Assembly: GCF_026004115.1 (NCBI RefSeq)
Contig: NZ_BPIM01000001.1
Location: 248,001-312,000 of the forward strand
Reading direction: 5' to 3'
Source: Meiothermus sp.
GTDB lineage: Bacteria; Deinococcota; Deinococci; Deinococcales; Thermaceae
Length of the DNA: 64,000 nucleotides
The notes under the pieces were generated by a model. It did no database searches, had not been told where the DNA came from, and worked only from the letters and a program-made list of their open reading frames with translations. Made by a program: the position numbers and the translations under genes. Numbering within the stretch: the stretch's first letter is position 1; each line of letters starts with the position of its first letter. Of the stretch, positions 1 to 64,000 are shown in pieces.

Positions 1-67
1 GGCTTTTGCCTCTGCTCGGTTAGAATGGGGGCTTGTGCGCAGGCAAAGGCCTGCTTAAAGGAACCCC

Positions 68-1186
68 ATGGCATCCCTAGGAGTCGGTATCGTCGGTCTT
101 CCCAACGTGGGTAAATCCACGCTCTTCAACGCCATTACCAAAGCAGGCGCGCTGGCCGCCAACTACCCCTTTGCCACCATTGACAAAAACGTGGGGGTGG
201 TCACCCTACCCGACCCGCGCCTCAATGCCCTGCAAAAGCTCTTCGTGAAGGGCGAGCGGGTGCCGCCCATCGTGTCCACCCACGTGGAGTTTGTGGACAT
301 TGCCGGGCTGGTGAAGGGGGCGCACAAGGGCGAGGGACTGGGCAACCAGTTTCTGGCCAATATCCGCGAGGTTGCGGCCATTGCTCACGTGGTGCGCTGC
401 TTCGAAGACCCCAACGTGGTGCATGTAGCCGGCAAGGTAGACCCCCTGGACGACCTCGAGACCATCAACACTGAGCTGGCCCTGGCCGACCTCCAGACCA
501 TCGAGAAGCGCCTGGACAAGCTGCGCAAGTCGGCCAGGAGCGATAAGGACGATAAAGCCCTGCTGGAAATGCTGGAACCGCTCATGCAACACCTATCGCA
601 GGGCCAGCCCATCCGAACCTATATGGGGGCCGAGCCGGAAATCTTGAGCAAGGCCGCCCGCGAGCTGGGCCTGCTCACCTACAAGCCCGTGATTTACGTG
701 TGCAACGTGGCCGAGGAAGACCTGCCCGAGGGCGCCCAGAACCCCCACGTGCAAAAGGTGCGCGAGGCCGCCGCACGAGAAGGCGCCGATGTGGTGGTGG
801 TCTCGGCCAAAATCGAGGCCGAGCTGGCCGAGCTGTCTGAGGAAGAAGCCCAGGAATACCTGCAAACACTGGGTTTAGCGGAGTCGGGGCTCAACCGGCT
901 GGTGCGCACCGCCTATCACACCCTGGGCCTGCAGACCTTCTTTACCGCCGGCGAGAAAGAGGTGCGGGCCTGGACCATCCGCCAGGGCACCAAAGCCCCC
1001 CAGGCCGCCGGCGAGATTCATTCCGACCTCGAGCGGGGCTTTATCCGGGCCGAGGTGATCGAGTGGCACAAGTTGGTCGAAGCCGGGGGCTGGGCCCAGG
1101 CCAAGGAAAAGGGCTGGGTGCGCACCGAAGGCAAGGATTATGTGGTGCAAGACGGCGACGTGGTGCTAATTTTGTTCAACGTATAG
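68..1186 (+). CDS. ychF: Ribosome-binding ATPase YchF (Obg family)
   Basis: This is a cytosolic Obg-family P-loop NTPase that, in characterised homologues, prefers ATP and binds ribosomes. The P-loop GLPNVGKST is at residues 10-18. A switch region with VDIAGLVKGAHKGEG follows. The G4-type motif is NVAEED, the YchF variant of NKxD. The C-terminal quarter is the TGS domain, ending in VVLILFNV. At 372 residues it has the usual family length. The ATG follows AAAGGAA by a short spacer. It is monocistronic here, with convergent surE downstream. Family identity is very secure. Confidence 0.96.
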   Translation: MASLGVGIVGLPNVGKSTLFNAITKAGALAANYPFATIDKNVGVVTLPDPRLNALQKLFVKGERVPPIVSTHVEFVDIAGLVKGAHKGEGLGNQFLANIREVAAIAHVVRCFEDPNVVHVAGKVDPLDDLETINTELALADLQTIEKRLDKLRKSARSDKDDKALLEMLEPLMQHLSQGQPIRTYMGAEPEILSKAARELGLLTYKPVIYVCNVAEEDLPEGAQNPHVQKVREAAAREGADVVVVSAKIEAELAELSEEEAQEYLQTLGLAESGLNRLVRTAYHTLGLQTFFTAGEKEVRAWTIRQGTKAPQAAGEIHSDLERGFIRAEVIEWHKLVEAGGWAQAKEKGWVRTEGKDYVVQDGDVVLILFNV

Positions 1187-1273
1187 CCAGCAGAACACGG
1201 AGGTATTGCCACTTGACTGGCCCATTGGCTACAGCACGTTTGAGCTAAGCGCTATAGGCCATGAGCAGCGGCT

Positions 1274-2008
1274 TCAGTCCGCCGAGGCCGCAAGCTGAAA
1301 AGCCCTGCTCAGTCGGGCTTCGTCGGTCAGATCCAGGCGCAGGGGCGTGAGGGCTATGAAGTTGTGGCCCACCGCCCAGCGGTCGGTGCCTTCCTCGGGT
1401 TCGTGGTCGGGGGTTGCAGCGAACCAGAAGTGCTCCCGGCCCATGGGGTCGGTGCCGGGCACAATCCGGCCCTCGTACAGGCGCACCGACTGGCGGGCCC
1501 ACAGGATGCCCTTGGGTTTTGCGGGGAAGTTCACATTGATCAAAAAGGGCTTGGGCTCGCGTAGCAGGGCTTCCAGTACCCGCCCCACCCAGGGTTTGAG
1601 GGCCTCGAAGTCGGGCTCCCGGCCATTGATGGGGGCGCTAAAGGCAATGGCGGGGATACCCAGCAACGCAGCCTGCTTAGCCGCCGCCACGGTGCCCGAG
1701 TGCCAGATTTCGTTGCCCAGGTTGGAACCCAGATTAATGCCGGAAAGTACCAAATCTACCCTGTCCCAGTGGTGGGTGCCCAGGGCCACACAGTCGGCGG
1801 GCGTGCCGTTCACGCGGTAGGCCTCGAGGCCCCCCAGCGGCGTGGCTCGGTAGTGCAGGGGGCGGGATATGGTGATGGCATGGCCCATAGCGGACTGCTC
1901 CACATCGGGTGCAACCACCCGCACCTCGCCAAAGGCCGTGGCCACCTCGGCCAGCGCCAGAAGCCCAGGGCTGTAGATGCCATCGTCGTTGGTAACCAGA
2001 ATTCGCAT
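1274..2008 (-). CDS. surE: 5'/3'-nucleotidase SurE
   Basis: SurE is a stationary-phase survival phosphatase that removes phosphate from nucleoside monophosphates using a divalent metal. The N-terminus carries the diagnostic motif [11 protein letters not shown], with metal ligands D8 and D9. It is followed by the [15 protein letters not shown] segment and the [10 protein letters not shown] loop that completes the metal site. The 244-residue length is typical. The start is preceded by GAGAGG at good spacing on the minus strand. The gene is convergent with ychF and divergent from the glycosyltransferase. Confidence 0.95.
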
Positions 2009-2129
2009 CGACTACCTCTCAAGGTGAAGCTTGGAGGCAGAGCGTCAGGACACGGTCAGCGAAGTCAGCCAAATGTCAGGCGGTGTACCAAGCAGGCTTG
2101 ACAAAAGGGTTTTAATCTACAACCAAACC

Positions 2130-2849
2130 ATGGTCAGCGTGCTGATTCCTACCTACAACCGGCCCCAGTTGTTGCTGCGGGCCCTGCGCTCGCTCCAGCT
2201 CCAGCTCTATCCCGATTGGGAAGCGGTGGTGATAGACGACGGCGACGGCGCGGGCGTCCTGGCTGCCCATAGCCTGCGCGACCCCCGCATCCTGGGAGTT
2301 CGCAACGAGGGGCGGGGGCAGGTTCATGCCCGCAACACCGGGCTGGCCCATGCCACCGGCTCAATAATTGCCCTCCTGGACGACGATGACTGGTGGCTCG
2401 ACCCCACCCACCTGCACCGGGTAGTGCGGGCCCTCAAGGCGCAGGCCGGACTGGTCTACCGGGGCGGTTATCTGGTCGTGGAGCGCGATGGTCTGGAGCT
2501 CGAGCGCATCCCTTTCGATTTCAAGGCCAGCCCCCTCTCGCTTCGCACCGACAACCACCTGCTCGCCACCGGCGCGGCCTACCCTCGCATTTTTCACAAC
2601 GAACTGGGCCCCTTCGACCCCGAGGTAGCCGACTACTGGGACTGGGACTGGTATCTGCGTGTGGTCTCGGCGGGCTATCCGCTCATTCAGCTTCCCGGCA
2701 GGGGGGTGGCAGTGGCCATGCACGGCGCCAACATGTCTTACGCCGCCCGCCAGGGGGAACGCCAGAAAAACCTCGATAAGCTCGCCAGCAAACACGGGCT
2801 GGGCAACCTGCAGCTCAAAGACCACCGCATCATCGCGGGTGCAGCCTAA
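2130..2849 (+). CDS. Glycosyltransferase family 2
   Basis: The protein has a GT-A fold signature. The N-terminus MVSVLIPTYNRPQ is the nucleotide-sugar binding strand. A DDG-type motif follows near residue 38, and LLDDDDWW near residue 83 is the metal-binding DxD region. The acceptor substrate cannot be told from sequence. The frame is open 33 codons further upstream, but homology starts at the ATG at 2130 (MVSVLIP), so that start is preferred. No clear Shine-Dalgarno is visible. TAATCT about 12 nt upstream could be a -10 box for a nearly leaderless transcript. Confidence 0.85.
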   Translation: MVSVLIPTYNRPQLLLRALRSLQLQLYPDWEAVVIDDGDGAGVLAAHSLRDPRILGVRNEGRGQVHARNTGLAHATGSIIALLDDDDWWLDPTHLHRVVRALKAQAGLVYRGGYLVVERDGLELERIPFDFKASPLSLRTDNHLLATGAAYPRIFHNELGPFDPEVADYWDWDWYLRVVSAGYPLIQLPGRGVAVAMHGANMSYAARQGERQKNLDKLASKHGLGNLQLKDHRIIAGAA

Positions 2850-2995
2850 ACCTTCCACACAAAAAAGACCTGCAGACTGGCCCGAAACCCATGACTTGCG
2901 ACAAGCGCCATGCTGCTCTTGTCCAAAAGACTACCGCTCAGCACGGCTTACCCGGGGCTTTAGTAGCCCAAGACCAAGTCCGTTCTGACAGCCGC

Positions 2996-3024
2996 CTGAC
3001 AATGAGCAAGACACAATCTTATCA
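2996..3024 (+). promoter_or_regulatory. Candidate promoter of the iron ABC importer operon
   Basis: CTGACA (2996-3001) and TTATCA (3019-3024) are separated by 17 bp, about 22 bp before the start of the binding protein gene. Both hexamers are near-consensus. No Fur-like palindrome is obvious around them. Confidence 0.35.
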
Positions 3025-3046
3025 GGGAACCCTTACTGGAGGCTTC

Positions 3047-4009
3047 ATGCGACGATTCTTTCTGGCTTCTCTGGTTACCTTAGGGCTGGCACTGGCCCAG
3101 CAACAAACCATCACCCTTTACACCTCGGAAGTCCTGACCAACGTCAACCCCATGATTGAGCTCTTCAAGCGGGCCAATCCGGGCATTAACGTGCAGGTCT
3201 TCCGCAGCGGCACCGGCGAGGTGATTACCCGCCTGCGGGCCGAGCTGGAAGCCAATAACCCCCAGGCCGACCTGTTGTGGGTAGCCGACGAGACTTTTTT
3301 CCGTGAGCTGGCCGCAGCCAACCGATTGCGCCCGGTGCGGGCTACGACCACGGGCTTTCCGGTCAAGTTTGCCTACCAGGGTGGGCGTTACTACGAGGTA
3401 CGGCTCCTCTACAACGGTATTGCCGTGAACACCCGCAAGCTGGGCAACCTCCCCGAACCGCGCTCCTGGCGCGACCTCTTGAAGCCCGAGTACCGCGACC
3501 TGGTGGGCATGCCCAACCCCAACTTCTCCGGGGCCGCCCTCTCCACCCTGGGCACCTTCAGCCAGCGCTTTGGGTTTAGCTTCTTCGAGCAGCTCCAGCG
3601 CAACGGCCTTAGGGTCGAGCAGTCCAACCCCATCCTTCAGCAAAAGCTGGCCGAGGGACAGTATGGCATCGCCATCATCACCGACTTTGGCATCCGCGAC
3701 CTGATCCGCCAGGGGGCACCACTCAAGGTGATCTACCCCCGCGACGGGGCCATTCTGGTGCCCACCCCCATCGGCATTCTGAGCAGCAGCCGGAACCCCG
3801 CGCTGGCCGAGCGCTTCCTGCGCTTTTTGCTCTCGCCCGAAGCCCAGGCCCTCTTTGCTCAGCAAGGCTATGTTCCCGTTATCGCTTCGGCCCCCCGCCC
3901 TGCTGGGGTGAGCGGGGAGGTGCTCTCGGTGCCCTCGGCAGCGGACTATATCCAGGCCAACCGGCAAACCCTGCTGACGCAGTTCAACACCCTCTTCAAT
4001 CTGCGCTAG
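3047..4009 (+). CDS. Iron(III) ABC transporter substrate-binding protein (FbpA/FutA-like)
   Basis: This is a periplasmic solute-binding protein of the iron/2-aminoethylphosphonate class. A signal peptide (MRRFFLASLVTLGLALAQ) is followed by QTITLYTSEVLTNVNPMIE, typical of FbpA-like proteins. Later motifs include DLLWVADETFFREL and the C-terminal SPEAQALFAQQGYVPV. The open frame begins at 2891, but the signal peptide and the GGAGG six bases before ATG 3047 fix the start. The permease and ATPase genes follow on the same strand. Iron is the most likely substrate by family and neighbours. Other anions such as phosphonate cannot be excluded. Confidence 0.85.
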   Translation: MRRFFLASLVTLGLALAQQQTITLYTSEVLTNVNPMIELFKRANPGINVQVFRSGTGEVITRLRAELEANNPQADLLWVADETFFRELAAANRLRPVRATTTGFPVKFAYQGGRYYEVRLLYNGIAVNTRKLGNLPEPRSWRDLLKPEYRDLVGMPNPNFSGAALSTLGTFSQRFGFSFFEQLQRNGLRVEQSNPILQQKLAEGQYGIAIITDFGIRDLIRQGAPLKVIYPRDGAILVPTPIGILSSSRNPALAERFLRFLLSPEAQALFAQQGYVPVIASAPRPAGVSGEVLSVPSAADYIQANRQTLLTQFNTLFNLR

Positions 4010-4118
4010 GGGGTTGTTAGAAGCCTAAAGCTACAGGCTCGAGGCTGAATACGAGGCGTTTGCGGTCTGTAGTCTGGGTAAGTTTAGCATCCGCATGACC
4101 GTCATGCTCGCCTCACTG

Positions 4119-4238
4119 CCAGTGGTCTGGTAATCAGGAAATCAGTATGCACTACGATCCCTATAAATGAGCCGCACATCGCAATTATGGGTAATCAACG
4201 TGCTTCAAAGCGCACCGCTAAACTTACCCGTGCACTAG
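4119..4238 (+). mobile_element. Family A MITE, copy A1 (within the iron transporter operon)
   Basis: A 120-bp element reading in the opposite sense to A2-A4. Its outer ends are CCAG and CTAG, next to AGTGGTCTGG at the left and TTACCCGTGCACTAG at the right. These are the two imperfect terminal inverted repeats shared with the copies at 17548, 20440, 33890 and 53632. It fills the gap between the binding protein and permease genes and ends about 10 bp before the permease ATG. Confidence 0.75.
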
Positions 4239-4248
4239 GATAGCGCTG

Positions 4249-5730
4249 ATGCTCCGGCGACAAGCCCTTATCACCCTGTTCTGGCTACTCCTCTCGCTGG
4301 GGGTAGCCATGCCGCTTCTTGTGCTGGCCTGGCGTGGGCTGGGCGACCTGGCCATTCTGCCCCGGGTGCTCGACCTGGCAGGGGTTTCGCTGCTGCTGGC
4401 ACTGGTGGGCAGCCTCTTGTGCCTGGGGGTGGGGGGTGGGCTGGCCTGGCTGGCCTTCCGGGCGCGGCTGCAGCCGGGGTGGGATGCGCTGCTACTGCCC
4501 GCCTATCTGGTGCCGCCCTTTGTGGGAGCGCTGGGGTTTTTATACGCTTTGCAACTGGTGAACCTGCAACCTTATGGGGTGGGCGGCATCCTGCTGGCCT
4601 GGACAGCCCATTACGCTCCGGTAGCCTACCTGTTGCTGCGCCCCGCCCTGGAATCCAGGCTGGCCCCGCTGCTCATAGCCAGCGAGGTGCACGGCGTAAC
4701 CGGTTGGAAGCGTATACGGGCGCTGGTGCCCCCCCTGTTTCCGGCGCTGGTGGCGGCTTTTGGTGCACTCTACCTGACCCTGCTGGGCAACTTCGGGGTT
4801 CCAGCGGTGCTGGGGCTGCCCGCCCAGGTCTACACGCTGCCCACCCTGGCCTATGCCCGGCTCTTCTCCCCCGCCAGCCCCGACCCCCTGGGCGAGGCGG
4901 CAGCCATTGGGCTGTTGTTGGGATTGCTGGCGGTTCCGGCCCTGCTGCTCGGGAGTCAACCGACCGGCGAACCCTCCCCCCGGCTTCTGCAACCCAGGCT
5001 GGGTCTGGCGGCCAGAATCGCTTTCGTCCTGTTCGCGCTGATAGCGGTGGTGTTTCCACTGGTGGGCCTGGCGCGCCGGGCCTTCTTCAACACCTTTACC
5101 GGCGCCTTTCAACCTGCTTTTGGGGCAGCCTGGGAGCTGCCGCTGGTGCGGCTGGGGCTCCTCAACTCGCTGCTGCTGGCCCTCCTGGCCACAGCTTTAC
5201 TGCTGCTGCTGGGGCTGCTGCTGGCCCCCCAGCGCGGGGCCCTGAAGCGACTGCGACAGGTGCTGGACATGCACTACTTGTTGCCCGGAACTCTGCTGGC
5301 CATTGGCCTGATTCTGCTGCTGGCCCCCACCCCGGTCTATGCCACCCCCTGGATTCTGCTCCTGGCATACCTGCTCAACTTTGCCGCACTGATGCTGCGC
5401 TCGATGGAGGCGGGGCTGGAAAGCGGCATCGAGCGGCTGGTAGCGGTGGGCAAGCTGTTTGGCCTGCGGCATGGGTGGGCCTGGTGGAAGATTGGCTTCC
5501 CCCTGCTGCGGCCCTACCTGGCCGCCGGGGTGTTTTTGGTGCTGCCGCTGTGCCTGGCCGAACTCACGCTGTCGGCCATGCTGTACGCACCGGGGAGCGA
5601 GACCCTGGGGGTAGCGGTGCTGTCGGCGCTCAACGGCGGGCTCTTCCGCGAGGCTGCCGCCATCGGGCTGATGCTGATGGCCCTGTCGCTGCTGCTGCTG
5701 TTGGTACCGCGCCGGGGCGTGGTGGGCTAG
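4249..5730 (+). CDS. Iron ABC transporter permease (FbpB-like, fused two-domain)
   Basis: This is a 493-residue inner-membrane permease with two tandem BPD_transp_1 domains and about twelve hydrophobic segments, the usual FbpB/SfuB arrangement. EAA-loop-like segments for docking the ATPase appear near residue 150 (EVHGVTGWKRIRALVPPLFP) and near residue 400 (AVGKLFGLRHGWAWWKIGFP). It lies between binding protein and ATPase genes. The ATG is close behind mobile element A1, with no strong Shine-Dalgarno, so translation initiation may have been altered by the insertion. Confidence 0.88.
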   Translation: MLRRQALITLFWLLLSLGVAMPLLVLAWRGLGDLAILPRVLDLAGVSLLLALVGSLLCLGVGGGLAWLAFRARLQPGWDALLLPAYLVPPFVGALGFLYALQLVNLQPYGVGGILLAWTAHYAPVAYLLLRPALESRLAPLLIASEVHGVTGWKRIRALVPPLFPALVAAFGALYLTLLGNFGVPAVLGLPAQVYTLPTLAYARLFSPASPDPLGEAAAIGLLLGLLAVPALLLGSQPTGEPSPRLLQPRLGLAARIAFVLFALIAVVFPLVGLARRAFFNTFTGAFQPAFGAAWELPLVRLGLLNSLLLALLATALLLLLGLLLAPQRGALKRLRQVLDMHYLLPGTLLAIGLILLLAPTPVYATPWILLLAYLLNFAALMLRSMEAGLESGIERLVAVGKLFGLRHGWAWWKIGFPLLRPYLAAGVFLVLPLCLAELTLSAMLYAPGSETLGVAVLSALNGGLFREAAAIGLMLMALSLLLLLVPRRGVVG

Positions 5731-5850
5731 GTTAGCTTGCGTACGAGTGTCTGTAGCAAGTAGCCCACGATTTTTTTGAACCATTTTTCGCTATCGGCCA
5801 TAGACTATAGACCATTCGGCTATTCAGAGTTACCCCAGAGACTTCCATAC

Positions 5851-6831
5851 ATGTTGCGTTTGGAGAACATCACCAAAAACTTTGGCAAGGCGGGGGTGTC
5901 GGGTGCCAACCTGCACCTTTCGCCCGGCGAGATTGTGGCCGTACTGGGGGCCTCGGGCTCGGGCAAGACCACCCTGCTGAACCTGGTAGCGGGGCTGCTC
6001 GAGCCCGACACAGGGCGCATTTTCCTGGGTAACGAGGACGTGACCCGCCAACCTCCCGAGAAGCGCGGGCTGGCCTACGTGTTCCAGGATCATGCCCTGT
6101 GGCCCCACCTAAGCGCTCTAGATCACCTCCTGCTGGTGATGAAAACCCCCGACCGGGCCCTGGCCCATCACCTGCTGGGCCGGGTGGGACTGGGCGGGCT
6201 GGATGCCCGCAAACCCCACCAGCTCTCAGGGGGGCAGAAGCAGCGCGTGGCCCTGGCTCGAGCCCTGGCGGCCAGGCCGCGTTTGCTGTTGCTGGACGAG
6301 CCCTACTCGGCGCTCGACCCAGTGCTGCGCGAAGAGCTCCGGCTCGAGGTGGCCTCGCTCCTTCGAGCCGAACACGTGAGCGCCCTCCACGTCACCCACG
6401 ACCCCGACGAGGCCCTGGCGGTGGCCGACCGGGTGGCGGTAATGGACGCCGGACGCATCGTGCAGGTAGATACCCCCACCCGGGTGTATACCCAGCCCCA
6501 AACCCTCGCGGCTGCTCGAGCCTTCGGGCGTTTGAACTTGCTCAAAGTACAGGTTCAGGCAGGACAAGTTCACCTGAACGGCCTGGCCTGGAGCGTTCAG
6601 GGTATGGAAAGCGGGCCGGGCCTGCTGGCCTTCCGCTACGAAGACCTGGTTCTGGCTACCGAAGGCCTGCCCGCGAAGGTGCTGGCGGTGTTCGGCGGGC
6701 GGGGCGAGCGGCTGTGCCGGGTGGATCTGGGGGTGGGAGAAGCGGTGGTCAAGCTGGATGCTGGGCTGGAGGAGCAGGTTCGGCTGACGCCGGCGAAGGC
6801 CTTGAGGGTATTTCCCACACCCCACAAATAA
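5851..6831 (+). CDS. Iron ABC transporter ATP-binding protein (FbpC-like)
   Basis: This is the ATPase partner of the two preceding genes. Walker A is GASGSGKTT at residues 33-41, the signature [16 protein letters not shown] is near 125, Walker B LLLLDEP is near 146 and the H-loop lies in [10 protein letters not shown]. The C-terminal ~100 residues resemble a TOBE regulatory domain. The frame opens at 5776, but homology begins at [12 protein letters not shown] (ATG 5851). The 120-bp gap after the permease contains no terminator. Confidence 0.9.
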
Positions 6832-6861
6832 TGCAGAGTGGCGGCCCGAAGGTGGCCGAGC

Positions 6862-8745
6862 TTACCCCAAGCGCTGCCCATCGCGCTTACCTCCCCAGCG
6901 TCGCTCCATTCCCTTCGGCGATAGCATAAAACTGTTGCGGTCGTCGGCGAGCTGGGCCTGCAGAATTTCCAGCACCTTGCGCTTGGCCCGCGCATCCAGA
7001 ATGGGAAAAAAAAGCTCGTAGCGGCGGTCAAGATTGCGGGGCATCAGGTCGGTGCTCCCGGCCCAGACCCGCCACTTACCTTTGTTTTTGAAAGCAGCCA
7101 CGCGGGCGTGCTCCAGAAAACGCCCCACCAGGCTCTTCACTTCCACCCCTTCCCAGAGCTTGGTCAGGGTACTGCGGATAATCAGGTGTACGCGGGCGCC
7201 GCGGTTCAGGGCCTCTTCCAGAGCTTGCAGGATGGGGGGATCGGTCAGGTGGTTGAACTTCAGGATAATCTCGCCCTTCTTGTGGGCCTCGGCCTGGATG
7301 CTCTCCAGGAGCAGGTCGCGGATGAAGGAGGCCGTCCGCAGGGTGGAAAGCACCGGGGCTTGCTGGTGCTCCAGGGCCTCAAAAAAAGCCCGCACGTCGG
7401 CGGTGAGGGCCGGGTGGGCAGTAAAGAGCGATAGGTCGGTATAAAGCCGCCCGTTGACGGGGTTGTAGTTGCCGGTACCCAGGTGTACATACTCGCTGCC
7501 CGCCCGGCGCACGTAGAGGGCCTTAGCGTGCACCTTTTTGCTTGGCAGGGGCAGCACCCGCACCCCGGCCCCGGCAAAACGCAGGCTCCACTCGAGGTTG
7601 GCCAGCTCGTCGAAGCGGGCCCGGCCCTCCAGAAGCACCGCCACATCCTTTCCGGCCTTCGCGGCCTCTATGAGCGACTGAGCAATACCGTTCTCGTCGC
7701 CAATGCGGTACAGGGTGGCCCGCAGGGCCTCCACCTTGGGGTCTCGCACAGCCATTTGCGCAAAGGCCTCCACCGCGGTGTAGTCCTCGAAGGGATGATA
7801 GAGCAGCAGATCGCGCCGGTTCAGGTAGCCGAAGGGATCTTTAGCGAAACCCTTGGGCTTCTGGCTGGCGATGGGTTTGAACTTCTCGGCTTCGGGCCCC
7901 TGTGCAACGATGGTGGTCACAAAGCTCAGGTCGAGGGGCGGGGGTAGCTGGAAAACCTCCGGGGGCTCCAGCCCCAGGGCCACCCGGAGGGTCTCGGCCC
8001 ACAGGGGGGGGAAGTCTTCTTCAAGCTCGAGGTGGCTTACCTGGCCGTCCAGACGGGTCTCGAGGGCCTCGGGTAGTTCGTCCCAGTCGGCGCGCGAGCG
8101 GGCCAGTTGGGCCAGGCGAATCAGGCGAAACTCGTACAGCGGCAGCTTCTGGTTGCCGGGCAAAAACAGGTCGCTGCGCATGCGCACCAGGGCCCCCAGC
8201 CGCACATAGCCCCCCTCGCGCCCGGGCACCTCTAAGAGCCTGGGCACGCTCTCGGGCAGCCGGATCAGGTGCTGCAAGAGCCCCTCGCCGGAGGCAAAAT
8301 ACAGGGCCTGGCTGGCCAGTTCGGGCAGGGCTTCGGGCCGGATCAGGTCGGTCAGGGGGGCTACCTCCTCGGCCAGGTAGGCCCCGAAGTACTGCTTTTC
8401 GGCCTTGGTGAGCTGGGAGGGCTCCAGGATATGCAGGCCCAGTCCTACCAGGGCTTTGAGGAACTCGAGGTAAAGCTTCCCCGCCTCCTCGGCCTGATCC
8501 TGGGCTTCGTTCATCAGGGCCAGATAGCTCGGGCTGCCCCGCTCCTCGGCAAAGGCCCGTGAAATCCGGGCGGAAAAAAACTCGTCCAGGTTGGAAGCCC
8601 ATATGGCTAGAAAGCGCAGCCGCTCCAGCAGCGGAAAATCGGGCCGCCGGGTCTGCTCCAGCACCCGCCGGTTGAACGAAAGCCAGCTCGCCTCCTGGGT
8701 GAGTTGGGTGGGAACAAAGCGCGGCGCCGGGGGTTTTTTGGGCAT
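6862..8745 (-). CDS. ppk1: Polyphosphate kinase 1
   Basis: Ppk1 reversibly polymerises the gamma-phosphate of ATP into polyphosphate. The N-terminal helical region contains SWLSFNRRVLEQ and LRFLAIWASNLDEFFSARI, both diagnostic. The catalytic histidine lies in VHAKALYV near residue 405. The motif MPRNLDRRYELFFP near 568 is the C-terminal ATP/polyP signature. The frame extends to a TTG at 8889, adding 48 residues rich in Lys/Arg. The ATG at 8745 (MPKKPPAPRF) gives the usual length and is preferred, but the longer form is possible. It is divergent from ppx with a MITE between. Confidence 0.93.
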   Translation of the reverse strand: MPKKPPAPRFVPTQLTQEASWLSFNRRVLEQTRRPDFPLLERLRFLAIWASNLDEFFSARISRAFAEERGSPSYLALMNEAQDQAEEAGKLYLEFLKALVGLGLHILEPSQLTKAEKQYFGAYLAEEVAPLTDLIRPEALPELASQALYFASGEGLLQHLIRLPESVPRLLEVPGREGGYVRLGALVRMRSDLFLPGNQKLPLYEFRLIRLAQLARSRADWDELPEALETRLDGQVSHLELEEDFPPLWAETLRVALGLEPPEVFQLPPPLDLSFVTTIVAQGPEAEKFKPIASQKPKGFAKDPFGYLNRRDLLLYHPFEDYTAVEAFAQMAVRDPKVEALRATLYRIGDENGIAQSLIEAAKAGKDVAVLLEGRARFDELANLEWSLRFAGAGVRVLPLPSKKVHAKALYVRRAGSEYVHLGTGNYNPVNGRLYTDLSLFTAHPALTADVRAFFEALEHQQAPVLSTLRTASFIRDLLLESIQAEAHKKGEIILKFNHLTDPPILQALEEALNRGARVHLIIRSTLTKLWEGVEVKSLVGRFLEHARVAAFKNKGKWRVWAGSTDLMPRNLDRRYELFFPILDARAKRKVLEILQAQLADDRNSFMLSPKGMERRWGGKRDGQRLG

Positions 8746-9013
8746 CGCCTCCAAGTGTTGGGCGGCCTTGTCAGGGAAGTGTAAAGTTTTCTTTTTGGCC
8801 TTTGGTTTCTTCACCCTGGCTCTGAGTCTATCGCGCCACCCGAGGACAAAGCTAGGGAAGGCTGTTTCTGTTTCACTGAAGCTCGCCAAGAGGCCATAAC
8901 GCCAGCATGGGCACAGCGACCCCTACAGGAAACCACGGCGCTTCCGTTGAGGGACACCCTGCCCTGCCGCACACCGGCCCTTACGTCGCCCTGACGCTTC
9001 GGAACCATACTCA

Positions 9014-9138
9014 TACCAGATTCGGTTAGTTCGTCACCGAAGGGTGACGAACTAACCCGACCGAAGGGAGTGCTCTAGGATTCAAAAAGACGACCTATGG
9101 GTTTTTGGTTTTTTGAACTGTCTTTTTTGAATCCGGTA
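9014..9138 (+). mobile_element. Family B MITE, copy B1 (ppk/ppx intergenic region)
   Basis: A 125-bp element starting TACCAGATTCGG and ending GAATCCGGTA, flanked on both sides by TCA (9011-9013 and 9139-9141), a 3-bp target duplication. The left arm folds into a long hairpin (AGTTCGTCACC ... GGGTGACGAACT). The right arm forms a second one from GGATTCAAAAAGAC and GTCTTTTTTGAATCC. It contains no coding sequence. Confidence 0.85.
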
Positions 9139-9145
9139 TCAGAAG

Positions 9146-10711
9146 ATGATGCCAGCCCTGACAGAACTTGAGCCTCCAGCGCTAAGGCTCTACGATGGGG
9201 CGGTGCAACGCCTGGGCATCGTGGATCTGGGGTCGGGAACAGCGCGGCTGGTGGTGTATGTTTATGAGCCAGGTAAGCACTTCCGGTTGGTAGACGAGAT
9301 TCGGGAAACCGTGCGGCTGGGTGAGGGGCTGGCCACCCAGGGCCGCCTGAGCAAAAGCGGAATGCAGCGGGCTTTATCGGCCCTCAAACTCTACGCCGAC
9401 TTCGCCCAGGCCACCGACCTGGACGATTTACGGGTCATTGCCACCAGCGCCAGCCGCGACGCCGAGAACGGCGCGGAGTTCATGCGCGAGGTACGCAAGC
9501 TGGGGCTTCAGGTGCAGGTGCTCTCCGGAGAGGACGAGGCCCGCTACGGGGTGCTGGCGGTAGCCAACTCGTTCACCTTTGAAGACGCCTGGGTGATGGA
9601 TCTGGGCGGGGGCAGCGCCCAGCTCTCGCGCATGGAGGGCCGCCAGTACCAGGAGGGCCGGGCCTATCCGCTGGGGGCAGTGCGGCTCACCGAACTGTTC
9701 TTGAAGTCCAACCCGCCCAAGAAGGGCGAGATCGAAGACCTCGAGCGCTTCGTGCGCAAGGAGATGAAAGCGGTGCTGGCCCAGTTACGCGAGCATCCCT
9801 TGCCCCTGGTGGCGATGGGCGGCACGGTGCGCAACCTGGCCAAGCTGGCCCAGCGGCGCAGGGACTACCCCCTCGACCTGGTCCACGGCTACTATCTTTC
9901 ACGCGAGGCGCTCGAGGAGGTGGTGGGGCTTCTGGCTCAGCGCACCACCGAGCAACGGCGGCAGCTCGAGGGCCTCCAGGCCGACCGGGCCGATGTGATT
10001 GTGGCCGGGGGGCTGGTCTACCGTGCGGTGCTGCGCGAAGGGGGCCTCGAGGGGCTGTGGATTTCCGGCCAGGGGGTGCGCGAAGGGGCCTTCTACCGCG
10101 AGTTTCTGCCCGCCCCCCACCTGCTAAGCGACGTGCGCGGCTTCTACGTGCGTAACCTTTTTGCCCGCTACCCCCAGGACTTTGGCCACACCGCCCGGGT
10201 ACGCCACTTCTGCCGCTTGCTCTTTCGCCTGCTGGCCCCGCTGCACGGCTATGGCCAGGCCGAAGAGCAACTCCTGGACGAGGCCGCCTTGTTGCACGAC
10301 ATCGGCATGAGCGTGGGTTACTACGACCACCACAAGCACGGCGAGTACCTGGTGATGAGCGCAGCCATCCCCGGCCTGACCCACCGCGAGCAGGTTTTGC
10401 TGGGGCTCCTGGTGCGCTACCACCGCAAGGGCGAGCCCCGACCGGGGGCCTACCGCTCGGTGTTGCAGGAGGGCGACAACAAACGCTTGTTGCGTCTGGC
10501 AACGCTTTTACGGATCAGCGAGTACCTCGAGCGCAGCCGGGTTGGGCGGGTCGAGGGCCTGGAAGTAGAGATCGGCCCCAAACAGGTGCGCCTGACCCTG
10601 CTGGCCCAGGAAGAACCCTGGGTAGAGATGTCTGAAACGCGCAAGCAGGCCAAGTTATTCCAGCAAGCCTTCGGGTACGAGCTGTTGGTAGAATGGAAGC
10701 AGAAGGATTGA
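9146..10711 (+). CDS. ppx: Exopolyphosphatase (Ppx/GppA family) with C-terminal HD domain
   Basis: This enzyme probably hydrolyses terminal phosphates of polyphosphate or pppGpp. ASKHA-fold motifs are present: GIVDLGSGTARLVVY near the N-terminus, ATSASRDAENG, and VMDLGGGSAQLSR. The C-terminal part carries an HD-type metal site, LLHDIGMSVGYYDHHKHGEY near residue 380. It totals 521 residues, normal for the two-domain type. The ATG lies eight bases past MITE B1, and no good ribosome-binding site is visible. An alternative GTG at 9203 begins just before the conserved region. It is followed by an overlapping phosphatase gene. Confidence 0.9.
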   Translation: MMPALTELEPPALRLYDGAVQRLGIVDLGSGTARLVVYVYEPGKHFRLVDEIRETVRLGEGLATQGRLSKSGMQRALSALKLYADFAQATDLDDLRVIATSASRDAENGAEFMREVRKLGLQVQVLSGEDEARYGVLAVANSFTFEDAWVMDLGGGSAQLSRMEGRQYQEGRAYPLGAVRLTELFLKSNPPKKGEIEDLERFVRKEMKAVLAQLREHPLPLVAMGGTVRNLAKLAQRRRDYPLDLVHGYYLSREALEEVVGLLAQRTTEQRRQLEGLQADRADVIVAGGLVYRAVLREGGLEGLWISGQGVREGAFYREFLPAPHLLSDVRGFYVRNLFARYPQDFGHTARVRHFCRLLFRLLAPLHGYGQAEEQLLDEAALLHDIGMSVGYYDHHKHGEYLVMSAAIPGLTHREQVLLGLLVRYHRKGEPRPGAYRSVLQEGDNKRLLRLATLLRISEYLERSRVGRVEGLEVEIGPKQVRLTLLAQEEPWVEMSETRKQAKLFQQAFGYELLVEWKQKD

Positions 10712-10713
10712 GT

Positions 10714-11187
10714 GTGCAACTTTATCTCATACGCCATGCCATCGCCCTCGACGCAGCGCCGGGCCAACCCGACGAGGCCCGCCCGCTCTCCCAGGATGGC
10801 ATCCAAAAGTTTATCGGGGTAGCGCGGGGACTAAAGCGCCTGGGGGTTCGCCTGGATCGGCTCTACCACAGCCCCAGGCTGCGTGCGGTGCAAACAGCAG
10901 AGCTCTTGGTTCCGCTGCTGGATGGCGAAACCGAGGTAACCCCTTACCTGGCCGCCGAGCCCGGCCCTGAACTTCTCCAGACCCTGCAGGGAAACTCGGT
11001 TGCGCTGGTAGGGCACGAGCCCTGGATAAGCGACTTGTGCGCCTGGCTTCTGTACGGGCGCCGGGGTGGTGCAGCATTTCCCTTCAAGAAAGGGGGCGTA
11101 GCCCATCTGGAAGGCACGCCCAAACCCGGCCAGATGAAGCTGCTGGGCTTCTGGTCGCCCAGGCTCCTGCGCCGTTTGGGGGAGTAA
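10714..11187 (+). CDS. Phosphohistidine phosphatase, SixA/histidine-phosphatase superfamily
   Basis: This is a small branch-1 histidine phosphatase. The catalytic LIRHA motif is at residues 5-9, HSPRLRAVQTAE near 51 and VGHEPW near 99, giving the RHG, second Arg and second His residues. I chose GTG 10714 because AGAAGGA lies six bases upstream. An in-frame ATG at 10693 would overlap ppx. Either way the gene is translationally close to ppx, which suggests a shared transcript and perhaps a role in phosphate or polyphosphate signalling. The true substrate is unknown. Confidence 0.85.
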   Translation: MQLYLIRHAIALDAAPGQPDEARPLSQDGIQKFIGVARGLKRLGVRLDRLYHSPRLRAVQTAELLVPLLDGETEVTPYLAAEPGPELLQTLQGNSVALVGHEPWISDLCAWLLYGRRGGAAFPFKKGGVAHLEGTPKPGQMKLLGFWSPRLLRRLGE

Positions 11188-11223
11188 CACCCGGCAGGAA
11201 CATCGAGCCTGGTCAGCCCACAG

Positions 11224-12213
11224 TTAGGCGCGCTCGAGCCGGAAAGGGGTTCTCTGGCCGGCCTGGGCAATCTCACGGGCCTCCCCCGGCACCCAGGAGA
11301 GCCCCAGCGCGGCCCGATAAGCCCGAAGCGCTTTATCGCGCTGGCCCATCACATCGGCCAACTGTCCGTAGCGGGCCAGGGCATAGCCCGGCAGGTAGGC
11401 GGGGTGTTGAAAATCGGTGTGAACCAGCTCTTCCAATAGTTCGAAGGCATCCTCGAGCTGGCCCGCCGCCAGGTAGATTTGCGCCGCACAGTACAAGGCC
11501 TCCGGGCCTTCTACATCGCGCAACTGCTGCAACAAAACCGCCCAGTCGTCCGCGTCGCTCAGTTGCCAGGCCCGATCCAGCACGCTGCGCTGGCGCTCTG
11601 GCTCGGTGGGGGTATGGGCCCCGGGTAGCTGGCGCTGCTCCTGCGGAAGGTACTCCAGAAGCAGGGGATACTCGAGCACATCCACCAGCACCACTGCACA
11701 ACCCCCAAAACCACGCAAGCGCTCGGCCACCTCTGCCATGCGCTGCCGGCGGAAGCCGGTGGCGGGCCCTTCGCCAAAAGCCTGCACATGGCCCTGGTGG
11801 TAGCCCCGGAGTGCTTGCAATACCGGCTCCTGGGCGAAATCCTCCGGAGTGCGGGGGGTACTCACCACCCAATGCAGGCCCTGCTCGAGCGCCTCTACCT
11901 TGCTCAGCAGTTGCTGGCCTTTGGGATACTGGCGCAGGGCTTCGCGAAATAGTTCGGCTTCAGTTTTGAGCCCCGACTGAGCATCCAGGGGCTCTACCTC
12001 GAGGCCCGCACTTTCGGCCCAGGGCAAAACATGAAAGAATGAGATCTCGTTCTGGTCGCGCCAGCGCTGCGCTGCCAGTTCTTCGGGGCCATATGAGGCC
12101 AGGAATATCTTCTCGGGCTGGTGTGCTCTGACCAGCTCTGCTACCGTCACCCCGTTGTAGCGCGGGTGCAGAATGTGAAAGGGGCCCAGCGTAGGAATGA
12201 CCAAGACCGACAC
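11224..12213 (-). CDS. Hypothetical protein with TPR-like C-terminus
   Basis: I do not recognise this family. About 330 residues have coding-like composition. The N-terminal half begins VSVLVIPTLGPFHILHPRYNG and looks alpha/beta. The C-terminal half (from about residue 230) has helical repeats with YCAAQIYLAAGQLEDAF and KALRAYRAALGL, resembling tetratricopeptide units. The frame runs to a TTG at 12243. GTG 12213 is preferred because it overlaps the divergent MFS gene less. The 5' ends of the two divergent genes overlap slightly in any model. Confidence 0.6.
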   Translation of the reverse strand: MSVLVIPTLGPFHILHPRYNGVTVAELVRAHQPEKIFLASYGPEELAAQRWRDQNEISFFHVLPWAESAGLEVEPLDAQSGLKTEAELFREALRQYPKGQQLLSKVEALEQGLHWVVSTPRTPEDFAQEPVLQALRGYHQGHVQAFGEGPATGFRRQRMAEVAERLRGFGGCAVVLVDVLEYPLLLEYLPQEQRQLPGAHTPTEPERQRSVLDRAWQLSDADDWAVLLQQLRDVEGPEALYCAAQIYLAAGQLEDAFELLEELVHTDFQHPAYLPGYALARYGQLADVMGQRDKALRAYRAALGLSWVPGEAREIAQAGQRTPFRLERA

Positions 12214-13423
12214 GCCCGGTATTCTAGACCTCAAAGACCGCAACTACCGTTTTGCAATGCTCAATGGCTGGTTTGTGCTGTTGGGCGATGCTTTTTTTAA
12301 TGGCTCCATCGTGCTGGCTTCCTTCGCCGCCAAGCTAGGGGCAGCCAACTGGGTGATTGGGCTGATGCCGGCCCTGCTCAACGCCGGCTCCATGGTGCCG
12401 CAGGTCTTCATAGCTCCTTATGTGGCCCGCTTGCCGGTCAAGGTGGTGCTCTACCGCCAGATGGCCTTACTGCGCATAGCCAGCCTGGGTATTGTGGCCC
12501 TGGGTGGGTTTGTTCTGGGGCAGCGCCCCGACCTGCTGCTGTGGGTGTTTGTGGCGGGCCTGGCCCTCAACGGATTTTTTACCGGGTTTTCGAGCCTCCC
12601 TTTCTGGGAGACCATCGGCAAAACCATCCCCATGGAGCGCCGCAGCGGGCTATTTTCGGCCCGCAACCTGGTAGGGGGTGCGCTGGCCTTTCTGGCGGGC
12701 TTTCTGGTGCGCTTCATTCTGGAACTGCCGTTGGCATTCCCCTACCCCTATGCCATTCTGTTTGCGCTGGGCACCCTGGCCTTTGCCTATGGCTGGCATG
12801 TCTTTGGTCTGATAGACGAACCGCCCGACAAAGAAATCCGCACCGAGCGCATCTCGCTCAGCCTGCCCTTCCGCGACTTCTACTTTCGCCGCTTCTTACG
12901 GGTGCGCATCTTGCTGGTAATGGCCAGCATGGTTGAACCCTTCTACGCAGCCTATGCGGTGCGGGTACTGGGCCACAAGGGCGAGATTGGGTTATACCTG
13001 ATGGTTTATACGCTATCCTCAGTGCTCTCCAACCTGCTCTGGGTACGAATTTCCCGGCGCTACGGCTCGCGCAGTCTGATCCTGATTGGCGCAGCGCTGG
13101 GCGCCCTGGCCCCCCTTCTGGCGCTGTTGCTGCCCAGTTCGGCTTTCTGGATGGTGTTCGTGCTCCAGGGGGCTTATCTGGCCTCCATTGGGGTGGGCAC
13201 CTCCACCTATCTGGTAAACCTGGCCCCCACCGACGCCCGCAGCTCGTACATTGGCCTATCCAACACCATCGTGGGCCTGTTGGCCTTTTCTCCGGTGCTG
13301 GGAGGCTTGCTGGCCGACCGCGTGGGGTATGTGGGGCCGATGATGGTAGCGACCATCTGCTATGCCTGGGCCCTGTATGCGGGCCGTCGCTTGAAGCTGC
13401 TCGAGGGGGTACAGCCGCGCTAA
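12197..13423 (+). CDS. Major facilitator superfamily transporter
   Basis: This is a polytopic membrane protein of 408 residues with about twelve hydrophobic segments in the MFS 6+6 layout. A central cytoplasmic loop (DEPPDKEIRTERISL) lies near residue 205. The first helix is NGWFVLLGDAFFNGSIVLASF. No substrate can be assigned. It starts back-to-back with the unknown minus-strand gene, the two 5' ends overlapping. That implies divergent promoters inside coding sequence or leaderless transcripts. Confidence 0.8.
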   Translation: MTKTDTPGILDLKDRNYRFAMLNGWFVLLGDAFFNGSIVLASFAAKLGAANWVIGLMPALLNAGSMVPQVFIAPYVARLPVKVVLYRQMALLRIASLGIVALGGFVLGQRPDLLLWVFVAGLALNGFFTGFSSLPFWETIGKTIPMERRSGLFSARNLVGGALAFLAGFLVRFILELPLAFPYPYAILFALGTLAFAYGWHVFGLIDEPPDKEIRTERISLSLPFRDFYFRRFLRVRILLVMASMVEPFYAAYAVRVLGHKGEIGLYLMVYTLSSVLSNLLWVRISRRYGSRSLILIGAALGALAPLLALLLPSSAFWMVFVLQGAYLASIGVGTSTYLVNLAPTDARSSYIGLSNTIVGLLAFSPVLGGLLADRVGYVGPMMVATICYAWALYAGRRLKLLEGVQPR

Positions 13424-13600
13424 GTAACGCGCAGCCACGATGCCGATAGAAACCAGCCAAAAGCCCATACAGCATGGAGGCCTGCAACCATGCTCAGGCC
13501 TCCATCTAAAGTGCCCCGCTTCTCGTGCACCAGAACCACTCCACAGCCGAGGTTAAACCTTGGACAATGCTCTGGTTTGACATATGATTTGCGGGTCACG

Positions 13601-14839
13601 ATGAAGCCCAACCCAGGCATTCCGGCTAGATTTCGCAATCTATTGTGGGGGCAGAGCAGCGTCACCTTTGGAGCAGTGGTGCTGGAAGTAGCCCTGCCGC
13701 TGCTGGCTGCGGTCACCCTGAACGCCAGCCCTGCCCAGATGGGTCTGCTGGCAACCCTGCAAACCCTGCCCTGGCTGGTCATTACCCTGTTTGCGGGGGT
13801 CTGGATAGACCAGGGTTCGCCCAAGCGCATCATGACCTGGGCCAACTATGGGCGGGGTGTCTTGCTGCTGAGCATCCCGCTGGCCGGGTGGCTGGGCTGG
13901 CTTAGCATCGAGTGGTTGTGGGTGGTGGCTTTTGCCTATGGCATGCTGCGGGTGTTCTTCGAACTTTCGGTAAGCGCTTTCCTACCCAGCATTGCCGAGC
14001 GCGAGCAACTCGTGGCAGCCAATAGCCAGCTCGAGAGCAGCCGCCAGGTTGCTACCGTCGCGGGGCCTGGGGTGGCTGGTTTGCTGGTACAGGCGGTTGG
14101 GGCGCCCCTCACCGTTTTGCTCAATGCCCTGTTGTACTGGGTCTCGGCTTTTCTGATCAACCGCATTCCCAGCAGCGAGACACAGAAAGTCCGCAGCCCC
14201 AAGCTAATCTTCAGCGAGATCGGCGAGGGCCTGCGGCTGGTCTTTTCCGACGCCTATCTGCGTGCGCTGGTGCTGTCCAGCGCCACCTTTAACCTGCATA
14301 TCGGAATGCTGGCAGGCCTTCAGATTCTTTTCCTGGACCGGGTCTTGGAAATACCCCCGGCCTGGATTGGCGTCATCTTTGGTGTGGTGGGGCTGGGTGC
14401 GCTTATCGGTGCCCTTACCGCATCTGGTTTTACCGCCTGGCTGGGCACCGGCGGGATCATCATCCGAATGCAGCTGATCTCCTCGCTCACCGGGGTAGCC
14501 TTCGCCCTGGTGCTGGCCCCGCCCCTCGTGGCCGCCGTCCTGGTCAGCCTGATTCTGTTCATAAAAGCGGTTTCCACGGTAGTGCGCAATGTCAACGCGG
14601 TGAGCATTCGCCAGGCCCGAACCCCCAGGCACTTGCTCGGACGGGTTGGTGGCACCAGCCAGTTTGTGGGCATTGGGCTGGGTTCGCTGGGGGGCATTCT
14701 GGGCGGGTTGCTGGCCGAATGGCTGGGCATCCGCGAGGCCACGTTCATCGCTGGGCTGATTGCCATGTTTTCCTTCACCTGGCTGTTCTTCTCCCCCATT
14801 CGCAACCTGAAGGATCTGCCAGAACCCCTCGAGGGTTAA
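13601..14839 (+). CDS. MFS transporter, DHA3-type efflux-like
   Basis: This is a second MFS protein, unrelated in detail to the previous one. It has 412 residues and twelve hydrophobic segments. The N-terminal pattern RNLLWGQSSVTFGAVVLEVALPL and the following segments resemble macrolide/enterobactin exporters of the DHA3 group. The frame opens at 13490, but homology starts at the ATG at 13601 (MKPNPGIPARFRNLL). It is followed by a strong hairpin (14865-14883) shared with the convergent small peptide gene. The cargo is unknown, and the neighbouring peptide is one candidate. Confidence 0.8.
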   Translation: MKPNPGIPARFRNLLWGQSSVTFGAVVLEVALPLLAAVTLNASPAQMGLLATLQTLPWLVITLFAGVWIDQGSPKRIMTWANYGRGVLLLSIPLAGWLGWLSIEWLWVVAFAYGMLRVFFELSVSAFLPSIAEREQLVAANSQLESSRQVATVAGPGVAGLLVQAVGAPLTVLLNALLYWVSAFLINRIPSSETQKVRSPKLIFSEIGEGLRLVFSDAYLRALVLSSATFNLHIGMLAGLQILFLDRVLEIPPAWIGVIFGVVGLGALIGALTASGFTAWLGTGGIIIRMQLISSLTGVAFALVLAPPLVAAVLVSLILFIKAVSTVVRNVNAVSIRQARTPRHLLGRVGGTSQFVGIGLGSLGGILGGLLAEWLGIREATFIAGLIAMFSFTWLFFSPIRNLKDLPEPLEG

Positions 14840-14852
14840 CCTTGGAAAAAGA

Positions 14853-14884
14853 TGCAAAAAACGTGGAGGGCGTAACGCCCTCCG
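14853..14884 (-). terminator. Intrinsic terminator of the small peptide gene
   Basis: The perfect 8-bp stem GGAGGGCG/CGCCCTCC with a TAA loop (14865-14883) is bordered on the left by AAAAAACG. That is a T-run when read on the minus strand, so the terminator serves the minus-strand transcript. It may also slow the convergent MFS transcript. Confidence 0.75.
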
Positions 14885-14915
14885 TAACACTGTAGCTTTT
14901 AGCCGAGTGGTAGAT

Positions 14916-14957
14916 TTAGCCGTTCCAGATGAGGATTTTGCGAGCAGCTTTTTTCAT
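14916..14957 (-). CDS. Probable 13-residue peptide MKKAARKILIWNG
   Basis: The ATG is preceded by a perfect AGGAGG six to seven bases upstream. The frame reads MKKAARKILIWNG then TAA. A strong terminator lies about 35 bp downstream and a plausible promoter (TTTACA, 17 bp, TATCGT) just upstream. Nothing else is encoded on the transcript, so this is not an attenuation leader for a downstream gene. The peptide is cationic and amphipathic and lacks a signal sequence. I do not recognise it. It could be a signalling peptide, a toxin, a modified-peptide precursor or a regulatory micro-ORF. Confidence 0.5.
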   Translation of the reverse strand: MKKAARKILIWNG

Positions 14958-14974
14958 GATTTTCCTCCTGGGTG

Positions 14975-15070
14975 TAACGATACTTGAACAAGTAACGGTT
15001 GTAAACCCCTTGACAAAATGTCAAGTTTGTGCTTTCTAATAAATAAACTTAATTTATACTGAGTATAAAT
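14975..15070 (-). promoter_or_regulatory. Palindrome-rich promoter region of the peptide gene
   Basis: On the minus strand TTTACA and TATCGT are 17 bp apart. Three perfect palindromes crowd the region: TACTTGAACAAGTA (14981-14994) in the spacer and -10, CTTGACAAAATGTCAAG (15009-15025) just upstream of the -35, and ATTTATACTGAGTATAAAT (15052-15070). Positions relative to the core promoter are typical of repressor operators. The regulator is unknown. Confidence 0.55.
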
Positions 15071-15435
15071 ATTCATTCTGCCCACTTGGATTTCCCGCTA
15101 AAGCGATAAAACCGCTGTTTCCTACGGCAGCCTCTTCAAAAAGTTATACTGAGTTTACTTTTAGCCCTAACCATGGACCATTAAGAATTGAAGCCTCCTC
15201 GAGCCCCCCTTCCCGCTAAAACTGCCCGGGCAGGGCAAAAACACAGGCTCGAGTAAGGATTAACCATCCCTGCCAGACCCAAGGAAACGAGTGGGGCTCT
15301 ATCGAGAACAACTCATTCATGGACACACAAGACATGACCGAGAATGGTGCACATAAACCCCTCTCCCGCTGTAAGAGGGGTGGGGGTAAGGGAAATGGCT
15401 CGAGCGGGGTCAACAGGCTTTTGCGGTATCTTCGG
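15071..15435. other. Non-coding stretch upstream of the thrS leader
   Basis: No gene is supported here. A second copy of the motif TATACTGAGTTTAC occurs at about 15145, echoing the palindrome at 15052. A palindromic repeat of the CCCCTCTCCC...AGAGGGG type lies at about 15357-15390. It resembles the one inserted in thrC. Confidence 0.5.
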
Positions 15436-15583
15436 GAAGTCTGCGATTTGACTCCCACTCCGCGCAGACGTACACTTCTAGGCAAGATGAGGTCTCGGCA
15501 GACTACCAGACCTAGGGGGAACTTCTAGCCTGAGGGCGATGGAGGTTCTCCCGGCTCGCGGTTAAAGGGCCGGGATTTTTTTT
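15436..15583 (+). promoter_or_regulatory. Structured leader and attenuator of thrS
   Basis: Several hairpins precede thrS: GTCTGCG/CGCAGAC (about 15440-15470), then AGGTCT/AGACCT with a loop containing ACTACC (about 15490-15513). A terminator-like stem CCCGGC/GCCGGG (15550-15574) followed by eight T residues ends right before the ribosome-binding site. An alternative small stem GGAG/CTCC (15541-15551) competes with the terminator. This is attenuator architecture. The T-box core sequence was not found. Confidence 0.5.
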
Positions 15584-15592
15584 GAGGTGACT

Positions 15593-17551
15593 ATGCACGC
15601 AGTACTTCCCGACGGAAAAAAGCTGGATCTAAAACCGGGCGCAACCGCAGCCGATGCCGCCAAAGCCATTGGCCCTGGCCTGGCTAAAGCCGCAATTGGG
15701 GCCATCGCCAACGGCGAACTCTACGACCTGCTCAAACCACTGCCCGAAGGAGCCGAACTCCGCATTCTGACCGAGCGCGACCCCGAGTATGTGCAGCTTT
15801 TCCGCCATACCCTGGCCCACGTGATGGCCCAGGCCGTGCGCGAGCTGTACACCGAGCGAGGTTATGCGCCAGAGCAGGTCAAGCTGGCCATCGGGCCGGT
15901 GATCGAAAACGGCTTTTATTACGACATGGACGCCCCCGAGCCCCTCCGCGAAGAGGACTTGCCGCTAATCGAGGAGAAAATGCGGCGGATTGTGGCGGCC
16001 AATCTCCCCCTAAAGCGCTTTGTGCTCCCACGCGAGGAGGCCCTGAAGCGCTACGCTGGCATTGACCCCTACAAGACCGAGCTGATTCAAGACCTGCCCG
16101 AAAATGAGGAGCTGAGCTTTTACAAGCAAGGCGACGAGCAGTTTGGCTTTACCGACCTGTGCCGGGGGCCGCACGTGCCGAGTACGGGTCGCATTCCCCC
16201 GCACTTCAAGCTTACTGGCATTGCCGGGGCCTACTGGCGGGGCGACAGCAGCCGACCCATGCTCCAGCGCATCTACGGCATTGCCTTCCGTACCAGGGAG
16301 GAACTAGAACACTACCTCTGGCAGCAGGAGGAGGCCAAGCGCCGCGACCACCGCCGGCTGGGGCAGGAGCTCGAGCTCTTTACCATCAGCGAGGAGGTGG
16401 GCAAGGGCCTGCCGCTTTGGTTGCCCCGGGGCGCTTTTATCCGCAAGCAGATGGAAGACTACATGTACCAGAAGGAGCAGGCCCACGGCTACCATTATGT
16501 GTACACGCCGCACATCGCCAACGCCCGGCTTTACTACACCTCGGGCCACCTGCCCTACTACAAAGACGACATGTACGCCCCCATCGAGATAGAGGGCGAG
16601 GAATACTACCTCAAGCCCATGAACTGCCCTCACCACCACATGATTTACAAAGCCCGGCCCAAAAGCTACCGCGATCTGCCGCTGCGGCTGGCCGAGTTTG
16701 GTACGGTGTATCGCTTCGAGCTTTCGGGCACCCTGAGTGGCCTCACCCGGGCTCGAGGCTTCACCCAGAACGACGCCCACATCTACTGCTCGAGGGCCCA
16801 GGTCACCGAGGAGTTCATCCGGGTGATTCAACTTTTCGACGAGGTGTACCGCGACTTTGGCATCTCGGACTACTGGTTCCGCCTCTCGCTCCCCGACTTC
16901 GAACACAACCCCGAAAAGTTTGGCGAGGAAAACGACAACTGGCGCGACTCCATTAAGGCCATCCGGGCAGCCCTGGAGCAAACCGGGGCCAAGTACGTGG
17001 AGGGCATCGGCGAGGCCACCTTCTATGGCCCCAAGCTGGACGTGCAGATTCGCAGCGTGCTGGGCAAGGAAGACACCATCGCCACCAACCAGCTCGACTT
17101 TATCGTGCCTGAGCGCTTTGGCCTCGAGTTCACCAACGAAAAGGGCGAAAAAGAGACCCCGGTGGTGATTCACCGGGCCATTATGGGCAGCTTCGATCGC
17201 TTCTTTGCCTTCTACCTCGAGCACACCGCCGGCGACTTCCCCCTGTGGCTCTCCCCCATCCAGGCCGTTATTGTGCCCATCTCGGACCGACACCTCGAGT
17301 ATGCCCACCAGATAGCCGCCCAGATGAGAAAAAACAAACTGCGCGTAGAGGTAGATAGTCGCCCCGAGCGCATGAACGCCAAAATCCGCGACGCCGAGTT
17401 GCAAAAGATCCCCCTAATCCTGGTGGTGGGCGACAAGGAGGCCGAGGCCAGCGCGGTTAACGTGCGCGAGCGGCACGTGAAGGAGCAGCGGACGCTGGCG
17501 GTGGGGGTGCTGATTGAAGAGATGAAGGCGCGGGTGGAAGCAAGGCGCTAG
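15593..17551 (+). CDS. thrS: Threonine--tRNA ligase
   Basis: A class II aminoacyl-tRNA synthetase that charges tRNA-Thr. The N-terminal TGS domain (residues 1-61) is followed by the editing domain with HTLAHVMAQAV, the catalytic core with zinc ligand motif MNCPHHHMIY, motif 2 around RFELSGTLSGLTRARGF, and a C-terminal anticodon-binding domain. Its 652 residues are normal. ATG 15593 follows GAGG by five bases and is preferred to GTG 15587. The stop codon TAG is part of the CTAG end of mobile element A2. Confidence 0.96.
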   Translation: MHAVLPDGKKLDLKPGATAADAAKAIGPGLAKAAIGAIANGELYDLLKPLPEGAELRILTERDPEYVQLFRHTLAHVMAQAVRELYTERGYAPEQVKLAIGPVIENGFYYDMDAPEPLREEDLPLIEEKMRRIVAANLPLKRFVLPREEALKRYAGIDPYKTELIQDLPENEELSFYKQGDEQFGFTDLCRGPHVPSTGRIPPHFKLTGIAGAYWRGDSSRPMLQRIYGIAFRTREELEHYLWQQEEAKRRDHRRLGQELELFTISEEVGKGLPLWLPRGAFIRKQMEDYMYQKEQAHGYHYVYTPHIANARLYYTSGHLPYYKDDMYAPIEIEGEEYYLKPMNCPHHHMIYKARPKSYRDLPLRLAEFGTVYRFELSGTLSGLTRARGFTQNDAHIYCSRAQVTEEFIRVIQLFDEVYRDFGISDYWFRLSLPDFEHNPEKFGEENDNWRDSIKAIRAALEQTGAKYVEGIGEATFYGPKLDVQIRSVLGKEDTIATNQLDFIVPERFGLEFTNEKGEKETPVVIHRAIMGSFDRFFAFYLEHTAGDFPLWLSPIQAVIVPISDRHLEYAHQIAAQMRKNKLRVEVDSRPERMNAKIRDAELQKIPLILVVGDKEAEASAVNVRERHVKEQRTLAVGVLIEEMKARVEARR

Positions 17552-17626
17552 TGCACGGGCAACTTGTTTTGCAGCATGTTTTGAAGCACGTTGATTGCCT
17601 AATAATTGCAACATGCGGCTGATTTA

Positions 17627-17750
17627 TACCGGATTCAAAAAGACAGTTCAAAAAACCAAAAACCCATAGGTTGTCTTTTTGAATCCTAGAGCACTCCCTT
17701 CGGTTGGGTTAGTTCGGCGCCGAAGGGTGACGAACTAACCCAATCTGGTA
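17627..17750 (-). mobile_element. Family B MITE, copy B2 (nested in A2)
   Basis: A 124-bp element running TACCGGATTC to AATCTGGTA, flanked by TTA at 17624-17626 and 17751-17753. It is in reverse orientation to B1. The empty site reconstructed by removal matches the equivalent sequence in copy A1 closely. Confidence 0.88.
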
Positions 17751-17789
17751 TTAGAGGGATCGCAGTGCATACCGATTTCCTGGCTACTA

Positions 17790-17910
17790 AGTACGACAAC
17801 GTTAGGAATTTGCTCTACCCGAAAAGGGGAGCCCATAAGCCGCGCCGCTTTAAACACCGGCCACTTCTTTCACCGTGACCGTCACCGCAAAAATCTAATG
17901 TGGGCGCACT
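17790..17910 (+). mobile_element. Family C MITE, copy C1 (nested in A2)
   Basis: A 121-bp element running AGTACGACAACG to GGGCGCACT, flanked by TA on both sides (17788-17789, 17911-17912). It is nearly identical to C2 at 23770 and to the reverse copy C3 at 33769. It carries no open frame of note. Confidence 0.85.
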
Positions 17911-18009
17911 TAGACCACTAGCGTTTTGCTCTTAAAAGTCTGGCAGGGCTTCTGGCCCGGCCTAAAGGCCATTCTTTATTGAGAAGGGATGAACATGGTT
18001 GAAGTTGCG

Positions 18010-20373
18010 CTATGGCCTTAGCTCCAGCGTCCAGGTCTGGCCCCAGTCGGCGGGACGGGTGCTGAGGGGGATGTACTGTTTGTCGCGCCAGAGCCACAGC
18101 AGATCGTCGAAGTGGGAGCTGAACGCATCGGCGGACTGGCCCATGGGGTAGATGATGCGGCTGTTGTCGGGGTCGGCCAGGTCGAAGAGGGTGCGCAGGC
18201 TGGCCCCGGAGGTGTGCAGGAAGCTGTCCTGGTTGTAGTTGGCCACATTCACGGTGTGCATCGAGCCAGGGGTAGGAATGGTGCGATTAAACAGGCCGCC
18301 AATCAGCGGGGTGGAGGCCAGCGGGGAAGGCAGGGTGGCCTGGTGCAGCCGGCCCCACTGCCAGCGGGCGGGGTCGGGGCCTAAGCGGCGCTCGAGCTCG
18401 GCTCCGGCTTTTTCCAGGGCCTGGGCCATGAACTGCGCACAGTTCTGGATGCCCGAAGCGGCATTTCTGCACCAGCGCCCGTCCTCCCGCAGGGTTTTGA
18501 CGAAGGTGTAGGGCACCGGTGGGTAGCGCAGCTCGAGTTCGTCTTCCAGCATCCGGGAAATCTCGCGGTAGTAGAAGGCGAAAGCGGTAGCCCCCACCGA
18601 GTCCAGCTCGGCCTGCAGATCCCACCCCCGCACCGCATCTTGCAGGCGCCGCGCTGCCTGGCTCTGGGGTTGCAGGGCCAACAGACCCGGCAGCATCTCC
18701 CGGGCAATAATGGAGTACGTATCCCCCTGCCAGCGGGCCATGTCCTCCAGACTGGCTTTGGGCGTGGCCAGAATCAGGTCGCGGATGCGCTGGGCACGGA
18801 AGACCTCGGTGGTGTAGCTGGAGATGTCAGGCCCGCCGTGCGGCAAGACCCGGTTGTTGGCGCTGCTGACAAAACCTTCGCGGGGGTTCACCACCTGTGG
18901 CAAGCGCTCAAAGGCCACATAGCCCTTCCACCGCTGCCCCAGCCGGGCGCTGGCCGGGAATCGCCCATCCCAGTCGCGTATGGGAATCCAGCCCGGCGCA
19001 AAGTAGCCAATGTTGCCGTCCACATCAGCATAGACAAAGTTCTGCATGGGAGCTGCGTAGCGCCTAAGGGCTTCCCGGAATTCGGTGGCATTGCGTGCGC
19101 GGTTTATGCCCAGGTAGGCGTCCAGGGTGGTGTCCTGAGGCTCGAGGCCCGTCCAGCGCACCGCTACGGCCTGGTTCTCGCCGGCAATGGCCGTTCCGGC
19201 GGTCAGGCCAGGCCGCAAGAAAGCCCGGCCCAGATCAGAAATCACCGGGCCGTACTCGCTTTCGCGCACGGTGAGGGTCACCGGGTCGGCCCCCCGCACC
19301 CGGATTACCTCCTGGCGCATGTGCAGCGGCACCAGGCCGGTGGGGGTTCGGTAGGACTGCCCTTCCAAATCCAGCACGAACAAATCCATCACATCGGGCC
19401 GCACATTGGTGGCCCCCCAGGCCACCCGGTCGTTGCGCCCCAAAAACACCCCAGGCACTCCCGGAATGGTGGCCCCAATTGCCCGGTAGCCAGGGCCCTG
19501 CAGATCGGCAATGTACCACAGGGCCGGGTTTTGCAGGCGCAGGTGGGGGTCGTTGGCCAACAGGGGCTTAGCGCTGGTGGTGCGCGAGCCGCTTAGCACC
19601 CAGTTGTTGGAGCCGTGGTCGGGGCTGCGGGGGGCCATGCGCAGGGTTTCGGAAAACTCGGCCAGCTTTTGCATGGCCAGCAGCACGGCCCCAGAAAGCG
19701 CGGCCCGTGGGGTTGGATAGCCGGGCTCGGTCCGCTCCTCGTCGCTGCGAAGGTCGCCCGGCTGCAGGATGGTGGGCCAGCCTTGGGGATACTCCCCCCG
19801 CAGGTCGTTGAACCCTTCCACCCCCACCTTACCCAGGATGAAGGCGTTGTCAATTTCGTCCTGCCAGACCTGCCCCAGGTCGTAGGACTGCAGCTTGCCC
19901 CAGGCCAGGGTGTCGGTAGGCGTCCAGGGCTCTGGGGTAAAGCCCAGCAGGGCAAAAGGCAGGGGCAGGTTTCCTTCGCGGATGAACTGATTGACCCCGG
20001 CCGCGTAGGCTTCCAGGGCACGGCGGGTAAACTCGGTGTGGTTGGGCAGGGAAGCCTGGGCCGCACGGTAGAAGCCCCAGATGCGGAAGAATCGGTCTTG
20101 TTCGACAGCACCACTCCCCAGAATTTCCGACAGCCGGCCCTGCGCGGCGCGGCGGCCCAGCTCCATCTGGAACAACCGGTCGCGCGCGTGCACATAGCCC
20201 TGAGCAAAAAACACATCCATATCGCTCGAGAGGGCCCGGATATGCGGAATACCCCAGCGGTCAAAGGTAATGTTCACCGGCCCCGAAAGCCCCTGCACCT
20301 GGCGCACCTGGTTGGCGGGAACACACGAAGCTAGCAACAAAAGCACGGTTAACCCAAGAAAAAGCCAGCGCAT
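18010..20373 (-). CDS. Penicillin acylase family lipoprotein (Ntn-hydrolase)
   Basis: This is a secreted N-terminal-nucleophile amidase of the penicillin G acylase/AHL acylase family. A lipoprotein signal with the lipobox LLASC (Cys about residue 17) is followed by the alpha subunit region. The processing site is GSNNWVLSG near residue 255, where the Ser becomes the nucleophile after autocleavage. KPLLANDPHLRL and a C-terminal MHTVNVANYNQDSFLHTSGAS are conserved beta-subunit motifs. Its 787 residues are normal. Natural substrates of such enzymes (acyl-homoserine lactones, acyl amides) cannot be decided here. Confidence 0.88.
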   Translation of the reverse strand: MRWLFLGLTVLLLLASCVPANQVRQVQGLSGPVNITFDRWGIPHIRALSSDMDVFFAQGYVHARDRLFQMELGRRAAQGRLSEILGSGAVEQDRFFRIWGFYRAAQASLPNHTEFTRRALEAYAAGVNQFIREGNLPLPFALLGFTPEPWTPTDTLAWGKLQSYDLGQVWQDEIDNAFILGKVGVEGFNDLRGEYPQGWPTILQPGDLRSDEERTEPGYPTPRAALSGAVLLAMQKLAEFSETLRMAPRSPDHGSNNWVLSGSRTTSAKPLLANDPHLRLQNPALWYIADLQGPGYRAIGATIPGVPGVFLGRNDRVAWGATNVRPDVMDLFVLDLEGQSYRTPTGLVPLHMRQEVIRVRGADPVTLTVRESEYGPVISDLGRAFLRPGLTAGTAIAGENQAVAVRWTGLEPQDTTLDAYLGINRARNATEFREALRRYAAPMQNFVYADVDGNIGYFAPGWIPIRDWDGRFPASARLGQRWKGYVAFERLPQVVNPREGFVSSANNRVLPHGGPDISSYTTEVFRAQRIRDLILATPKASLEDMARWQGDTYSIIAREMLPGLLALQPQSQAARRLQDAVRGWDLQAELDSVGATAFAFYYREISRMLEDELELRYPPVPYTFVKTLREDGRWCRNAASGIQNCAQFMAQALEKAGAELERRLGPDPARWQWGRLHQATLPSPLASTPLIGGLFNRTIPTPGSMHTVNVANYNQDSFLHTSGASLRTLFDLADPDNSRIIYPMGQSADAFSSHFDDLLWLWRDKQYIPLSTRPADWGQTWTLELRP

Positions 20374-20439
20374 TGCTCAACCTCCAGACTGGCCTCACTT
20401 TACCCGAATCGAACCCTCTACAATCAAGAGCAACCGGCT

Positions 20440-20563
20440 CTAGTGCACGGGTAACTTGTTTTGCAGCATGTTTTGGAGCCCGTTGATTGCCCTTAGTTGC
20501 GATGTGCAGCCAATTTGGGAGTCACTGAAGAGCATACTGAATTCTTGGTTACCAGACCACTAG
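20440..20563 (-). mobile_element. Family A MITE, copy A4 (intact reference copy)
   Basis: A 124-bp element with CTAG at both ends. The left terminus CTAGTGCACGGGTAACTTG and the reverse complement of the right terminus CTAGTGGTCTGGTAACCAAG form imperfect inverted repeats. This is the most complete copy in the window. Confidence 0.82.
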
Positions 20564-20704
20564 CTATTGGCTAAAGACCTGCCGACTTTCGCGCTGTTCG
20601 CAGACGCGGACGCGTAACCCGGAGGCCACTGTTTAGTCCAGGACACAGGATTCACAAACCCGGATGGCTCGATTTTTGCGAAGAGCGTTCTCACGCGCGG
20701 GTTT
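20564..20704. other. Non-coding stretch between A4 and pilT
   Basis: Together with A4 this fills the 331-bp gap between the acylase and pilT genes. I see no gene or clear terminator in it. Confidence 0.4.
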
Positions 20705-21805
20705 TCAGTATCCGCGCCCAGTAAACTTGGTCAGCATCAGCTTGAGTTCGTGGGGGCTGGTGGCCGAGCCTTCGGCGTCCTCGAGACTGATGTGGCCCTG
20801 GGTATAGAGCTCTACCAGGTGCTGATCGAAGGTTTGCATACCGCGCAGGTTATCCTGCAGCATAGCGTCCTTGATTTGAGGCGTCTTGTTCTCGTCTTTG
20901 ATGAGGTCGCGCACAAAAGGCGTGGCCAACAAAATCTCCAAAGCCAGCATGCGCCCCTGTCCGTCGGCCCTGGGCAGCAAGCGTTGGGAGATGATACCCA
21001 GGAGCGACTCGGCCAGCAGAATGCGGATTTGCAGGTGCTCGTGCAGGGGAAAGAAGTCGATGATGCGGTTGATGGTGCGCACCGAATCGAGTGTATGGAG
21101 GGTGGAAAGCACCAGATGGCCTGTCTGGGCCGCCATGATGGCCGCCTCCACCGTTTCACGGTCGCGCATCTCGCCGATCAGAATCACATCCGGGTCTTGC
21201 CGCATGGCGTACTTGAGACCCGTACTGAAGGAATCGGTGTCTACCCCCACCTCGCGCTGCACCACCAGGCTTTTCTTATGTTTGTGCAAAAACTCGATGG
21301 GGTCTTCGATGGTGACGATGTTTTTGGGGAAGTGCAGGTTGATATGGTCAATCAGGGCAGCCAGGGTAGTGGACTTCCCCGAGCCGGTAGGGCCCGTAAC
21401 AAGCACCAGGCCGCGCTCCTTGGAGGCCAGGTCTTCCATGACCGGACGGGGCAGCCCCAGGGCCTCGAAGCTGGGGATGGTTTCGGCCACCACCCGCATG
21501 ACCAGACCAAAACTGCCGCGCTGGTGAAGCAAATTACAGCGAAAACGGGCCAGACCCGGCACCGTATAGGCGAAGTCCATTTCTTTTTTGTACTCGAGTT
21601 CTTCTTGCTGCATGGGGTTCAGCAAGCTGCGAACGATGGCTTCCACATCGGCTGGCAAAAGCACTTTGCTTCCAAAGGGCTTGAGTTTGCCGTCAATGCG
21701 GACAGTGGGCGGTGCCCCCGCCTGCAAATGAATATCCGAGGCTCGAGCCTGCACCATGCTGCGCAGCATTTCAGCGATGGGAGTGGGGGTTTGGGTGGTA
21801 CTCAT
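20705..21805 (-). CDS. pilT: Type IV pilus retraction ATPase PilT
   Basis: PilT is the cytoplasmic hexameric motor that depolymerises type IV pili, supporting twitching and DNA uptake. The N-terminal PAS-like region has ASDIHLQAGAPPTVRIDG. Walker A GPTGSGKSTT is near residue 137-146, the Asp box contains IEDPIEF, and the Walker B region DVILIGEMRDRETVEAA and the His box STLHTLDSVRTINRIIDFFP are intact. The PilT-specific AIRxLIRE-type tail is replaced by less recognisable sequence. The frame opens at 21853, but MSTTQTPTPIAEML (ATG 21805) matches the family N-terminus. Confidence 0.92.
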   Translation of the reverse strand: MSTTQTPTPIAEMLRSMVQARASDIHLQAGAPPTVRIDGKLKPFGSKVLLPADVEAIVRSLLNPMQQEELEYKKEMDFAYTVPGLARFRCNLLHQRGSFGLVMRVVAETIPSFEALGLPRPVMEDLASKERGLVLVTGPTGSGKSTTLAALIDHINLHFPKNIVTIEDPIEFLHKHKKSLVVQREVGVDTDSFSTGLKYAMRQDPDVILIGEMRDRETVEAAIMAAQTGHLVLSTLHTLDSVRTINRIIDFFPLHEHLQIRILLAESLLGIISQRLLPRADGQGRMLALEILLATPFVRDLIKDENKTPQIKDAMLQDNLRGMQTFDQHLVELYTQGHISLEDAEGSATSPHELKLMLTKFTGRGY

Positions 21806-22185
21806 CTGGAGGCTCCCTTGGGTCACTTGATTAGGTGGATTGGATCGGGGCAACCAGAAGCTGTAGCCCTGCCGGCATTACAATGAGTGCACTTTTCGAT
21901 ATCAGCTGGTACAGCGATACCGTTGCACCTTTCCAACCCACGCTCAGAGTATATTTCACCCTTTCTCAAAAGGCTGCCCTAAATGAACAAAGCTTAACAT
22001 TAGAACCGAGCGGTCACACTGTTCTCTTGTGAGGTGTTGCTGGATTGGCCTGGAGCGAATTGCCGAGGGCCCAAAGCCAAATGACCTTGTGGCATGGCCA
22101 GCACCTCGACCCCCGCTTCGGCAAACTACCGGCAACACACCGCGCTCTCAAGACCTAAGCCAGACACCCAGCGCGCTACTCCAGA
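21806..22185. other. Intergenic region between pilT and the M28 peptidase
   Basis: No supported gene. It is the upstream region of pilT on the minus strand. The string CTCAAAAGGCTGCCCTAA near 21965 recurs in slightly changed form near 52667, so it may be a relic of another dispersed repeat. Confidence 0.4.
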
Positions 22186-23244
22186 TCAGGCCAGCTGGCG
22201 CACCAGCGTGCGTGCGTAGTTCAGGGTTTCTTCTACCGCACCCCAGTCCACCCCATCGGGGCGGTCGGAAGGCCAGTGCCAGTGGGGGGGTGTGCCATTC
22301 TCCAGGCGAATGAGCGTGAGGCAAGGAATGTTTCGGGCCGCAAAGGGGCGGGTATCGAAAAAGGCCAGGCGGTACGCCAGAGGTTGCGCACCCGGGATGG
22401 TTCGGGCTTGCTCGAGCAGAACCCCCAGGTAAGCATGGTAGACCAGCATGCCCTCGCCGGTGGCATAAAACAGCTCGCCTTTGCCCACATTGTCGATGTT
22501 GAGCACCAGCGCATCGGGTGGAACCCGTCCCGAACGCGCCAGGTGCTCAGCTCCCTTGGCCCCCACTTCTTCGCTGCCGGTAAGCGCCAGAATCACCCGG
22601 TAGTCCGGCAGGGGATCTTTCGTCAGTTCCTTGAACAGGGCCACCGCTACCGCCACCCCGGTCGCGTTGTCGTTGGCCCCGTTGACATAGGGCTCACGAA
22701 ACTCCCGCAAGGTCAGGAGGGCGGCCTGCACCAGAAAGTACAGGCCCAGCAACTGCGATACCACCGGCACCAGGGCGCCAAAGGGCAGCGCCGTAGCCAG
22801 CACTGCATTGATTAGAAAATTACGCCGGAAAAACCGAACCTGCTTTGGGTGGTAGAGGAAAAAGGACTTGGCCGTATCGAAATGGGCCATCAAAACCAGC
22901 GTTTTGTGGCCCTGACCGGTCTGGGCCAGCACATTCTGCGAGGGGTAGCGGTCGAAGAACCGCCGCCACGGTACCCACCAGCCCGAAAAATGCGCCCAGA
23001 AGCCATAGGTTCCCAGCAGTGCCAGCCACCAAAGCCCCCCCAAACTGCCCACGGCCAGCAAAAGGCTAATCAGGATGAGTTCGGGGCCATAGCTGCGGGG
23101 GGCCTGGAAGGTCTGGACTTCAAGCGAGATATCCGCTCCCAGACGGGCCAGGTAATCTTTGAGCTGCTGGGCCATCTGGGCCTCGAGGGCCGTTGCACTC
23201 CCCCGGTGCGGCAAGGCGCAAATAGCTTCCCAGAGTTTTCGCAC
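22186..23244 (-). CDS. M28 family zinc aminopeptidase, membrane-associated
   Basis: A co-catalytic zinc peptidase of the M28 group. Metal and catalytic motifs are LMAHFDTA, GANDNATGVAVA and ALTGSEEVGAKGAEH, plus NIDNVGKG further on. Unusually, two pairs of strongly hydrophobic stretches (around residues 53-95 and 146-180) precede and interrupt the catalytic part, so the enzyme is probably membrane-anchored. The start is a GTG preceded by TAAGG. The substrate is likely peptides, unspecified. Confidence 0.82.
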   Translation of the reverse strand: MRKLWEAICALPHRGSATALEAQMAQQLKDYLARLGADISLEVQTFQAPRSYGPELILISLLLAVGSLGGLWWLALLGTYGFWAHFSGWWVPWRRFFDRYPSQNVLAQTGQGHKTLVLMAHFDTAKSFFLYHPKQVRFFRRNFLINAVLATALPFGALVPVVSQLLGLYFLVQAALLTLREFREPYVNGANDNATGVAVAVALFKELTKDPLPDYRVILALTGSEEVGAKGAEHLARSGRVPPDALVLNIDNVGKGELFYATGEGMLVYHAYLGVLLEQARTIPGAQPLAYRLAFFDTRPFAARNIPCLTLIRLENGTPPHWHWPSDRPDGVDWGAVEETLNYARTLVRQLA

Positions 23245-23374
23245 GACCTTAGCATAAGGCTCAAAGCCCTACGCTGAAAGCAAAAGACTGGGTGCTGGCC
23301 GTTGACGGCTTTACCCCGTGCTCTGTGCGCCAAGCCCTTGGTTCTCGTAAAGTCCAGGGCTTAAACTTAAGGAC

Positions 23375-23662
23375 ATGGGCAAGAAACGTCGGGAAGAAAA
23401 GCTCAAGCGCAAAGCACAGCAGCGCACGCCACTTTCGGGCCGGGACATGCTGCGCATTTTTCCCAGCCTGTTGTTGCGGGCCTTTATTGTGGTCATGCCC
23501 CTCACCCTGCTCATGACCTTCCTGGGGGCCAGTGGGGTGACGCTGTTCAACAACTTCTGGGTACAGATGGGTGCTTACCTGGCGGCCTACATCGTGTTCA
23601 ACAAGTTTATTTTTGGCCCCGTCCGTAACTACCGCCCGGCCAACCCGCCCAACGCAAAGTAG
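23375..23662 (+). CDS. Small conserved-looking membrane protein
   Basis: A 95-residue protein not recognised as any named family. A basic N-terminus (MGKKRREEKLKRKAQQ) is followed by two hydrophobic segments (about residues 33-55 and 60-82). It ends in a short proline-rich tail. The basic head suggests a cytoplasmic N-terminus. It stands alone between the M28 peptidase (divergent) and repeat C2. Confidence 0.6.
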   Translation: MGKKRREEKLKRKAQQRTPLSGRDMLRIFPSLLLRAFIVVMPLTLLMTFLGASGVTLFNNFWVQMGAYLAAYIVFNKFIFGPVRNYRPANPPNAK

Positions 23663-23769
23663 ATTAAAGTTTCATGTCACAGGTCTCCGGTTGCAAGGCA
23701 AAAGCGCGTCTGAGGCCATAGGGTCACGGGATTCTGCTGCAATAGCGGGGGTAGGCTACATCGTTCGTA

Positions 23770-23890
23770 AGTACAACAACGTTAGGAATTTGCTCTACCC
23801 GAAAAGGGGAGCCCATAAGCTGCGCCGCTTTAAAGACCGGCCACTTCTTTCACCGAGACCGTCACCACAAAAATCTAATGTGGGCGCACT
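23770..23890 (+). mobile_element. Family C MITE, copy C2
   Basis: A 121-bp element running AGTACAACAACG to GGGCGCACT, flanked by TA (23768-23769, 23891-23892). It occupies most of the 308-bp gap between the small membrane protein gene and rsfS. Confidence 0.82.
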
Positions 23891-23970
23891 TAGAACGACT
23901 ACACGATTCAGGCTTTCAGATTTCGGCCTTTTCAGCATTATAAGTTGGAGCAACCCTGGAAATAGGGCGC

Positions 23971-24315
23971 TTATATCCGCTTTGCGTCGGCCCAAAAGCC
24001 TTCCAGGTCGTAGTACTCGCGGGCTTCGGCGCTCATCAGGTGCACCAGCACCGGGCCATAGTCCAGCAGCACCCAGCGAGGGCTGGGGCCCTCGACCTTA
24101 TTCGCCCGGATGCCTTCGTCTTCCTGGAGCTTTTCCCGCACGGCCCGCTCGAGGGCTTGCAGGTGGGGCTGGGAGGTTCCGGTGGCAATCACAAAGTAGT
24201 CCAGCGAGTCGGAAACACCGGTCAGGTCGAGCGCAACCACGTTCTCGGCCTTTTTGTCCTCCAGGGCTTGTTTGATGTGCTCAATTAGCGTTTGGGTATC
24301 AATGGTTTTGACCAT
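23971..24315 (-). CDS. rsfS: Ribosomal silencing factor RsfS
   Basis: RsfS binds ribosomal protein L14 and blocks subunit joining under nutrient limitation. The 114-residue protein carries the family core: NVVALDLTGVSDSLDYFVIATGTS, then GPSPRWVLLDYGPVLVHLMSAEAREYYDLE. A GAGG sits just before the ATG, with TATAAT a little further upstream. It follows obg. YqeK, often clustered with RsfS, is about 2.3 kb upstream. Confidence 0.94.
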   Translation of the reverse strand: MVKTIDTQTLIEHIKQALEDKKAENVVALDLTGVSDSLDYFVIATGTSQPHLQALERAVREKLQEDEGIRANKVEGPSPRWVLLDYGPVLVHLMSAEAREYYDLEGFWADAKRI

Positions 24316-24347
24316 TCGACCTCATTATACACAATGGGTTGCCCTGC

Positions 24348-25598
<1,251 letters not shown>

Positions 25599-25604
25599 AA
25601 GCAA

Positions 25605-25650
25605 AAGCTAAAAGCCGAAGGCCGAGCTCGGGGCTTCAGCCTTCGGCTAG
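25605..25650 (-). terminator. Hairpin terminator or attenuator between rpmA and obg
   Basis: The perfect 10-bp stem AGCCGAAGGC/GCCTTCGGCT (25613-25648) is followed on the minus strand by TTTTAGCTTTTGC. It lies just before the obg start, so it may reduce rather than stop read-through from rplU-rpmA into obg. Confidence 0.6.
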
Positions 25651-25659
25651 CGGCAAAAA

Positions 25660-25935
25660 TTAGTCGCCGGCCCTGGCCAGCTCGATGGGTTTGACCCGCA
25701 CAAAGCGGCCCTTGCGGCCCTTGTCGGCAAACTCCACCACCCCGTCTACCAGGGCGAACAGGGTGTAATCGCGGCCCTGGCCCACCCCCTCGCCGGCGCG
25801 GAACTTGGTGCCGCGCTGGCGCACGAGCACGTTGCCGGCCTTGACTACCTGGCCCTCAAAGCGCTTGACCCCCAGGCGCTTGGCTTGGCTGTCGCGCCCG
25901 TTTTTGGTTGAACCCAGACCTTTTTTGTGTGCCAT
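25660..25935 (-). CDS. rpmA: 50S ribosomal protein L27
   Basis: L27 lies near the peptidyl transferase centre. The N-terminus [16 protein letters not shown] and the motif [19 protein letters not shown] are invariant family features. Its 91 residues are normal. A strong GGAGGG ribosome-binding site precedes the ATG. It is the second gene of the rplU-rpmA-obg operon. Confidence 0.97.
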
Positions 25936-25959
25936 ATAGTCCCTCCAGGACGCTGAAGG

Positions 25960-25991
25960 CTGAAAGCTAGACTCTAGCTACTGGCTTTCAG
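25960..25991 (-). repeat. Intergenic hairpin between rplU and rpmA
   Basis: CTGAAAGC and GCTTTCAG form an 8-bp stem with an inner CTAG-containing part. Similar AGCTGATAGC/GCTATCAGC-type hairpins occur between ATPase genes at 61281 and before obg at 25613. Confidence 0.5.
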
Positions 25992-25996
25992 CAGTT

Positions 25997-26302
25997 TTAT
26001 GCGCGAATCTCCTTCACCACAATCTCGGTGTAGGGCTGGCGGTGGCCCCGCTTGCGGCGGTAGTGGATCTTGGCCTTGAACTTGGCCACCACCACCTTTT
26101 TGCCTTTACCGTGCTCGACCACCTCGGCCACCACCTTGGCGCCGGGTACGGTGGGGCTGCCAATCACGGTCTTCTCGCCGCCCAGCATCAGGGCGTCAAA
26201 CTCCACGGTGTCGCCGGGGTTGGCCTCGAGCTTCTCCACGCGCAGCTTGCTGCCTGCCTCTGCGCGGTACTGTTTACCACCCGTCTTGATGATTGCGTAC
26301 AT
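25997..26302 (-). CDS. rplU: 50S ribosomal protein L21
   Basis: L21 is a 23S-binding ribosomal protein. [17 protein letters not shown] at the start and the C-terminal [11 protein letters not shown] are diagnostic. The start at ATG 26302 follows GGAGAG with good spacing. A two-codon longer form from a GTG is possible. It is the first gene of the operon, behind a strong promoter and a structured leader. Confidence 0.96.
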
Positions 26303-26314
26303 GACCACACTCTC

Positions 26315-26380
26315 CAGTTAGCCGTTTGGGATGCTGGTGCAATCCAACAAACAACTCGGGTCTTTTGACCCAGCCAACTG
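26315..26380 (-). promoter_or_regulatory. Structured leader of rplU
   Basis: On the minus strand CAGTTGGC (26373-26380) can pair with GCTAACTG (26315-26322), enclosing the hairpin GGGTC-AAAA-GACCC (26358-26371). The closing stem touches the ribosome-binding site, which fits autoregulation by a ribosomal protein. This is inferred from sequence only. Confidence 0.4.
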
Positions 26381-26383
26381 ACA

Positions 26384-26412
26384 ACTATAGCGGCTATGGC
26401 GAATTGTTTCAA
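26384..26412 (-). promoter_or_regulatory. Promoter of rplU-rpmA-obg
   Basis: TTGAAA (26407-26412) and TATAGT (26384-26389) on the minus strand, 17 bp apart, about 80 bp before the rplU start. This is one of the best promoter matches in the window. Confidence 0.65.
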
Positions 26413-26635
26413 GTAGCGCCCAGGCATCAGAGCGGCTCCACCGAGCGGCAGCTTTCACAAAAACGAAGCGTCTGAAGGCTCATCCCTATCAAGTCAGGGC
26501 GAGGGAAACGATACGCAGACTCGATGTAGAAGGATAGGGCAATCCAGCTTGGAAATTTCCAGAAATGTGGTAGGCTCTCTTTTGCGGATGGGCAGGAGTT
26601 CCCAAACCTGCTCCCGCCCTCGGCGGAGGCTTCAC
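26413..26635. other. Upstream region between rplU promoter and yqeK
   Basis: No gene supported. It holds the divergent control region of yqeK. GGCGGAGGC just before 26636 supplies its ribosome-binding site. Confidence 0.4.
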
Positions 26636-27206
26636 TTGATAAGCACCATCTCTGTCGTTGATCTGGCCGAAAGAGTGCGCCAGCAGGTTAAGCCTGAGCG
26701 CTACGAACATATTTTGCGGGTCGCCGAGCTGGCCGCTGAAATTGCCAGAGCAAACGCGCTTGATGTGGAGAAAATCTACCTGGCGGCCATCCTGCACGAT
26801 GCTGCACGCGATTTGAGCGAACAGCAGTTGACAGAGCTTGCACCGCCGGAAATAGCGCTCGAGCGCAACCATCCCTTATCGCTTCATGGGCGCGCTGGGC
26901 GCAAGTTGGCCGAGCAATGGGGCATTGAGGATGAAGAGGTGCTCGAGGCCATCGAGGGCCATGTTTACGGGGTTCGCCCCGAGCACAGAATCGGCATGGC
27001 GCTTTATGTTGCCGATGTTTCCGAGCCGGGCCGTGGGGTCAATCAGGATATTCGCGACCTGGCGCTGTCGGGGCGGCTTCGAGGAAGCCTACCAAAAAGC
27101 GGTCCTGTGCAAAGTCAAATACCTGCAAAGCAAAGGTATCGAGCCCCATCCTCGCACCCTGGCAGCCTACAAAGCGATCATGGAGCAGCGCGGCGAGGAC
27201 TGCTAG
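26636..27206 (+). pseudogene. yqeK: HD-domain hydrolase YqeK, with a +1 frameshift
   Basis: YqeK homologues hydrolyse diadenosine tetraphosphate. The frame starts at TTG 26636 (ISTISVVDLAERV) behind GGAGG and carries the HD motifs RYEHILRVAELA, LAAILHDAARDLS and NHPLSLHGRAG. Near 27070-27073 a run of four G shifts the frame. The C-terminus (FEEAYQKAVLCKVKYLQSKG, ending MEQRGEDC) continues in the next frame to 27206. One G fewer gives an uninterrupted protein of about 189 residues. All catalytic motifs lie before the shift. It may be a sequencing error or a recent mutation. Confidence 0.8.
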
Positions 27207-27210
27207 TTTT

Positions 27211-27237
27211 GCCCTGGGTACTCCCCAGGGCTTTTTT
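27211..27237 (+). terminator. Intrinsic terminator after yqeK
   Basis: GCCCTGGG and CCCAGGGC form an 8-bp stem around TACTC, followed by CTTTTTTGG. It separates yqeK from the LCP gene. Confidence 0.8.
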
Positions 27238-27285
27238 GGGTGGTCTATTACCCTCCCATCGGCCAGGTTTTGTAATCTATGGGTC

Positions 27286-28545
27286 ATGGCACAACCGCGA
27301 ACACCCCATCGAGTTAAACGGGGGTCGCTGGTACGAGCTCGCCGTGCGGGGCCGCGGCTTTCGCTGGTATTGCTTGGGCTGGCCCTGCTGGCCCTGGCCG
27401 GGGCCCTGGCCTATGGGCCGCAGCTTCAAGAGGTGCAGGCTGGGCTGTTTAGCGAGTACAGAGAAAGTGGCCCCGCCGAGGAACTGAGCCTGGTGGTGGC
27501 AGCTCGCGACACCGAATACTGCGGCTACCACACCGCTTGTGGGCCAGGGCTTCGCACCGACACCATCTTCTATGTGCGCCTGCGCGGCTCGGAGGCCACG
27601 GTGGTGGCCATTCCCCGCGACCTGCGCTATAGCGGTGAAACCCCTAACGGTTTTTATGATGGCAAGATCAATTCGGTCTACGAGCGGGGCGGTGGGGCCG
27701 AGGGCTTGCGCCATGCCGTAGAAAACCTGTTGGGCGTACCGGTTCAGCACCACGTGATCCTGACCTTCGAGGCCGTGATGAAGCTGGTGAATGCAGTGGA
27801 CGGCGTGGATGTGGTGCTGCCCTATCCGATGAAATACACCGACCGGGCCGCGGGTCTTTTCATAGACTTTCCGGCGGGGCCGCTGCACCTGAACGGGAAA
27901 GATGCGGTCAAATACATGCGCTTTCGTCGCTGGGAAGGCTCCGACCTGGGCCGGCTGGACCGCATCAAGGAAGTGATGGGGCTGGCCCTGCGAAAAGCCC
28001 AAAGCCCTCGTTACTGGCCGCGCTTACCAGGAGTTGCAGGGGCCGTGTGGAACTCCCTCGAGACCAGCCTTCCCCTCACCGAAGCCCTGCAGCGGCTGCC
28101 CAACCTGCAAAGCCTGACCCTTAAGAGCGCAACCCTGCCCACCCTCGAGGAGGGCAGTTTCCTGGTCCTCGACCAGGTCGCCATGCCTTCCTTCACGGCG
28201 GGTCTGCTGGGCTACACCCCCGATGCCGAGGTGATGGCCCGAATGGTACAGGCCGAAGCCCTGGGCCTCAAAACCCTGCTCCTAGACCGGAGTGGGGCGG
28301 GGCTGGGCGAACGCTACCGGCAGGGCTTTGTGGAGCTGGGCATCCCCCCCCCGGAAGTGCATGCAGGCGAGGTAGGGGGCACCAGCCTGGTGCTGGTGCG
28401 CAGTGGGGTCTCGATTGTTGGACGGGAGTCGCCTGCCTTTCTGCTGGCCAAGGACTACGCCGATCTGCTGCACCTGCCACTGGAGACCCGCATCCGCCTC
28501 GAGCCCAGGGGCTACGATGTGATTATCGTGCTGGGACCGTCATAA
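27286..28545 (+). CDS. LytR-CpsA-Psr (LCP) family cell-envelope protein
   Basis: LCP enzymes transfer glycopolymers from undecaprenyl carriers to the cell wall. A basic head and one N-terminal transmembrane segment (LSLVLLGLALLALAGALAYG) precede the LCP domain. That domain contains the conserved AARDTE, RTDTIFYVRL, VVAIPRDLRY, KINSVYERGG and DLGRLDRIKEVM motifs with the Arg and Asp residues. A second, less conserved domain ends the 419 residues and looks like a LytR_C-type region. It follows yqeK after a terminator, the usual yqeK-LCP-rsfS neighbourhood in this lineage. Confidence 0.9.
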   Translation: MAQPRTPHRVKRGSLVRARRAGPRLSLVLLGLALLALAGALAYGPQLQEVQAGLFSEYRESGPAEELSLVVAARDTEYCGYHTACGPGLRTDTIFYVRLRGSEATVVAIPRDLRYSGETPNGFYDGKINSVYERGGGAEGLRHAVENLLGVPVQHHVILTFEAVMKLVNAVDGVDVVLPYPMKYTDRAAGLFIDFPAGPLHLNGKDAVKYMRFRRWEGSDLGRLDRIKEVMGLALRKAQSPRYWPRLPGVAGAVWNSLETSLPLTEALQRLPNLQSLTLKSATLPTLEEGSFLVLDQVAMPSFTAGLLGYTPDAEVMARMVQAEALGLKTLLLDRSGAGLGERYRQGFVELGIPPPEVHAGEVGGTSLVLVRSGVSIVGRESPAFLLAKDYADLLHLPLETRIRLEPRGYDVIIVLGPS

Positions 28546-28583
28546 TCGGCCACAGGTGATGGTTCCCTGCCCGGCGCTGTTCG

Positions 28584-28790
28584 CTACTCACCCCTGGGTA
28601 CCCGATGCTCCTCCTCGGGCAGGGGCTCCTCGTCGGGGTCAAAGGCGTAATAGAGCTTGAGTGGCTGGGTCTCTACCACCCGCAACACTTCGCCACACTC
28701 CGGGCACTCCACCTCGAGGCCCACCCACGGGCCCGCTACCTCCACCAACCCGCCACATACCGGACATTTGGCCACTTGCAGGGTTTCCAT
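28584..28790 (-). CDS. LysW-like zinc-ribbon carrier-type protein
   Basis: A small 68-residue acidic protein. CxxC pairs C9/C12 and C29/C32 have the same 17-residue separation as in LysW, the amino-group carrier of the Thermus lysine pathway. The following VVETQPLKLYY resembles LysW's VVGLDPLRL segment. It lacks the EDWGE tail that carries substrate in LysW and instead ends PRGE, still with a C-terminal Glu. A GGAGGTGAAGG ribosome-binding site is strong. No lysine genes are nearby, so function is uncertain. Confidence 0.7.
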   Translation of the reverse strand: METLQVAKCPVCGGLVEVAGPWVGLEVECPECGEVLRVVETQPLKLYYAFDPDEEPLPEEEHRVPRGE

Positions 28791-28996
28791 CCTTCACCTC
28801 CCAAGCCAGGGTAGAAGCCGAACCCTTTTGTACAACCTCCAGCATGGCAGCTCAGGCGGGACCGAATGTCCCTGGCTCGAGCATCAATGCCGATGACTCA
28901 CGGCCAAGTGCCTTAGCCAGTAGCGGGTCAGCACTGTCGCCCTCAACCAGATAATAGCAGGCTGGGCTATAATCGGCTGTACTCGAGGCCAAGCTT

Positions 28997-29977
28997 ATGG
29001 CGACTGCAACCATACCCCAAGCCCACATGCTGGAGCGCAACCCCGGCACCCCCTTCGACCCCGGCGCCCTCGAGGGGGCCCTGGTCAACCGAAGCGCCGT
29101 TGAGCGCCGGACCGCCACCCTGCCCACCCGCCGCACCGTTAAAAAGGAATGGCAGGCGGCCTGGCTTTTACACGCCATCAAGACCATCGACCTGACCACC
29201 CTTTCGGGCGACGACACCCCCGGCACGGTGCGGCGCCTGTGCGCCAAGGCCCGCCAGCCGGTGCGAGCGGAGCTGTTGCACGACCTGGGCCTGCCCCACC
29301 TGCGGCTTACCACCGGTGCGGTCTGTGTCTACCACGAGATGGTACCCACCGCCGTGGCGGCGCTCGAGGGCTCCGGCATCCCAGTAGCCGCCGTCTCAAC
29401 CGGCTTCCCCGCCGGACTCAACCCCCACCGCCTTAAACTGCAAGAGATTGAGGCCTCGGTAGCGGCGGGGGCCAGCGAAATTGACATCGTCATCTCGCGC
29501 CGCCATGTGCTCACCGGCAACTGGAAGGCCCTCTACCAGGAGGTGCGCGACTTCCGCGAGGCCTGCGGCCCGGCCCACATGAAAAGCATTCTGGCCGTCG
29601 GCGAGCTGGGCACCCTCAAAAACGTCTTCAAAGCCAGCATGGTCTGTATGCAGGCGGGTTCCGACTTCATCAAGACTTCTACCGGCAAGGAAGCGGTGAA
29701 CGCCACCCTGCAAAACAGCCTGGTGATGGTGCGGGCCATCCGGGCCTACTATGAACAAACCGGCCATAAGGTGGGTTTCAAACCCGCCGGCGGCATCCGC
29801 AGCGCCAAGCAGGCCCTGGACTGGCTTATCCTGATGAAAGAGGAACTGGGCCTCGAGTGGATGCAGCCCCATCTGTTCCGCATCGGGGCCAGCGCCCTCT
29901 TGAACGACATCGAGCGGCAGCTCGAGCACTTCGCCTACGGGCGCTACGCCTCCATGCAGTACCAGCCGCTGGGGTAG
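28997..29977 (+). CDS. deoC: Deoxyribose-phosphate aldolase
   Basis: DeoC cleaves 2-deoxyribose 5-phosphate into glyceraldehyde 3-phosphate and acetaldehyde. Class I aldolase features are present: SAVSTGFPAG-like AAVSTGFPAG, EIDIVISRRHVL, the Schiff-base lysine in KVGFKPAGGIR near residue 261, and FIKTSTGK. At 326 residues it is the longer class II type of DeoC. A TATAAT box lies at 28968. The downstream aldehyde dehydrogenase could oxidise the acetaldehyde formed. Confidence 0.93.
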   Translation: MATATIPQAHMLERNPGTPFDPGALEGALVNRSAVERRTATLPTRRTVKKEWQAAWLLHAIKTIDLTTLSGDDTPGTVRRLCAKARQPVRAELLHDLGLPHLRLTTGAVCVYHEMVPTAVAALEGSGIPVAAVSTGFPAGLNPHRLKLQEIEASVAAGASEIDIVISRRHVLTGNWKALYQEVRDFREACGPAHMKSILAVGELGTLKNVFKASMVCMQAGSDFIKTSTGKEAVNATLQNSLVMVRAIRAYYEQTGHKVGFKPAGGIRSAKQALDWLILMKEELGLEWMQPHLFRIGASALLNDIERQLEHFAYGRYASMQYQPLG

Positions 29978-30089
29978 AAAAAGTCCCTTGGCCCGAAGAC
30001 TTCACCATGGCTTCTATTGCACTTTTCTCCTGAAAGCTAAGAAGCAGAGTTCACCGATATCGAAGCCCGCCCTGAACTGGAGCTAAAGC

Positions 30090-32471
30090 ATGACCCTTAC
30101 CGAACTTATGGAGACCCTTCCCTATGGCCCCGCCCCGGAAGCCGCCCAACCCGCGCTGGACTGGCTGAAGGCCCACCAGGGCAAATTCGGGCTTTTTATT
30201 GGGGGCAAGTGGCGTGACCCGGCCAGCCAGGAATGGTTCGCTACCCTTAACCCGGCCAACGCCCAAAAGCTGGCCGAGGTAGCCCAGGCCAGCGCCGCCG
30301 ACGTAGACGAGGCCGTCAAGGCTGCCCGCAAAGCTTTTATCGGTTGGAGCCAGACCCCCGGTCACGTGCGGGCCCGCTACCTGTACGCCATGGCCCGGCA
30401 GGTGCAGAAGCACGCCCGCCTGTTTGCCGTGCTGGAAACCCTGGACAACGGCAAGCCCATCCGCGAGACCCGCGACATTGACATTCCCCTGGTGGCCCGC
30501 CACTTCTACTACCACGCCGGCTGGGCCCAGCTTATGGAAAGCGAGCTGGCGGGCTATGCCCCTCTGGGCGTGGTAGGGCAGATTATCCCCTGGAACTTTC
30601 CGCTGCTGATGCTCTCCTGGAAGATTGCCCCAGCGCTGGCCATGGGCAACACGGTGGTGCTCAAGCCCGCCGAGTTTACGCCCCTTACCGCTCTTTTGTT
30701 CGCAGAAATCTGTCAGAACATTGGGCTGCCGCCGGGGGTGGTGAACATCATCACCGGCGACGGCAAAACCGGGGCGGCCCTGGTGGAGCATCCGGGGGTG
30801 GACAAGATCGCCTTTACCGGCTCGACCGAGGTGGGGCGGCTCATCCGCAAAGCCACAGCGGGCAGCGGCAAAAAGCTCTCCCTCGAGCTCGGTGGCAAAT
30901 CGCCTTTCCTGGTCTTCGAGGATGCCGACCTGGATAGCGCAGTGGAGGGCGTGGTGGACGCCATCTGGTTCAACCAGGGGCAGGTCTGCTGTGCGGGCTC
31001 GAGGCTTCTGGTGCAGGAGGGCATCGCCGAGAGGATGTATGCCAAGCTGCGCGCCCGCATGGAAAAACTGCGCGTAGGCAACCCCCTGGACAAGGCCGTG
31101 GACATTGGGGCCATCGTGGCACCGGTTCAGCTGCAGAAAATCCAGCATTTGGTGCAAAAGGGCGTGGAGGAAGGGGCCCGGCTCTGGCAGCCAAGCTGGG
31201 CGGTGCCGAGCGAGGGGTGCTTTTACCCCCCCACGCTTTTTACCGAGGTCGCCCCAGCCTCTACCATCGCCCAGGAGGAAATTTTTGGGCCGGTGCTGGC
31301 TGCCCTGACCTTCCGCACCCCCGAGGAGGCCGTGCGGCTGGCCAACAACACCCGCTACGGCCTGGCTGCCTCCATCTGGAGTGAGGACATCAATCTGGCC
31401 CTGGACATCGCCACCCAGATCAAAGCCGGCACCATCTGGATCAACAGCACCAACCTCTTCGATGCCGCCAGCGGCTTTGGCGGCTACCGTGAGTCGGGCT
31501 TTGGGCGCGAGGGGGGCAAGGAGGGGCTGTGGGAGTACGTGAAAAAAGCCGAAAGCCCAAGTCCCAAAGCTCAAAGTCGCAAAACCAGGGCCCCCTCGAG
31601 GTCTGCTAAGGAAACACCCCTCCAGCCTGAAACCTTTAGCCTTCAGCCCCCCATAGACCGCACCGCCAAGCTCTTTATCGGCGGCAGGCAGGCCCGGCCC
31701 GATAGCGGCTATAGCAAGGCCGTATATGCCCCGGACGGGCAGCTTCTGGGCGAGGTGGGGCTGGGTAACCGCAAGGATATTCGCAATGCGGTGGAGGCTG
31801 CCCGCGCGGCTTTTGAGGGCTGGCGCAAGACCAGCGCGCACAACAGGGCGCAAATCCTGTACTTCCTGGCCGAAAACCTGTCCGAGCGGGCCGAGGAGTT
31901 TGGCCACCGCATCCACGCACAGACCGGACAGGACGGCCGCGCAGAGGTAGAAACGGCCCTCGAGGCCCTCTTTACTGCCGCCGCCTGGGCCGACAAATAC
32001 GAAGGGGTAGTCCACCCCACCCCCATCCGCAACGTGACCCTGGCCATACCCGAGCCCATCGGGGTGATGGGCATTCTCTGCCCCGACGACCAGCCGCTGC
32101 TCGCGCTGGCCCGGCTGGCCGGAACCGCGCTGGCCCTGGGAAACACCCTGGTGGTGGTGCCCTCGCCGCTGGCCCCCCTGGTCGCTACCGACTTTTATCA
32201 GGTGCTCGAGACCTCCGACATCCCTGCGGGCACCTTTAACATAGTGACCGGCGAGCGCGACGAGCTGGCCAAAACCCTGGCCGAACACGACGACGTGGAC
32301 GCCGTCTGGTACACCGGGCCCCAGGCCGGACATGTGCTGGTCGAGCGGGCCAGCGCCGGGAACATGAAGCGCACCTGGATGTTGCTCCCCAGCGGCCCCC
32401 TACCCGACACCGACGAAATCTTGCGCCAGGCCACCCAGGTCAAGAATATCTGGGTTCCGTACGGTGCTTAG
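30090..32471 (+). CDS. Aldehyde dehydrogenase with degenerate second domain
   Basis: This is an NAD(P)-dependent aldehyde dehydrogenase of 793 residues. Domain 1 (about 1-485) is complete, with GQIIPWNFPLLM, KPAEFTPL, FTGSTEVG, ELGGKSPFLV and the nucleophile in GQVCCAGSR. A low-complexity basic linker (about 486-522) has repeat-like composition. Domain 2 (about 523-793) matches only the N-terminal NAD-binding part of the family (DRTAKLFIGGRQA, AIPEPIGVMGIL) and has no catalytic Cys. It directly follows deoC, so acetaldehyde oxidation is a reasonable guess. The 3' end overlaps the convergent BMP gene by four bases. Confidence 0.88.
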   Translation: MTLTELMETLPYGPAPEAAQPALDWLKAHQGKFGLFIGGKWRDPASQEWFATLNPANAQKLAEVAQASAADVDEAVKAARKAFIGWSQTPGHVRARYLYAMARQVQKHARLFAVLETLDNGKPIRETRDIDIPLVARHFYYHAGWAQLMESELAGYAPLGVVGQIIPWNFPLLMLSWKIAPALAMGNTVVLKPAEFTPLTALLFAEICQNIGLPPGVVNIITGDGKTGAALVEHPGVDKIAFTGSTEVGRLIRKATAGSGKKLSLELGGKSPFLVFEDADLDSAVEGVVDAIWFNQGQVCCAGSRLLVQEGIAERMYAKLRARMEKLRVGNPLDKAVDIGAIVAPVQLQKIQHLVQKGVEEGARLWQPSWAVPSEGCFYPPTLFTEVAPASTIAQEEIFGPVLAALTFRTPEEAVRLANNTRYGLAASIWSEDINLALDIATQIKAGTIWINSTNLFDAASGFGGYRESGFGREGGKEGLWEYVKKAESPSPKAQSRKTRAPSRSAKETPLQPETFSLQPPIDRTAKLFIGGRQARPDSGYSKAVYAPDGQLLGEVGLGNRKDIRNAVEAARAAFEGWRKTSAHNRAQILYFLAENLSERAEEFGHRIHAQTGQDGRAEVETALEALFTAAAWADKYEGVVHPTPIRNVTLAIPEPIGVMGILCPDDQPLLALARLAGTALALGNTLVVVPSPLAPLVATDFYQVLETSDIPAGTFNIVTGERDELAKTLAEHDDVDAVWYTGPQAGHVLVERASAGNMKRTWMLLPSGPLPDTDEILRQATQVKNIWVPYGA

Positions 32472-33568
32472 CGCTTGTCCGGCACCACAATCCGGCCCGC
32501 AACAATGCTTTGCCGAATGGCGTTCACTTCGCGGCGAAGGCTTTCGGACAACAGGGCCTGGTTATAGGTATCGAGGGCATAGCCCAGCCCATTTTCCCGC
32601 AAGCCCAGGCTCACCAGACCGCCCTGAAAGCTACCGCGCGCCACCGACTCCACCGCGCGCTGGGCGGCCACATCCACCCGTTTGAGCATGCAGGTCAAGG
32701 CGTGGTTCAAAGTGGCCGGGTTGTTGTCGGTGTCGCCCAAAAAGTTCAGGTTGCCGTCCCCCCCAATAAAGAACATGGGGCGGGTATCTCCAGCGCACTC
32801 ACGGGTGTAGGCCTCGTACTTGGGCACGGTAGCGAAGGGGTTGCTGCGGAAGCGCAAGCCTCGAGGCAGTTCGGCAGCCTTGATACAACGGGTCTGCTTG
32901 ACGTAGTCAAACACCCCCAGCCCCGAGGCCCCGGCTGCAGCATAGATGATGTCGGCCCCCTGCGACTTTTGGAAGGCGGCAATCTCCTTGGCCCGGGCCG
33001 GATCGGAGAAGGCCGCGGGGGTGTTGCCCACATAGTTCACCACCACCCGGCACGCCGGGCAGGCCCGTCGCACCCCTTCGCGGTAGCCCACCTCAAACTT
33101 GTGGATGAGCGGAATATCCATTCCCCCCACAAAGCCCACCACGCCGGTCTGGCTGAGCCTTCCTGCAATGTAGCCCACCAAAAAGGTGCCCTCGTTTTCG
33201 CGGAATACATACGAGGCTACATTGGGGGCATCGGTGGCGGTGTCGATGAGGGCGAAGCGCTGATCGCGGAATTCACGTGCTGCAGCCGCAATACCGGGTT
33301 CGGTGGCGAAACCCAGGCCAATAATGAGGTCAAAGCGCTCGGCGGCGAAGCGACGCACCGCCCCCGGAATCTGCGAGGGGTCGGTGGGCTCGAAGTCGAA
33401 GAGACGCCCCCCAAACTGCTGTACCGTTCGCTGCGCCCCACCGTAGGCCACCCCGTTAAAGGTAGGGTCGGTTTTGGCCCCCTCACTGAAGACCATGGCC
33501 ACGCTGCCCAGAGGCTGCGCCCAGACCAGCCCCACACCCAGCAAAAGCACACCCAGTAGCTTTTTCAT
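32468..33568 (-). CDS. BMP-family ABC transporter substrate-binding protein
   Basis: A periplasmic PBP1-like binding protein of the BMP/PnrA family, whose characterised members bind purine nucleosides. The signal peptide MKKLLGVLLLGVGLVWA is followed by SVAMVFSEGAKTDPTFNG, FDLIIGLGFATEPG, VGYIAGRLSQTGVVGFVGGM and GADIIYAAAGASGLG, all typical. The start at 33568 is set by the signal peptide; the frame opens 22 codons earlier. No permease or ATPase gene is adjacent. The neighbouring deoC fits nucleoside salvage. Confidence 0.87.
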   Translation of the reverse strand: MKKLLGVLLLGVGLVWAQPLGSVAMVFSEGAKTDPTFNGVAYGGAQRTVQQFGGRLFDFEPTDPSQIPGAVRRFAAERFDLIIGLGFATEPGIAAAAREFRDQRFALIDTATDAPNVASYVFRENEGTFLVGYIAGRLSQTGVVGFVGGMDIPLIHKFEVGYREGVRRACPACRVVVNYVGNTPAAFSDPARAKEIAAFQKSQGADIIYAAAGASGLGVFDYVKQTRCIKAAELPRGLRFRSNPFATVPKYEAYTRECAGDTRPMFFIGGDGNLNFLGDTDNNPATLNHALTCMLKRVDVAAQRAVESVARGSFQGGLVSLGLRENGLGYALDTYNQALLSESLRREVNAIRQSIVAGRIVVPDKR

Positions 33569-33766
33569 GTTGGAAGGGTAGCATAGCCCCTTCTCGGGCT
33601 GCAAGCAGTCCAGGGTAAGGCGAAAGATTCTCATCCAAAGGGCCAGCCTGAGACAGTCCCACCGGGTATGGGGTGCCAGAATTGGGCCGGGGCAGGCCCC
33701 CTCGAGCGATACGTCTTTGGCCGGCCTCGAGGCTCAGTGCGCAAGGCTAAGAAAATGTGGGCGGTC
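33569..33766. other. Non-coding region upstream of the BMP gene
   Basis: No gene seen. With C3 and A3 it makes up the 448-bp gap before the DUF4139-like gene. Confidence 0.4.
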
Positions 33767-33768
33767 TA

Positions 33769-33889
33769 AGTGCGCCCACATTAGATTTTTGTGGTGACGG
33801 TTTCGGCGAAAGAAGTGGCCGGTCTTCAAAGCGGCGCAGCTTATGGGCTCCCCTTTTCGGGTAGAGCAAATTCCTAACGTTGTTGTACT
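33769..33889 (-). mobile_element. Family C MITE, copy C3 (inserted at the edge of A3)
   Basis: A 121-bp element in reverse orientation to C1 and C2, flanked by TA (33767-33768 and 33890-33891). Removing it reconstitutes CTAGTGCACC, the normal end of an A element, so C3 landed in the TA of A3's terminal CTAG. Confidence 0.82.
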
Positions 33890-34020
33890 TAGTGCACCGG
33901 TAACTTGTTTTGCGGCGCGTTTTGAAGCACGTTAATTACTCAGAATTGCGATTTGCAGCTCATTGGGAGGCGCTGAAATGCGAACAGTATTCACAGTATT
34001 CTTGGTTACCAGACCCCTAG
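33890..34020 (-). mobile_element. Family A MITE, copy A3
   Basis: An A-family copy of about 130 bp ending in ACCAGACCCCTAG. Its right CTAG supplies or coincides with the stop codon of the minus-strand DUF4139-like gene, as A2 does for thrS. Its left end was split by C3. Confidence 0.78.
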
Positions 34021-35243
34021 CGTTGCTGCAAAATCAGGGTGTACGTGTATGAACGGCTCTGATTGGGGGCCAGGGTGAAGCGCAGGCGGTAGCCCTCCGG
34101 GAGGCGCTCGAGGCCCTCCCCCTCCAGGGTAAAGGGCTGGGGCATGGCCTCCTGAATTTCCACCTCCACCGCATAGGGCTTGGGGTTTTGCACCTGGGTG
34201 GTCACCCGGAAGCGGTTGCGGGCCTGTTGCTCCACCTGCCGGGTGGCCCTGCCTTCGGGGTCAGGACCTAGCATCAGGTTGACCTGGTTGCCTTTGGCCG
34301 TATCGCCGGTGGCCGCCTGCCCCACAAACACCCCTTGCTCGCGGACGCTCACCACCCCGGCGGCCAGGTTTTCCGGGGCCGCAAAACGAAAACCCCGCAC
34401 AAAAGCCAGCTCGCGTTCGGTACTGAAGCCGGTTTGCAAGCGCCACAAATAGACCGGTTGCACCCGGGTGCGAATAAAAGGTAGCTCGGTCAGGCCGGGC
34501 TCGAGCGTCACCTCTCCCGGTAAGCGGTAGCGGTAGGTGCCCGCTGCCTCTCCCACGAACTCGGCTTCCGCTACGTCTGAAGCAGCCGGCGCAGCCTGCA
34601 ACATCCGGGTTTCGGGGCGGGGGGCGGGCACACTAAAGCCTCCTTCCAGCAAAGGCACACTCCCGGCTACCAGGTCGGTGCGGCCCAGTCGCACGGTGCG
34701 GCCCAGCCCGTTGGTCAGGGTCGCCCAGCCGGTCAGCTCGCCATCCTCCAGCGTATAGCGCAGGTTCCAGGTCAGGCCTCGAGTCAGATAGGCCAGCGTT
34801 CCCGAGCCACCCCCCTGATAGCGAAAGATCACTTTTGGGCCAGGAACAGCACTGAATCCGCCGGGATCGGGATAGGCCACTGTTCCAGGTAGCCCTACCA
34901 GGTAACGGCCCTCGTACAGATACAGGTTCCGCTCGGCACTCACCAGGGTGGCCTTGCGCCACTGACCCTCCCAGTAAAACTGCACCTCCTTGCCCACATA
35001 GGCAGCCAGAGGACTTTGTTGGGCAGCCACCTGCACCCGGCGCGACTGCTCGCTTACCCCTATCAAGCGCAGGGTTCCCGGCACCAGGCTCTGGAACAGG
35101 GTCTCGCCTGGCTCCCAGATCCACTCATTTTGCGGCAGGGTTTGCGACTGCCGAAGCTCGGCAAAGCCCCGATAAATCACGGTTTCTTGTGCCTGAGCCA
35201 TACCAAATAGCACCACGGCCAACAGCAATAGTTTTCTACCCAT
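34017..35243 (-). CDS. Exported DUF4139-like protein
   Basis: A 408-residue protein with a signal peptide (MGRKLLLLAVVLFGMAQAQ) and a beta-rich body. GLTWNLRYTLEDGELTGWATLTN resembles the core of DUF4139 domains. VTLEPGLTELPFI and the C-terminal NRFRVTTQVQNPKPYAVEVEI also fit. Function is unknown. It is probably periplasmic or surface-associated. Its TAG stop overlaps the end of MITE A3. The identity is by motif resemblance only. Confidence 0.65.
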   Translation of the reverse strand: MGRKLLLLAVVLFGMAQAQETVIYRGFAELRQSQTLPQNEWIWEPGETLFQSLVPGTLRLIGVSEQSRRVQVAAQQSPLAAYVGKEVQFYWEGQWRKATLVSAERNLYLYEGRYLVGLPGTVAYPDPGGFSAVPGPKVIFRYQGGGSGTLAYLTRGLTWNLRYTLEDGELTGWATLTNGLGRTVRLGRTDLVAGSVPLLEGGFSVPAPRPETRMLQAAPAASDVAEAEFVGEAAGTYRYRLPGEVTLEPGLTELPFIRTRVQPVYLWRLQTGFSTERELAFVRGFRFAAPENLAAGVVSVREQGVFVGQAATGDTAKGNQVNLMLGPDPEGRATRQVEQQARNRFRVTTQVQNPKPYAVEVEIQEAMPQPFTLEGEGLERLPEGYRLRFTLAPNQSRSYTYTLILQQR

Positions 35244-35290
35244 ACAAGCCAGTAAATCACCCCACCATTGAGGCGAGGTGAGAGCGCATT

Positions 35291-35486
35291 GACCGATTTT
35301 TGAGGTGATTCGTTACCGAACGGTAACGAATCAACAGGGTCGAAGTTATCCTCCTAGCGGAGGGGGCTTCTGCTCGATGGAAGGGAGACGCTTTTTTCGC
35401 CGATCGTAAGGAAGGGGTGTGTGTAGGATTCAAAAAGACAGCCTTTGAAGTTTTTGGTTTTGTAAACTGTCTTTTTGAATCAGGTA
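35291..35486 (+). mobile_element. Family B MITE, copy B3 (long form)
   Basis: About 196 bp, with a degraded left end (GATTCGTTACCGAACGGTAACGAATC hairpin) and a right end TTTTTGAATCAGGTA. It carries the extra internal module around CGAAGTTATCC and GGGAGACGC shared with B4. No matching flanking duplication is visible. Confidence 0.65.
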
Positions 35487-35490
35487 TAAA

Positions 35491-35516
35491 TCAAAAACCC
35501 CAGCTTTGGCTGGGGT
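35491..35516 (-). terminator. Terminator of the peptide ABC operon
   Basis: On the minus strand CCCCAGC-CAAA-GCTGGGG followed by TTTTTGA, downstream of the last ATPase gene. Confidence 0.8.
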
Positions 35517-35550
35517 GTCTGGTTCAAGGTAGCCAGCCTGGCGCCATCGC

Positions 35551-36561
35551 CTAACTCAGGCCCGGGATGTCGTCGCGAATGCAGGCTTTGAAGTGGCCGG
35601 GCGCCACTTCTTTGAGTTCGGGCACGGTATTGGCACACTCGGCAATCGCATAGCGGCAACGGGTGCGGAAAACACAGCCCGAGGGCGGGTTGATGGGGCT
35701 GGGTATATCGCCCTGCAGCACGATACGCTCACGCTTGATGGTGGGGTCGGGGGTAGGGATGGCCGATAGCAGGGCCTCGGTGTAGGGGTGGCGCGGCTTC
35801 AGGTACAGGTCCCGCGAGGGGGCCAGCTCCATCACCTTACCCAGATACATTACCGCAATGCGGTCGGAGATGTACTCCACCACCGCGAGATCGTGGGCAA
35901 TGAACAGGATGGTCAGGCCCAGTTGCTCTTTGAGATCTTGCAGCAGGTTAACCACCTGGGCCTGAATCGAAACGTCCAGAGCCGAGACCGGCTCATCCGC
36001 CACGATGAACTCGGGGCGTACCGCCAGCGCACGGGCAATCCCAATACGCTGACGCTGCCCACCCGAAAACTCGTGGGGATAGCGGCGCACGTGGTCGGGG
36101 TTGAGGCCCACCAGTTGCAGCAGTTCGGCCACGCGATCGTTGCGGGCCTGGGCGGAACCTTCCAGGTTGTGGATGACCAGCGGCTCGGCAATGATGTCAC
36201 CCACCGTCATGCGCGGGTTGAGCGAGGCAAAGGGATCCTGGAAGATGATCTGCATCTTGCGGCGATAGGTGCGGAGTTGGTTCTTGGGAATGTGCGTGAT
36301 GTCTTGCCCTTGGAAGCTGATGGTTCCTTCGGTGGGTTCAATCAGGCGCAGGATGGTGCGGCCCACGGTGGTCTTACCCGAACCGGACTCCCCTACCAGG
36401 CCCAACACCTCGCCTTTCTTCACCCCAAAGCTCACGTCGTTGACCGCCTTAACATTGGCCACTACCCGGGAAAGAATCCCCCCGCGAATAGGGAACCACT
36501 TCTTGAGATGGGTCACCTCAACCAGGTTAGCCGTTGTGGTTTCAGGAACAACCGCGCTCAT
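35551..36561 (-). CDS. Dipeptide/oligopeptide ABC transporter ATP-binding protein (DppF/OppF-like)
   Basis: One of two ATPases energising a peptide-type importer. Walker [10 protein letters not shown] is at 57-65, the signature [16 protein letters not shown] is mid-protein, Walker [13 protein letters not shown] follows. The C-terminal oligo_HPY region ([17 protein letters not shown]) with its Cys residues is typical of DppD/F proteins. It overlaps the preceding dppD-like gene by four bases and is the last gene of the operon. Confidence 0.92.
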
Positions 36562-37586
36562 GCTCCCACCACCTCACCTTTTTGGATCTCGGCCCAGCGC
36601 ACACAGCGCACCATGTGACCGTTGCCGGCATCTTGCAAGACGGGTATGTCCTGGTCACACAGGCCCGGCTTGAAGAATTTGCAGCGCGGGTGGAAGGCAC
36701 AGCCCTGGGGCAGGTTGAGCGGGTTGGGTACGTTGCCCGGAATAGCCTCCAGGCGCTGTTGGTGGGTAGCCGCCAGGTCGAGCCGGGGCACCGAGTTCAA
36801 AAGACCCATGGTGTAGGGGTGCAGGGGCTTTTTGAAGGTGGGCACCACATCGGCTTCTTCCACAGCCCGCCCCGCGTACATCACCACCACCCGGTCGGCC
36901 ATCTCGGCCACTACACCCAGGTTGTGGGTAATGAACAGGATGCTCATGCCAATCTCTTCCCGCAGCTTGTTCATGAGTTCCAGAATCTGGGCCTGAATGG
37001 TCACATCTAAGGCGGTGGTGGGCTCATCCGCAATGAGGAGGGAGGGATTGCAGGAGAGCGCCATGGCGATCATCACACGCTGGCGCATCCCGCCCGACAT
37101 CTGGTGAGGATAGTTGGACAGGCGTTTTTTAGGTTCAGGGATGCCAACCAGATCAAGCATCTCGGCGGCCTGATCCAGGGCTTCCTTTTTGCTCTTGCCC
37201 TGGTGCAGCACGATGGCCTCAGCGATCTGGTCACCCACGGTATACACCGGGTTGAGACTGGTCATGGGCTCCTGGAAGATCATGGCAATGTCGTTGCCAC
37301 GAATCTTGCGCATGGTGGCCTCATCTTCCTTGACCAGATCCCGGGTTTTGCCATCTTTACCCCTAAAAAGCACTTGCCCACCAACTATCTTGCCGGGGGG
37401 GTTGGGAATCAGGCGCATCATGGCCAGGCTGGCAACCGACTTCCCTGAGCCCGATTCGCCCACTACCGCCAGGGTCTCGCCTTTGTCAATGTGGAAAGAC
37501 ACCCCGTCTACGGCCTTAACCACCCCGTCGTCGGTGAAAAAGTGAACCTTCAGGTCTGTAACATCCACCAACCGTTTCTCGTCCAT
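36558..37586 (-). CDS. Dipeptide/oligopeptide ABC transporter ATP-binding protein (DppD/OppD-like)
   Basis: Second ATPase of the importer. Walker A GESGSGKS is at residues 43-50, the signature is [17 protein letters not shown], Walker [13 protein letters not shown], and the C-terminal HPY segment contains [14 protein letters not shown]. The frame extends 20 codons upstream, but ATG 37586 ([12 protein letters not shown]) follows TAGGAGTGGG and is preferred. Confidence 0.92.
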
Positions 37587-37665
37587 TCCCACTCCTAAAT
37601 CACTGCAACAGCAGGTTGCGACATTATATCGCCCTCGAGGCCACATTCATCAAAAAACCATCGCC

Positions 37666-39237
37666 CTACACTTTGGTGCGAGGGTCGAGGGCATCGCGCA
37701 AACCGTCCCCCATGAAATTGTAGGCCAGCACCGCCAGCAGGATAAAAAAGCCCGGAATCAGAAGCCAGGGCCGCTCGCTAAAAGCTGTGATGCCGGTAGC
37801 CTGGGCCTTGGAAAGCATCAGCCCCCAGGAGGTGGCCGGTTCCTGGATGCCCAGCCCCAGGAAGGAGAGACCCGACTCGCCCAGGATGAAACCCGGAATG
37901 GCCAGCGTGACGGCCACAATCAAATAGGTGTAGGTTCCTGGCAGCACGTGTCGAATGATGATCCGGGCATCCCCGGCTCCCAGGGCCTGCGCGGCCTGAG
38001 CAAACTCCATCTCGCGCAGTTGCAGCACCTGGCTGCGAATAATGCGGGCCAGCCCGCCCCAGTTCACAAAGGAGAGAATGGTCACCACCAGCACAAAGCG
38101 CACCGCAGGCGGCACTTCCATGGGGATGAGCACCGAAAGGATGATCAGCAAGAACAAATCGGGGATGGCCGCCAGCACCTCCACCGCACGCATGATGATG
38201 GTGTCCAGATCCAGTTCGATGCGCGGCCAGAGCAGGATATACCCAATAGCCCCCAGCAGTGCTGCACCAATCAAACCCGCGATGATGGCTTCCAGACCCC
38301 GGCTGCTCTGCCAGAAGCCCCAGACCGTAATCCACAGCAGCCAGGCCATCCCCCCCCAGGCCGAAAGCCAGAGCAGGACCCTTGCCAGATGGCTACGCCA
38401 GACCAGGAAATACATCAGCACACCCAGCCCCACCAGGCCCAGCACTAATCCCAGACCCCCCAGGGCCAGGGTACTGACGCGCTGAAGGTCGGGCCGGATG
38501 TAGCGCTCGTAACCCTGGCCCATTCCCCAAAGCAAAGCAGCTATCAGAACCAAACCCAAAAGCGCCAGCAGATGATCCAGCGGGCGGCTACCCCGCACAA
38601 ACTCCCAGAAGCGAGGGTTCAATAGCCCGATACTGAAAGTGACCGGTCGGCCAGCGTAGAAGCCAGAGATACTACCCATCAGGATGCCGATCACAAGAGC
38701 CAGGGCCACCGCAAAGATACCAATGGTCAGGCTGATGCGGGCCCCAAACCAGATGCGACCCCACACATCGCGGCCAAAGTCGTCGGTACCCCACAAAAAG
38801 AGTTTGGCCTGGTCTTCCAGCAGCCAGGGGCCCCCCATCAGGCGCAGGTCGGTGGGAATAAGCCCCAGAAAACGATAGGGCTCACCCTGGACGAAGAAAT
38901 AAATAGGATAGCGGCCCTTCTCGCAGTCGGTGATGACCTCGACCTTGAAGGTCTCGAGGTTCCGGCGCCGCTCGGCAGCGCACACATAGGGCCGGGTCAA
39001 CCTTCCGTTTTCGTCACGCCAAAAAATTTGGGTGGGTGAGGCAAAAGAGAAATCGCGGAAGCTCTTCTCTTCTGGATAAGGTGCCAGGAAGTCGGCAAAC
39101 AGGGCTCCTAGGTAAAACACCAACAGAACCGCTGCACCCAGGCGAGCCAGAGGATGCCGCTTAAAGCGAATCCAGGCTTGCTGGAAAAAACTCCGGTTGG
39201 CCTGAGGGGTGGCTTTCATTTGCACTCTTGGAATCAT
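37666..39237 (-). CDS. Peptide ABC transporter permease (DppC/OppC-like, large)
   Basis: Inner-membrane permease with an N-terminal OppC_N segment (WIRFKRHPLARLGAAVLLVF) and a C-terminal transport domain containing the EAA loop (QAAQALGAGDARIIIRHVLP). It is 523 residues, longer than the common ~300. A large insertion between first and second halves includes a periplasmic loop and several extra hydrophobic segments (about residues 190-320). The ATG at 39237 or the in-frame ATG at 39219 could be used. Confidence 0.9.
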   Translation of the reverse strand: MIPRVQMKATPQANRSFFQQAWIRFKRHPLARLGAAVLLVFYLGALFADFLAPYPEEKSFRDFSFASPTQIFWRDENGRLTRPYVCAAERRRNLETFKVEVITDCEKGRYPIYFFVQGEPYRFLGLIPTDLRLMGGPWLLEDQAKLFLWGTDDFGRDVWGRIWFGARISLTIGIFAVALALVIGILMGSISGFYAGRPVTFSIGLLNPRFWEFVRGSRPLDHLLALLGLVLIAALLWGMGQGYERYIRPDLQRVSTLALGGLGLVLGLVGLGVLMYFLVWRSHLARVLLWLSAWGGMAWLLWITVWGFWQSSRGLEAIIAGLIGAALLGAIGYILLWPRIELDLDTIIMRAVEVLAAIPDLFLLIILSVLIPMEVPPAVRFVLVVTILSFVNWGGLARIIRSQVLQLREMEFAQAAQALGAGDARIIIRHVLPGTYTYLIVAVTLAIPGFILGESGLSFLGLGIQEPATSWGLMLSKAQATGITAFSERPWLLIPGFFILLAVLAYNFMGDGLRDALDPRTKV

Positions 39238-39248
39238 GCACGTTCCCC

Positions 39249-40445
39249 CTAGCTGTAGCGGATGCGCGGGTCTACCCAGGCCAGCAAGAGATCCGAAACC
39301 ACGTTGCCAATCATCAGCAAGACGGTGGTGATGGTGATGAGGCCCATAATCACATAGATGTCAATGGCCGAGATGGCCTCCAAAAGCGCAGGGGTAATGC
39401 CCGGCCAGGCCATGGTGACCTCCACCAGTCCAGCACCCCCAATCAGGCCCGGCAACAACCCCCCAATCCCAGCGATGAAGGGAATCACAGCGTTGCGCAG
39501 GGCATGTTTGTAAATCACCACCCGCTCGTTCAAACCCTTGGCCCGCGCTGTTCGAATGTAGTCTTGCGAGAGCACGTCCAGCATCTGGCCGCGCATGACG
39601 CGCATGAGGCCGGCCAGACCCGAAGTGCCCACCACAATGACCACCGGGAAGGCGTGCCAGAGTACGTTGTTGGCCCTGGCCCAAAGGGGCGACTCGGTAT
39701 AGGGCAGCCGTTCGGGCAAGCCCGGCCCTTGCAACAGCGGCCAGAGCATCAGCAAAGCGCTCATGCCAAACAGCACCAGCCCCACCCAGATGCCAAACGT
39801 GGCCGTTTGCTTGCGTTGCACACGCCACCAGAACATCCCGGCAAAAACCAGGGTGCCCAGCAAGGCCGGCGGAAAGAGTATCTGGGCCGCCCGGGTCATG
39901 TTACCCAGATGAAGGAACTCGTCGGTCATGCCACCAATAGGCAAAATACGCATATTGGTAAGATCGGAGAGCCAAACTGCCAAAAAGAGCATGATGAGCC
40001 CAAAAAAGAAGTTGGGGATGGCCAGACCCAAAAAAGCCAGGACGGTGAAGGTTCGGTCGGGCCAGGTGTACTTGCGGATGGCCGAGTATACCCCAATGGG
40101 AATGGCGATCAGATAGATCATCAGGGTGGCCAGCACCACCAGAACCATAGAGTTCAGGATGCGCTGACCAATTACGCTCCACACATCGGATTTATACGAG
40201 AGCGATAGGCCCAGGTAGCCTTGCAGAATGCCGGATAGCCACTTGGCGTACTGCACCGGCAGGGGCTGATCAAGGCCCAACTGTTGGCGCAGGTTGGCAA
40301 TAGATTCACGGTCTTGGGTAGGGTCGAGCTCGAGCCGGGTTACAAAATCGCCCGGCGCAAGCTGTATAACCAGAAAGGCCAGCAGGGTAGCCCCAAAAAA
40401 AGTGGGGATAAGCTGGAGCAGCCTCCGTACAACATAGCCAAACAT
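39249..40445 (-). CDS. Peptide ABC transporter permease (DppB/OppB-like)
   Basis: Inner-membrane permease of 398 residues. MFGYVVRRLLQLIPTFFGATLLAFLVIQL is the signature N-terminus, followed by a long periplasmic region and the EAA segment (DYIRTARAKGLNERVVIYKHAL). An extra hydrophobic stretch around residues 190-245 makes it longer than the usual ~310-340 residues, parallel to the enlargement of its partner. Confidence 0.92.
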   Translation of the reverse strand: MFGYVVRRLLQLIPTFFGATLLAFLVIQLAPGDFVTRLELDPTQDRESIANLRQQLGLDQPLPVQYAKWLSGILQGYLGLSLSYKSDVWSVIGQRILNSMVLVVLATLMIYLIAIPIGVYSAIRKYTWPDRTFTVLAFLGLAIPNFFFGLIMLFLAVWLSDLTNMRILPIGGMTDEFLHLGNMTRAAQILFPPALLGTLVFAGMFWWRVQRKQTATFGIWVGLVLFGMSALLMLWPLLQGPGLPERLPYTESPLWARANNVLWHAFPVVIVVGTSGLAGLMRVMRGQMLDVLSQDYIRTARAKGLNERVVIYKHALRNAVIPFIAGIGGLLPGLIGGAGLVEVTMAWPGITPALLEAISAIDIYVIMGLITITTVLLMIGNVVSDLLLAWVDPRIRYS

Positions 40446-40500
40446 AGCACCTCAGCATGAAGGCAAGGGGTGGCCAGCCACCCCTTGCCCCCAAAGGCAG

Positions 40501-42234
40501 TTACTCCTTGGCAAAAATGGTCTCGATGTAGGGGGCCTGTCCGTTAATAGAGTTGATCTGCTCCTTGGGGAACATACCACCCAGTCGGGTCAGGCGGGCC
40601 GGGTTGTAGGCCGGGGCCACGGTATAGATGAGCGGCAGATTCTCGGCCACCACCTTCTGGAACTGCACGTAAATCTGACGGCGCTGGGCCTGGTCGAGGG
40701 TGGTAGCACCGCGCTTCATCAAGGTATCGATGAGCACTTCGAAGGCCTCCACCTTGGCCGGATTTTTACCACCCGTGCCCAGGTTCCAGGCGTGCAGCGA
40801 GCCGTTGAGTTCCCACACGTTGCGGCTGAAGGCGGGTTCGATGCCGCCGGTAAGGCCGATCAGAATGGCATCGAAATCGCGGGTACCATCGGCGGCGGGG
40901 CTGGTCAGCTGACGCACCAGCTCGTTGAAGTCGATGGGGCGGTATTCGACCTTGACCCCAACCTTGCGGGCTTCGTCACGGAAGATCTGGGCGATGCGCT
41001 CGCGCACGTTGTTGCCCTGGTTGGTCACCAGGTTGAACTCCAGCACCTTGCCCTGGGCGTTCACCAGCCAGCCGTCGCGGTTTTTGCTGCGGAAACCCAG
41101 TTCGGCCAGGAGCTGCGCGGCCTTTTGCGGGCTGAACTCGAACTTGGCCACATCGTCGGTGAAAAAGGCTTTGTTAGGAATGGAGATGGGGCTCCACTGG
41201 GCCTGACCCAAGCCGCCCAGGGCCACCTCGATCATGGACTTCTTGTCCATCAGGTGGGCCATGGCCCGGCGGAACTTAACCTGACGGAACAGGTTTTCCT
41301 TGAAGGAGTCCTTGTTGTTCCAGTTGAAGACGATAAAGTTGGTACCCAGAGTAACGTCTACGTTGGGGAAGATTTCGGCCCGCAGGCGATTAGCACGGAT
41401 GCGCTCCAAAACCTGCGCCACCTGGTCGGCGTTGGCGGCTGAGAAGGTATCGGCCTCCCCGGCCAGGAAGCGCGCAAGCTGGGCGTTCAGGTCGGGCACA
41501 ATCTGGAAGGTGTAGCGCTCGAGGTAGGCCACCGGGTTGTTGCGTTCGTCCACCCCCCAGTAGTTGGGGTTGCGCACCAGTACCACCCGCTCACCCTTGA
41601 CGTAGCTATCGAGCTTGAAGGGGCCGCCCGAGACCACCTGGGCCGCTGGCGTATCCAGGTTCCAAAGGGCCTGAAGCTGCTGCACCCCAGCCCGGTAAGC
41701 AGGGCCAAAAACGTGTTCGGGCACGATATACCAGCCCTGGATCAAAGCCGGTGCATAGGGCTTGGGGAAGTCGGCCCGCACCGTAAACTGATCTACCTTG
41801 GTCCAGCGGATCGGCTGGCCATCAAGGATGAAGCTGCTACGCGAGTTGGAGTTGACCCGCTGATCGGCGTGGACGGTGGCACTAAAAATCACATCGTCGG
41901 CGTCGATAGCCTGTCCGTCGGACCACTTGGCCCCTTCACGCAGCTTGAAAATCACAGTCAAGCCGTTGTTACGGACTTCCCACGACTTAGCCAGCCGGCC
42001 CTCTGGGGCCTGGGTATAGGGGTCATAGGTCGTCAGGTAGGGCAAAAAGAGGGCAATGATGTCGGTTGAGGAAGTCTCCCGTGCTACAAAGGGGTTCCAG
42101 GTACGCGGGTCGGAGATGGAGGTGATGCGGTAGGCACCCCCCGCCCGGCCCGGCTCGGTGCCCTTGAACACCTTGGGCTGGGCCAGCGCCAACCCGGCCA
42201 GGGCGAGCATTCCTAAGACTAGCAGTTTCTTCAT
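40501..42234 (-). CDS. Peptide ABC transporter substrate-binding protein (SBP family 5)
   Basis: Periplasmic cluster C binding protein. The signal peptide MKKLLVLGMLALAGLALAQ precedes the SBP_bac_5 body: DPYTQAPEGRLAKSWEV, VIFKLREGAKWSDGQAIDADDV, VSGGPFKLDSYVKGERVVLVRNPNYWG. Its 577 residues are normal. It is the first gene of a five-gene operon with two permeases and two ATPases. AGGAGG lies eight bases before the ATG. The exact peptide or sugar-like ligand is not predictable. Confidence 0.92.
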   Translation of the reverse strand: MKKLLVLGMLALAGLALAQPKVFKGTEPGRAGGAYRITSISDPRTWNPFVARETSSTDIIALFLPYLTTYDPYTQAPEGRLAKSWEVRNNGLTVIFKLREGAKWSDGQAIDADDVIFSATVHADQRVNSNSRSSFILDGQPIRWTKVDQFTVRADFPKPYAPALIQGWYIVPEHVFGPAYRAGVQQLQALWNLDTPAAQVVSGGPFKLDSYVKGERVVLVRNPNYWGVDERNNPVAYLERYTFQIVPDLNAQLARFLAGEADTFSAANADQVAQVLERIRANRLRAEIFPNVDVTLGTNFIVFNWNNKDSFKENLFRQVKFRRAMAHLMDKKSMIEVALGGLGQAQWSPISIPNKAFFTDDVAKFEFSPQKAAQLLAELGFRSKNRDGWLVNAQGKVLEFNLVTNQGNNVRERIAQIFRDEARKVGVKVEYRPIDFNELVRQLTSPAADGTRDFDAILIGLTGGIEPAFSRNVWELNGSLHAWNLGTGGKNPAKVEAFEVLIDTLMKRGATTLDQAQRRQIYVQFQKVVAENLPLIYTVAPAYNPARLTRLGGMFPKEQINSINGQAPYIETIFAKE

Positions 42235-42312
42235 TTCAAGCCTCCTGATATCTAACAGTTCACCACCCTCGCTGCTTCAGGGGAAGATACACAACGAGAT
42301 GGACTTGGTACA

Positions 42313-42341
42313 AAGCTATAAAGCCATCCTGCGGCTGTCAA
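42313..42341 (-). promoter_or_regulatory. Promoter of the peptide ABC operon
   Basis: TTGACA (42336-42341) and TAGCTT (42313-42318) on the minus strand with 17 bp between, about 80 bp upstream of the binding protein start. Confidence 0.5.
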
Positions 42342-42428
42342 GGGCTTGTGGGTGAATTTGTACCTGGAATTCATCCACCAAACGGTGGATGGGTTTACAC
42401 CAGTGCTCCACTGCTCCAACATGAAAAC

Positions 42429-42455
42429 GCCCTCCAGCACGGCTGAAGGGCTCTT
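42429..42455 (-). terminator. Terminator of secG
   Basis: On the minus strand GCCCTTCAGC and GCTGGAGGGC form a 10-bp stem (one G-U pair) around CCGT-like loop bases, followed by GTTTTC. Confidence 0.6.
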
Positions 42456-42480
42456 TTGGGTGAGGGATTTAACCAACCGC

Positions 42481-42708
42481 TTACCGGTTAAAAAACCGGA
42501 ACGAAAAGGCCAGGATCACAAAGATGGCGCCCAGAACCACGGTGATGCGGTATAGACCGCCCGTTACGCCACGGGTACTGAAGAGGTCGGTCGAACCGCC
42601 AAACATATCGCCGGCACCCTGTTTGGGTTCTTGCGAAAGCACCAGGTAGACCAGAAATCCGGCCACGGCGATGTAAAGAAAAATCAGGATGTTTTGAAGA
42701 ATTTCCAC
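42481..42708 (-). CDS. secG: Preprotein translocase subunit SecG
   Basis: Small accessory subunit of the SecYEG translocon. Its 75 residues have two transmembrane segments (ILQNILIFLYIAVAGFLVYL and YRITVVLGAIFVILAFSF) joined by a loop with QEPKQGAGDMFGGSTDLFSTRG, the classic SecG GGG/F motif region. It is located just downstream of tRNA-Leu on the same strand, a frequent secG-tRNA-Leu linkage in bacteria. Confidence 0.95.
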   Translation of the reverse strand: MEILQNILIFLYIAVAGFLVYLVLSQEPKQGAGDMFGGSTDLFSTRGVTGGLYRITVVLGAIFVILAFSFRFFNR

Positions 42709-42734
42709 TGCATGCCTCCACTAGCGGTGCTGAT

Positions 42735-42820
42735 TGGTGCCGGGAATGGGACTCGAACCCACACGGCTGTTAACCGTCCGATTTTGAGTCGGGTGCGTCT
42801 ACCAATTCCGCCATCCCGGC
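42735..42820 (-). tRNA. tRNA-Leu (CAA anticodon)
   Basis: Acceptor stem GCCGGGA/TCCCGGC with discriminator A and an encoded CCA end. The D-arm is GCGGAATTGGTAGACGC, the anticodon loop CTCAAAA gives CAA, and the T-arm is GGGTTCGAGTCCC. A long variable arm as expected for a class II leucine tRNA is present. It is 86 nt including CCA. Confidence 0.95.
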
Positions 42821-42856
42821 ACGCGGGGAAAAGTTCTGGCATACTCGCCAGCAAGA

Positions 42857-44308
42857 CTAAACTATAGTGCCTTTTGTACGGATTCGCAAGCCGAGCATCA
42901 CCCAGGCCCCCGCCAGCACTACCGCCCAGTCTCCCCAGCGCACGTACGGCGTCGGGCTTTTTAACAGGGCAAACTGCCCCGCCAGAAAGCCGGCCTCGCG
43001 CTGGGGAATGCGGGCCGTAACCCGGCCAAAAGGGTCTATGATGGCGGTTACGCCATCGTTGCCGGCCCGGAGCAACCACCGACCGGTTTCGACAGCCCGC
43101 AGGCGGCCCATCTGAAAATGTTGCAAACCCCCAAAGCTGGGGCCGTACCAGGCATCGTTGGAGCCGAGTTCCAAAACCTCTGCACCGTTCAAAACCAGCC
43201 TCCGCGCCACCGCTGGGAAGACCGATTCATAGCAAATAAAAGCACCGTATTTGTCCAGGGGCGTATAGGCCGTGCCGGGCGTGCGGCTGCCCAGATCGCC
43301 ATCGAAGCCAAAAGCTCGGAAGAAGAAACGATACACTGGGCGCAGGGCTTCGCTCCAGGGAAAGTTCTCTCCGAAAGGTACCAGCCGATTTTTGTCGTAG
43401 AAGTGGGTGATCTGCCCCCCCACTACCCGTACCGCCCGGTTGGTGAAGCCGGTCTCGAGGCCACTCAAAAGCTCTCGGCTACCCAGCAAAGCCGGCAACT
43501 CGGGGGGAAAACTTGCTACGGCTGTCTCGGGCCAAACTACAACCTGGGCCTCGGGATGGGCTTGCAGGCCCTTGAGGGTAAGTTCCAGGTAGGTTTGCTG
43601 GGCAGAGAGGCCCTCGAGCTTTCGCAAGGGGTTGATGTTGCCCTGCACCAGCAAGGCGGTCAAGCTCCCCTGCGTAGCGGGCAGTGGGAGAAACCATAAC
43701 CCTCCCCAAAACAACAGCGTACCCAGCAAACCCAGGCTGTGATAAGAAAAAACCACGCGCCCTCCTAGGGCACGCCTTCCGGCAAAGTACAGGCCGAGCG
43801 CCACCCCCAACACCAAAAGCGAAAGCAGGTAGACTCCGCCCAGGCTGGCAACCACCCGCCCCGGTGCGTCCACCAGCGCATAGCCCAAAAAGCCCCATGG
43901 GAAAGCAACTTCCCCCAAGGAGGTAAGGTATTCCTGCACCACCCACAGCCCCGCCCTGGCAAGGGGTTTGCCCCGGGTCAGGCCAAACACAACCCCCCAG
44001 ATAGCGGCCTTGATCAAGACCAGCGGAAGATAGGGCACCGCACCCCAGGGCGTTTCAAACAGCACCACAAAACTAAGCGGTAGCCAGACCAGATGCACCG
44101 CCCAGAAGCCAATTCCGGCCAGCAAGCCAAAGCGAAAGCCCCCCCGCGTCAGGAGCCAGATCAGGGGCAGCGGGGCCAGGAAGCCCAGTGGCGTGGGTGG
44201 CAGACAGAGCGCGAGCGCTACACCCAAAAAAAGAGGAAGCCAGAACTGCACCGCTAAAGCATACGCCGCCCGGTTGAAAAAAGCCTGAACACATAGCCCA
44301 AACAGCAC
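42857..44308 (-). CDS. lnt: Apolipoprotein N-acyltransferase
   Basis: Inner-membrane enzyme that N-acylates lipoprotein cysteines. The N-terminal half has about six to eight membrane segments (FLGVALALCLPPTPLGFLAPL). The C-terminal nitrilase domain has all three catalytic residues: Glu in WPETAVASFPPE, Lys in YDKNRLVPFGENFPW and Cys in AFICYESVFP. Its 483 residues are normal. The start is a GTG preceded by GAGG. The lipoprotein-type acylase at 18010 would be one of its substrates. Confidence 0.93.
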   Translation of the reverse strand: MLFGLCVQAFFNRAAYALAVQFWLPLFLGVALALCLPPTPLGFLAPLPLIWLLTRGGFRFGLLAGIGFWAVHLVWLPLSFVVLFETPWGAVPYLPLVLIKAAIWGVVFGLTRGKPLARAGLWVVQEYLTSLGEVAFPWGFLGYALVDAPGRVVASLGGVYLLSLLVLGVALGLYFAGRRALGGRVVFSYHSLGLLGTLLFWGGLWFLPLPATQGSLTALLVQGNINPLRKLEGLSAQQTYLELTLKGLQAHPEAQVVVWPETAVASFPPELPALLGSRELLSGLETGFTNRAVRVVGGQITHFYDKNRLVPFGENFPWSEALRPVYRFFFRAFGFDGDLGSRTPGTAYTPLDKYGAFICYESVFPAVARRLVLNGAEVLELGSNDAWYGPSFGGLQHFQMGRLRAVETGRWLLRAGNDGVTAIIDPFGRVTARIPQREAGFLAGQFALLKSPTPYVRWGDWAVVLAGAWVMLGLRIRTKGTIV

Positions 44309-44372
44309 GCTCGCCTCGGTGAAGGCTAAATGAGCCCCTTATTTGACTTTTTCATGGCAAAATGAAACAGCC

Positions 44373-45083
44373 ATGCGGCTAGGGATCATCGCTGAAATTC
44401 ACGCCAATCTTCCGGCGCTTGAAGCGGTACTGGAGGCTCTACGCAAAGAGGGCATTGATCAGGTGCTGGCCGTGGGGGATCTGGTGGGTTATGGCCCCCA
44501 TCCACGCCAGGTAATCCGCAAGCTCGATAAGGAAGGCATCCCCTGTGTACCGGGGGCCGCCGACTTGCGGGTGGCTTATGCCCTTCCCTCCCCTGCCCGC
44601 GAAGGCATTGCCGAGACCACCATCGTCTGGACCCGCGAACAACTGGGCGCCCGCGAGATGCATTTTTTGCGCAACCTGCGCTCGCGCCACCGCTACGAAA
44701 CCCCCGGGGGCCGCCTGATGGTGTTTCACGGCTCGCCAGAGGATCCCGAACACAAGATAGATCTCAACGATGCACACCCGGCAGAAATTTTGAAAATGCT
44801 GGAAAGCATCCGCTCACGTTATGCGGTGGTCGCGGGCAAGCACATCCCCTTTCGCCGGGTGGTGCACAAAGGGGTAGTCTACGACCCCGGTTCGGTGGGC
44901 TTGAGCCTGGGGGGTGAGCCTGGGGCCGACGTACTGATTCTGGAAGATGACATTCACGGCGAGGTGCTCCACCGCTTTTTGAAGGTTCCCTATGATTATG
45001 GCCAGGTTACCTTCGACCTAGCTGCCTGGGAGTTGCCGGAGGTGCTGGCCGAGGTGGTTCGACAGGGGCGGTTCCCTAAATAG
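44373..45083 (+). CDS. Calcineurin-like metallophosphoesterase (YfcE/MJ0936-type)
   Basis: A cytosolic dinuclear-metal phosphodiesterase. MRLGIIAEIHANLPALEAVL supplies the first metal motif (usual DxH replaced by ExH, with HAN). AVGDLVGYGPHP follows, and VFHGSPEDP and a late YDPGSVGLS segment complete the fold. Its 236 residues are normal. The ATG at 44373 is chosen. The open frame from a TTG at 44343 has no homology. It is divergent from lnt. Confidence 0.88.
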   Translation: MRLGIIAEIHANLPALEAVLEALRKEGIDQVLAVGDLVGYGPHPRQVIRKLDKEGIPCVPGAADLRVAYALPSPAREGIAETTIVWTREQLGAREMHFLRNLRSRHRYETPGGRLMVFHGSPEDPEHKIDLNDAHPAEILKMLESIRSRYAVVAGKHIPFRRVVHKGVVYDPGSVGLSLGGEPGADVLILEDDIHGEVLHRFLKVPYDYGQVTFDLAAWELPEVLAEVVRQGRFPK

Positions 45084-45087
45084 AAGG

Positions 45088-45276
45088 TTTCTTGGCTGCT
45101 ATAACGATTCCTTCCTGGCCAACAGCAACACCCGGCTTAGCTATAGCCTGACCGACCCCGACGGTGCTCCCAGCAGCCAGTACACGGTGGTCTGGCGGCT
45201 CACCTACGGCAGCCAGAGCTGGACCATTGTGCCCAGTACCAGTCGGTTAGTTCGGCGCCGGATGGCGGCGAACTAA
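45088..45276 (+). pseudogene. Remnant of an exported-protein gene, cut by MITE B4
   Basis: From about 45103 one frame reads NDSFLANSNTRLSYSLTDPD then SQYTVVWRLTYGSQSWTIVP, clearly protein-like and beta-rich. There is no start codon. The frame enters B4 at 45237 and stops in its first hairpin (TAA 45274). I read this as an internal piece of a lost extracellular-domain protein. The original family is not identifiable. Confidence 0.6.
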
Positions 45277-45466
45277 CAGGGCCGAAGTTATCCCCGTAGC
45301 GGAGGGCGATACCGCCCCTTGGAAGTTATCTGCGTAGCGGAGGGCGTAAGCCCCTTGGAAGGGAGACGCTTTCTTCGCCGACCGTTCGGGAGGGGTGTGC
45401 TCTAGGATTCAAAAAGATAGCCTCTGGGGGTCTTTGGTTTGGATGGTTATCTTTTTGAATCCGGTA
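45237..45466 (+). mobile_element. Family B MITE, copy B4 (longest form, 230 bp)
   Basis: Starts TACCAGTCGGTTAGTTCGG and ends TTTGAATCCGGTA. It has an internal duplicated module (GAAGTTATC...GCGTAGCGGAGGGCG, twice). The flanking triplets CAG and TGA do not match, so it is not a simple insertion now. Recombination is likely. Confidence 0.72.
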
Positions 45467-45481
45467 TGATTTACCAATCGC

Positions 45482-46582
45482 TCAATACTGCCTTTCCAAC
45501 CACCCCCGCGCCACCCCCACCACCAAAGGCTCTGGGTCTTGCAGTAGCGGAATAACCGAGCCCAAATCGCCCAGGCGGGCCAGCGCCTCGGCGGCTGTAG
45601 CCCGCACCAGTGGGTTGACGTCACGGGCCCCCTGACGCACCAGGGGTAGGTAGTCGGGGTTGCCCAGGTTGGCCAGGACCACCAGAGCGTTGCGGGCCAT
45701 GCGGGTACGGCCAGGGCGTAGGAAAACCGTGCCGGCATACTTGCGCTGGAAGGCTTTGGAGGAGAGGTAAAAAAAATCCTCCAGGTTGGGGTAGACCAGC
45801 TCGGGCTCTGGCACAAAGCCCTGCCAGAAGGATTGGGCCCTGCGGTTCCAGGGGCACACCTCCTGGCAGATGTCACAGCCAAAGAGCCAGTCCCCCATAC
45901 CCGTCCACAGCTCGGCAGGGATGGGGCCCCGGTGTTCAATGGTCCAGTAGCTGATGCAGCGCCTCGAGTCCAGCGTTCCATCGCCCAGTAGGGCCCCGGT
46001 GGGGCAGCCCGTCACACAGCGCCTACAGATGCCACAGCGATTGGGGTATAGCCCTCCTGCTGACGCAGGGGGCAGGGAGGTGAGCAGCACGGCCAGGGTC
46101 AGGTAGGTGCCCTCGCCCATCCGCATCAGCATGGCGTTGCGCCCAATCCAGCCCAGGCTGCCCTGCACCGCATACGAACGCTCGGAAAAGGGGCCGGTGT
46201 CCACGTAGCCCCTGGCTTGCAGGCCCAGGCTTTGGGCGAGGCGCTCGAGGTCTTGCAAGTAGGGCTGAATCAGCAGGTGGTAGTCCCGCACCCAGGCATA
46301 GCGGGCCACCCGGCCTATACGAACCCCGCCCGGAGGTCGCTTGGGCGGCGGGTAGGCATGGGGTGCTGCCAGCACCAGCACACTCTTCGCCCAGCCAAAT
46401 CGGCTTCTGGGGCTGAGTCGGGTACTCAGATTTTGGTTCAGGTAAGCCATTTCGGCCTGCCGACCCAAAGCAAGCCAGGCCTGGTAGCGTGCTTGAGTGT
46501 CCTGCGGCAAATCCACCTGGGCCCAGGCCGTCAAAAAGCCCTGCTGCTGCGCGGCCTGGGTAAGGATTTCCGCCGCATTCAC
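45482..46582 (-). CDS. queG: Epoxyqueuosine reductase QueG
   Basis: Last step of queuosine tRNA modification: a cobalamin- and 4Fe-4S-dependent reductase. The two cluster motifs are CGICRRCVTGCPTGALL near residue 186 and CDICQEVCPWNR near 237. The N-terminal region has YVDTGPFSERSYAVQGSLGW, typical for cobalamin binding. HEAT-like repeats end the protein (DVNPLVRATAAEALARLGD). At 366 residues it is normal. The start is a GTG. It stands between two B elements, B4 and B5. Confidence 0.93.
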   Translation of the reverse strand: MNAAEILTQAAQQQGFLTAWAQVDLPQDTQARYQAWLALGRQAEMAYLNQNLSTRLSPRSRFGWAKSVLVLAAPHAYPPPKRPPGGVRIGRVARYAWVRDYHLLIQPYLQDLERLAQSLGLQARGYVDTGPFSERSYAVQGSLGWIGRNAMLMRMGEGTYLTLAVLLTSLPPASAGGLYPNRCGICRRCVTGCPTGALLGDGTLDSRRCISYWTIEHRGPIPAELWTGMGDWLFGCDICQEVCPWNRRAQSFWQGFVPEPELVYPNLEDFFYLSSKAFQRKYAGTVFLRPGRTRMARNALVVLANLGNPDYLPLVRQGARDVNPLVRATAAEALARLGDLGSVIPLLQDPEPLVVGVARGWLERQY

Positions 46583-46686
46583 ACCCCGATTGTGCGGGGT
46601 TTAGTGGGCAAATACAAGTTCTATCAGGTATTGCGGGCCGCACACCCGCAGCCATAGGCCATCGGCTGTTGGCGGGTGTTCAGCGC

Positions 46687-46755
46687 CTAACTTACCGGCA
46701 AGGTCACCGAAGCGGTAGTGCCCTGCCCGGGCTGGCTGACAATCTGGATGGCGCC
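46687..46755 (-). pseudogene. C-terminal remnant of a histidine kinase
   Basis: The minus strand reads GAIQIVSQPGQGTTASVTLP followed by VS and a stop. This is the G2-box end of a histidine-kinase ATPase domain. Directly before it lies sequence of MITE B5 and an in-frame stop, so only the last 22 codons survive. Confidence 0.65.
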
Positions 46756-46862
46756 CTGAGGCTATCTTTTCTCTTTCAAGGGGCGGTACGCCCTCCGCTA
46801 CGCGGATAACTTCGGTCGGGTTAGTTCGTCACCCTTCGGTGACGAACTAACCGAATCTGGTA
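46756..46862 (-). mobile_element. Family B MITE, copy B5, left end missing
   Basis: It begins inside the GAGGCTATCTTTT hairpin arm and ends ACCGAATCTGGTA. The right flank TCA (46863-46865) has no partner on the left, where a histidine-kinase remnant abuts. It has the CAAGGGGCGG...CGCTACGCGG module seen in B7. Confidence 0.75.
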
Positions 46863-46942
46863 TCAAAGCCGGCCTTGGCAATGGCCTCGAGCTTACTCTT
46901 AAGGTCGCCGCTGAGCGAAACCGTAGCAATGGAGGTGCGCAT
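46847..46942 (-). pseudogene. Truncated sugar-phosphate isomerase/dehydroshikimate dehydratase-like gene
   Basis: ATG overlaps the stop of the dehydrogenase gene (TGATG). The frame reads MRTSIATVSLSGDLKSKLEA then IAKAGFD, the usual N-terminus of TIM-barrel isomerase/3-dehydroshikimate dehydratase-type proteins. After FD it runs into MITE B5 and stops in its hairpin after 31 residues. A full gene would be several hundred codons. It was the last gene of the tct operon. Confidence 0.72.
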
Positions 46943-47907
46943 CACCCCTCCCAAACCAGCACCGCCTTGGCCTGGGGCAGCCGGCCTTGCAGCAGTTCGT
47001 TGAAGGTGTCCTGGTAGGTGCGGAAGGGCCGCACCACCGCCAGGCCTTCGGGTACCTGGGCCACCAGGGCCACTGCCCGAGCAAAGTCGTCGTGGGTGAA
47101 GACATACGCCCCTTTGAGGCCGATTTCCTGCAGAACCGCGCGCTGCAGCGGCAGCAAAGCTTCGGTGGCCTCGAGGCCCACCAGCACCACGCAGCCCCCG
47201 GACTCTACCGCGTTGACCGCCAGCCCCACCGTAGAAGCGCTCCCCACACAGTCCAGCGCCACCTCAAAGAGACCCTGGGGGGCCTCCTGTACTTCCTGAA
47301 TGAACTCGAGGCCCCGCAGCCAGGCCTGGCGCAAAGGGTTGCGCTCGGCCACAACCACCTCCGCCCCGGCTCGAGCCAGCAGCCAGGCCGCCAGGGTGCC
47401 GATGGCCCCCCCGCCTATCACCAGCACCCGCCGCCCCAGCACCGGCCCGGCCAGATCGACCGCCCGCAGGGCCACCGCCAGCGGCTCGCATAGGGCACCC
47501 TTCCAGTAGGTAAGCCCTTCGGGCAGGGGGTAGAGCTGGGCTAAGGGCAGCCGTAGCTGTTGGGCAAACCCCCCCCGGTGGTGAAAGCCCACATTGGTGC
47601 GGTGGGGGCACAGGTTCGAAAGACCCCTTCGGCAGCGGTCGCAGCGCCCACAGGCCACCAGTGGATTCACCGCCACCATGCGGCCTACCCAGTCCTCGGG
47701 GCCTTCCAGCACCCGAGCCGCAATCTCGTGCCCCAGAATCAGGGGTGGCAGCCAGCGGGCCCGCATGGCCGGACTGCCCTTATAAACACTCAGGTCGCTG
47801 CCGCACACTCCGCAGGCTGCCACCTGCAAAAGCATCCCCCCTTCCTGGGGGACAGCCAGCTCCTTTAGAGAAAGCCGCCCAAAGTCTTCCAAGACCACCG
47901 CTTGCAT
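46942..47907 (-). CDS. Zinc-dependent alcohol dehydrogenase (MDR family)
   Basis: Medium-chain dehydrogenase. Catalytic zinc residues are in CGVCGSD near 31 and GHE near 56. The structural zinc motif is CGRCDRCRRGLSNLC at about 82-96, and the Rossmann fingerprint VLVIGGGAIGTLAAWLLA is mid-protein. Its ~321 residues are normal. The frame opens upstream, but ATG 47907 (MQAVVLEDFG) overlaps the TctA stop as TGATG, implying translational coupling. The partners suggest oxidation of a hydroxy-carboxylate or polyol such as a quinate-type compound. This is inference. Confidence 0.88.
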   Translation of the reverse strand: MQAVVLEDFGRLSLKELAVPQEGGMLLQVAACGVCGSDLSVYKGSPAMRARWLPPLILGHEIAARVLEGPEDWVGRMVAVNPLVACGRCDRCRRGLSNLCPHRTNVGFHHRGGFAQQLRLPLAQLYPLPEGLTYWKGALCEPLAVALRAVDLAGPVLGRRVLVIGGGAIGTLAAWLLARAGAEVVVAERNPLRQAWLRGLEFIQEVQEAPQGLFEVALDCVGSASTVGLAVNAVESGGCVVLVGLEATEALLPLQRAVLQEIGLKGAYVFTHDDFARAVALVAQVPEGLAVVRPFRTYQDTFNELLQGRLPQAKAVLVWEG

Positions 47908-49388
47908 CAGGCACGCTCCTCCGCCGGCCAGCGCAGCCAGGCCCACCAACCCCGCCGAAGACCCAGCACACCCACCACCATGGCCACGTTCAGGAAGGCC
48001 AGCAACAAGGCCAGGGGTCGCTCAAAAAAGCTCAGAAGGTTCCAGTGGGTCTTGATCATGCTGACCATAAAGTGCTGTTCTAGAAGGGGGCCCAGCACCA
48101 TCCCCAGCACCACCAGCCCCAGGGGAAAGCCCCCCTGCCGTAGCACAAAGCCCAGCGCCCCCAGTACGGCCAGCAGGTAGAGGTCGAAGGGGTTGTTGTT
48201 CACCGCGTAAGCGCCCACCACGCACAAGCCCAGCACCACCCCCATCAGCACCCGGGTGGGAATCTTGAGCAGGTTCTGCACAATCAGGGCACTCAGATAC
48301 CCTCCCAGGGGCATCACCAGCACGCTCACCAGGAAGAAAGCCAGGTAAATCTGAAGCACCAGCGCACCGTGTTTGTTGAATAGCTCCGGGCCGGGGGTAA
48401 TGCCCAGGGCTAGAAACATCCCCAACAGAATGGCGGTCAGCGTATCGCCGGGTAGCCCCAGGGCCATCGCCGGAATCCAGGCCCCCGCCACGGCGGCGTT
48501 GTTGGCGCTGCTGCCATCCAGCGCTACCTGTTCGGGCTGGCCTTTGCGCATCCGGCGCAGGTTACTGGAAATCCAGGCCGCAATGTCGGAGCCGGCCCCC
48601 GGCAAGAACCCCACGAACGTGCCCAGCACCGAGGAGCGTACCAGGCTCCCGCGCTCTGTCCAGCAAAAGCGACCGGCCTCCCCAAAATACTGACGGAGGA
48701 TGGAGCCTCGGCCCAGCCCCTGGGTTTGGGGGCCATGGGAGCTGTTTTTGTAAAGCAGGTGGTGCAGAACCTCGCTCACCCCAAAGAAAGCGATGAGGGC
48801 CACAATAAAGTCAATCCCGCCCAGCAACTCGCGCTGGCCGAAGGTAAAGCGGGGGTTGCCCAGGGCCGGGTCATAGCCGATGGTGGCCAGCAACATGCCC
48901 AGGCCAAAAGCAATAGCCCCCTTGAGTACCCTGGGCACCGCCAGAATGCCGCTCAGTATGCCCAACAGCACCAGCCAGAAGTATTCGAAGGAAGAGAACT
49001 GCCGGGCCAGGGCCACTAAACCCAGCGAGCCCACCACCAGAAAGCCCAGCCCAATCAGGCTGCCGATGGCCGAAGGCAGGGCCGATAGCCCCAGGGCAAA
49101 GGCTGGAGAGCGCCTGCGGGCCACCTCGTGCAGTTCCTCGGTGTAGGCCGCGGAGGCCGGGGTGCCGGGCATCCGCACCAGCACCGAGCCGATATCCCCA
49201 GCAAAAATGGCCGTAGCGGTGATGCCGATCAGGGCGGCGAGGGCCACCTCCGGCCCCAAAAAAAGCAGAACCGGTATGGCCAGGCTGATGGCCAGGGTAG
49301 CGGTGAGGCCAGGGATGGCCCCAAAAATGGCCCCGTAAAGCGACCCCAGCAACAGGGCCAGCAGGGCTTCTGGACTCAGGAAGTTCAT
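47907..49388 (-). CDS. tctA: Tripartite tricarboxylate transporter, large membrane subunit TctA
   Basis: Large membrane component of a TTT secondary uptake system. It has 493 residues and about twelve hydrophobic segments. The conserved GxxxGxxPGLTATLAISLAIP motif near the N-terminus, PGTPASAAYTEELHE, and LGFLPGAGSDIAAWISSNLRRM with GLPGDTLTAILLG are typical of TctA. It overlaps TctB (four bases, ATGA-type) and the dehydrogenase (TGATG), so the operon is translationally coupled. Confidence 0.94.
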   Translation of the reverse strand: MNFLSPEALLALLLGSLYGAIFGAIPGLTATLAISLAIPVLLFLGPEVALAALIGITATAIFAGDIGSVLVRMPGTPASAAYTEELHEVARRRSPAFALGLSALPSAIGSLIGLGFLVVGSLGLVALARQFSSFEYFWLVLLGILSGILAVPRVLKGAIAFGLGMLLATIGYDPALGNPRFTFGQRELLGGIDFIVALIAFFGVSEVLHHLLYKNSSHGPQTQGLGRGSILRQYFGEAGRFCWTERGSLVRSSVLGTFVGFLPGAGSDIAAWISSNLRRMRKGQPEQVALDGSSANNAAVAGAWIPAMALGLPGDTLTAILLGMFLALGITPGPELFNKHGALVLQIYLAFFLVSVLVMPLGGYLSALIVQNLLKIPTRVLMGVVLGLCVVGAYAVNNNPFDLYLLAVLGALGFVLRQGGFPLGLVVLGMVLGPLLEQHFMVSMIKTHWNLLSFFERPLALLLAFLNVAMVVGVLGLRRGWWAWLRWPAEERA

Positions 49389-49804
49389 CCCTGTACCCCC
49401 AGGAAGCGCTGAAAAACAGTGTAGACCAGCAGGGCCACCATACCGCCGGTGAGGAGGGCGGTGCCAAAGCGCACCCCCAGCAGCCAGGCCCCCGCCAGGG
49501 CATATAGACCTGCAGTGAAGGCCAGGCCCATCTGGCCCAGCAGCCAGGGAGCCAGGGTTAGACCCAGGAGGGCCAGGAGCACCCGCCCTTCGCCCCCCTC
49601 GAGCCGAGTCTTTTCAGTACGCCCTTGCCACAGCAAGCGGAGCCCACTAAAGACCAGCATTGCTCCCAGGACGCTCGGGAACAGAGCCGGGCCAGGGTAG
49701 CCCCCCTCCATCTGGGGCAAGTTGCGGCTCAGGACTAGGGCCAGAGTGCCCAGGGCCACGGCCAGTAAGGCCGCAGCCCGTTCCCAGATTCGCTGCACCG
49801 ACAC
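49385..49804 (-). CDS. tctB: Tripartite tricarboxylate transporter, small membrane subunit TctB
   Basis: The small four-helix subunit. Its 139 residues contain about four hydrophobic segments and the common GGYPGPALFPSVLG motif. It lies between TctC and TctA, the usual order. The pairing with TctA makes the assignment firm despite weak conservation of TctB in general. Confidence 0.9.
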   Translation of the reverse strand: MSVQRIWERAAALLAVALGTLALVLSRNLPQMEGGYPGPALFPSVLGAMLVFSGLRLLWQGRTEKTRLEGGEGRVLLALLGLTLAPWLLGQMGLAFTAGLYALAGAWLLGVRFGTALLTGGMVALLVYTVFQRFLGVQG

Positions 49805-49815
49805 CCCGAGTACCT

Positions 49816-50772
49816 TCAGAACTTGAGATCAAGTTCTTTTACGATCTGCTGCATGGCCTGGGTGCGTTCCCGCAGGAAGGCCAGGCTGGCCTTGCGGTCA
49901 AGGTGGTTGATCACCAGGTTGGCGTTGTTCATGAAGCGCACAAACTCGGGGTCTTGCACGGCTTTGGCAAAAGCCTTGTCCAGCACATCCACCACCGAGG
50001 GGAGGGTGTACTTGGGCGCCGCCGCCATCAAGAAGGAGGCAAATGTCCAGTCGAAGCCCAGCTCCTTGAGGGTGGGCACGTCGGGGAAGCTGGGGAAGCG
50101 TTTATCGGTCATGAAAGCAAGGTAGCGGGCCTCGCCGGACTTCACCAACGCGCTACCTTCTCCGATGGAGACGAACGCTACGTTGACCCCTCCCGCTATC
50201 AGTTCTTGCATAGCAGCCGCGGCCCCCTGGGCAGGAACCCAGGGCAGGGCGGTTTCCTTAGCCCCGATGGTCTTTAAGAAGCCCAGCCGGGCGAAGTCGT
50301 AGGAACCCCATTTGGCCGTACCGGAGGCCTTGTACTTACCGGGGTTCTGCTTCACGTCGGCAATAAGCTCTTGGGCAGTGCGCCAGGGCGCATCCTTGCG
50401 CACCACAATGGCCACCGGGTTCAGCACCAGCAAGGAGATGGGGGTGTACTGTTCGACGTCAATTTTGGTCTGGGCCACCCAGGGAGGCAGGATGACCTCG
50501 AGGGTGATGATGCCTATTGTGTAACCGTCGGGGCGACCCTGGGCGATGGCTCCATGCCCTACCGCGCCACCCCCGCCGGTTCGATTAACCACCTGGAAGG
50601 GTGCGCCCAAGGTTTTTTCCAAAACCGGAGCCAGGGCCCGGGCGGTTAAGTCGGTCGAGCCACCCGGCGACCAGGGCACAATCATCGTGACCGGGCGAAC
50701 CGGGAAACGCTGGGCCAACCCCAGCCCACCCAAAAGTAACACCGCCAGCAAAAGCGTCCACCAACGTTTCAT
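49816..50772 (-). CDS. tctC: Tripartite tricarboxylate transporter substrate-binding protein (TctC/Bug family)
   Basis: Periplasmic Bug-type binding protein. The signal peptide (MKRWWTLLLAVLLLGGLGLAQ) is followed by RFPVRPVTMIVPWSPGGSTD, the family hallmark, and GGGGAVGHGAIAQGRPDGYTIG. Its 318 residues are normal. The open frame extends 109 codons upstream, but signal peptide and GGGAGGAAAAGC before ATG 50772 fix the start. The likely ligands are carboxylates. The exact one is unknown. Confidence 0.93.
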   Translation of the reverse strand: MKRWWTLLLAVLLLGGLGLAQRFPVRPVTMIVPWSPGGSTDLTARALAPVLEKTLGAPFQVVNRTGGGGAVGHGAIAQGRPDGYTIGIITLEVILPPWVAQTKIDVEQYTPISLLVLNPVAIVVRKDAPWRTAQELIADVKQNPGKYKASGTAKWGSYDFARLGFLKTIGAKETALPWVPAQGAAAAMQELIAGGVNVAFVSIGEGSALVKSGEARYLAFMTDKRFPSFPDVPTLKELGFDWTFASFLMAAAPKYTLPSVVDVLDKAFAKAVQDPEFVRFMNNANLVINHLDRKASLAFLRERTQAMQQIVKELDLKF

Positions 50773-50845
50773 GCTTTTCCTCCCTTTGGCTCTTCGGCTT
50801 ACATCAAGGTTGTGGATGGAGCCTGGTTGTAAGCGAAGTGCGGTC

Positions 50846-50874
50846 ACTATAACCGAGGTTTGACTACAATGCAA
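50846..50874 (-). promoter_or_regulatory. Promoter of the tctCBA-adh operon
   Basis: TTGCAT (50869-50874) and TATAGT (50846-50851) on the minus strand, 17 bp apart. It lies in the 150-bp region shared with the divergent gntR-type gene, where an autoregulatory operator is expected. Confidence 0.6.
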
Positions 50875-50922
50875 CTGGCATCTCAGTAGGGTTTGAGTTA
50901 GACTGCTAAAAAAAGGAGGCCC

Positions 50923-51585
50923 ATGACCCACCCCCCCCTCGAGCCCCTTCCTCTGCGCGAGCAGGCCTATTCGCGCATCAAGCAGCTCATCCTGGACGAG
51001 GAGTTTCCGCCCAATAGTTTTCTTTCGGAGCGCGGACTGGCTGAGCGCCTGGGCATGAGCAAGACCCCGGTTCGGCTGGCTATTGCTAGGCTCGAACACG
51101 AGGGGTACGTGCGGGTCTCTCCGCAGCAGGGCATCGTGGTGCTGGCCCCGAGTTTCGAGGAAATTCTGGACTACATCGATTTTCGCCTGGCGCTGGAGAG
51201 CTTCGTAGTGAAAAGTCTGGCGGCTTTACCTAGCCCGGATCGAGCCCAAGCCCTGGAAGCCCAGCTTGTCGAACAAGCCCAGGTAGTACACAACCCCAAG
51301 AGCCCTCTCCAAGCCCTGGTGCATGCCGACATGGCTTTCCACAGATTTCTGGCCGCTTTGCTGGGTAACCGCCCCATCCTGCAAGCCTTAGAGCGCCAAC
51401 AAGAAGTGCTCTACCGCATCGCTATGCGCATTTTTCAAAAATACCCCCAGCGACGTGAACAGAGCTTTGTCGAGCACCAGACCCTCTGCCGCCTCATTGC
51501 TGCAGGCCAGCAGGCCGAGGCAGCAGCCCTTATCGAGCAACACATTCTGCGAATCAAGTCTTTGCTGGTAGGCGCGGAGGGGTGA
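50923..51585 (+). CDS. GntR/FadR-family (FCD) transcriptional regulator
   Basis: A 220-residue regulator. The winged helix-turn-helix is LREQAYSRIKQLILDEEFPP through LAERLGMSKTPVRLAIARLE (residues about 8-62). It is followed by a helical FCD ligand domain with FRLALESFVVKSLA and HADMAFHRFLAALLGN. It is divergent from tctC, so it is very probably the operon's regulator, responding to the transported carboxylate. AGGAGG sits five bases before the ATG. Confidence 0.92.
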   Translation: MTHPPLEPLPLREQAYSRIKQLILDEEFPPNSFLSERGLAERLGMSKTPVRLAIARLEHEGYVRVSPQQGIVVLAPSFEEILDYIDFRLALESFVVKSLAALPSPDRAQALEAQLVEQAQVVHNPKSPLQALVHADMAFHRFLAALLGNRPILQALERQQEVLYRIAMRIFQKYPQRREQSFVEHQTLCRLIAAGQQAEAAALIEQHILRIKSLLVGAEG

Positions 51586-51627
51586 ACGGTACATGGCGGG
51601 AGGTACTTTTTTTCGCTATCCGCACAA

Positions 51628-51644
51628 TGTTCACAAAGCGAACA
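51628..51644. promoter_or_regulatory. Inverted repeat upstream of the cyclase gene
   Basis: TGTTC-ACAAAGC-GAACA is a perfect 5-bp inverted repeat with a 7-bp centre, 130 bp before the cyclase gene. It could be an operator; the arms are short. Confidence 0.3.
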
Positions 51645-51776
51645 AGCTAAAAGCCTGTCTGCAGCTTGAGGCTGTTGCATTTTGGCTTGCGCTTCCGATA
51701 AACTCAAGCCACTCGAGCTTTTCGTACAACAACTCGCTGAGTAGATGCCAGAAGCCTCGAGTTTAGGGAGGTCTAA

Positions 51777-52595
51777 ATGTGCGCACCTTGTGTGATGGGC
51801 CTGGTAGAAAAAAGCCTCAGCCGTCGTGAGCTTCTTGGAATAGCGGCCGGTGTAGCTGCGGTAGCCGTCAGCAGTGCCCAGGCCCAGAGCCAGGTAGCCG
51901 GCAAAGCCTTCAGCAACGTGGCCGACCTGACCCACATGGTCTCGCCCAGCTTCCCCATGTTCCCCGGTGCCAGCCCCATGAAAATCACCGAGGTGGTGAC
52001 CGTCAAGAAGGATGGCTACTACGGCAACACCCTGGAAATCTGGGAACATACCGGCACCCACATGGACGCCCCCGCTCACTTTGCGGATGGGGGCGCCACT
52101 GCCGACACCCTTCCCGTGAACCGCCTGATTGCCCCCCTGGCCGTTATCAACATCAAGGCCAAGGCCGACCGCAACCCCGACGCCGAGGTCACCGCAGACG
52201 ATATCCTGGCCTGGGAGCGCAGCTATGGTCGGCTGCCCAACGGGGCCTTTGTGGCCATGTACTCGGGCTGGGATAGCCGCGTGAACGATGCCAAAGCTTT
52301 TGTCAACCTGGATGGCTCCAATGTACAGCACTATCCCGGTTTCAGCCCTGCCGCCGCAGAGTTTCTGGTACGCGAGCGCAACATCGTGGGCGTGGGGGTA
52401 GACACCCTCTCGCTCGACTTTGGCGCTTCCAAGGACTTCAAAAGCCATGTGACCCTGCTGGGCGCGGGCAAGTACGGCCTCGAGAACCTGGCCAACTTAG
52501 CCAGCGTGCGCCCCAACGGGGCCATGATTATTGTGGGCGGGCCCAAGCACAAGGGCGCTTCGGGCGGGCCTAGCCGGGTGATGGCGATCTGGTAA
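51777..52595 (+). CDS. Cyclase-family (kynurenine-formamidase-like) hydrolase with Tat signal
   Basis: A metal-dependent amidohydrolase of the cyclase/KynB family. The signature HTGTHMDAPAHF (about residues 91-102) provides metal ligands. The N-terminus SRRELLGIAAGVAAVAVSSAQA is a twin-arginine type signal, so the enzyme is exported folded. GVGVDTLSLDFGASKDFKSH is also typical. Its 272 residues are normal. It follows the gntR gene and may act on the same class of compounds, but no substrate can be named. A GGGAGG precedes the ATG. Confidence 0.88.
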   Translation: MCAPCVMGLVEKSLSRRELLGIAAGVAAVAVSSAQAQSQVAGKAFSNVADLTHMVSPSFPMFPGASPMKITEVVTVKKDGYYGNTLEIWEHTGTHMDAPAHFADGGATADTLPVNRLIAPLAVINIKAKADRNPDAEVTADDILAWERSYGRLPNGAFVAMYSGWDSRVNDAKAFVNLDGSNVQHYPGFSPAAAEFLVRERNIVGVGVDTLSLDFGASKDFKSHVTLLGAGKYGLENLANLASVRPNGAMIIVGGPKHKGASGGPSRVMAIW

Positions 52596-52978
52596 CCCCC
52601 TGCGCACTTTATTGCGCCCTTACGAAACAAATCTTGCTTATAGCCGCTGATTTGCGCGGTGGCTCAAAAGGCTGTCCTAAGCAAAGAAATAACAGCGGGT
52701 AGAGATAAAAATGTGTTGCTCAAGGACTATATGGGGTTGTCTGGCGCATTGTGCCTGAAATGCTTTATTGAAGGCCAATCTCGTCGTTGTAGGAATTCCC
52801 CAACGCCCTGTTGTGAGAACCTCGAGCCGGGGTCAAAGCGCAAACTCTTACCCCCAAATATCTACATATTGTTCGATGGGTATCGCAACAAAGTTGAATT
52901 GATTCGATAAACACACAGTTCCAGTAAACTAAACCAAGATTTTACTGTGCGAGACAGACCAAACACAACCGCGTAAAA
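52596..52978. other. AT-richer intergenic region, no supported gene
   Basis: A frame of 83 codons starting at 52659 has no protein-like character. The string CTCAAAAGGCTGTCCTAA near 52667 is nearly the same as one near 21965. The region is lower in GC than its surroundings and may hold decayed sequence. Confidence 0.4.
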
Positions 52979-53098
52979 TCAAAACAACACTGCCAAGACC
53001 CCCAGGCTAAAGTTTCCGATGCGAATTTGGCCCAGCAGGTAGCCAATCGCGGCCACCAAAAAGAGTAGCAATAGCGGGTTTTCCCTGAGCGGCAGCAT
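52979..53098 (-). pseudogene. N-terminal remnant of an AspT/YidE-type transporter
   Basis: The minus strand encodes MLPLRENPLLLLFLVAAIGY then LLGQIRIGNFSLGVLAVLF and a TGA after 39 residues. This matches the first helix region of Asp-Ala exchanger (AspT/YidE) proteins, which are normally over 500 residues. GGGGAGAGAGG precedes the ATG. The rest of the gene is missing, replaced by the AT-rich stretch. Confidence 0.6.
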
Positions 53099-53150
53099 CC
53101 TCTCTCCCCCATCCATCATGCGCCCTGTATTCGGGACAGATCGCCCAAAA

Positions 53151-53177
53151 AAGCAAAAATCCCCCTTTGTGGGGGAT
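53151..53177 (-). terminator. Terminator of the 133-residue hypothetical gene
   Basis: On the minus strand ATCCCCC-ACAAA-GGGGGAT followed by TTTTTGC. It sits 20 bp after the gene's stop. Confidence 0.8.
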
Positions 53178-53194
53178 GTTCCCAGACCTGCCCC

Positions 53195-53596
53195 TTACCT
53201 GGCCAGCGCGCTTCGGGCCCGGTCGGCCATCTGGTAGAGCTTTTCCCTGGTAAGGGGGATTTTGCCCTCCAGAGCCAGCCCCTTGCCGTCTTCCCAGTGG
53301 GCATGGTGGTGGATGTGACCCCCCGGAACCCGGAAGGCCACATGCTTGAGCTTGGCATGGCGCGGCGAGACCGAGGCAAAGAAGAAAGGCTCTCCCCGCT
53401 CATCCGAAAGCGAGACCGCCATCATGGTGGTAGGCAGTTCGTAGGGGCGCTCCATGCGGTAGATGAAGTCGGGGAAATCGGACTCTTTGGTGAACAGCAC
53501 ACCTTTTTCTGAGGCGTATTGCTTCATCCATTCGATAACCTGTACCCAGGCCTGGTAGAGCATTTCGTCGTGGTGAGGGTCGTGGGCAGCGCTCAT
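53195..53596 (-). CDS. Hypothetical protein, 133 residues
   Basis: A real-looking cytosolic protein with own terminator. The sequence has a histidine-rich motif PGGHIHHHAHWEDGKG near residue 90 and AWVQVIEWMKQYASEKGV near the N-terminus. The histidine cluster could bind metal. I do not recognise the family. AAAGG precedes the ATG. Confidence 0.65.
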   Translation of the reverse strand: MSAAHDPHHDEMLYQAWVQVIEWMKQYASEKGVLFTKESDFPDFIYRMERPYELPTTMMAVSLSDERGEPFFFASVSPRHAKLKHVAFRVPGGHIHHHAHWEDGKGLALEGKIPLTREKLYQMADRARSALAR

Positions 53597-53631
53597 GACC
53601 TTTATAGTTTATCGGTTTAGCGTGACAAAGT

Positions 53632-53756
53632 CTAAGTGGTCTGGCAACCAGGAAATCGGTATGCACTACTATCCCTCTCAATGAGCCGCACATCGCAATT
53701 TTGGGCAATCAAGGTGCTCTAAAACATGCCGAAAAATAAGTTACCCGTGCACCAAG
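53632..53756 (+). mobile_element. Family A MITE, copy A5
   Basis: A 125-bp diverged copy, outer ends CTAA and CAAG, containing GTGGTCTGGCAACCAGG and GTTACCCGTGCACC. Same sense as A1. It lies in the 317-bp gap before uvrC. The remaining 160 bp hold no gene. Confidence 0.72.
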
Positions 53757-53913
53757 AGAGCACTCGAAAACTCGCTTAAGAACTCGAGTTTAGCCAGTCG
53801 CTTATGTCCGGCCCCAAAACCGCGCAAAACCACAAAAAGCGATTCGGCAGACCCTCCCGAGGTTAGAAACAAGTTACACAAAGCCCGCAGGCGTGTACTA
53901 GGATAAGGTTTAC

Positions 53914-55717
53914 ATGCGGCTGGAAGATCTTCCTCCTTTGCCCGAGGCGCCAGGAGTCTACCTCTGGAAAGCTGGCGAAAGCGTCATCTACGTGGGCAAG
54001 GCCAAAAACCTCAAGGCCCGGGTGACCAGCTATTTTCACAGCGAGGGCAAAAGCCTGCGGGTTTCCCAGGAAGCCACCCACCTCGAGTTCATCGTGCTGC
54101 GCGACGAGGTGGAAGCACTTTTGCTCGAGGCCAACCTCATCAAGCACCACCGCCCCCATTACAACATCTTGATGAAGGACGATAAGCACTACCCTTTCCT
54201 GAAGCTAACCCAGGAAGAATGGCCCATGCTGATGGTAGTGCGGCGGGTGCAAAACGACGGGGCCCGCTACTGGGGGCCTTTCCCCGAGGCTTCGGCGGTG
54301 CGGCGCATCAAACGCCTGGTCGACCGCTTTTTCCCACTGCGTCAGAATTCCGGCTTCCCCTTCAAAAAAAGGCGCTACCCCTGCCTCAACCACTCCATGG
54401 GACGCTGCCTGGCCCCCTGTGTGGGCAAGGCCGACCCCGAGCAGTACCGGGTGGTGGTACAGCAAGTTGAAAACCTGCTGGACGGCAAGGTAGAGGCTCT
54501 TTACGAAAGCCTCGAGCAGCAGATGCGGGCGGCGGCCCAGCACCAGGACTTCGAGCGGGCGGCGGAGATACGCGACCAGATCGTTGCAGTGCGAAGCTTC
54601 TTTGGCACCAACCAGCAAGCCTACGACCCCGAGCTGGGCGACCTGGATTTTTTAGGTTTTGCCCGAGCGGGCGATTACGCCCTCATTCAGCACTATCAGA
54701 TGCGTGGGGGGCAGATGCTGGGGCGCATCAGCCGCTTTGTAGAGGGGGTCAAGGAGGCCAGCGACGCCGAATTGCTGGAAGCCTTTTTGCGCGACTACTA
54801 CCTCGAGGCCACCCCGCTGCCCCCGCTGGTGCTGCTGCCCTTCGATCTGGAAGCCCAGGATGCTTTCTCGGCCTTTCTGAGCAGCAAAGGGCGCAAGGTA
54901 GAAGTTCGCATCCCCCAGCGCGGCGACAAAACCCGCCTGATTGAGCTCGCCCAGAAGAACGCAGAGACCGCCTCTGCACACCGAACTCAAGGTGCTCGAG
55001 CGCAAAGGCGACCACCCCGGCCTCAAGGGGCTAATGGAGGTCTTGGGGCTTTCACGTCGCCCCTACCGCATCGAGGGCTACGATATCTCCAACCTGCTGG
55101 GCGAGAGCGTGGTGGGCTCCATCACCGTATTCGAGGGGGGGCGCCCCAAAAAAGCCGAGTACCGACGCATTAAAATTAAGGGTCTGCAAGGACAGCCCGA
55201 CGACTTTTTCTCCATGGAGCAAACCATCCTCCGGCGCTTCACCGGCAGCCTGGCGGAGCAAATGCCCATCCCCGACCTGATCCTGATCGACGGCGGGCTG
55301 GGCCAGGTGCGGGCGGCTCAAAAGGGCCTGAAGCAGGCCGGCCTCGATATTCCGCTGGTGGGGTTGGCCAAGCGCGAGGAGACCCTGGTTCTGCCCGATG
55401 GACGCACCATTGGGCTTCCGCTAAGCCATCCCGCCTTGCAAATCCTGATCTACCTGCGCGACGAAACCCACCGCAACGGCCTCGAGTTCCACCGCAAACT
55501 CCGCAACCAAAAAACCCTAAAGAGCATCTTCGACGATATCCCGGGCATCGGCCCGGCCCGCAAGATGGCCCTCTTGAACCACTTCTCTACCCTGGAAGAG
55601 CTGCGGGCCATGAGTGTGGACGAGCTGGCCAGGCTGCCAGGCCTCGATAAGCGCAGCGCCCAAGCGGTGCTAAAGGCCCTGGGGGCCGGCGTCCCTTCCG
55701 AGGGGTCTAGGGCTTGA
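53914..55717 (+). pseudogene. uvrC: Excinuclease ABC subunit UvrC, interrupted by a frameshift
   Basis: UvrC makes both incisions in nucleotide-excision repair. Part 1 (53914 to about 54973) has the GIY-YIG domain (PGVYLWKAGESVIYVGKAKNL) and the UVR motif (DFERAAEIRDQI). Part 2 continues in the next frame with the RNase H-like domain (IEGYDISNLLGESVVGS, LILIDGGLGQV) and C-terminal helix-hairpin-helix motifs (IPGIGPARKMALL). The shift is near 54970-54976, at GCCTCTG where GCCCTG would restore the frame to about 600 residues. It may be an error in sequencing. If real, the 3' nuclease half is translated out of frame. Confidence 0.85.
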
Positions 55718-55977
55718 GAAGTAAAGTCCATCGTCTATGGCCTACGTCTATAGTCCAAGGTCTACGGAAGGCTTTTATCGTTTTCCCCTTTCCCTCTGCC
55801 CCTCTTGGGAGAGGCTCGAGGCAACTCCGGCTGGCTTGGCGCTCATTTTGCCGAAATAGGACACTTCACCTGGCAACCCGGTGTGGCCGGGAGAGGGGAC
55901 TGTGGCCCAGGCCTTTAGCCAGATGATGCCAGCCTGTAGACTGGCATTCCGCTCTAAGGCACGGTAGTCTTACGCCT

Positions 55978-56994
55978 ATGGAAAGCTTGCGCATGGCCCT
56001 GATGGGGGGCGGAACCGTGGGAAGCGCTTTGGCCGAGCTGTTGCCTTTGCACCGGGCTCGCTTTGAGGCCCTGGGGCTCGAGGTCGAACTGGCCCGGGTG
56101 CTGGTGCGCGATACCCGCAAAAGTCGGCCCGGCATTCCCAGCCGGCTGCTGACCGATAACCCGGAGGGCTTTCTGGACGACGTGGACGTGCTGGTAGAGG
56201 TAGCAGGTGGCACCACCGTAGCCGCAAACCTGGTGTTGCAGGCGCTGGAGGAGGGCCTGCTGGTGGTCACGGCCAACAAAGCCCTGCTGGCCGAGCGCTG
56301 GGACGAGTTGCGTCCCTACGCCGAGGAGGGCAACCTCTACTACGAGGCCAGCGTAATGGCCGGGACGCCCATCCTGGGGGCCCTGCAAAGCCTGTGGGGC
56401 AACCAGACCCTGGAGATGCACGGCATTGTGAACGGCACCTGTAGCTACCTGATCCGGCGCATGGAGGAGGGCGCGACCTACGACGAAGCCTTCCAGGAAG
56501 CCAGCAACCTGGGCTACCTCGAGGCCGACCCCAACCTGGACGTGGGTGGGATTGACTCGGCGCACAAAATTACCGTACTGGGGCGGCTTACAGTAGACCC
56601 CGGCCTGCGCTGGGACAAGGTTTTGAGCCGCACCAGGGGCATCCAGCACCTCACCCCCCAGATGCTCCAGCAAGCCCGCGCCGAGGGCTACGCCATCAAG
56701 CTGGTGGCCAGCCTCTTCCCCGAAAAGGGCGAGTGGGTGGCGGCGGTGCGTCCGGTGCGCCTGCCTGAGTCGCACCCGCTGGTCACCATGGGCAGCGGAC
56801 GCAACGCCCTGGTTTACCGGGGCGACCCGGTGGGGCAGCTGGTGTTTGCGGGCGCCGGAGCCGGTGGGGGTGTGACGGCGAGCGCTGTCCTGGGTGATTT
56901 GTACCGAGCCTTGTTGGGTACGCCCGGACACCTGCCCATTCCTGCGGCCGTTCCGGTTACCACGCAGGAAGTAGAGCAGCTACAGGAAGTTTGA
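55978..56994 (+). CDS. hom: Homoserine dehydrogenase
   Basis: Reduces aspartate semialdehyde to homoserine in threonine/methionine synthesis. The NAD(P)-binding motif LMGGGTVGSAL is at 8-18. VLVEVAGGTT and VTANKALLAE follow, and the catalytic domain carries NGTCSYLIRRMEEG and NLGYLEADPNLDVGGIDSAHK, including the catalytic Lys/Asp region. It is 338 residues, without an ACT regulatory domain. It is located 107 bp before thrC on the same strand. Confidence 0.94.
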   Translation: MESLRMALMGGGTVGSALAELLPLHRARFEALGLEVELARVLVRDTRKSRPGIPSRLLTDNPEGFLDDVDVLVEVAGGTTVAANLVLQALEEGLLVVTANKALLAERWDELRPYAEEGNLYYEASVMAGTPILGALQSLWGNQTLEMHGIVNGTCSYLIRRMEEGATYDEAFQEASNLGYLEADPNLDVGGIDSAHKITVLGRLTVDPGLRWDKVLSRTRGIQHLTPQMLQQARAEGYAIKLVASLFPEKGEWVAAVRPVRLPESHPLVTMGSGRNALVYRGDPVGQLVFAGAGAGGGVTASAVLGDLYRALLGTPGHLPIPAAVPVTTQEVEQLQEV

Positions 56995-57100
56995 GTCATG
57001 TTGGCGAATATGCAACAAAGGGCCGAAAGCACACAGGTCAGCCGTCCTGAGACCAGCGACCTGAGCCCCGCAACGCACCCGTTATGATGAGTTCCGCTCT

Positions 57101-58429
57101 ATGATTCGCTACTACAGCACCCGCGACCCCCACAAAAACCTGGTGCGCTTCGAGGAGGCCCTGCTCAAAGGGCTAGCGCCGGACGGCGGCCTGTACGTAC
57201 CTGACCAGATTCCCAAGCTCGACCCAGACCTGTGGCAGCGGGCCAACTCCATTGCCGAGGTGGGAGTGGCGGTTCTGAGAGAATGGCTGAAGGATGAAAT
57301 ACCTCTGGCCGACCTCGAGGCCATCGTGCGAGATGCCCTGAATTTTCCCTGCCCGCTGGTGAAGCTCTCGGACGATTTATATGTGCTCGAGCTTTTCCAT
57401 GGCCCCACCCTTTCCTTCAAGGATTTTGGCGCCCGCACCATGGCCCGCCTGATGCAGTATTTTCTGCGCAAGCGGGGCGAGCGCCGCATTATTTTGGTGG
57501 CCACCTCCGGCGACACCGGCAGCGCAGTGGCCGACGGCTTTGCAGGCCAGGACAACATCGAGGTGGTGCTGCTCTACCCCAAGGGCAAGGTGAGCGAGGT
57601 GCAGGAACGCCAGCTCATCACCGAGCGCCAGGGCGTGCGCAGCTTTGCCGTGGAGGGCACCTTCGACGACTGCCAGCGCATGGTCAAGGAAGCTTTCGTA
57701 GACCCCGAGCTTTCGCACCTGCCCCTGAGCAGTGCCAACTCCATCAACATCGGGCGGCTGTTGCCGCAAGCCCTTTACTATCTGTGGGCCGCCGGTCAGA
57801 TCAACAACCGCCCCCTCTCCCCTACGGGGGGAGGGGGCCGGGGGGTGGGGGCGGAAATCAACTTTTGTGTTCCCAGCGGTAACCTAGGCAACCTTATGGC
57901 CGGCGTGCTGGCCGCCCTGATGGGCCAGCCGGTGCACCGGTTTATCGCTGCCCACAACGACAACCACTTCTTCCCCGACTTCCTGCAGGGCAAAGTTGAG
58001 GCCTATCAGTTCCACCCCACCATCGCCACCCTATCCAACGCCATGGACGTGGGCTCGCCCAGCAACTTCGAGCGCCTGTACACGCTTTTGGGGAGTGAAC
58101 GGCTGCGTTCGTGGATTTGGGGAACCACTGTCTCCAACGAATCTACGCTCGAGCGCATGAAAGAAACCCACGATAAATACGGCTATACCGCCTGTCCGCA
58201 CACCGCCGTTGGCCTGGAGGCCCAGACGCGTTACCGCCGGGAAACCGGCGACCCCACCCCCCTCATCAGCCTGGCCTGCGCCCATCCAGCCAAGTTCCCG
58301 GACGTGGTCTTGCGGGCCCTGGGCCAAGAACCTCCCAGGGAGGAGGCTCTGGAAAGCCTGTATAGCCGCCCCACCCGCGTACAAACCATCGGCGCTACCC
58401 TGTCCGCCCTCAAGGCCCACTTACTGTAG
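57101..58429 (+). CDS. thrC: Threonine synthase with in-frame palindromic insertion
   Basis: PLP enzyme that makes threonine from O-phosphohomoserine. The PLP lysine lies in GPTLSFKDFGAR near residue 107, and ATSGDTGSAVADGF and SSANSINIGRLLPQ are conserved. Around residues 235-252 the family sequence GQIN-FCVPSGN is split by a glycine-rich insert (RPLSPTGGGGRGVGAEIN) encoded by a 57-bp palindromic insertion flanked by ATCAAC. No homoserine kinase gene was seen nearby. TATGAT lies about 15 bp before the ATG, so the transcript may have a very short leader. Confidence 0.93.
   Translation: MIRYYSTRDPHKNLVRFEEALLKGLAPDGGLYVPDQIPKLDPDLWQRANSIAEVGVAVLREWLKDEIPLADLEAIVRDALNFPCPLVKLSDDLYVLELFHGPTLSFKDFGARTMARLMQYFLRKRGERRIILVATSGDTGSAVADGFAGQDNIEVVLLYPKGKVSEVQERQLITERQGVRSFAVEGTFDDCQRMVKEAFVDPELSHLPLSSANSINIGRLLPQALYYLWAAGQINNRPLSPTGGGGRGVGAEINFCVPSGNLGNLMAGVLAALMGQPVHRFIAAHNDNHFFPDFLQGKVEAYQFHPTIATLSNAMDVGSPSNFERLYTLLGSERLRSWIWGTTVSNESTLERMKETHDKYGYTACPHTAVGLEAQTRYRRETGDPTPLISLACAHPAKFPDVVLRALGQEPPREEALESLYSRPTRVQTIGATLSALKAHLL
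57800..57862 (+). repeat. Palindromic element inserted in thrC
   Basis: ATCAAC occurs at 57800-57805 and 57857-57862. Between lie CCCCCTCTCCCC, a TAC loop and GGGGGGAGGGGG, followed by GGGGGGTGGGGGCGG. The insertion is exactly 57 bp (19 codons) and keeps the frame. A related element lies at about 15357-15390. Confidence 0.7.
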
Positions 58430-58480
58430 AAAGCAGCCTCCTTCTGCTAAAAAACAGTAAGCTAAGGTAAGGTATCGAAC

Positions 58481-58792
58481 ATGGCAGACAAAGCAAAAGA
58501 AAAACAGAGCAAGGAACCCTTCCCGGGTGCTTACTTCGTTGGTCTAGTTATTACCCTGGTTCTCCTGATCGTTGTGGTGGCGGTGGGGGCCGGTTTACCG
58601 CCGGCTATCTCAGGTTTCTCGGTGGCGCTGCTCTTGGGCCTAACGGTTAACCCCAAGTATGCCCTGGGCTTTTTGAGCGCAGGGGTACTGGCCACGCTCT
58701 TGGGCTTTGCTGGCAGTGAACCCCAGGTGGCCTGGGGCGGCCTCGGGCTGATTCTTTCCAGCCTGGTGGTCTGGCGCTTTGTCAAAGCCTGA
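58481..58792 (+). CDS. Small membrane protein, unknown
   Basis: A 103-residue protein with a charged N-terminus (MADKAKEKQSKE) and about three to four hydrophobic segments. I do not recognise a family. It is the first of three same-strand genes leading to the nitrilase-family gene and may share its transcript. Confidence 0.6.
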   Translation: MADKAKEKQSKEPFPGAYFVGLVITLVLLIVVVAVGAGLPPAISGFSVALLLGLTVNPKYALGFLSAGVLATLLGFAGSEPQVAWGGLGLILSSLVVWRFVKA

Positions 58793-58816
58793 GGCTATTT
58801 GAAGTAGGTTTGGTGT

Positions 58817-59158
58817 ATGCTGGGGGCATTTTTCAGGCGTTCGCTGGCGCCGGATCGGCTGGCCCGCACCCTCATTTATGCCGGTATTGCGGGCTTCATC
58901 TGGTTCTACTTTATTCAACCCAGCCCCTTTGGCTCCACGCTTTCGGTCACCACCCTGGTAGGGGCCGGGCTGGTGCAGTATGGCAGCGACAAACCCTTTG
59001 TCATCCCGCTTTATATCTACGTGCTGGCAGCATTGGTGCTCGCGCAGCTCGTGGGGCTGCTGCTGGGCGCAGGGGGGCAGCTCGGGGCGGCATTGCTGGG
59101 CAGCGCCCTGGGATTGGGCCTGCCCCATCTGGCTTACCGCCTGGGAGGAAAAGCATGA
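58817..59158 (+). CDS. Small membrane protein, unknown
   Basis: A 113-residue protein with three to four hydrophobic segments (TLIYAGIAGFIWFYFIQ, VLAALVLAQLVGLLLGA). Its stop codon overlaps the next ATG (ATGA), so it is translationally coupled to the amidase gene. No family recognised. Confidence 0.65.
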   Translation: MLGAFFRRSLAPDRLARTLIYAGIAGFIWFYFIQPSPFGSTLSVTTLVGAGLVQYGSDKPFVIPLYIYVLAALVLAQLVGLLLGAGGQLGAALLGSALGLGLPHLAYRLGGKA

Positions 59159-59922
59159 ACGTAGCCCTGGTTCACCTGGCCACCCGCGAAACCCCCGAAG
59201 CCACCCTCGAGGCTGCTCTGGCCCTGCTCGAGCAAGCCCACCGGCAAGGCGCCGAGGTCGCGGTGCTACCGGAGCTTTTTCCCAGCGTATACCGCTACGA
59301 GGAAGCCCACAAAACCCCCGGCGTGCTGTCTGCGGTTGCCCAGTTTTGCAAACAGTCCGGCCTCACAGTGGTGGCAGGGGTTCTCGAGCCCCATCAAGAC
59401 CGCTACGCCAACCGGGCGCAGGTGATCGGGCCCGAGGGCCTGCGGGCCACCTACACCAAAACCCACCTCATCCCCGCTTTCAACGAACCCGCTCACATGA
59501 CCCCCGGACAAGACCTGGTACACCTGGGGCTCAAGGGCTTTCAGGCTGGCATTGCCATCTGCTTCGACCTGCGCTTTCCCGAACTCTTCCGCGCGTATGC
59601 CCTGGAAGGGGTCGACCTGTTCTTGATTCCTTCGGCCTGGCCCATGAGCCGCAGCTACGCCTGGGAACTCTTTTGCAAGGCTCGAGCCGCCGAGAATCAG
59701 GCTTATCTGATTGCTGTTAACCACGCTGAAGACCCCTTTGGTGCCGCCAGCCTGGCCATTGACCCCATGGGTATGGAGATGCTGCGACTCGAAGCCGAGG
59801 GGGTGGGCGTGGTGGCGCTTGACCCCAGCTATCCAGCCCGGCTACGCCAGGAGTTTCCGGTGTTTCCCCAGCGCCGCCCAGAGCTTTACGCGGGCCTCTT
59901 AAAAAGCCCCACCAGCAAGTAA
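59155..59922 (+). CDS. Carbon-nitrogen hydrolase (nitrilase superfamily)
   Basis: Cytosolic amidase-type hydrolase with the Glu-Lys-Cys triad: VLPELF near residue 39, YTKTHLIPAF near 102 and ICFDLRFPELF near 136. Its 255 residues are normal. GGAGG eight bases before ATG 59155 and the coupling to the previous gene decide the start. A longer frame from 58810 is a shadow of the upstream gene. The substrate is unknown; omega-amidase or a repair-type amidase are possibilities. Confidence 0.88.
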   Translation: MNVALVHLATRETPEATLEAALALLEQAHRQGAEVAVLPELFPSVYRYEEAHKTPGVLSAVAQFCKQSGLTVVAGVLEPHQDRYANRAQVIGPEGLRATYTKTHLIPAFNEPAHMTPGQDLVHLGLKGFQAGIAICFDLRFPELFRAYALEGVDLFLIPSAWPMSRSYAWELFCKARAAENQAYLIAVNHAEDPFGAASLAIDPMGMEMLRLEAEGVGVVALDPSYPARLRQEFPVFPQRRPELYAGLLKSPTSK

Positions 59923-60239
59923 ACCAAAGCCCCCAGCATCAAGCCCTCGCCCCAGGCCGGGAAGTAGGGCCAGAGCATCTGCATCTCGAAGCGCCCCGCC
60001 AGCAACAGCGGCCAGGGCAGCAGGGCCCAGGCCAGCCCGTACTGCCGGTAGCCCGCCGCCAGCAGAAAGGCCAGCCCCACCCCGCGCATGTAAATAAGCC
60101 ACCCCTGCCCCAGCTCGTTCTGGTAAATGAACCAGAGGAGGTTGAGCCAGACCCCCACTCCCCCCCAGGCCCAGCCAAAGCGGCGTATAGCTGTCAATGC
60201 CAAGAAAAACAAACCCAGGGCGACGAAAAGATCAAGCAT
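59886..60239 (-). CDS. Small membrane protein, convergent
   Basis: A 117-residue hydrophobic protein with four to five membrane segments and Trp-rich loops (WAWGGVGVWLNLLWFIYQNE). No family recognised. It overlaps the 3' end of the amidase gene by about 37 bp in convergent orientation. Confidence 0.6.
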   Translation of the reverse strand: MLDLFVALGLFFLALTAIRRFGWAWGGVGVWLNLLWFIYQNELGQGWLIYMRGVGLAFLLAAGYRQYGLAWALLPWPLLLAGRFEMQMLWPYFPAWGEGLMLGALVYLLVGLFKRPA

Positions 60240-60370
60240 TGCGGCTTATTCTAGGGCATTGCCCATCTGGCTTACCAAGTGCCCCAGCATCAAGCAATCG
60301 CTGTGGCCTACAAGCCGCAGGGCTGACAAAAAATTCGGGGCTACAAGCACCCCGAATTTATAGGGTTTCA

Positions 60371-60534
60371 TACCGGATTCAAAAAGATAATCATCAAAAC
60401 CAAAGACCCCCAGAGGCTATCTTTTTGAATCCTAGAGCACTCCCTTCCAAGGGGCGGTATCGCCCTCCGCTACGCGGATAACTTCGGCCCTGTTAGTTGG
60501 CCGCCATACGGCGCCGAACTAACCGAATCTGGTA
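60371..60534 (-). mobile_element. Family B MITE, copy B7 (164 bp)
   Basis: Runs TACCGGATTC to GAATCTGGTA, flanked by TCA (60368-60370 and 60535-60537). It has the CAAGGGGCGG module of the medium-length form. It lies downstream of the V-ATPase operon. Confidence 0.85.
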
Positions 60535-60537
60535 TCA

Positions 60538-60592
60538 TACCAGATTCGGTTGATTCTTTACCTAACGGTACGAATCCACCCGACCGTGGATT
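60538..60592 (+). mobile_element. Family B MITE, partial copy B8
   Basis: Starts TACCAGATTCGGTTGATTC directly after B7's TCA duplication, opposite in orientation. It is cut off after a CACCCGACCG segment, a few bases from the stop codon of the ATPase D gene. Confidence 0.65.
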
Positions 60593-60593
60593 C

Positions 60594-61259
60594 TTACAAC
60601 CCAGCACCCTTTTCGATATGCGCCGAGACCTCACCGGTTTCCTCGGCCTCACGCCGCAAAATGGCGGCCTTGATGCGCTTGAGGGTGGTCACCTCTTCCA
60701 GCGCCCGCTGGTCGAGGGTATCGGTGACGAACTTGATTTGCTCGTTGATCTCGGGAATGGAAATTTGCTCCAGGGCGTTGACCCGGCGGTTGGTTTTCTT
60801 GATCTCTTCGCCGATTTTGCGCAAGCGGTTCTCGGTGTTGGCCACAGCGATGATGGCTTCGGCCAGCCTGCGAAAGGCTGTGGCGGCCTCGAGGGTTTTG
60901 GCGCCCACCCCAATCGGGCTGAAGGCCAGGCTACCGTCGGAGCTGGGCGCAGAAATCTTGGGTACTTTTACCCCATAGAGGCTTTCCACTTCCATGTGTA
61001 CATCGATGGGAGTACCCGAAAGCGACTCCACCGCCTCCGGGGTATCGAAAGCCTTGGCTATCAGCAAGCTGAAGTAGGCGTCCTTGGCTGCGCTGTTCAG
61101 GGCCTCGCGGGCTTTGAGCGAGTCTTGCACCAGAGCAAAAAACTCGCCAATCAGGGCATCCCGCTTGTTCTTCAGCAGGTCAACGCCTTGCAAGGCCAGT
61201 CGCTTTTGGTCGCGCTTGGCCAGCAGGGTGGAGCGTGTAGGTGAGACTTGTTCAGCCAT
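60594..61259 (-). CDS. atpD: V/A-type ATPase subunit D
   Basis: Central-shaft subunit of the rotary V/A ATPase. PTRSTLLAKRDQKRLALQGVDLLKNKRDAL is the diagnostic coiled-coil start, with a second helix RRVNALEQISIPEINEQIKF ahead of the C-terminus. Its 221 residues are normal. GGAGGTGCTA precedes the ATG at 61259. It is the last gene of the operon A-B-D. Confidence 0.95.
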   Translation of the reverse strand: MAEQVSPTRSTLLAKRDQKRLALQGVDLLKNKRDALIGEFFALVQDSLKAREALNSAAKDAYFSLLIAKAFDTPEAVESLSGTPIDVHMEVESLYGVKVPKISAPSSDGSLAFSPIGVGAKTLEAATAFRRLAEAIIAVANTENRLRKIGEEIKKTNRRVNALEQISIPEINEQIKFVTDTLDQRALEEVTTLKRIKAAILRREAEETGEVSAHIEKGAGL

Positions 61260-61280
61260 TAGCACCTCCGGTGTGCGAAT

Positions 61281-61320
61281 AGCTGATAGCTAATAGCAGT
61301 CTTTGCTATTGGCTATCAGC
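61281..61320 (-). repeat. Intergenic hairpin between ATPase B and D genes
   Basis: AGCTGATAGCTAATAGCA and TGCTATTGGCTATCAGC form a long near-perfect stem around GTCTT. It has no T-run, so it more likely affects mRNA processing or stability than termination. Confidence 0.55.
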
Positions 61321-61326
61321 AGCTCC

Positions 61327-62727
61327 TCACGCACCCACCAGCTCTTCCAGCTTGCCGGTCTTCTGGTGGTACTGCTCGATATACTCGCGCCGAATCCGCT
61401 TGAGTTCCGAAGCAGGGAAGTCGGCGAGCAAGGCCCAGCCAATGTTCAGGCTCTCCTCGATGGAACGTTCCTTCTGGCCCTGGTTGATGAACTTCTGCTC
61501 GAAGTTGGAAGCGAAGCGCAGATACTTCTTGTCAATCTCGGTCAGCGCATCCTCGCCGGTGATGGCCACCAGGCGGCGCAGGTTCACCCCACGGGCGTAG
61601 CTCGAGAAGAGCTGGTCGGCCAGCTCCTTGTGGTCGGCGCGGGTCTTGCCCTTGCCGATGCCGTTGTTCATCAGACGCGAGAGCGAGGGCTGGACGTTAA
61701 TGGGCGGGAAGATGCCCTGCTGGGCCAGGTCGCGGGCGATGAAAATCTGGCCCTCGGTAATGTAGCCGGTCAGGTCGGGAATGGGGTGGGTGATGTCGTC
61801 GCCTGGCATGGAGAGGATGGGGATTTGCGTGACCGAACCCTTCTTGCCGTGTACCACCCCGGCGCGCTCGTAGAGCGAGGCCAGGTCGGTGTACATGTAG
61901 CCGGGGTAGCCCCGGCGGCCGGGAATCTCCTCGCGGGCCCCGCCGATCTCGCGCAGGGCCTCACAGTAGTTGGTCAGGTCGGTGAGAATAACCAGCACGT
62001 GGTAGTCGTGCTCAAAGGCCAGGTACTCGGCAGCGGTGAGGGCCATGCGGGGGGTCAGGAGGCGCTCCACGGTGGGGTCGTCGGCCTTGTTGAGGAACAG
62101 CACCGAGCGCGAGAGCGCCCCGGTGCGCTCGAACTCCTGCATGAAGTAGCTCACCTCGCGCTGGGTAATGCCCATCGCGGCAAACACCACTGCGAAGCCC
62201 TCGCCTTCGCCCAGCACCTTGGCCTGACGGGCAATCTGGGCAGCCAGTTCGTTGTGGGGCAGACCCGAACCGGAGAAGATGGGCAGCTTCTGACCCCGCA
62301 CCAGGGTCATGTTCACGTCAATGGCGCTCACCCCGGTCTGGATGAACTCCTCGGGTTTCTCGCGGGCTACCGGGTTGATGGGCGCACCGTTGATGGGCAG
62401 GCGTTTGTCGGCCACCACCGGGGGCAGGCCGTCGATGGGGCGGCCAATCCCGTTGAAGGCGCGTCCCACCATCTCCTTGGAAACACCCAGGCGGGCCACG
62501 TCTTCCACCAGCGAGACGGTGGTCTTGTCGAGGTTCAGGCCCGAAGTCTCTTCAAAGACCTGTAGCACGGTGTACTGGTCGGAGACTTCAATCACCTGAC
62601 CGCCGCGCACCCGGCCCGAGCCGTCGTCGATGTTCACGATGGCGCCGTAGGCCAGGTCGGCGGCCCCCTCTAAGAACAAGAGCGGGCCCGAGACGTAAGT
62701 TACGGCGTTGTATTCTTTCTTCAGCAT
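61327..62727 (-). CDS. atpB: V/A-type ATPase subunit B
   Basis: Non-catalytic B subunit of the head. The N-terminus [20 protein letters not shown], the nucleotide-site segment [18 protein letters not shown] in place of a P-loop, and [19 protein letters not shown] are typical. Its 466 residues are normal. The frame extends upstream, but GGAGGTTCTG before ATG 62727 sets the start. It is second in the A-B-D gene order known from Thermus. Confidence 0.96.
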
Positions 62728-62779
62728 CAGAACCTCCAGTTCGGCAGAAGGTGTCGCCGCGCATCGCGCAGCTTCCTCC

Positions 62780-64000
62780 CTAGGCCTTGACCGCACCCAT
62801 GAAGGCCGTCTTGATCATCTGGTCGAACTCGGCCTTGTAGGCAGGGAACTCGGCTTCGGGGACGTATCGAGCGCGTCCGATTTTCTCGATCACCGGGTCG
62901 GAGAGGAAATCAGCGATGGTGCCGCCTTTAGAGAGGGCAACTTCGCCTTGTTTGTAGGCTGCGATGATCATCTGCATGATGCCGTAGGCCTTGGCCATCG
63001 AGCAGCTTGCATCCACCGGGTCGTAGCCGTTTTGCTGCAGGAAGTCCTCGCGGGCAATGCGGCCGATCTCGAGCGAAAGCCGCTCCGCATCTTGCAGCGC
63101 GTCGGGGCCCACCAGTTGCACCACCTGCTGAAGTTCGGCTTCGCGCTGCAGCAGGGTAATGATCTGCGTACGCACCTCGGGGTAGTCGGGGGCCACGTTC
63201 TCGCGGTACCAGGGCTCCAAAATGTTCAAGAAGAGCGAGTACGAACGGGCCCAGTTGATGGCGGGGAAGTGACGGGCACGGGCCAGCCCGGCATCGAGCG
63301 CCCAGAAGCCCCCCGTAATCCGCAGGGTGGACTGGGTGACCGGCTCGGAGAAGTCGCCACCCGCCGGCGAGACCGCCCCAATCACCGAAACCGCTCCTTG
63401 CTCGCCCGCCAGAGTAACCACCTTACCGGCCCGCTCATAGAAGCTCGACAGACGCGAGGAGAGGTAGGGTGGATAGCCTTCTTCGGCGGGCATCTCCTCC
63501 AGGCGCGAGGCGATTTCGCGCAGCGCTTCAGCCCAGCGGCTGGTGGAGTCGGCCATTAGCGAGACCTTGTATCCCTGGTCGCGGAAGTACTCGGCCAGGG
63601 TGATGCCGGTATAGAGGCTGGCCTCACGGGCCGCTACCGGCATGTTGGAGGTGTTGGCTACCAGGATGGTGCGTTCCATCAGAGGGCGGCCGGTCTGGGG
63701 GTCTTCTAGCTCGGGAAACTCCACCAGTACGTCGGTCATCTCGTTGCCGCGCTCACCACAGCCCACGTAGACCACAATGTTGGCATCGCCGAACTTGGCG
63801 ATGGACTGCTGGGTCACGGTCTTGCCCGAGCCGAAGGGGCCGGGAATGGCCGCCGTACCCCCCGCCGCCAGGGGGAAGAGCACGTCCAGAATCCGCATCC
63901 CGGTCAGGAAGGGCTGGTTGGGGTCGAGTTTGCGCTGGATGGGACGGGCCTTGCGCACCGGCCAGTAGTGAGCCAGGCGCAGCTTGGTGCCATCTTCCAG
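62780..64000 (-). CDS. atpA: V/A-type ATPase subunit A, C-terminal part (runs off the window)
   Basis: Catalytic subunit. The visible ~406 residues include the P-loop [35 protein letters not shown]-like motif and the C-terminal helical domain ending [12 protein letters not shown]. The frame stays open to base 64000 ([20 protein letters not shown]), so the N-terminus lies outside the window. Confidence 0.95.

Follow-up and report, generated by a model that had tools for sequence, protein, structure and literature searches.

REP sequences with RAYT transposases (REPtrons) are short hairpins that flank a small, mostly low-copy nuclease gene, with others scattered, and the partner of these hairpins is a Y1 HuH transposase. 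MITEs resemble the motif considered here in that they are short, repeated and hairpin-forming, with no coding of their own. Protein-coding palindromes are known in Rickettsia, Wolbachia and Methanocaldococcus; the Rickettsia and Wolbachia elements (Ogata et al., as summarised in PMC2996958) lie in frame in unrelated housekeeping genes, in segments that are non-structured in the protein. Triplex motifs (TM or TMECO, earlier PIT) were described in more than 260 bacteria by Holder et al. in 2015, who reported triplex formation in vitro and tied the motifs to local instability; in E. coli K-12 the TMs were reported to be intergenic in every case, and mobility genes were not found nearby (PMC4666352). 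A class II TM consists of consecutive blocks Y-R-R' of 6-15 nt, separated by loops of 1-6 nt, with at most one mismatch. Triplex-forming repeats are common in bacteria, and the agent of their spread has hitherto been unknown. The palindrome in the thrC gene of a Meiothermus genome, described here, is best read as a protein-coding palindrome that resembles those of Rickettsia in what it does and belongs to a TM family with ties to DUF559.

The window, which is the whole stretch of DNA that was analysed, is 64,000 nucleotides long and corresponds to G000:C1:248001-312000 of the source genome (G000), a nearly closed Meiothermus assembly of 3 contigs that is close to M. hypogaeus. Its thrC (57101..58429, plus strand, as are all window features given below) encodes a threonine synthase of 442 aa. 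A G/C palindrome lies in frame in this gene at 57808..57854 and contains, at 57811..57851, the arrangement CCCCCTCTCCCC-TAC-GGGGGGAGGGGG-CC-GGGGGGTGGGGG. The pyrimidine arm (57811..57822) and the purine arm (57826..57837) of a hairpin, both assigned from the sequence and its fold, are followed by a G-rich third strand (57840..57851). We searched for such motifs with a strict three-block test (blocks of 8-13 nt, loops of 1-6 nt, no more than one mismatch overall), which was adopted because a G-rich pattern with 2 mismatches gave 42 matches in the source genome against 34 in its control, near background. The thrC motif has all three blocks, with loops of 5 and 3 nt, 11 triads, 1 mismatch in the duplex and 0 in the third strand, within the class II limits on loops and mismatches. 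Its occurrence exceeds chance expectation: it is the only strict site in the 64-kb window, while 30 first-order Markov controls built from the window gave 0 matches, as did 467 kb from 97 thrC loci of other genomes. The outer palindrome arms, CCGCCCCC at 57808..57815 and GGGGGCGG at 57847..57854, pair with each other in an alternative fold. As single-stranded DNA, the palindrome folds better than 200 of 200 shuffles (z -2.9), and a search of Rfam gave no match close to the gathering threshold. By its anatomy, the palindrome is a class II intrastrand-triplex motif, namely a hairpin with a predicted G-rich third strand.

The host gene is otherwise intact. The thrC frame is uninterrupted, Thr_synth_N, PALP and the C-terminal domain (THR4_C) are all present according to the ORF list and Pfam, and the gene is single-copy in its genome (one match in a genome search). 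An AlphaFold2 model of ThrC, built from 35 orthologues, has a mean pLDDT of 93.9, and residues 243-249, in the loop that the TM encodes, are its sole stretch with pLDDT below 50. In the model the loop follows helix 217-235 and precedes strand 253-258; aligned with the nearest solved threonine synthases, this position falls in a gap of those structures. Predicted disorder is confined to this loop, and ThrC is very probably still a working enzyme in its presence. The contention of the initial annotation that a palindromic element is tolerated in frame in a core enzyme is upheld, and the thrC copy represents a triplex repeat tolerated inside core metabolism. Retention of the TM would be explained by a length that leaves the frame intact, by the lack of an in-frame stop codon, and by the fact that a disordered loop is all that it adds.

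We compared the site with 17 congeneric thrC genes (18 genus genomes, counting G000). The position of the insert is a helix-strand linker of variable length, and the full TM is found in 1 of the 18 genomes, G000. The thrC gene of the sister species M. hypogaeus (G003, NZ_QWKY01000002.1) is 96.4% identical in nucleotides, gapped columns left out, and its linker reads QL-HSRLQSEA-VNFC, with the eight residues HSRLQSEA. Because this linker resembles that of another congener, G016 (QL-HNHPQSEA-VNFC), the TM-bearing linker is the derived one, on the G000 lineage. The segment that differs from the sister linker spans 57806..57856, between two ATCAAC words, with true boundaries that are uncertain because the linker itself has diverged. 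The initial annotation had described a 57-bp palindromic insertion that split a conserved GQIN-FCVPSGN segment and added 19 residues. The palindrome and its reading frame stand; a clean 57-bp event is not supported. The net gain over M. hypogaeus is 10 residues (30 bp), and orthologues have a variable linker where a conserved segment was supposed to be interrupted. Judged from the alignment, the TM replaced an older short linker, and the conserved GQINFCVPSGN was not its landing site.

The two ATCAAC words, at 57800..57805 and 57857..57862, are indeed present, and their interpretation as a target duplication was rejected on three counts. A third ATCAAC lies at 57743, 57 bp upstream, within conserved SINIGR codons. 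M. hypogaeus has CTGCAC...GTCAAC at the two positions; the upstream word is not conserved in the relatives except G001 (GTCAAC), and the downstream word matches the (V/I)N codons conserved in the host gene. Finally, removal of 57 bp implies an empty site (YYLW-AAGQINFC-VPSGN) of 8 residues, whereas the shortest measured orthologue has 12, a minimum from the parsed sequences, which are about half of the wider orthologues. The target-site duplication against an empty site that marks a classical MITE or transposon was thus not found at thrC, and the thrC copy differs from MITEs in showing neither this duplication nor transposase-type terminal repeats. The genus genomes compared showed neither a polymorphic insertion nor a clean empty site for the thrC TM. 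We have high confidence that the insert in thrC is a TM and that the G000 lineage gained it. The same linker contains in-frame tandem repeats (SHLSGS/SNPAGE) in thrC of Bacteroidales (four loci), where the flanking motifs are as many as 49 residues apart.

The thrC of G001, a distant congener, bears on the route by which the TM arrived. G001 belongs to another clade of the thrC tree than G000, and the closest relatives of the two have QLH... linkers, yet both genomes share GTCAG-RTCAAC upstream and 19 identical nucleotides, GGGTGGGGGCGGAAATCAA (57843..57861), in the 3' part of the insert, G001 reading CAG-GTCAAC-TCGCTCGGGGAAAGGGTGGGGGCGGAAATCAATTTT. The linker of G015 is similar (GGGGAAAGGGTGG; related stretch GGGGGGAAAGGGTGG). 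Either this linker was hit more than once, or an allele passed between species by short conversion, and the 19 shared nucleotides leave direct insertion or short gene conversion as possible routes into thrC. According to the second, natural transformation would have delivered a short homologous tract from the thrC of another Meiothermus that already had the TM, and G001 would be a decayed relative of the donor allele. The tract would have to be shorter than about 90 bp, as both flanks match M. hypogaeus, and G001 lacks the actual TM hairpin. A TM array in the source genome has GGGGTGGGGGCGTAAATC, close to the thrC end GGGGTGGGGGCGGAAATC, and parallel gain of a like element is therefore plausible. 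We regard conversion as unlikely, though well worth weighing, and a DUF559-type route as the one that the thrC copy would have taken.

Copies elsewhere in the source genome were counted from pattern searches and from individual stretches that were read. Searched against its own genome, the whole insert (63 bases) found its own site and otherwise chance-level pieces only. TMs are repeated all the same: ten strict ones lie in the frame of a DUF1156 DNA methylase, ten copies of a TM-bearing repeat are present, and there are two more TM-like sites. The DUF1156 methylase is a single frame of 1340 aa (G000:C1:660.4-662.9 kb), compared with 971 aa in M. hypogaeus. Relative to that protein it has four in-frame, TM-made insertions (net +95, +230, +7 and +31 codons), each of which took the place of a short linker. 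The +95 insertion contains a tandem array of 36-bp units, and the +230 insertion has a complete DUF559 domain (aa 610-716) in frame between TMs. Closest to the situation in thrC is the +7 insertion, which consists of one TM (ACCGACTCCCCTCTCCCAGCGGGAGAGGGGCAGGAGGTGAGGGTC). That only in-frame copies remain in needed genes would follow from selection to keep the frame open.

The in-frame palindrome therefore occurs in unrelated genes of one genome, thrC and the DUF1156 gene, when each is compared with M. hypogaeus. As in Rickettsia and Wolbachia, the insertions are palindromic, in frame and located in non-structured segments of the products. The likening of the thrC palindrome to the Rickettsia elements in the initial annotation was thus right in kind, the same motif class being in frame in an unrelated gene, but probably not as to family membership; by anatomy it is a TM. 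The phylum is another one, and the G/C-run composition, the third strand and a candidate partner nuclease are particular to the Meiothermus motif. Anatomy would set it apart from the Rickettsia palindromic element (RPE) families, and a sequence match to them is not expected from its composition. RPEs are also longer than the thrC TM.

Three further observations concern the repeats of this genome. The DUF1156 gene (G000:C1:659770-663792, minus strand) is part of an island that also encodes a large ATPase and a helicase, in a defence-like neighbourhood. The TM-bearing repeat is about 110 bp long and was located at ten G000:C1 sites (651767, 1009369, 1184325, 1327177, 1378102, 1492439, 1731991, 1734609, 2068132 and 2363720); the five copies that were read have terminal inverted repeats GCAGCGTCGTATAG / CTACGACGCTGT and are MITE-like. 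A larger conserved repeat, GCAACCGCAAGGCCAGAAAACCACAAGGCACACTC-TM-TAGTGAGCAAAGCG..., with the TM mid-element, is found at G000:C1:1455635 and 638160 and in M. hypogaeus.

The 36-bp arrays of the DUF1156 gene look like multiplication by slippage, and the thrC linker is hypervariable and repeat-prone, with the in-frame SHLSGS-type repeats of Bacteroidales at the same place. The linker could in principle have grown locally by replication slippage at G/C runs, with no mobile element involved. This is improbable given the exact three-block geometry at thrC, the tail GTGGGGGCG(G/T)AAATC, which is like that of the TM array at G000:C1:661.5 kb, the lack of matches in any of the 30 Markov controls, and the single TM of thrC, where there is no array. 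The G-rich linkers of G001 and G015 might point to a functional loop that threonine synthases of Thermales had from the outset. Such an ancestral loop is very hard to reconcile with its absence in 15 other congeners, a different linker common to M. hypogaeus and G016 and a pLDDT below 50 in the loop; it was rejected. The insert is lineage-specific, and the refuting condition given in the initial annotation, the same loop in all Thermales thrC genes, does not hold. That the full motif occurs in one genome only could suggest that the G/C-rich hairpin is an error of sequencing or assembly, which is scarcely credible with an intact frame, 19 nt common to another genus genome and a nearly closed assembly.

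The surroundings of DUF559 genes were examined for TMs. DUF559 (PF04480) is the YcjD family and has been grouped with Vsr in the PD-(D/E)XK nucleases (PMC1189080); a solved relative is 3hrl (E 6e-22). The raised TM density expected around DUF559 was found in two collections. In Deinococcota, 41.2 kb around 27 strong DUF559 loci contained 33 strict TMs (13 of the 27 loci with a TM), compared with 6 in 400 kb of background from the same genomes, that is, 0.80 against 0.015 per kb, an enrichment of about 50-fold. In a plasmid collection, 19.8 kb around 13 DUF559 loci, from Deinococcus, cyanobacteria and alpha- and gammaproteobacteria, contained 25 strict TMs (9 of the 13 loci). Strict TMs were absent from 18 of the 40 loci, while a looser test for the hairpin alone was positive at 21 of the 27 Deinococcota loci. 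TM-like hairpins were also present in G003, G010 and G013, where no strong DUF559 match was found. A link of DUF559 with repeats was not found in the open literature by title, abstract and term search, and may exist elsewhere. The densities indicate that TMs and DUF559 probably belong together.

Individual loci show the association in several forms. A stand-alone DUF559 gene of G009 lies between hpaE- and hpaB-like genes, and its two ends carry TMs that are inverted to each other. In G108, DUF559 and flanking TMs are in frame within DUF1156, at another position than in G000, and a 1621-aa methylase of Pseudanabaena galeata (Eco57I domain) has DUF559 and ten strict TMs in frame. Most E. coli genomes have the DUF559 gene ycjD between sapF and fabI, and in the one copy that was read a TM (CCCTCGCCCCTCTGGGGAGAGGGTTAGGGTGAGGGG) follows about 190 bp downstream. 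Nissle 1917 was considered as a clean empty site for ycjD and rejected, as other genes occupy the position. The hairpins around DUF559 genes in many bacteria suggest that these enzymes help the hairpins to spread, even into essential genes.

The arrangement in G009, with hairpins flanking the DUF559 gene in inverted orientation and others scattered, recalls REP sequences and their RAYT. The Y1 HuH tyrosine transposase that accompanies REPs was not found as the TM-flanked gene, however; this is DUF559, PF04480, a PD-(D/E)XK protein (DUF559/YcjD; PMC1189080) related to 3hrl. The TMs described here share with those of Holder et al. the class II anatomy of pyrimidine arm, short loop, purine arm, short loop and G-rich third strand. 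In contrast to the intergenic TMs of E. coli, they lie in frame in thrC and in a methylase and are linked with DUF559.

We propose the following order of events as the most likely mechanism, of which the end products are what is observed. A TM hairpin would be exposed on single-stranded DNA at the fork, and DUF559, or general repair, would cut at or near it. Repair would then copy the TM to a nearby or new site with the loss of a few host bases, which fits the replacement of a linker with no target duplication. Slippage would extend some copies into arrays, and copies would survive selection only where they are in frame, free of stops and placed in a surface linker. On this view TMs would be mobile, and DUF559 would act on the hairpin, by a nick or cleavage and copying during repair, to spread and multiply the motif. 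That DUF559 drives the movement of TMs is a tentative proposal, which we would put at nearly even. The chain as a whole, in which a TM entered a permissive ThrC linker in the G000 lineage in place of a short linker, through DUF559-linked spread, seems to us reasonably probable. The broader notion is held more cautiously: DUF559 (YcjD) nucleases and triplex hairpins might constitute a novel type of mobile system with a wide distribution, comparable to RAYT/REP though built on a different nuclease fold, which inserts hairpins, and sometimes the nuclease domain, in frame into coding genes, the thrC palindrome included.

The DUF559 link is the part likely to interest specialists. The thrC TM led to a consistent partner, and its representative in E. 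coli K-12, ycjD, is open to direct testing. The TMs also add a route from palindrome to protein: sequence is gained in frame in surface linkers, to the extent that entire nuclease domains come to lie within defence-type methylases.

Some neighbourhoods of DUF559 deserve separate mention. In another Meiothermus (G008:C122:59000-64500), the gene immediately downstream of thrC and convergent with it is a DUF559 gene that has TM-like hairpins. Both Meiothermus and Deinococcus plasmids have DUF559 genes within or next to 4-hydroxyphenylacetate (hpa) genes (three loci), and on cyanobacterial plasmids (four loci) DUF559 is beside or inside DUF1156 or PglX-type methylase genes, an arrangement also seen in Meiothermus. 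The CCCTCTCCCCTTGCGGGAGAGGG hairpins that abound in G009 and G016 were considered as TMs and set aside, as they mostly belong to a different element of about 100 bp (CAGGCTTTTATCGTTTTCCCCTTTCCCTCTCCCCTTGCGGGAGAGGGTGGCGACAGCGCC...; 34 and 41 copies, respectively), a hairpin that has no third strand and whose arms fit the TM pattern. Near G012:C2:604203, five hairpins (CCCTCCCTACNCAGTAGGGAGGG) with 95-bp spacing adjoin a DUF559 gene.
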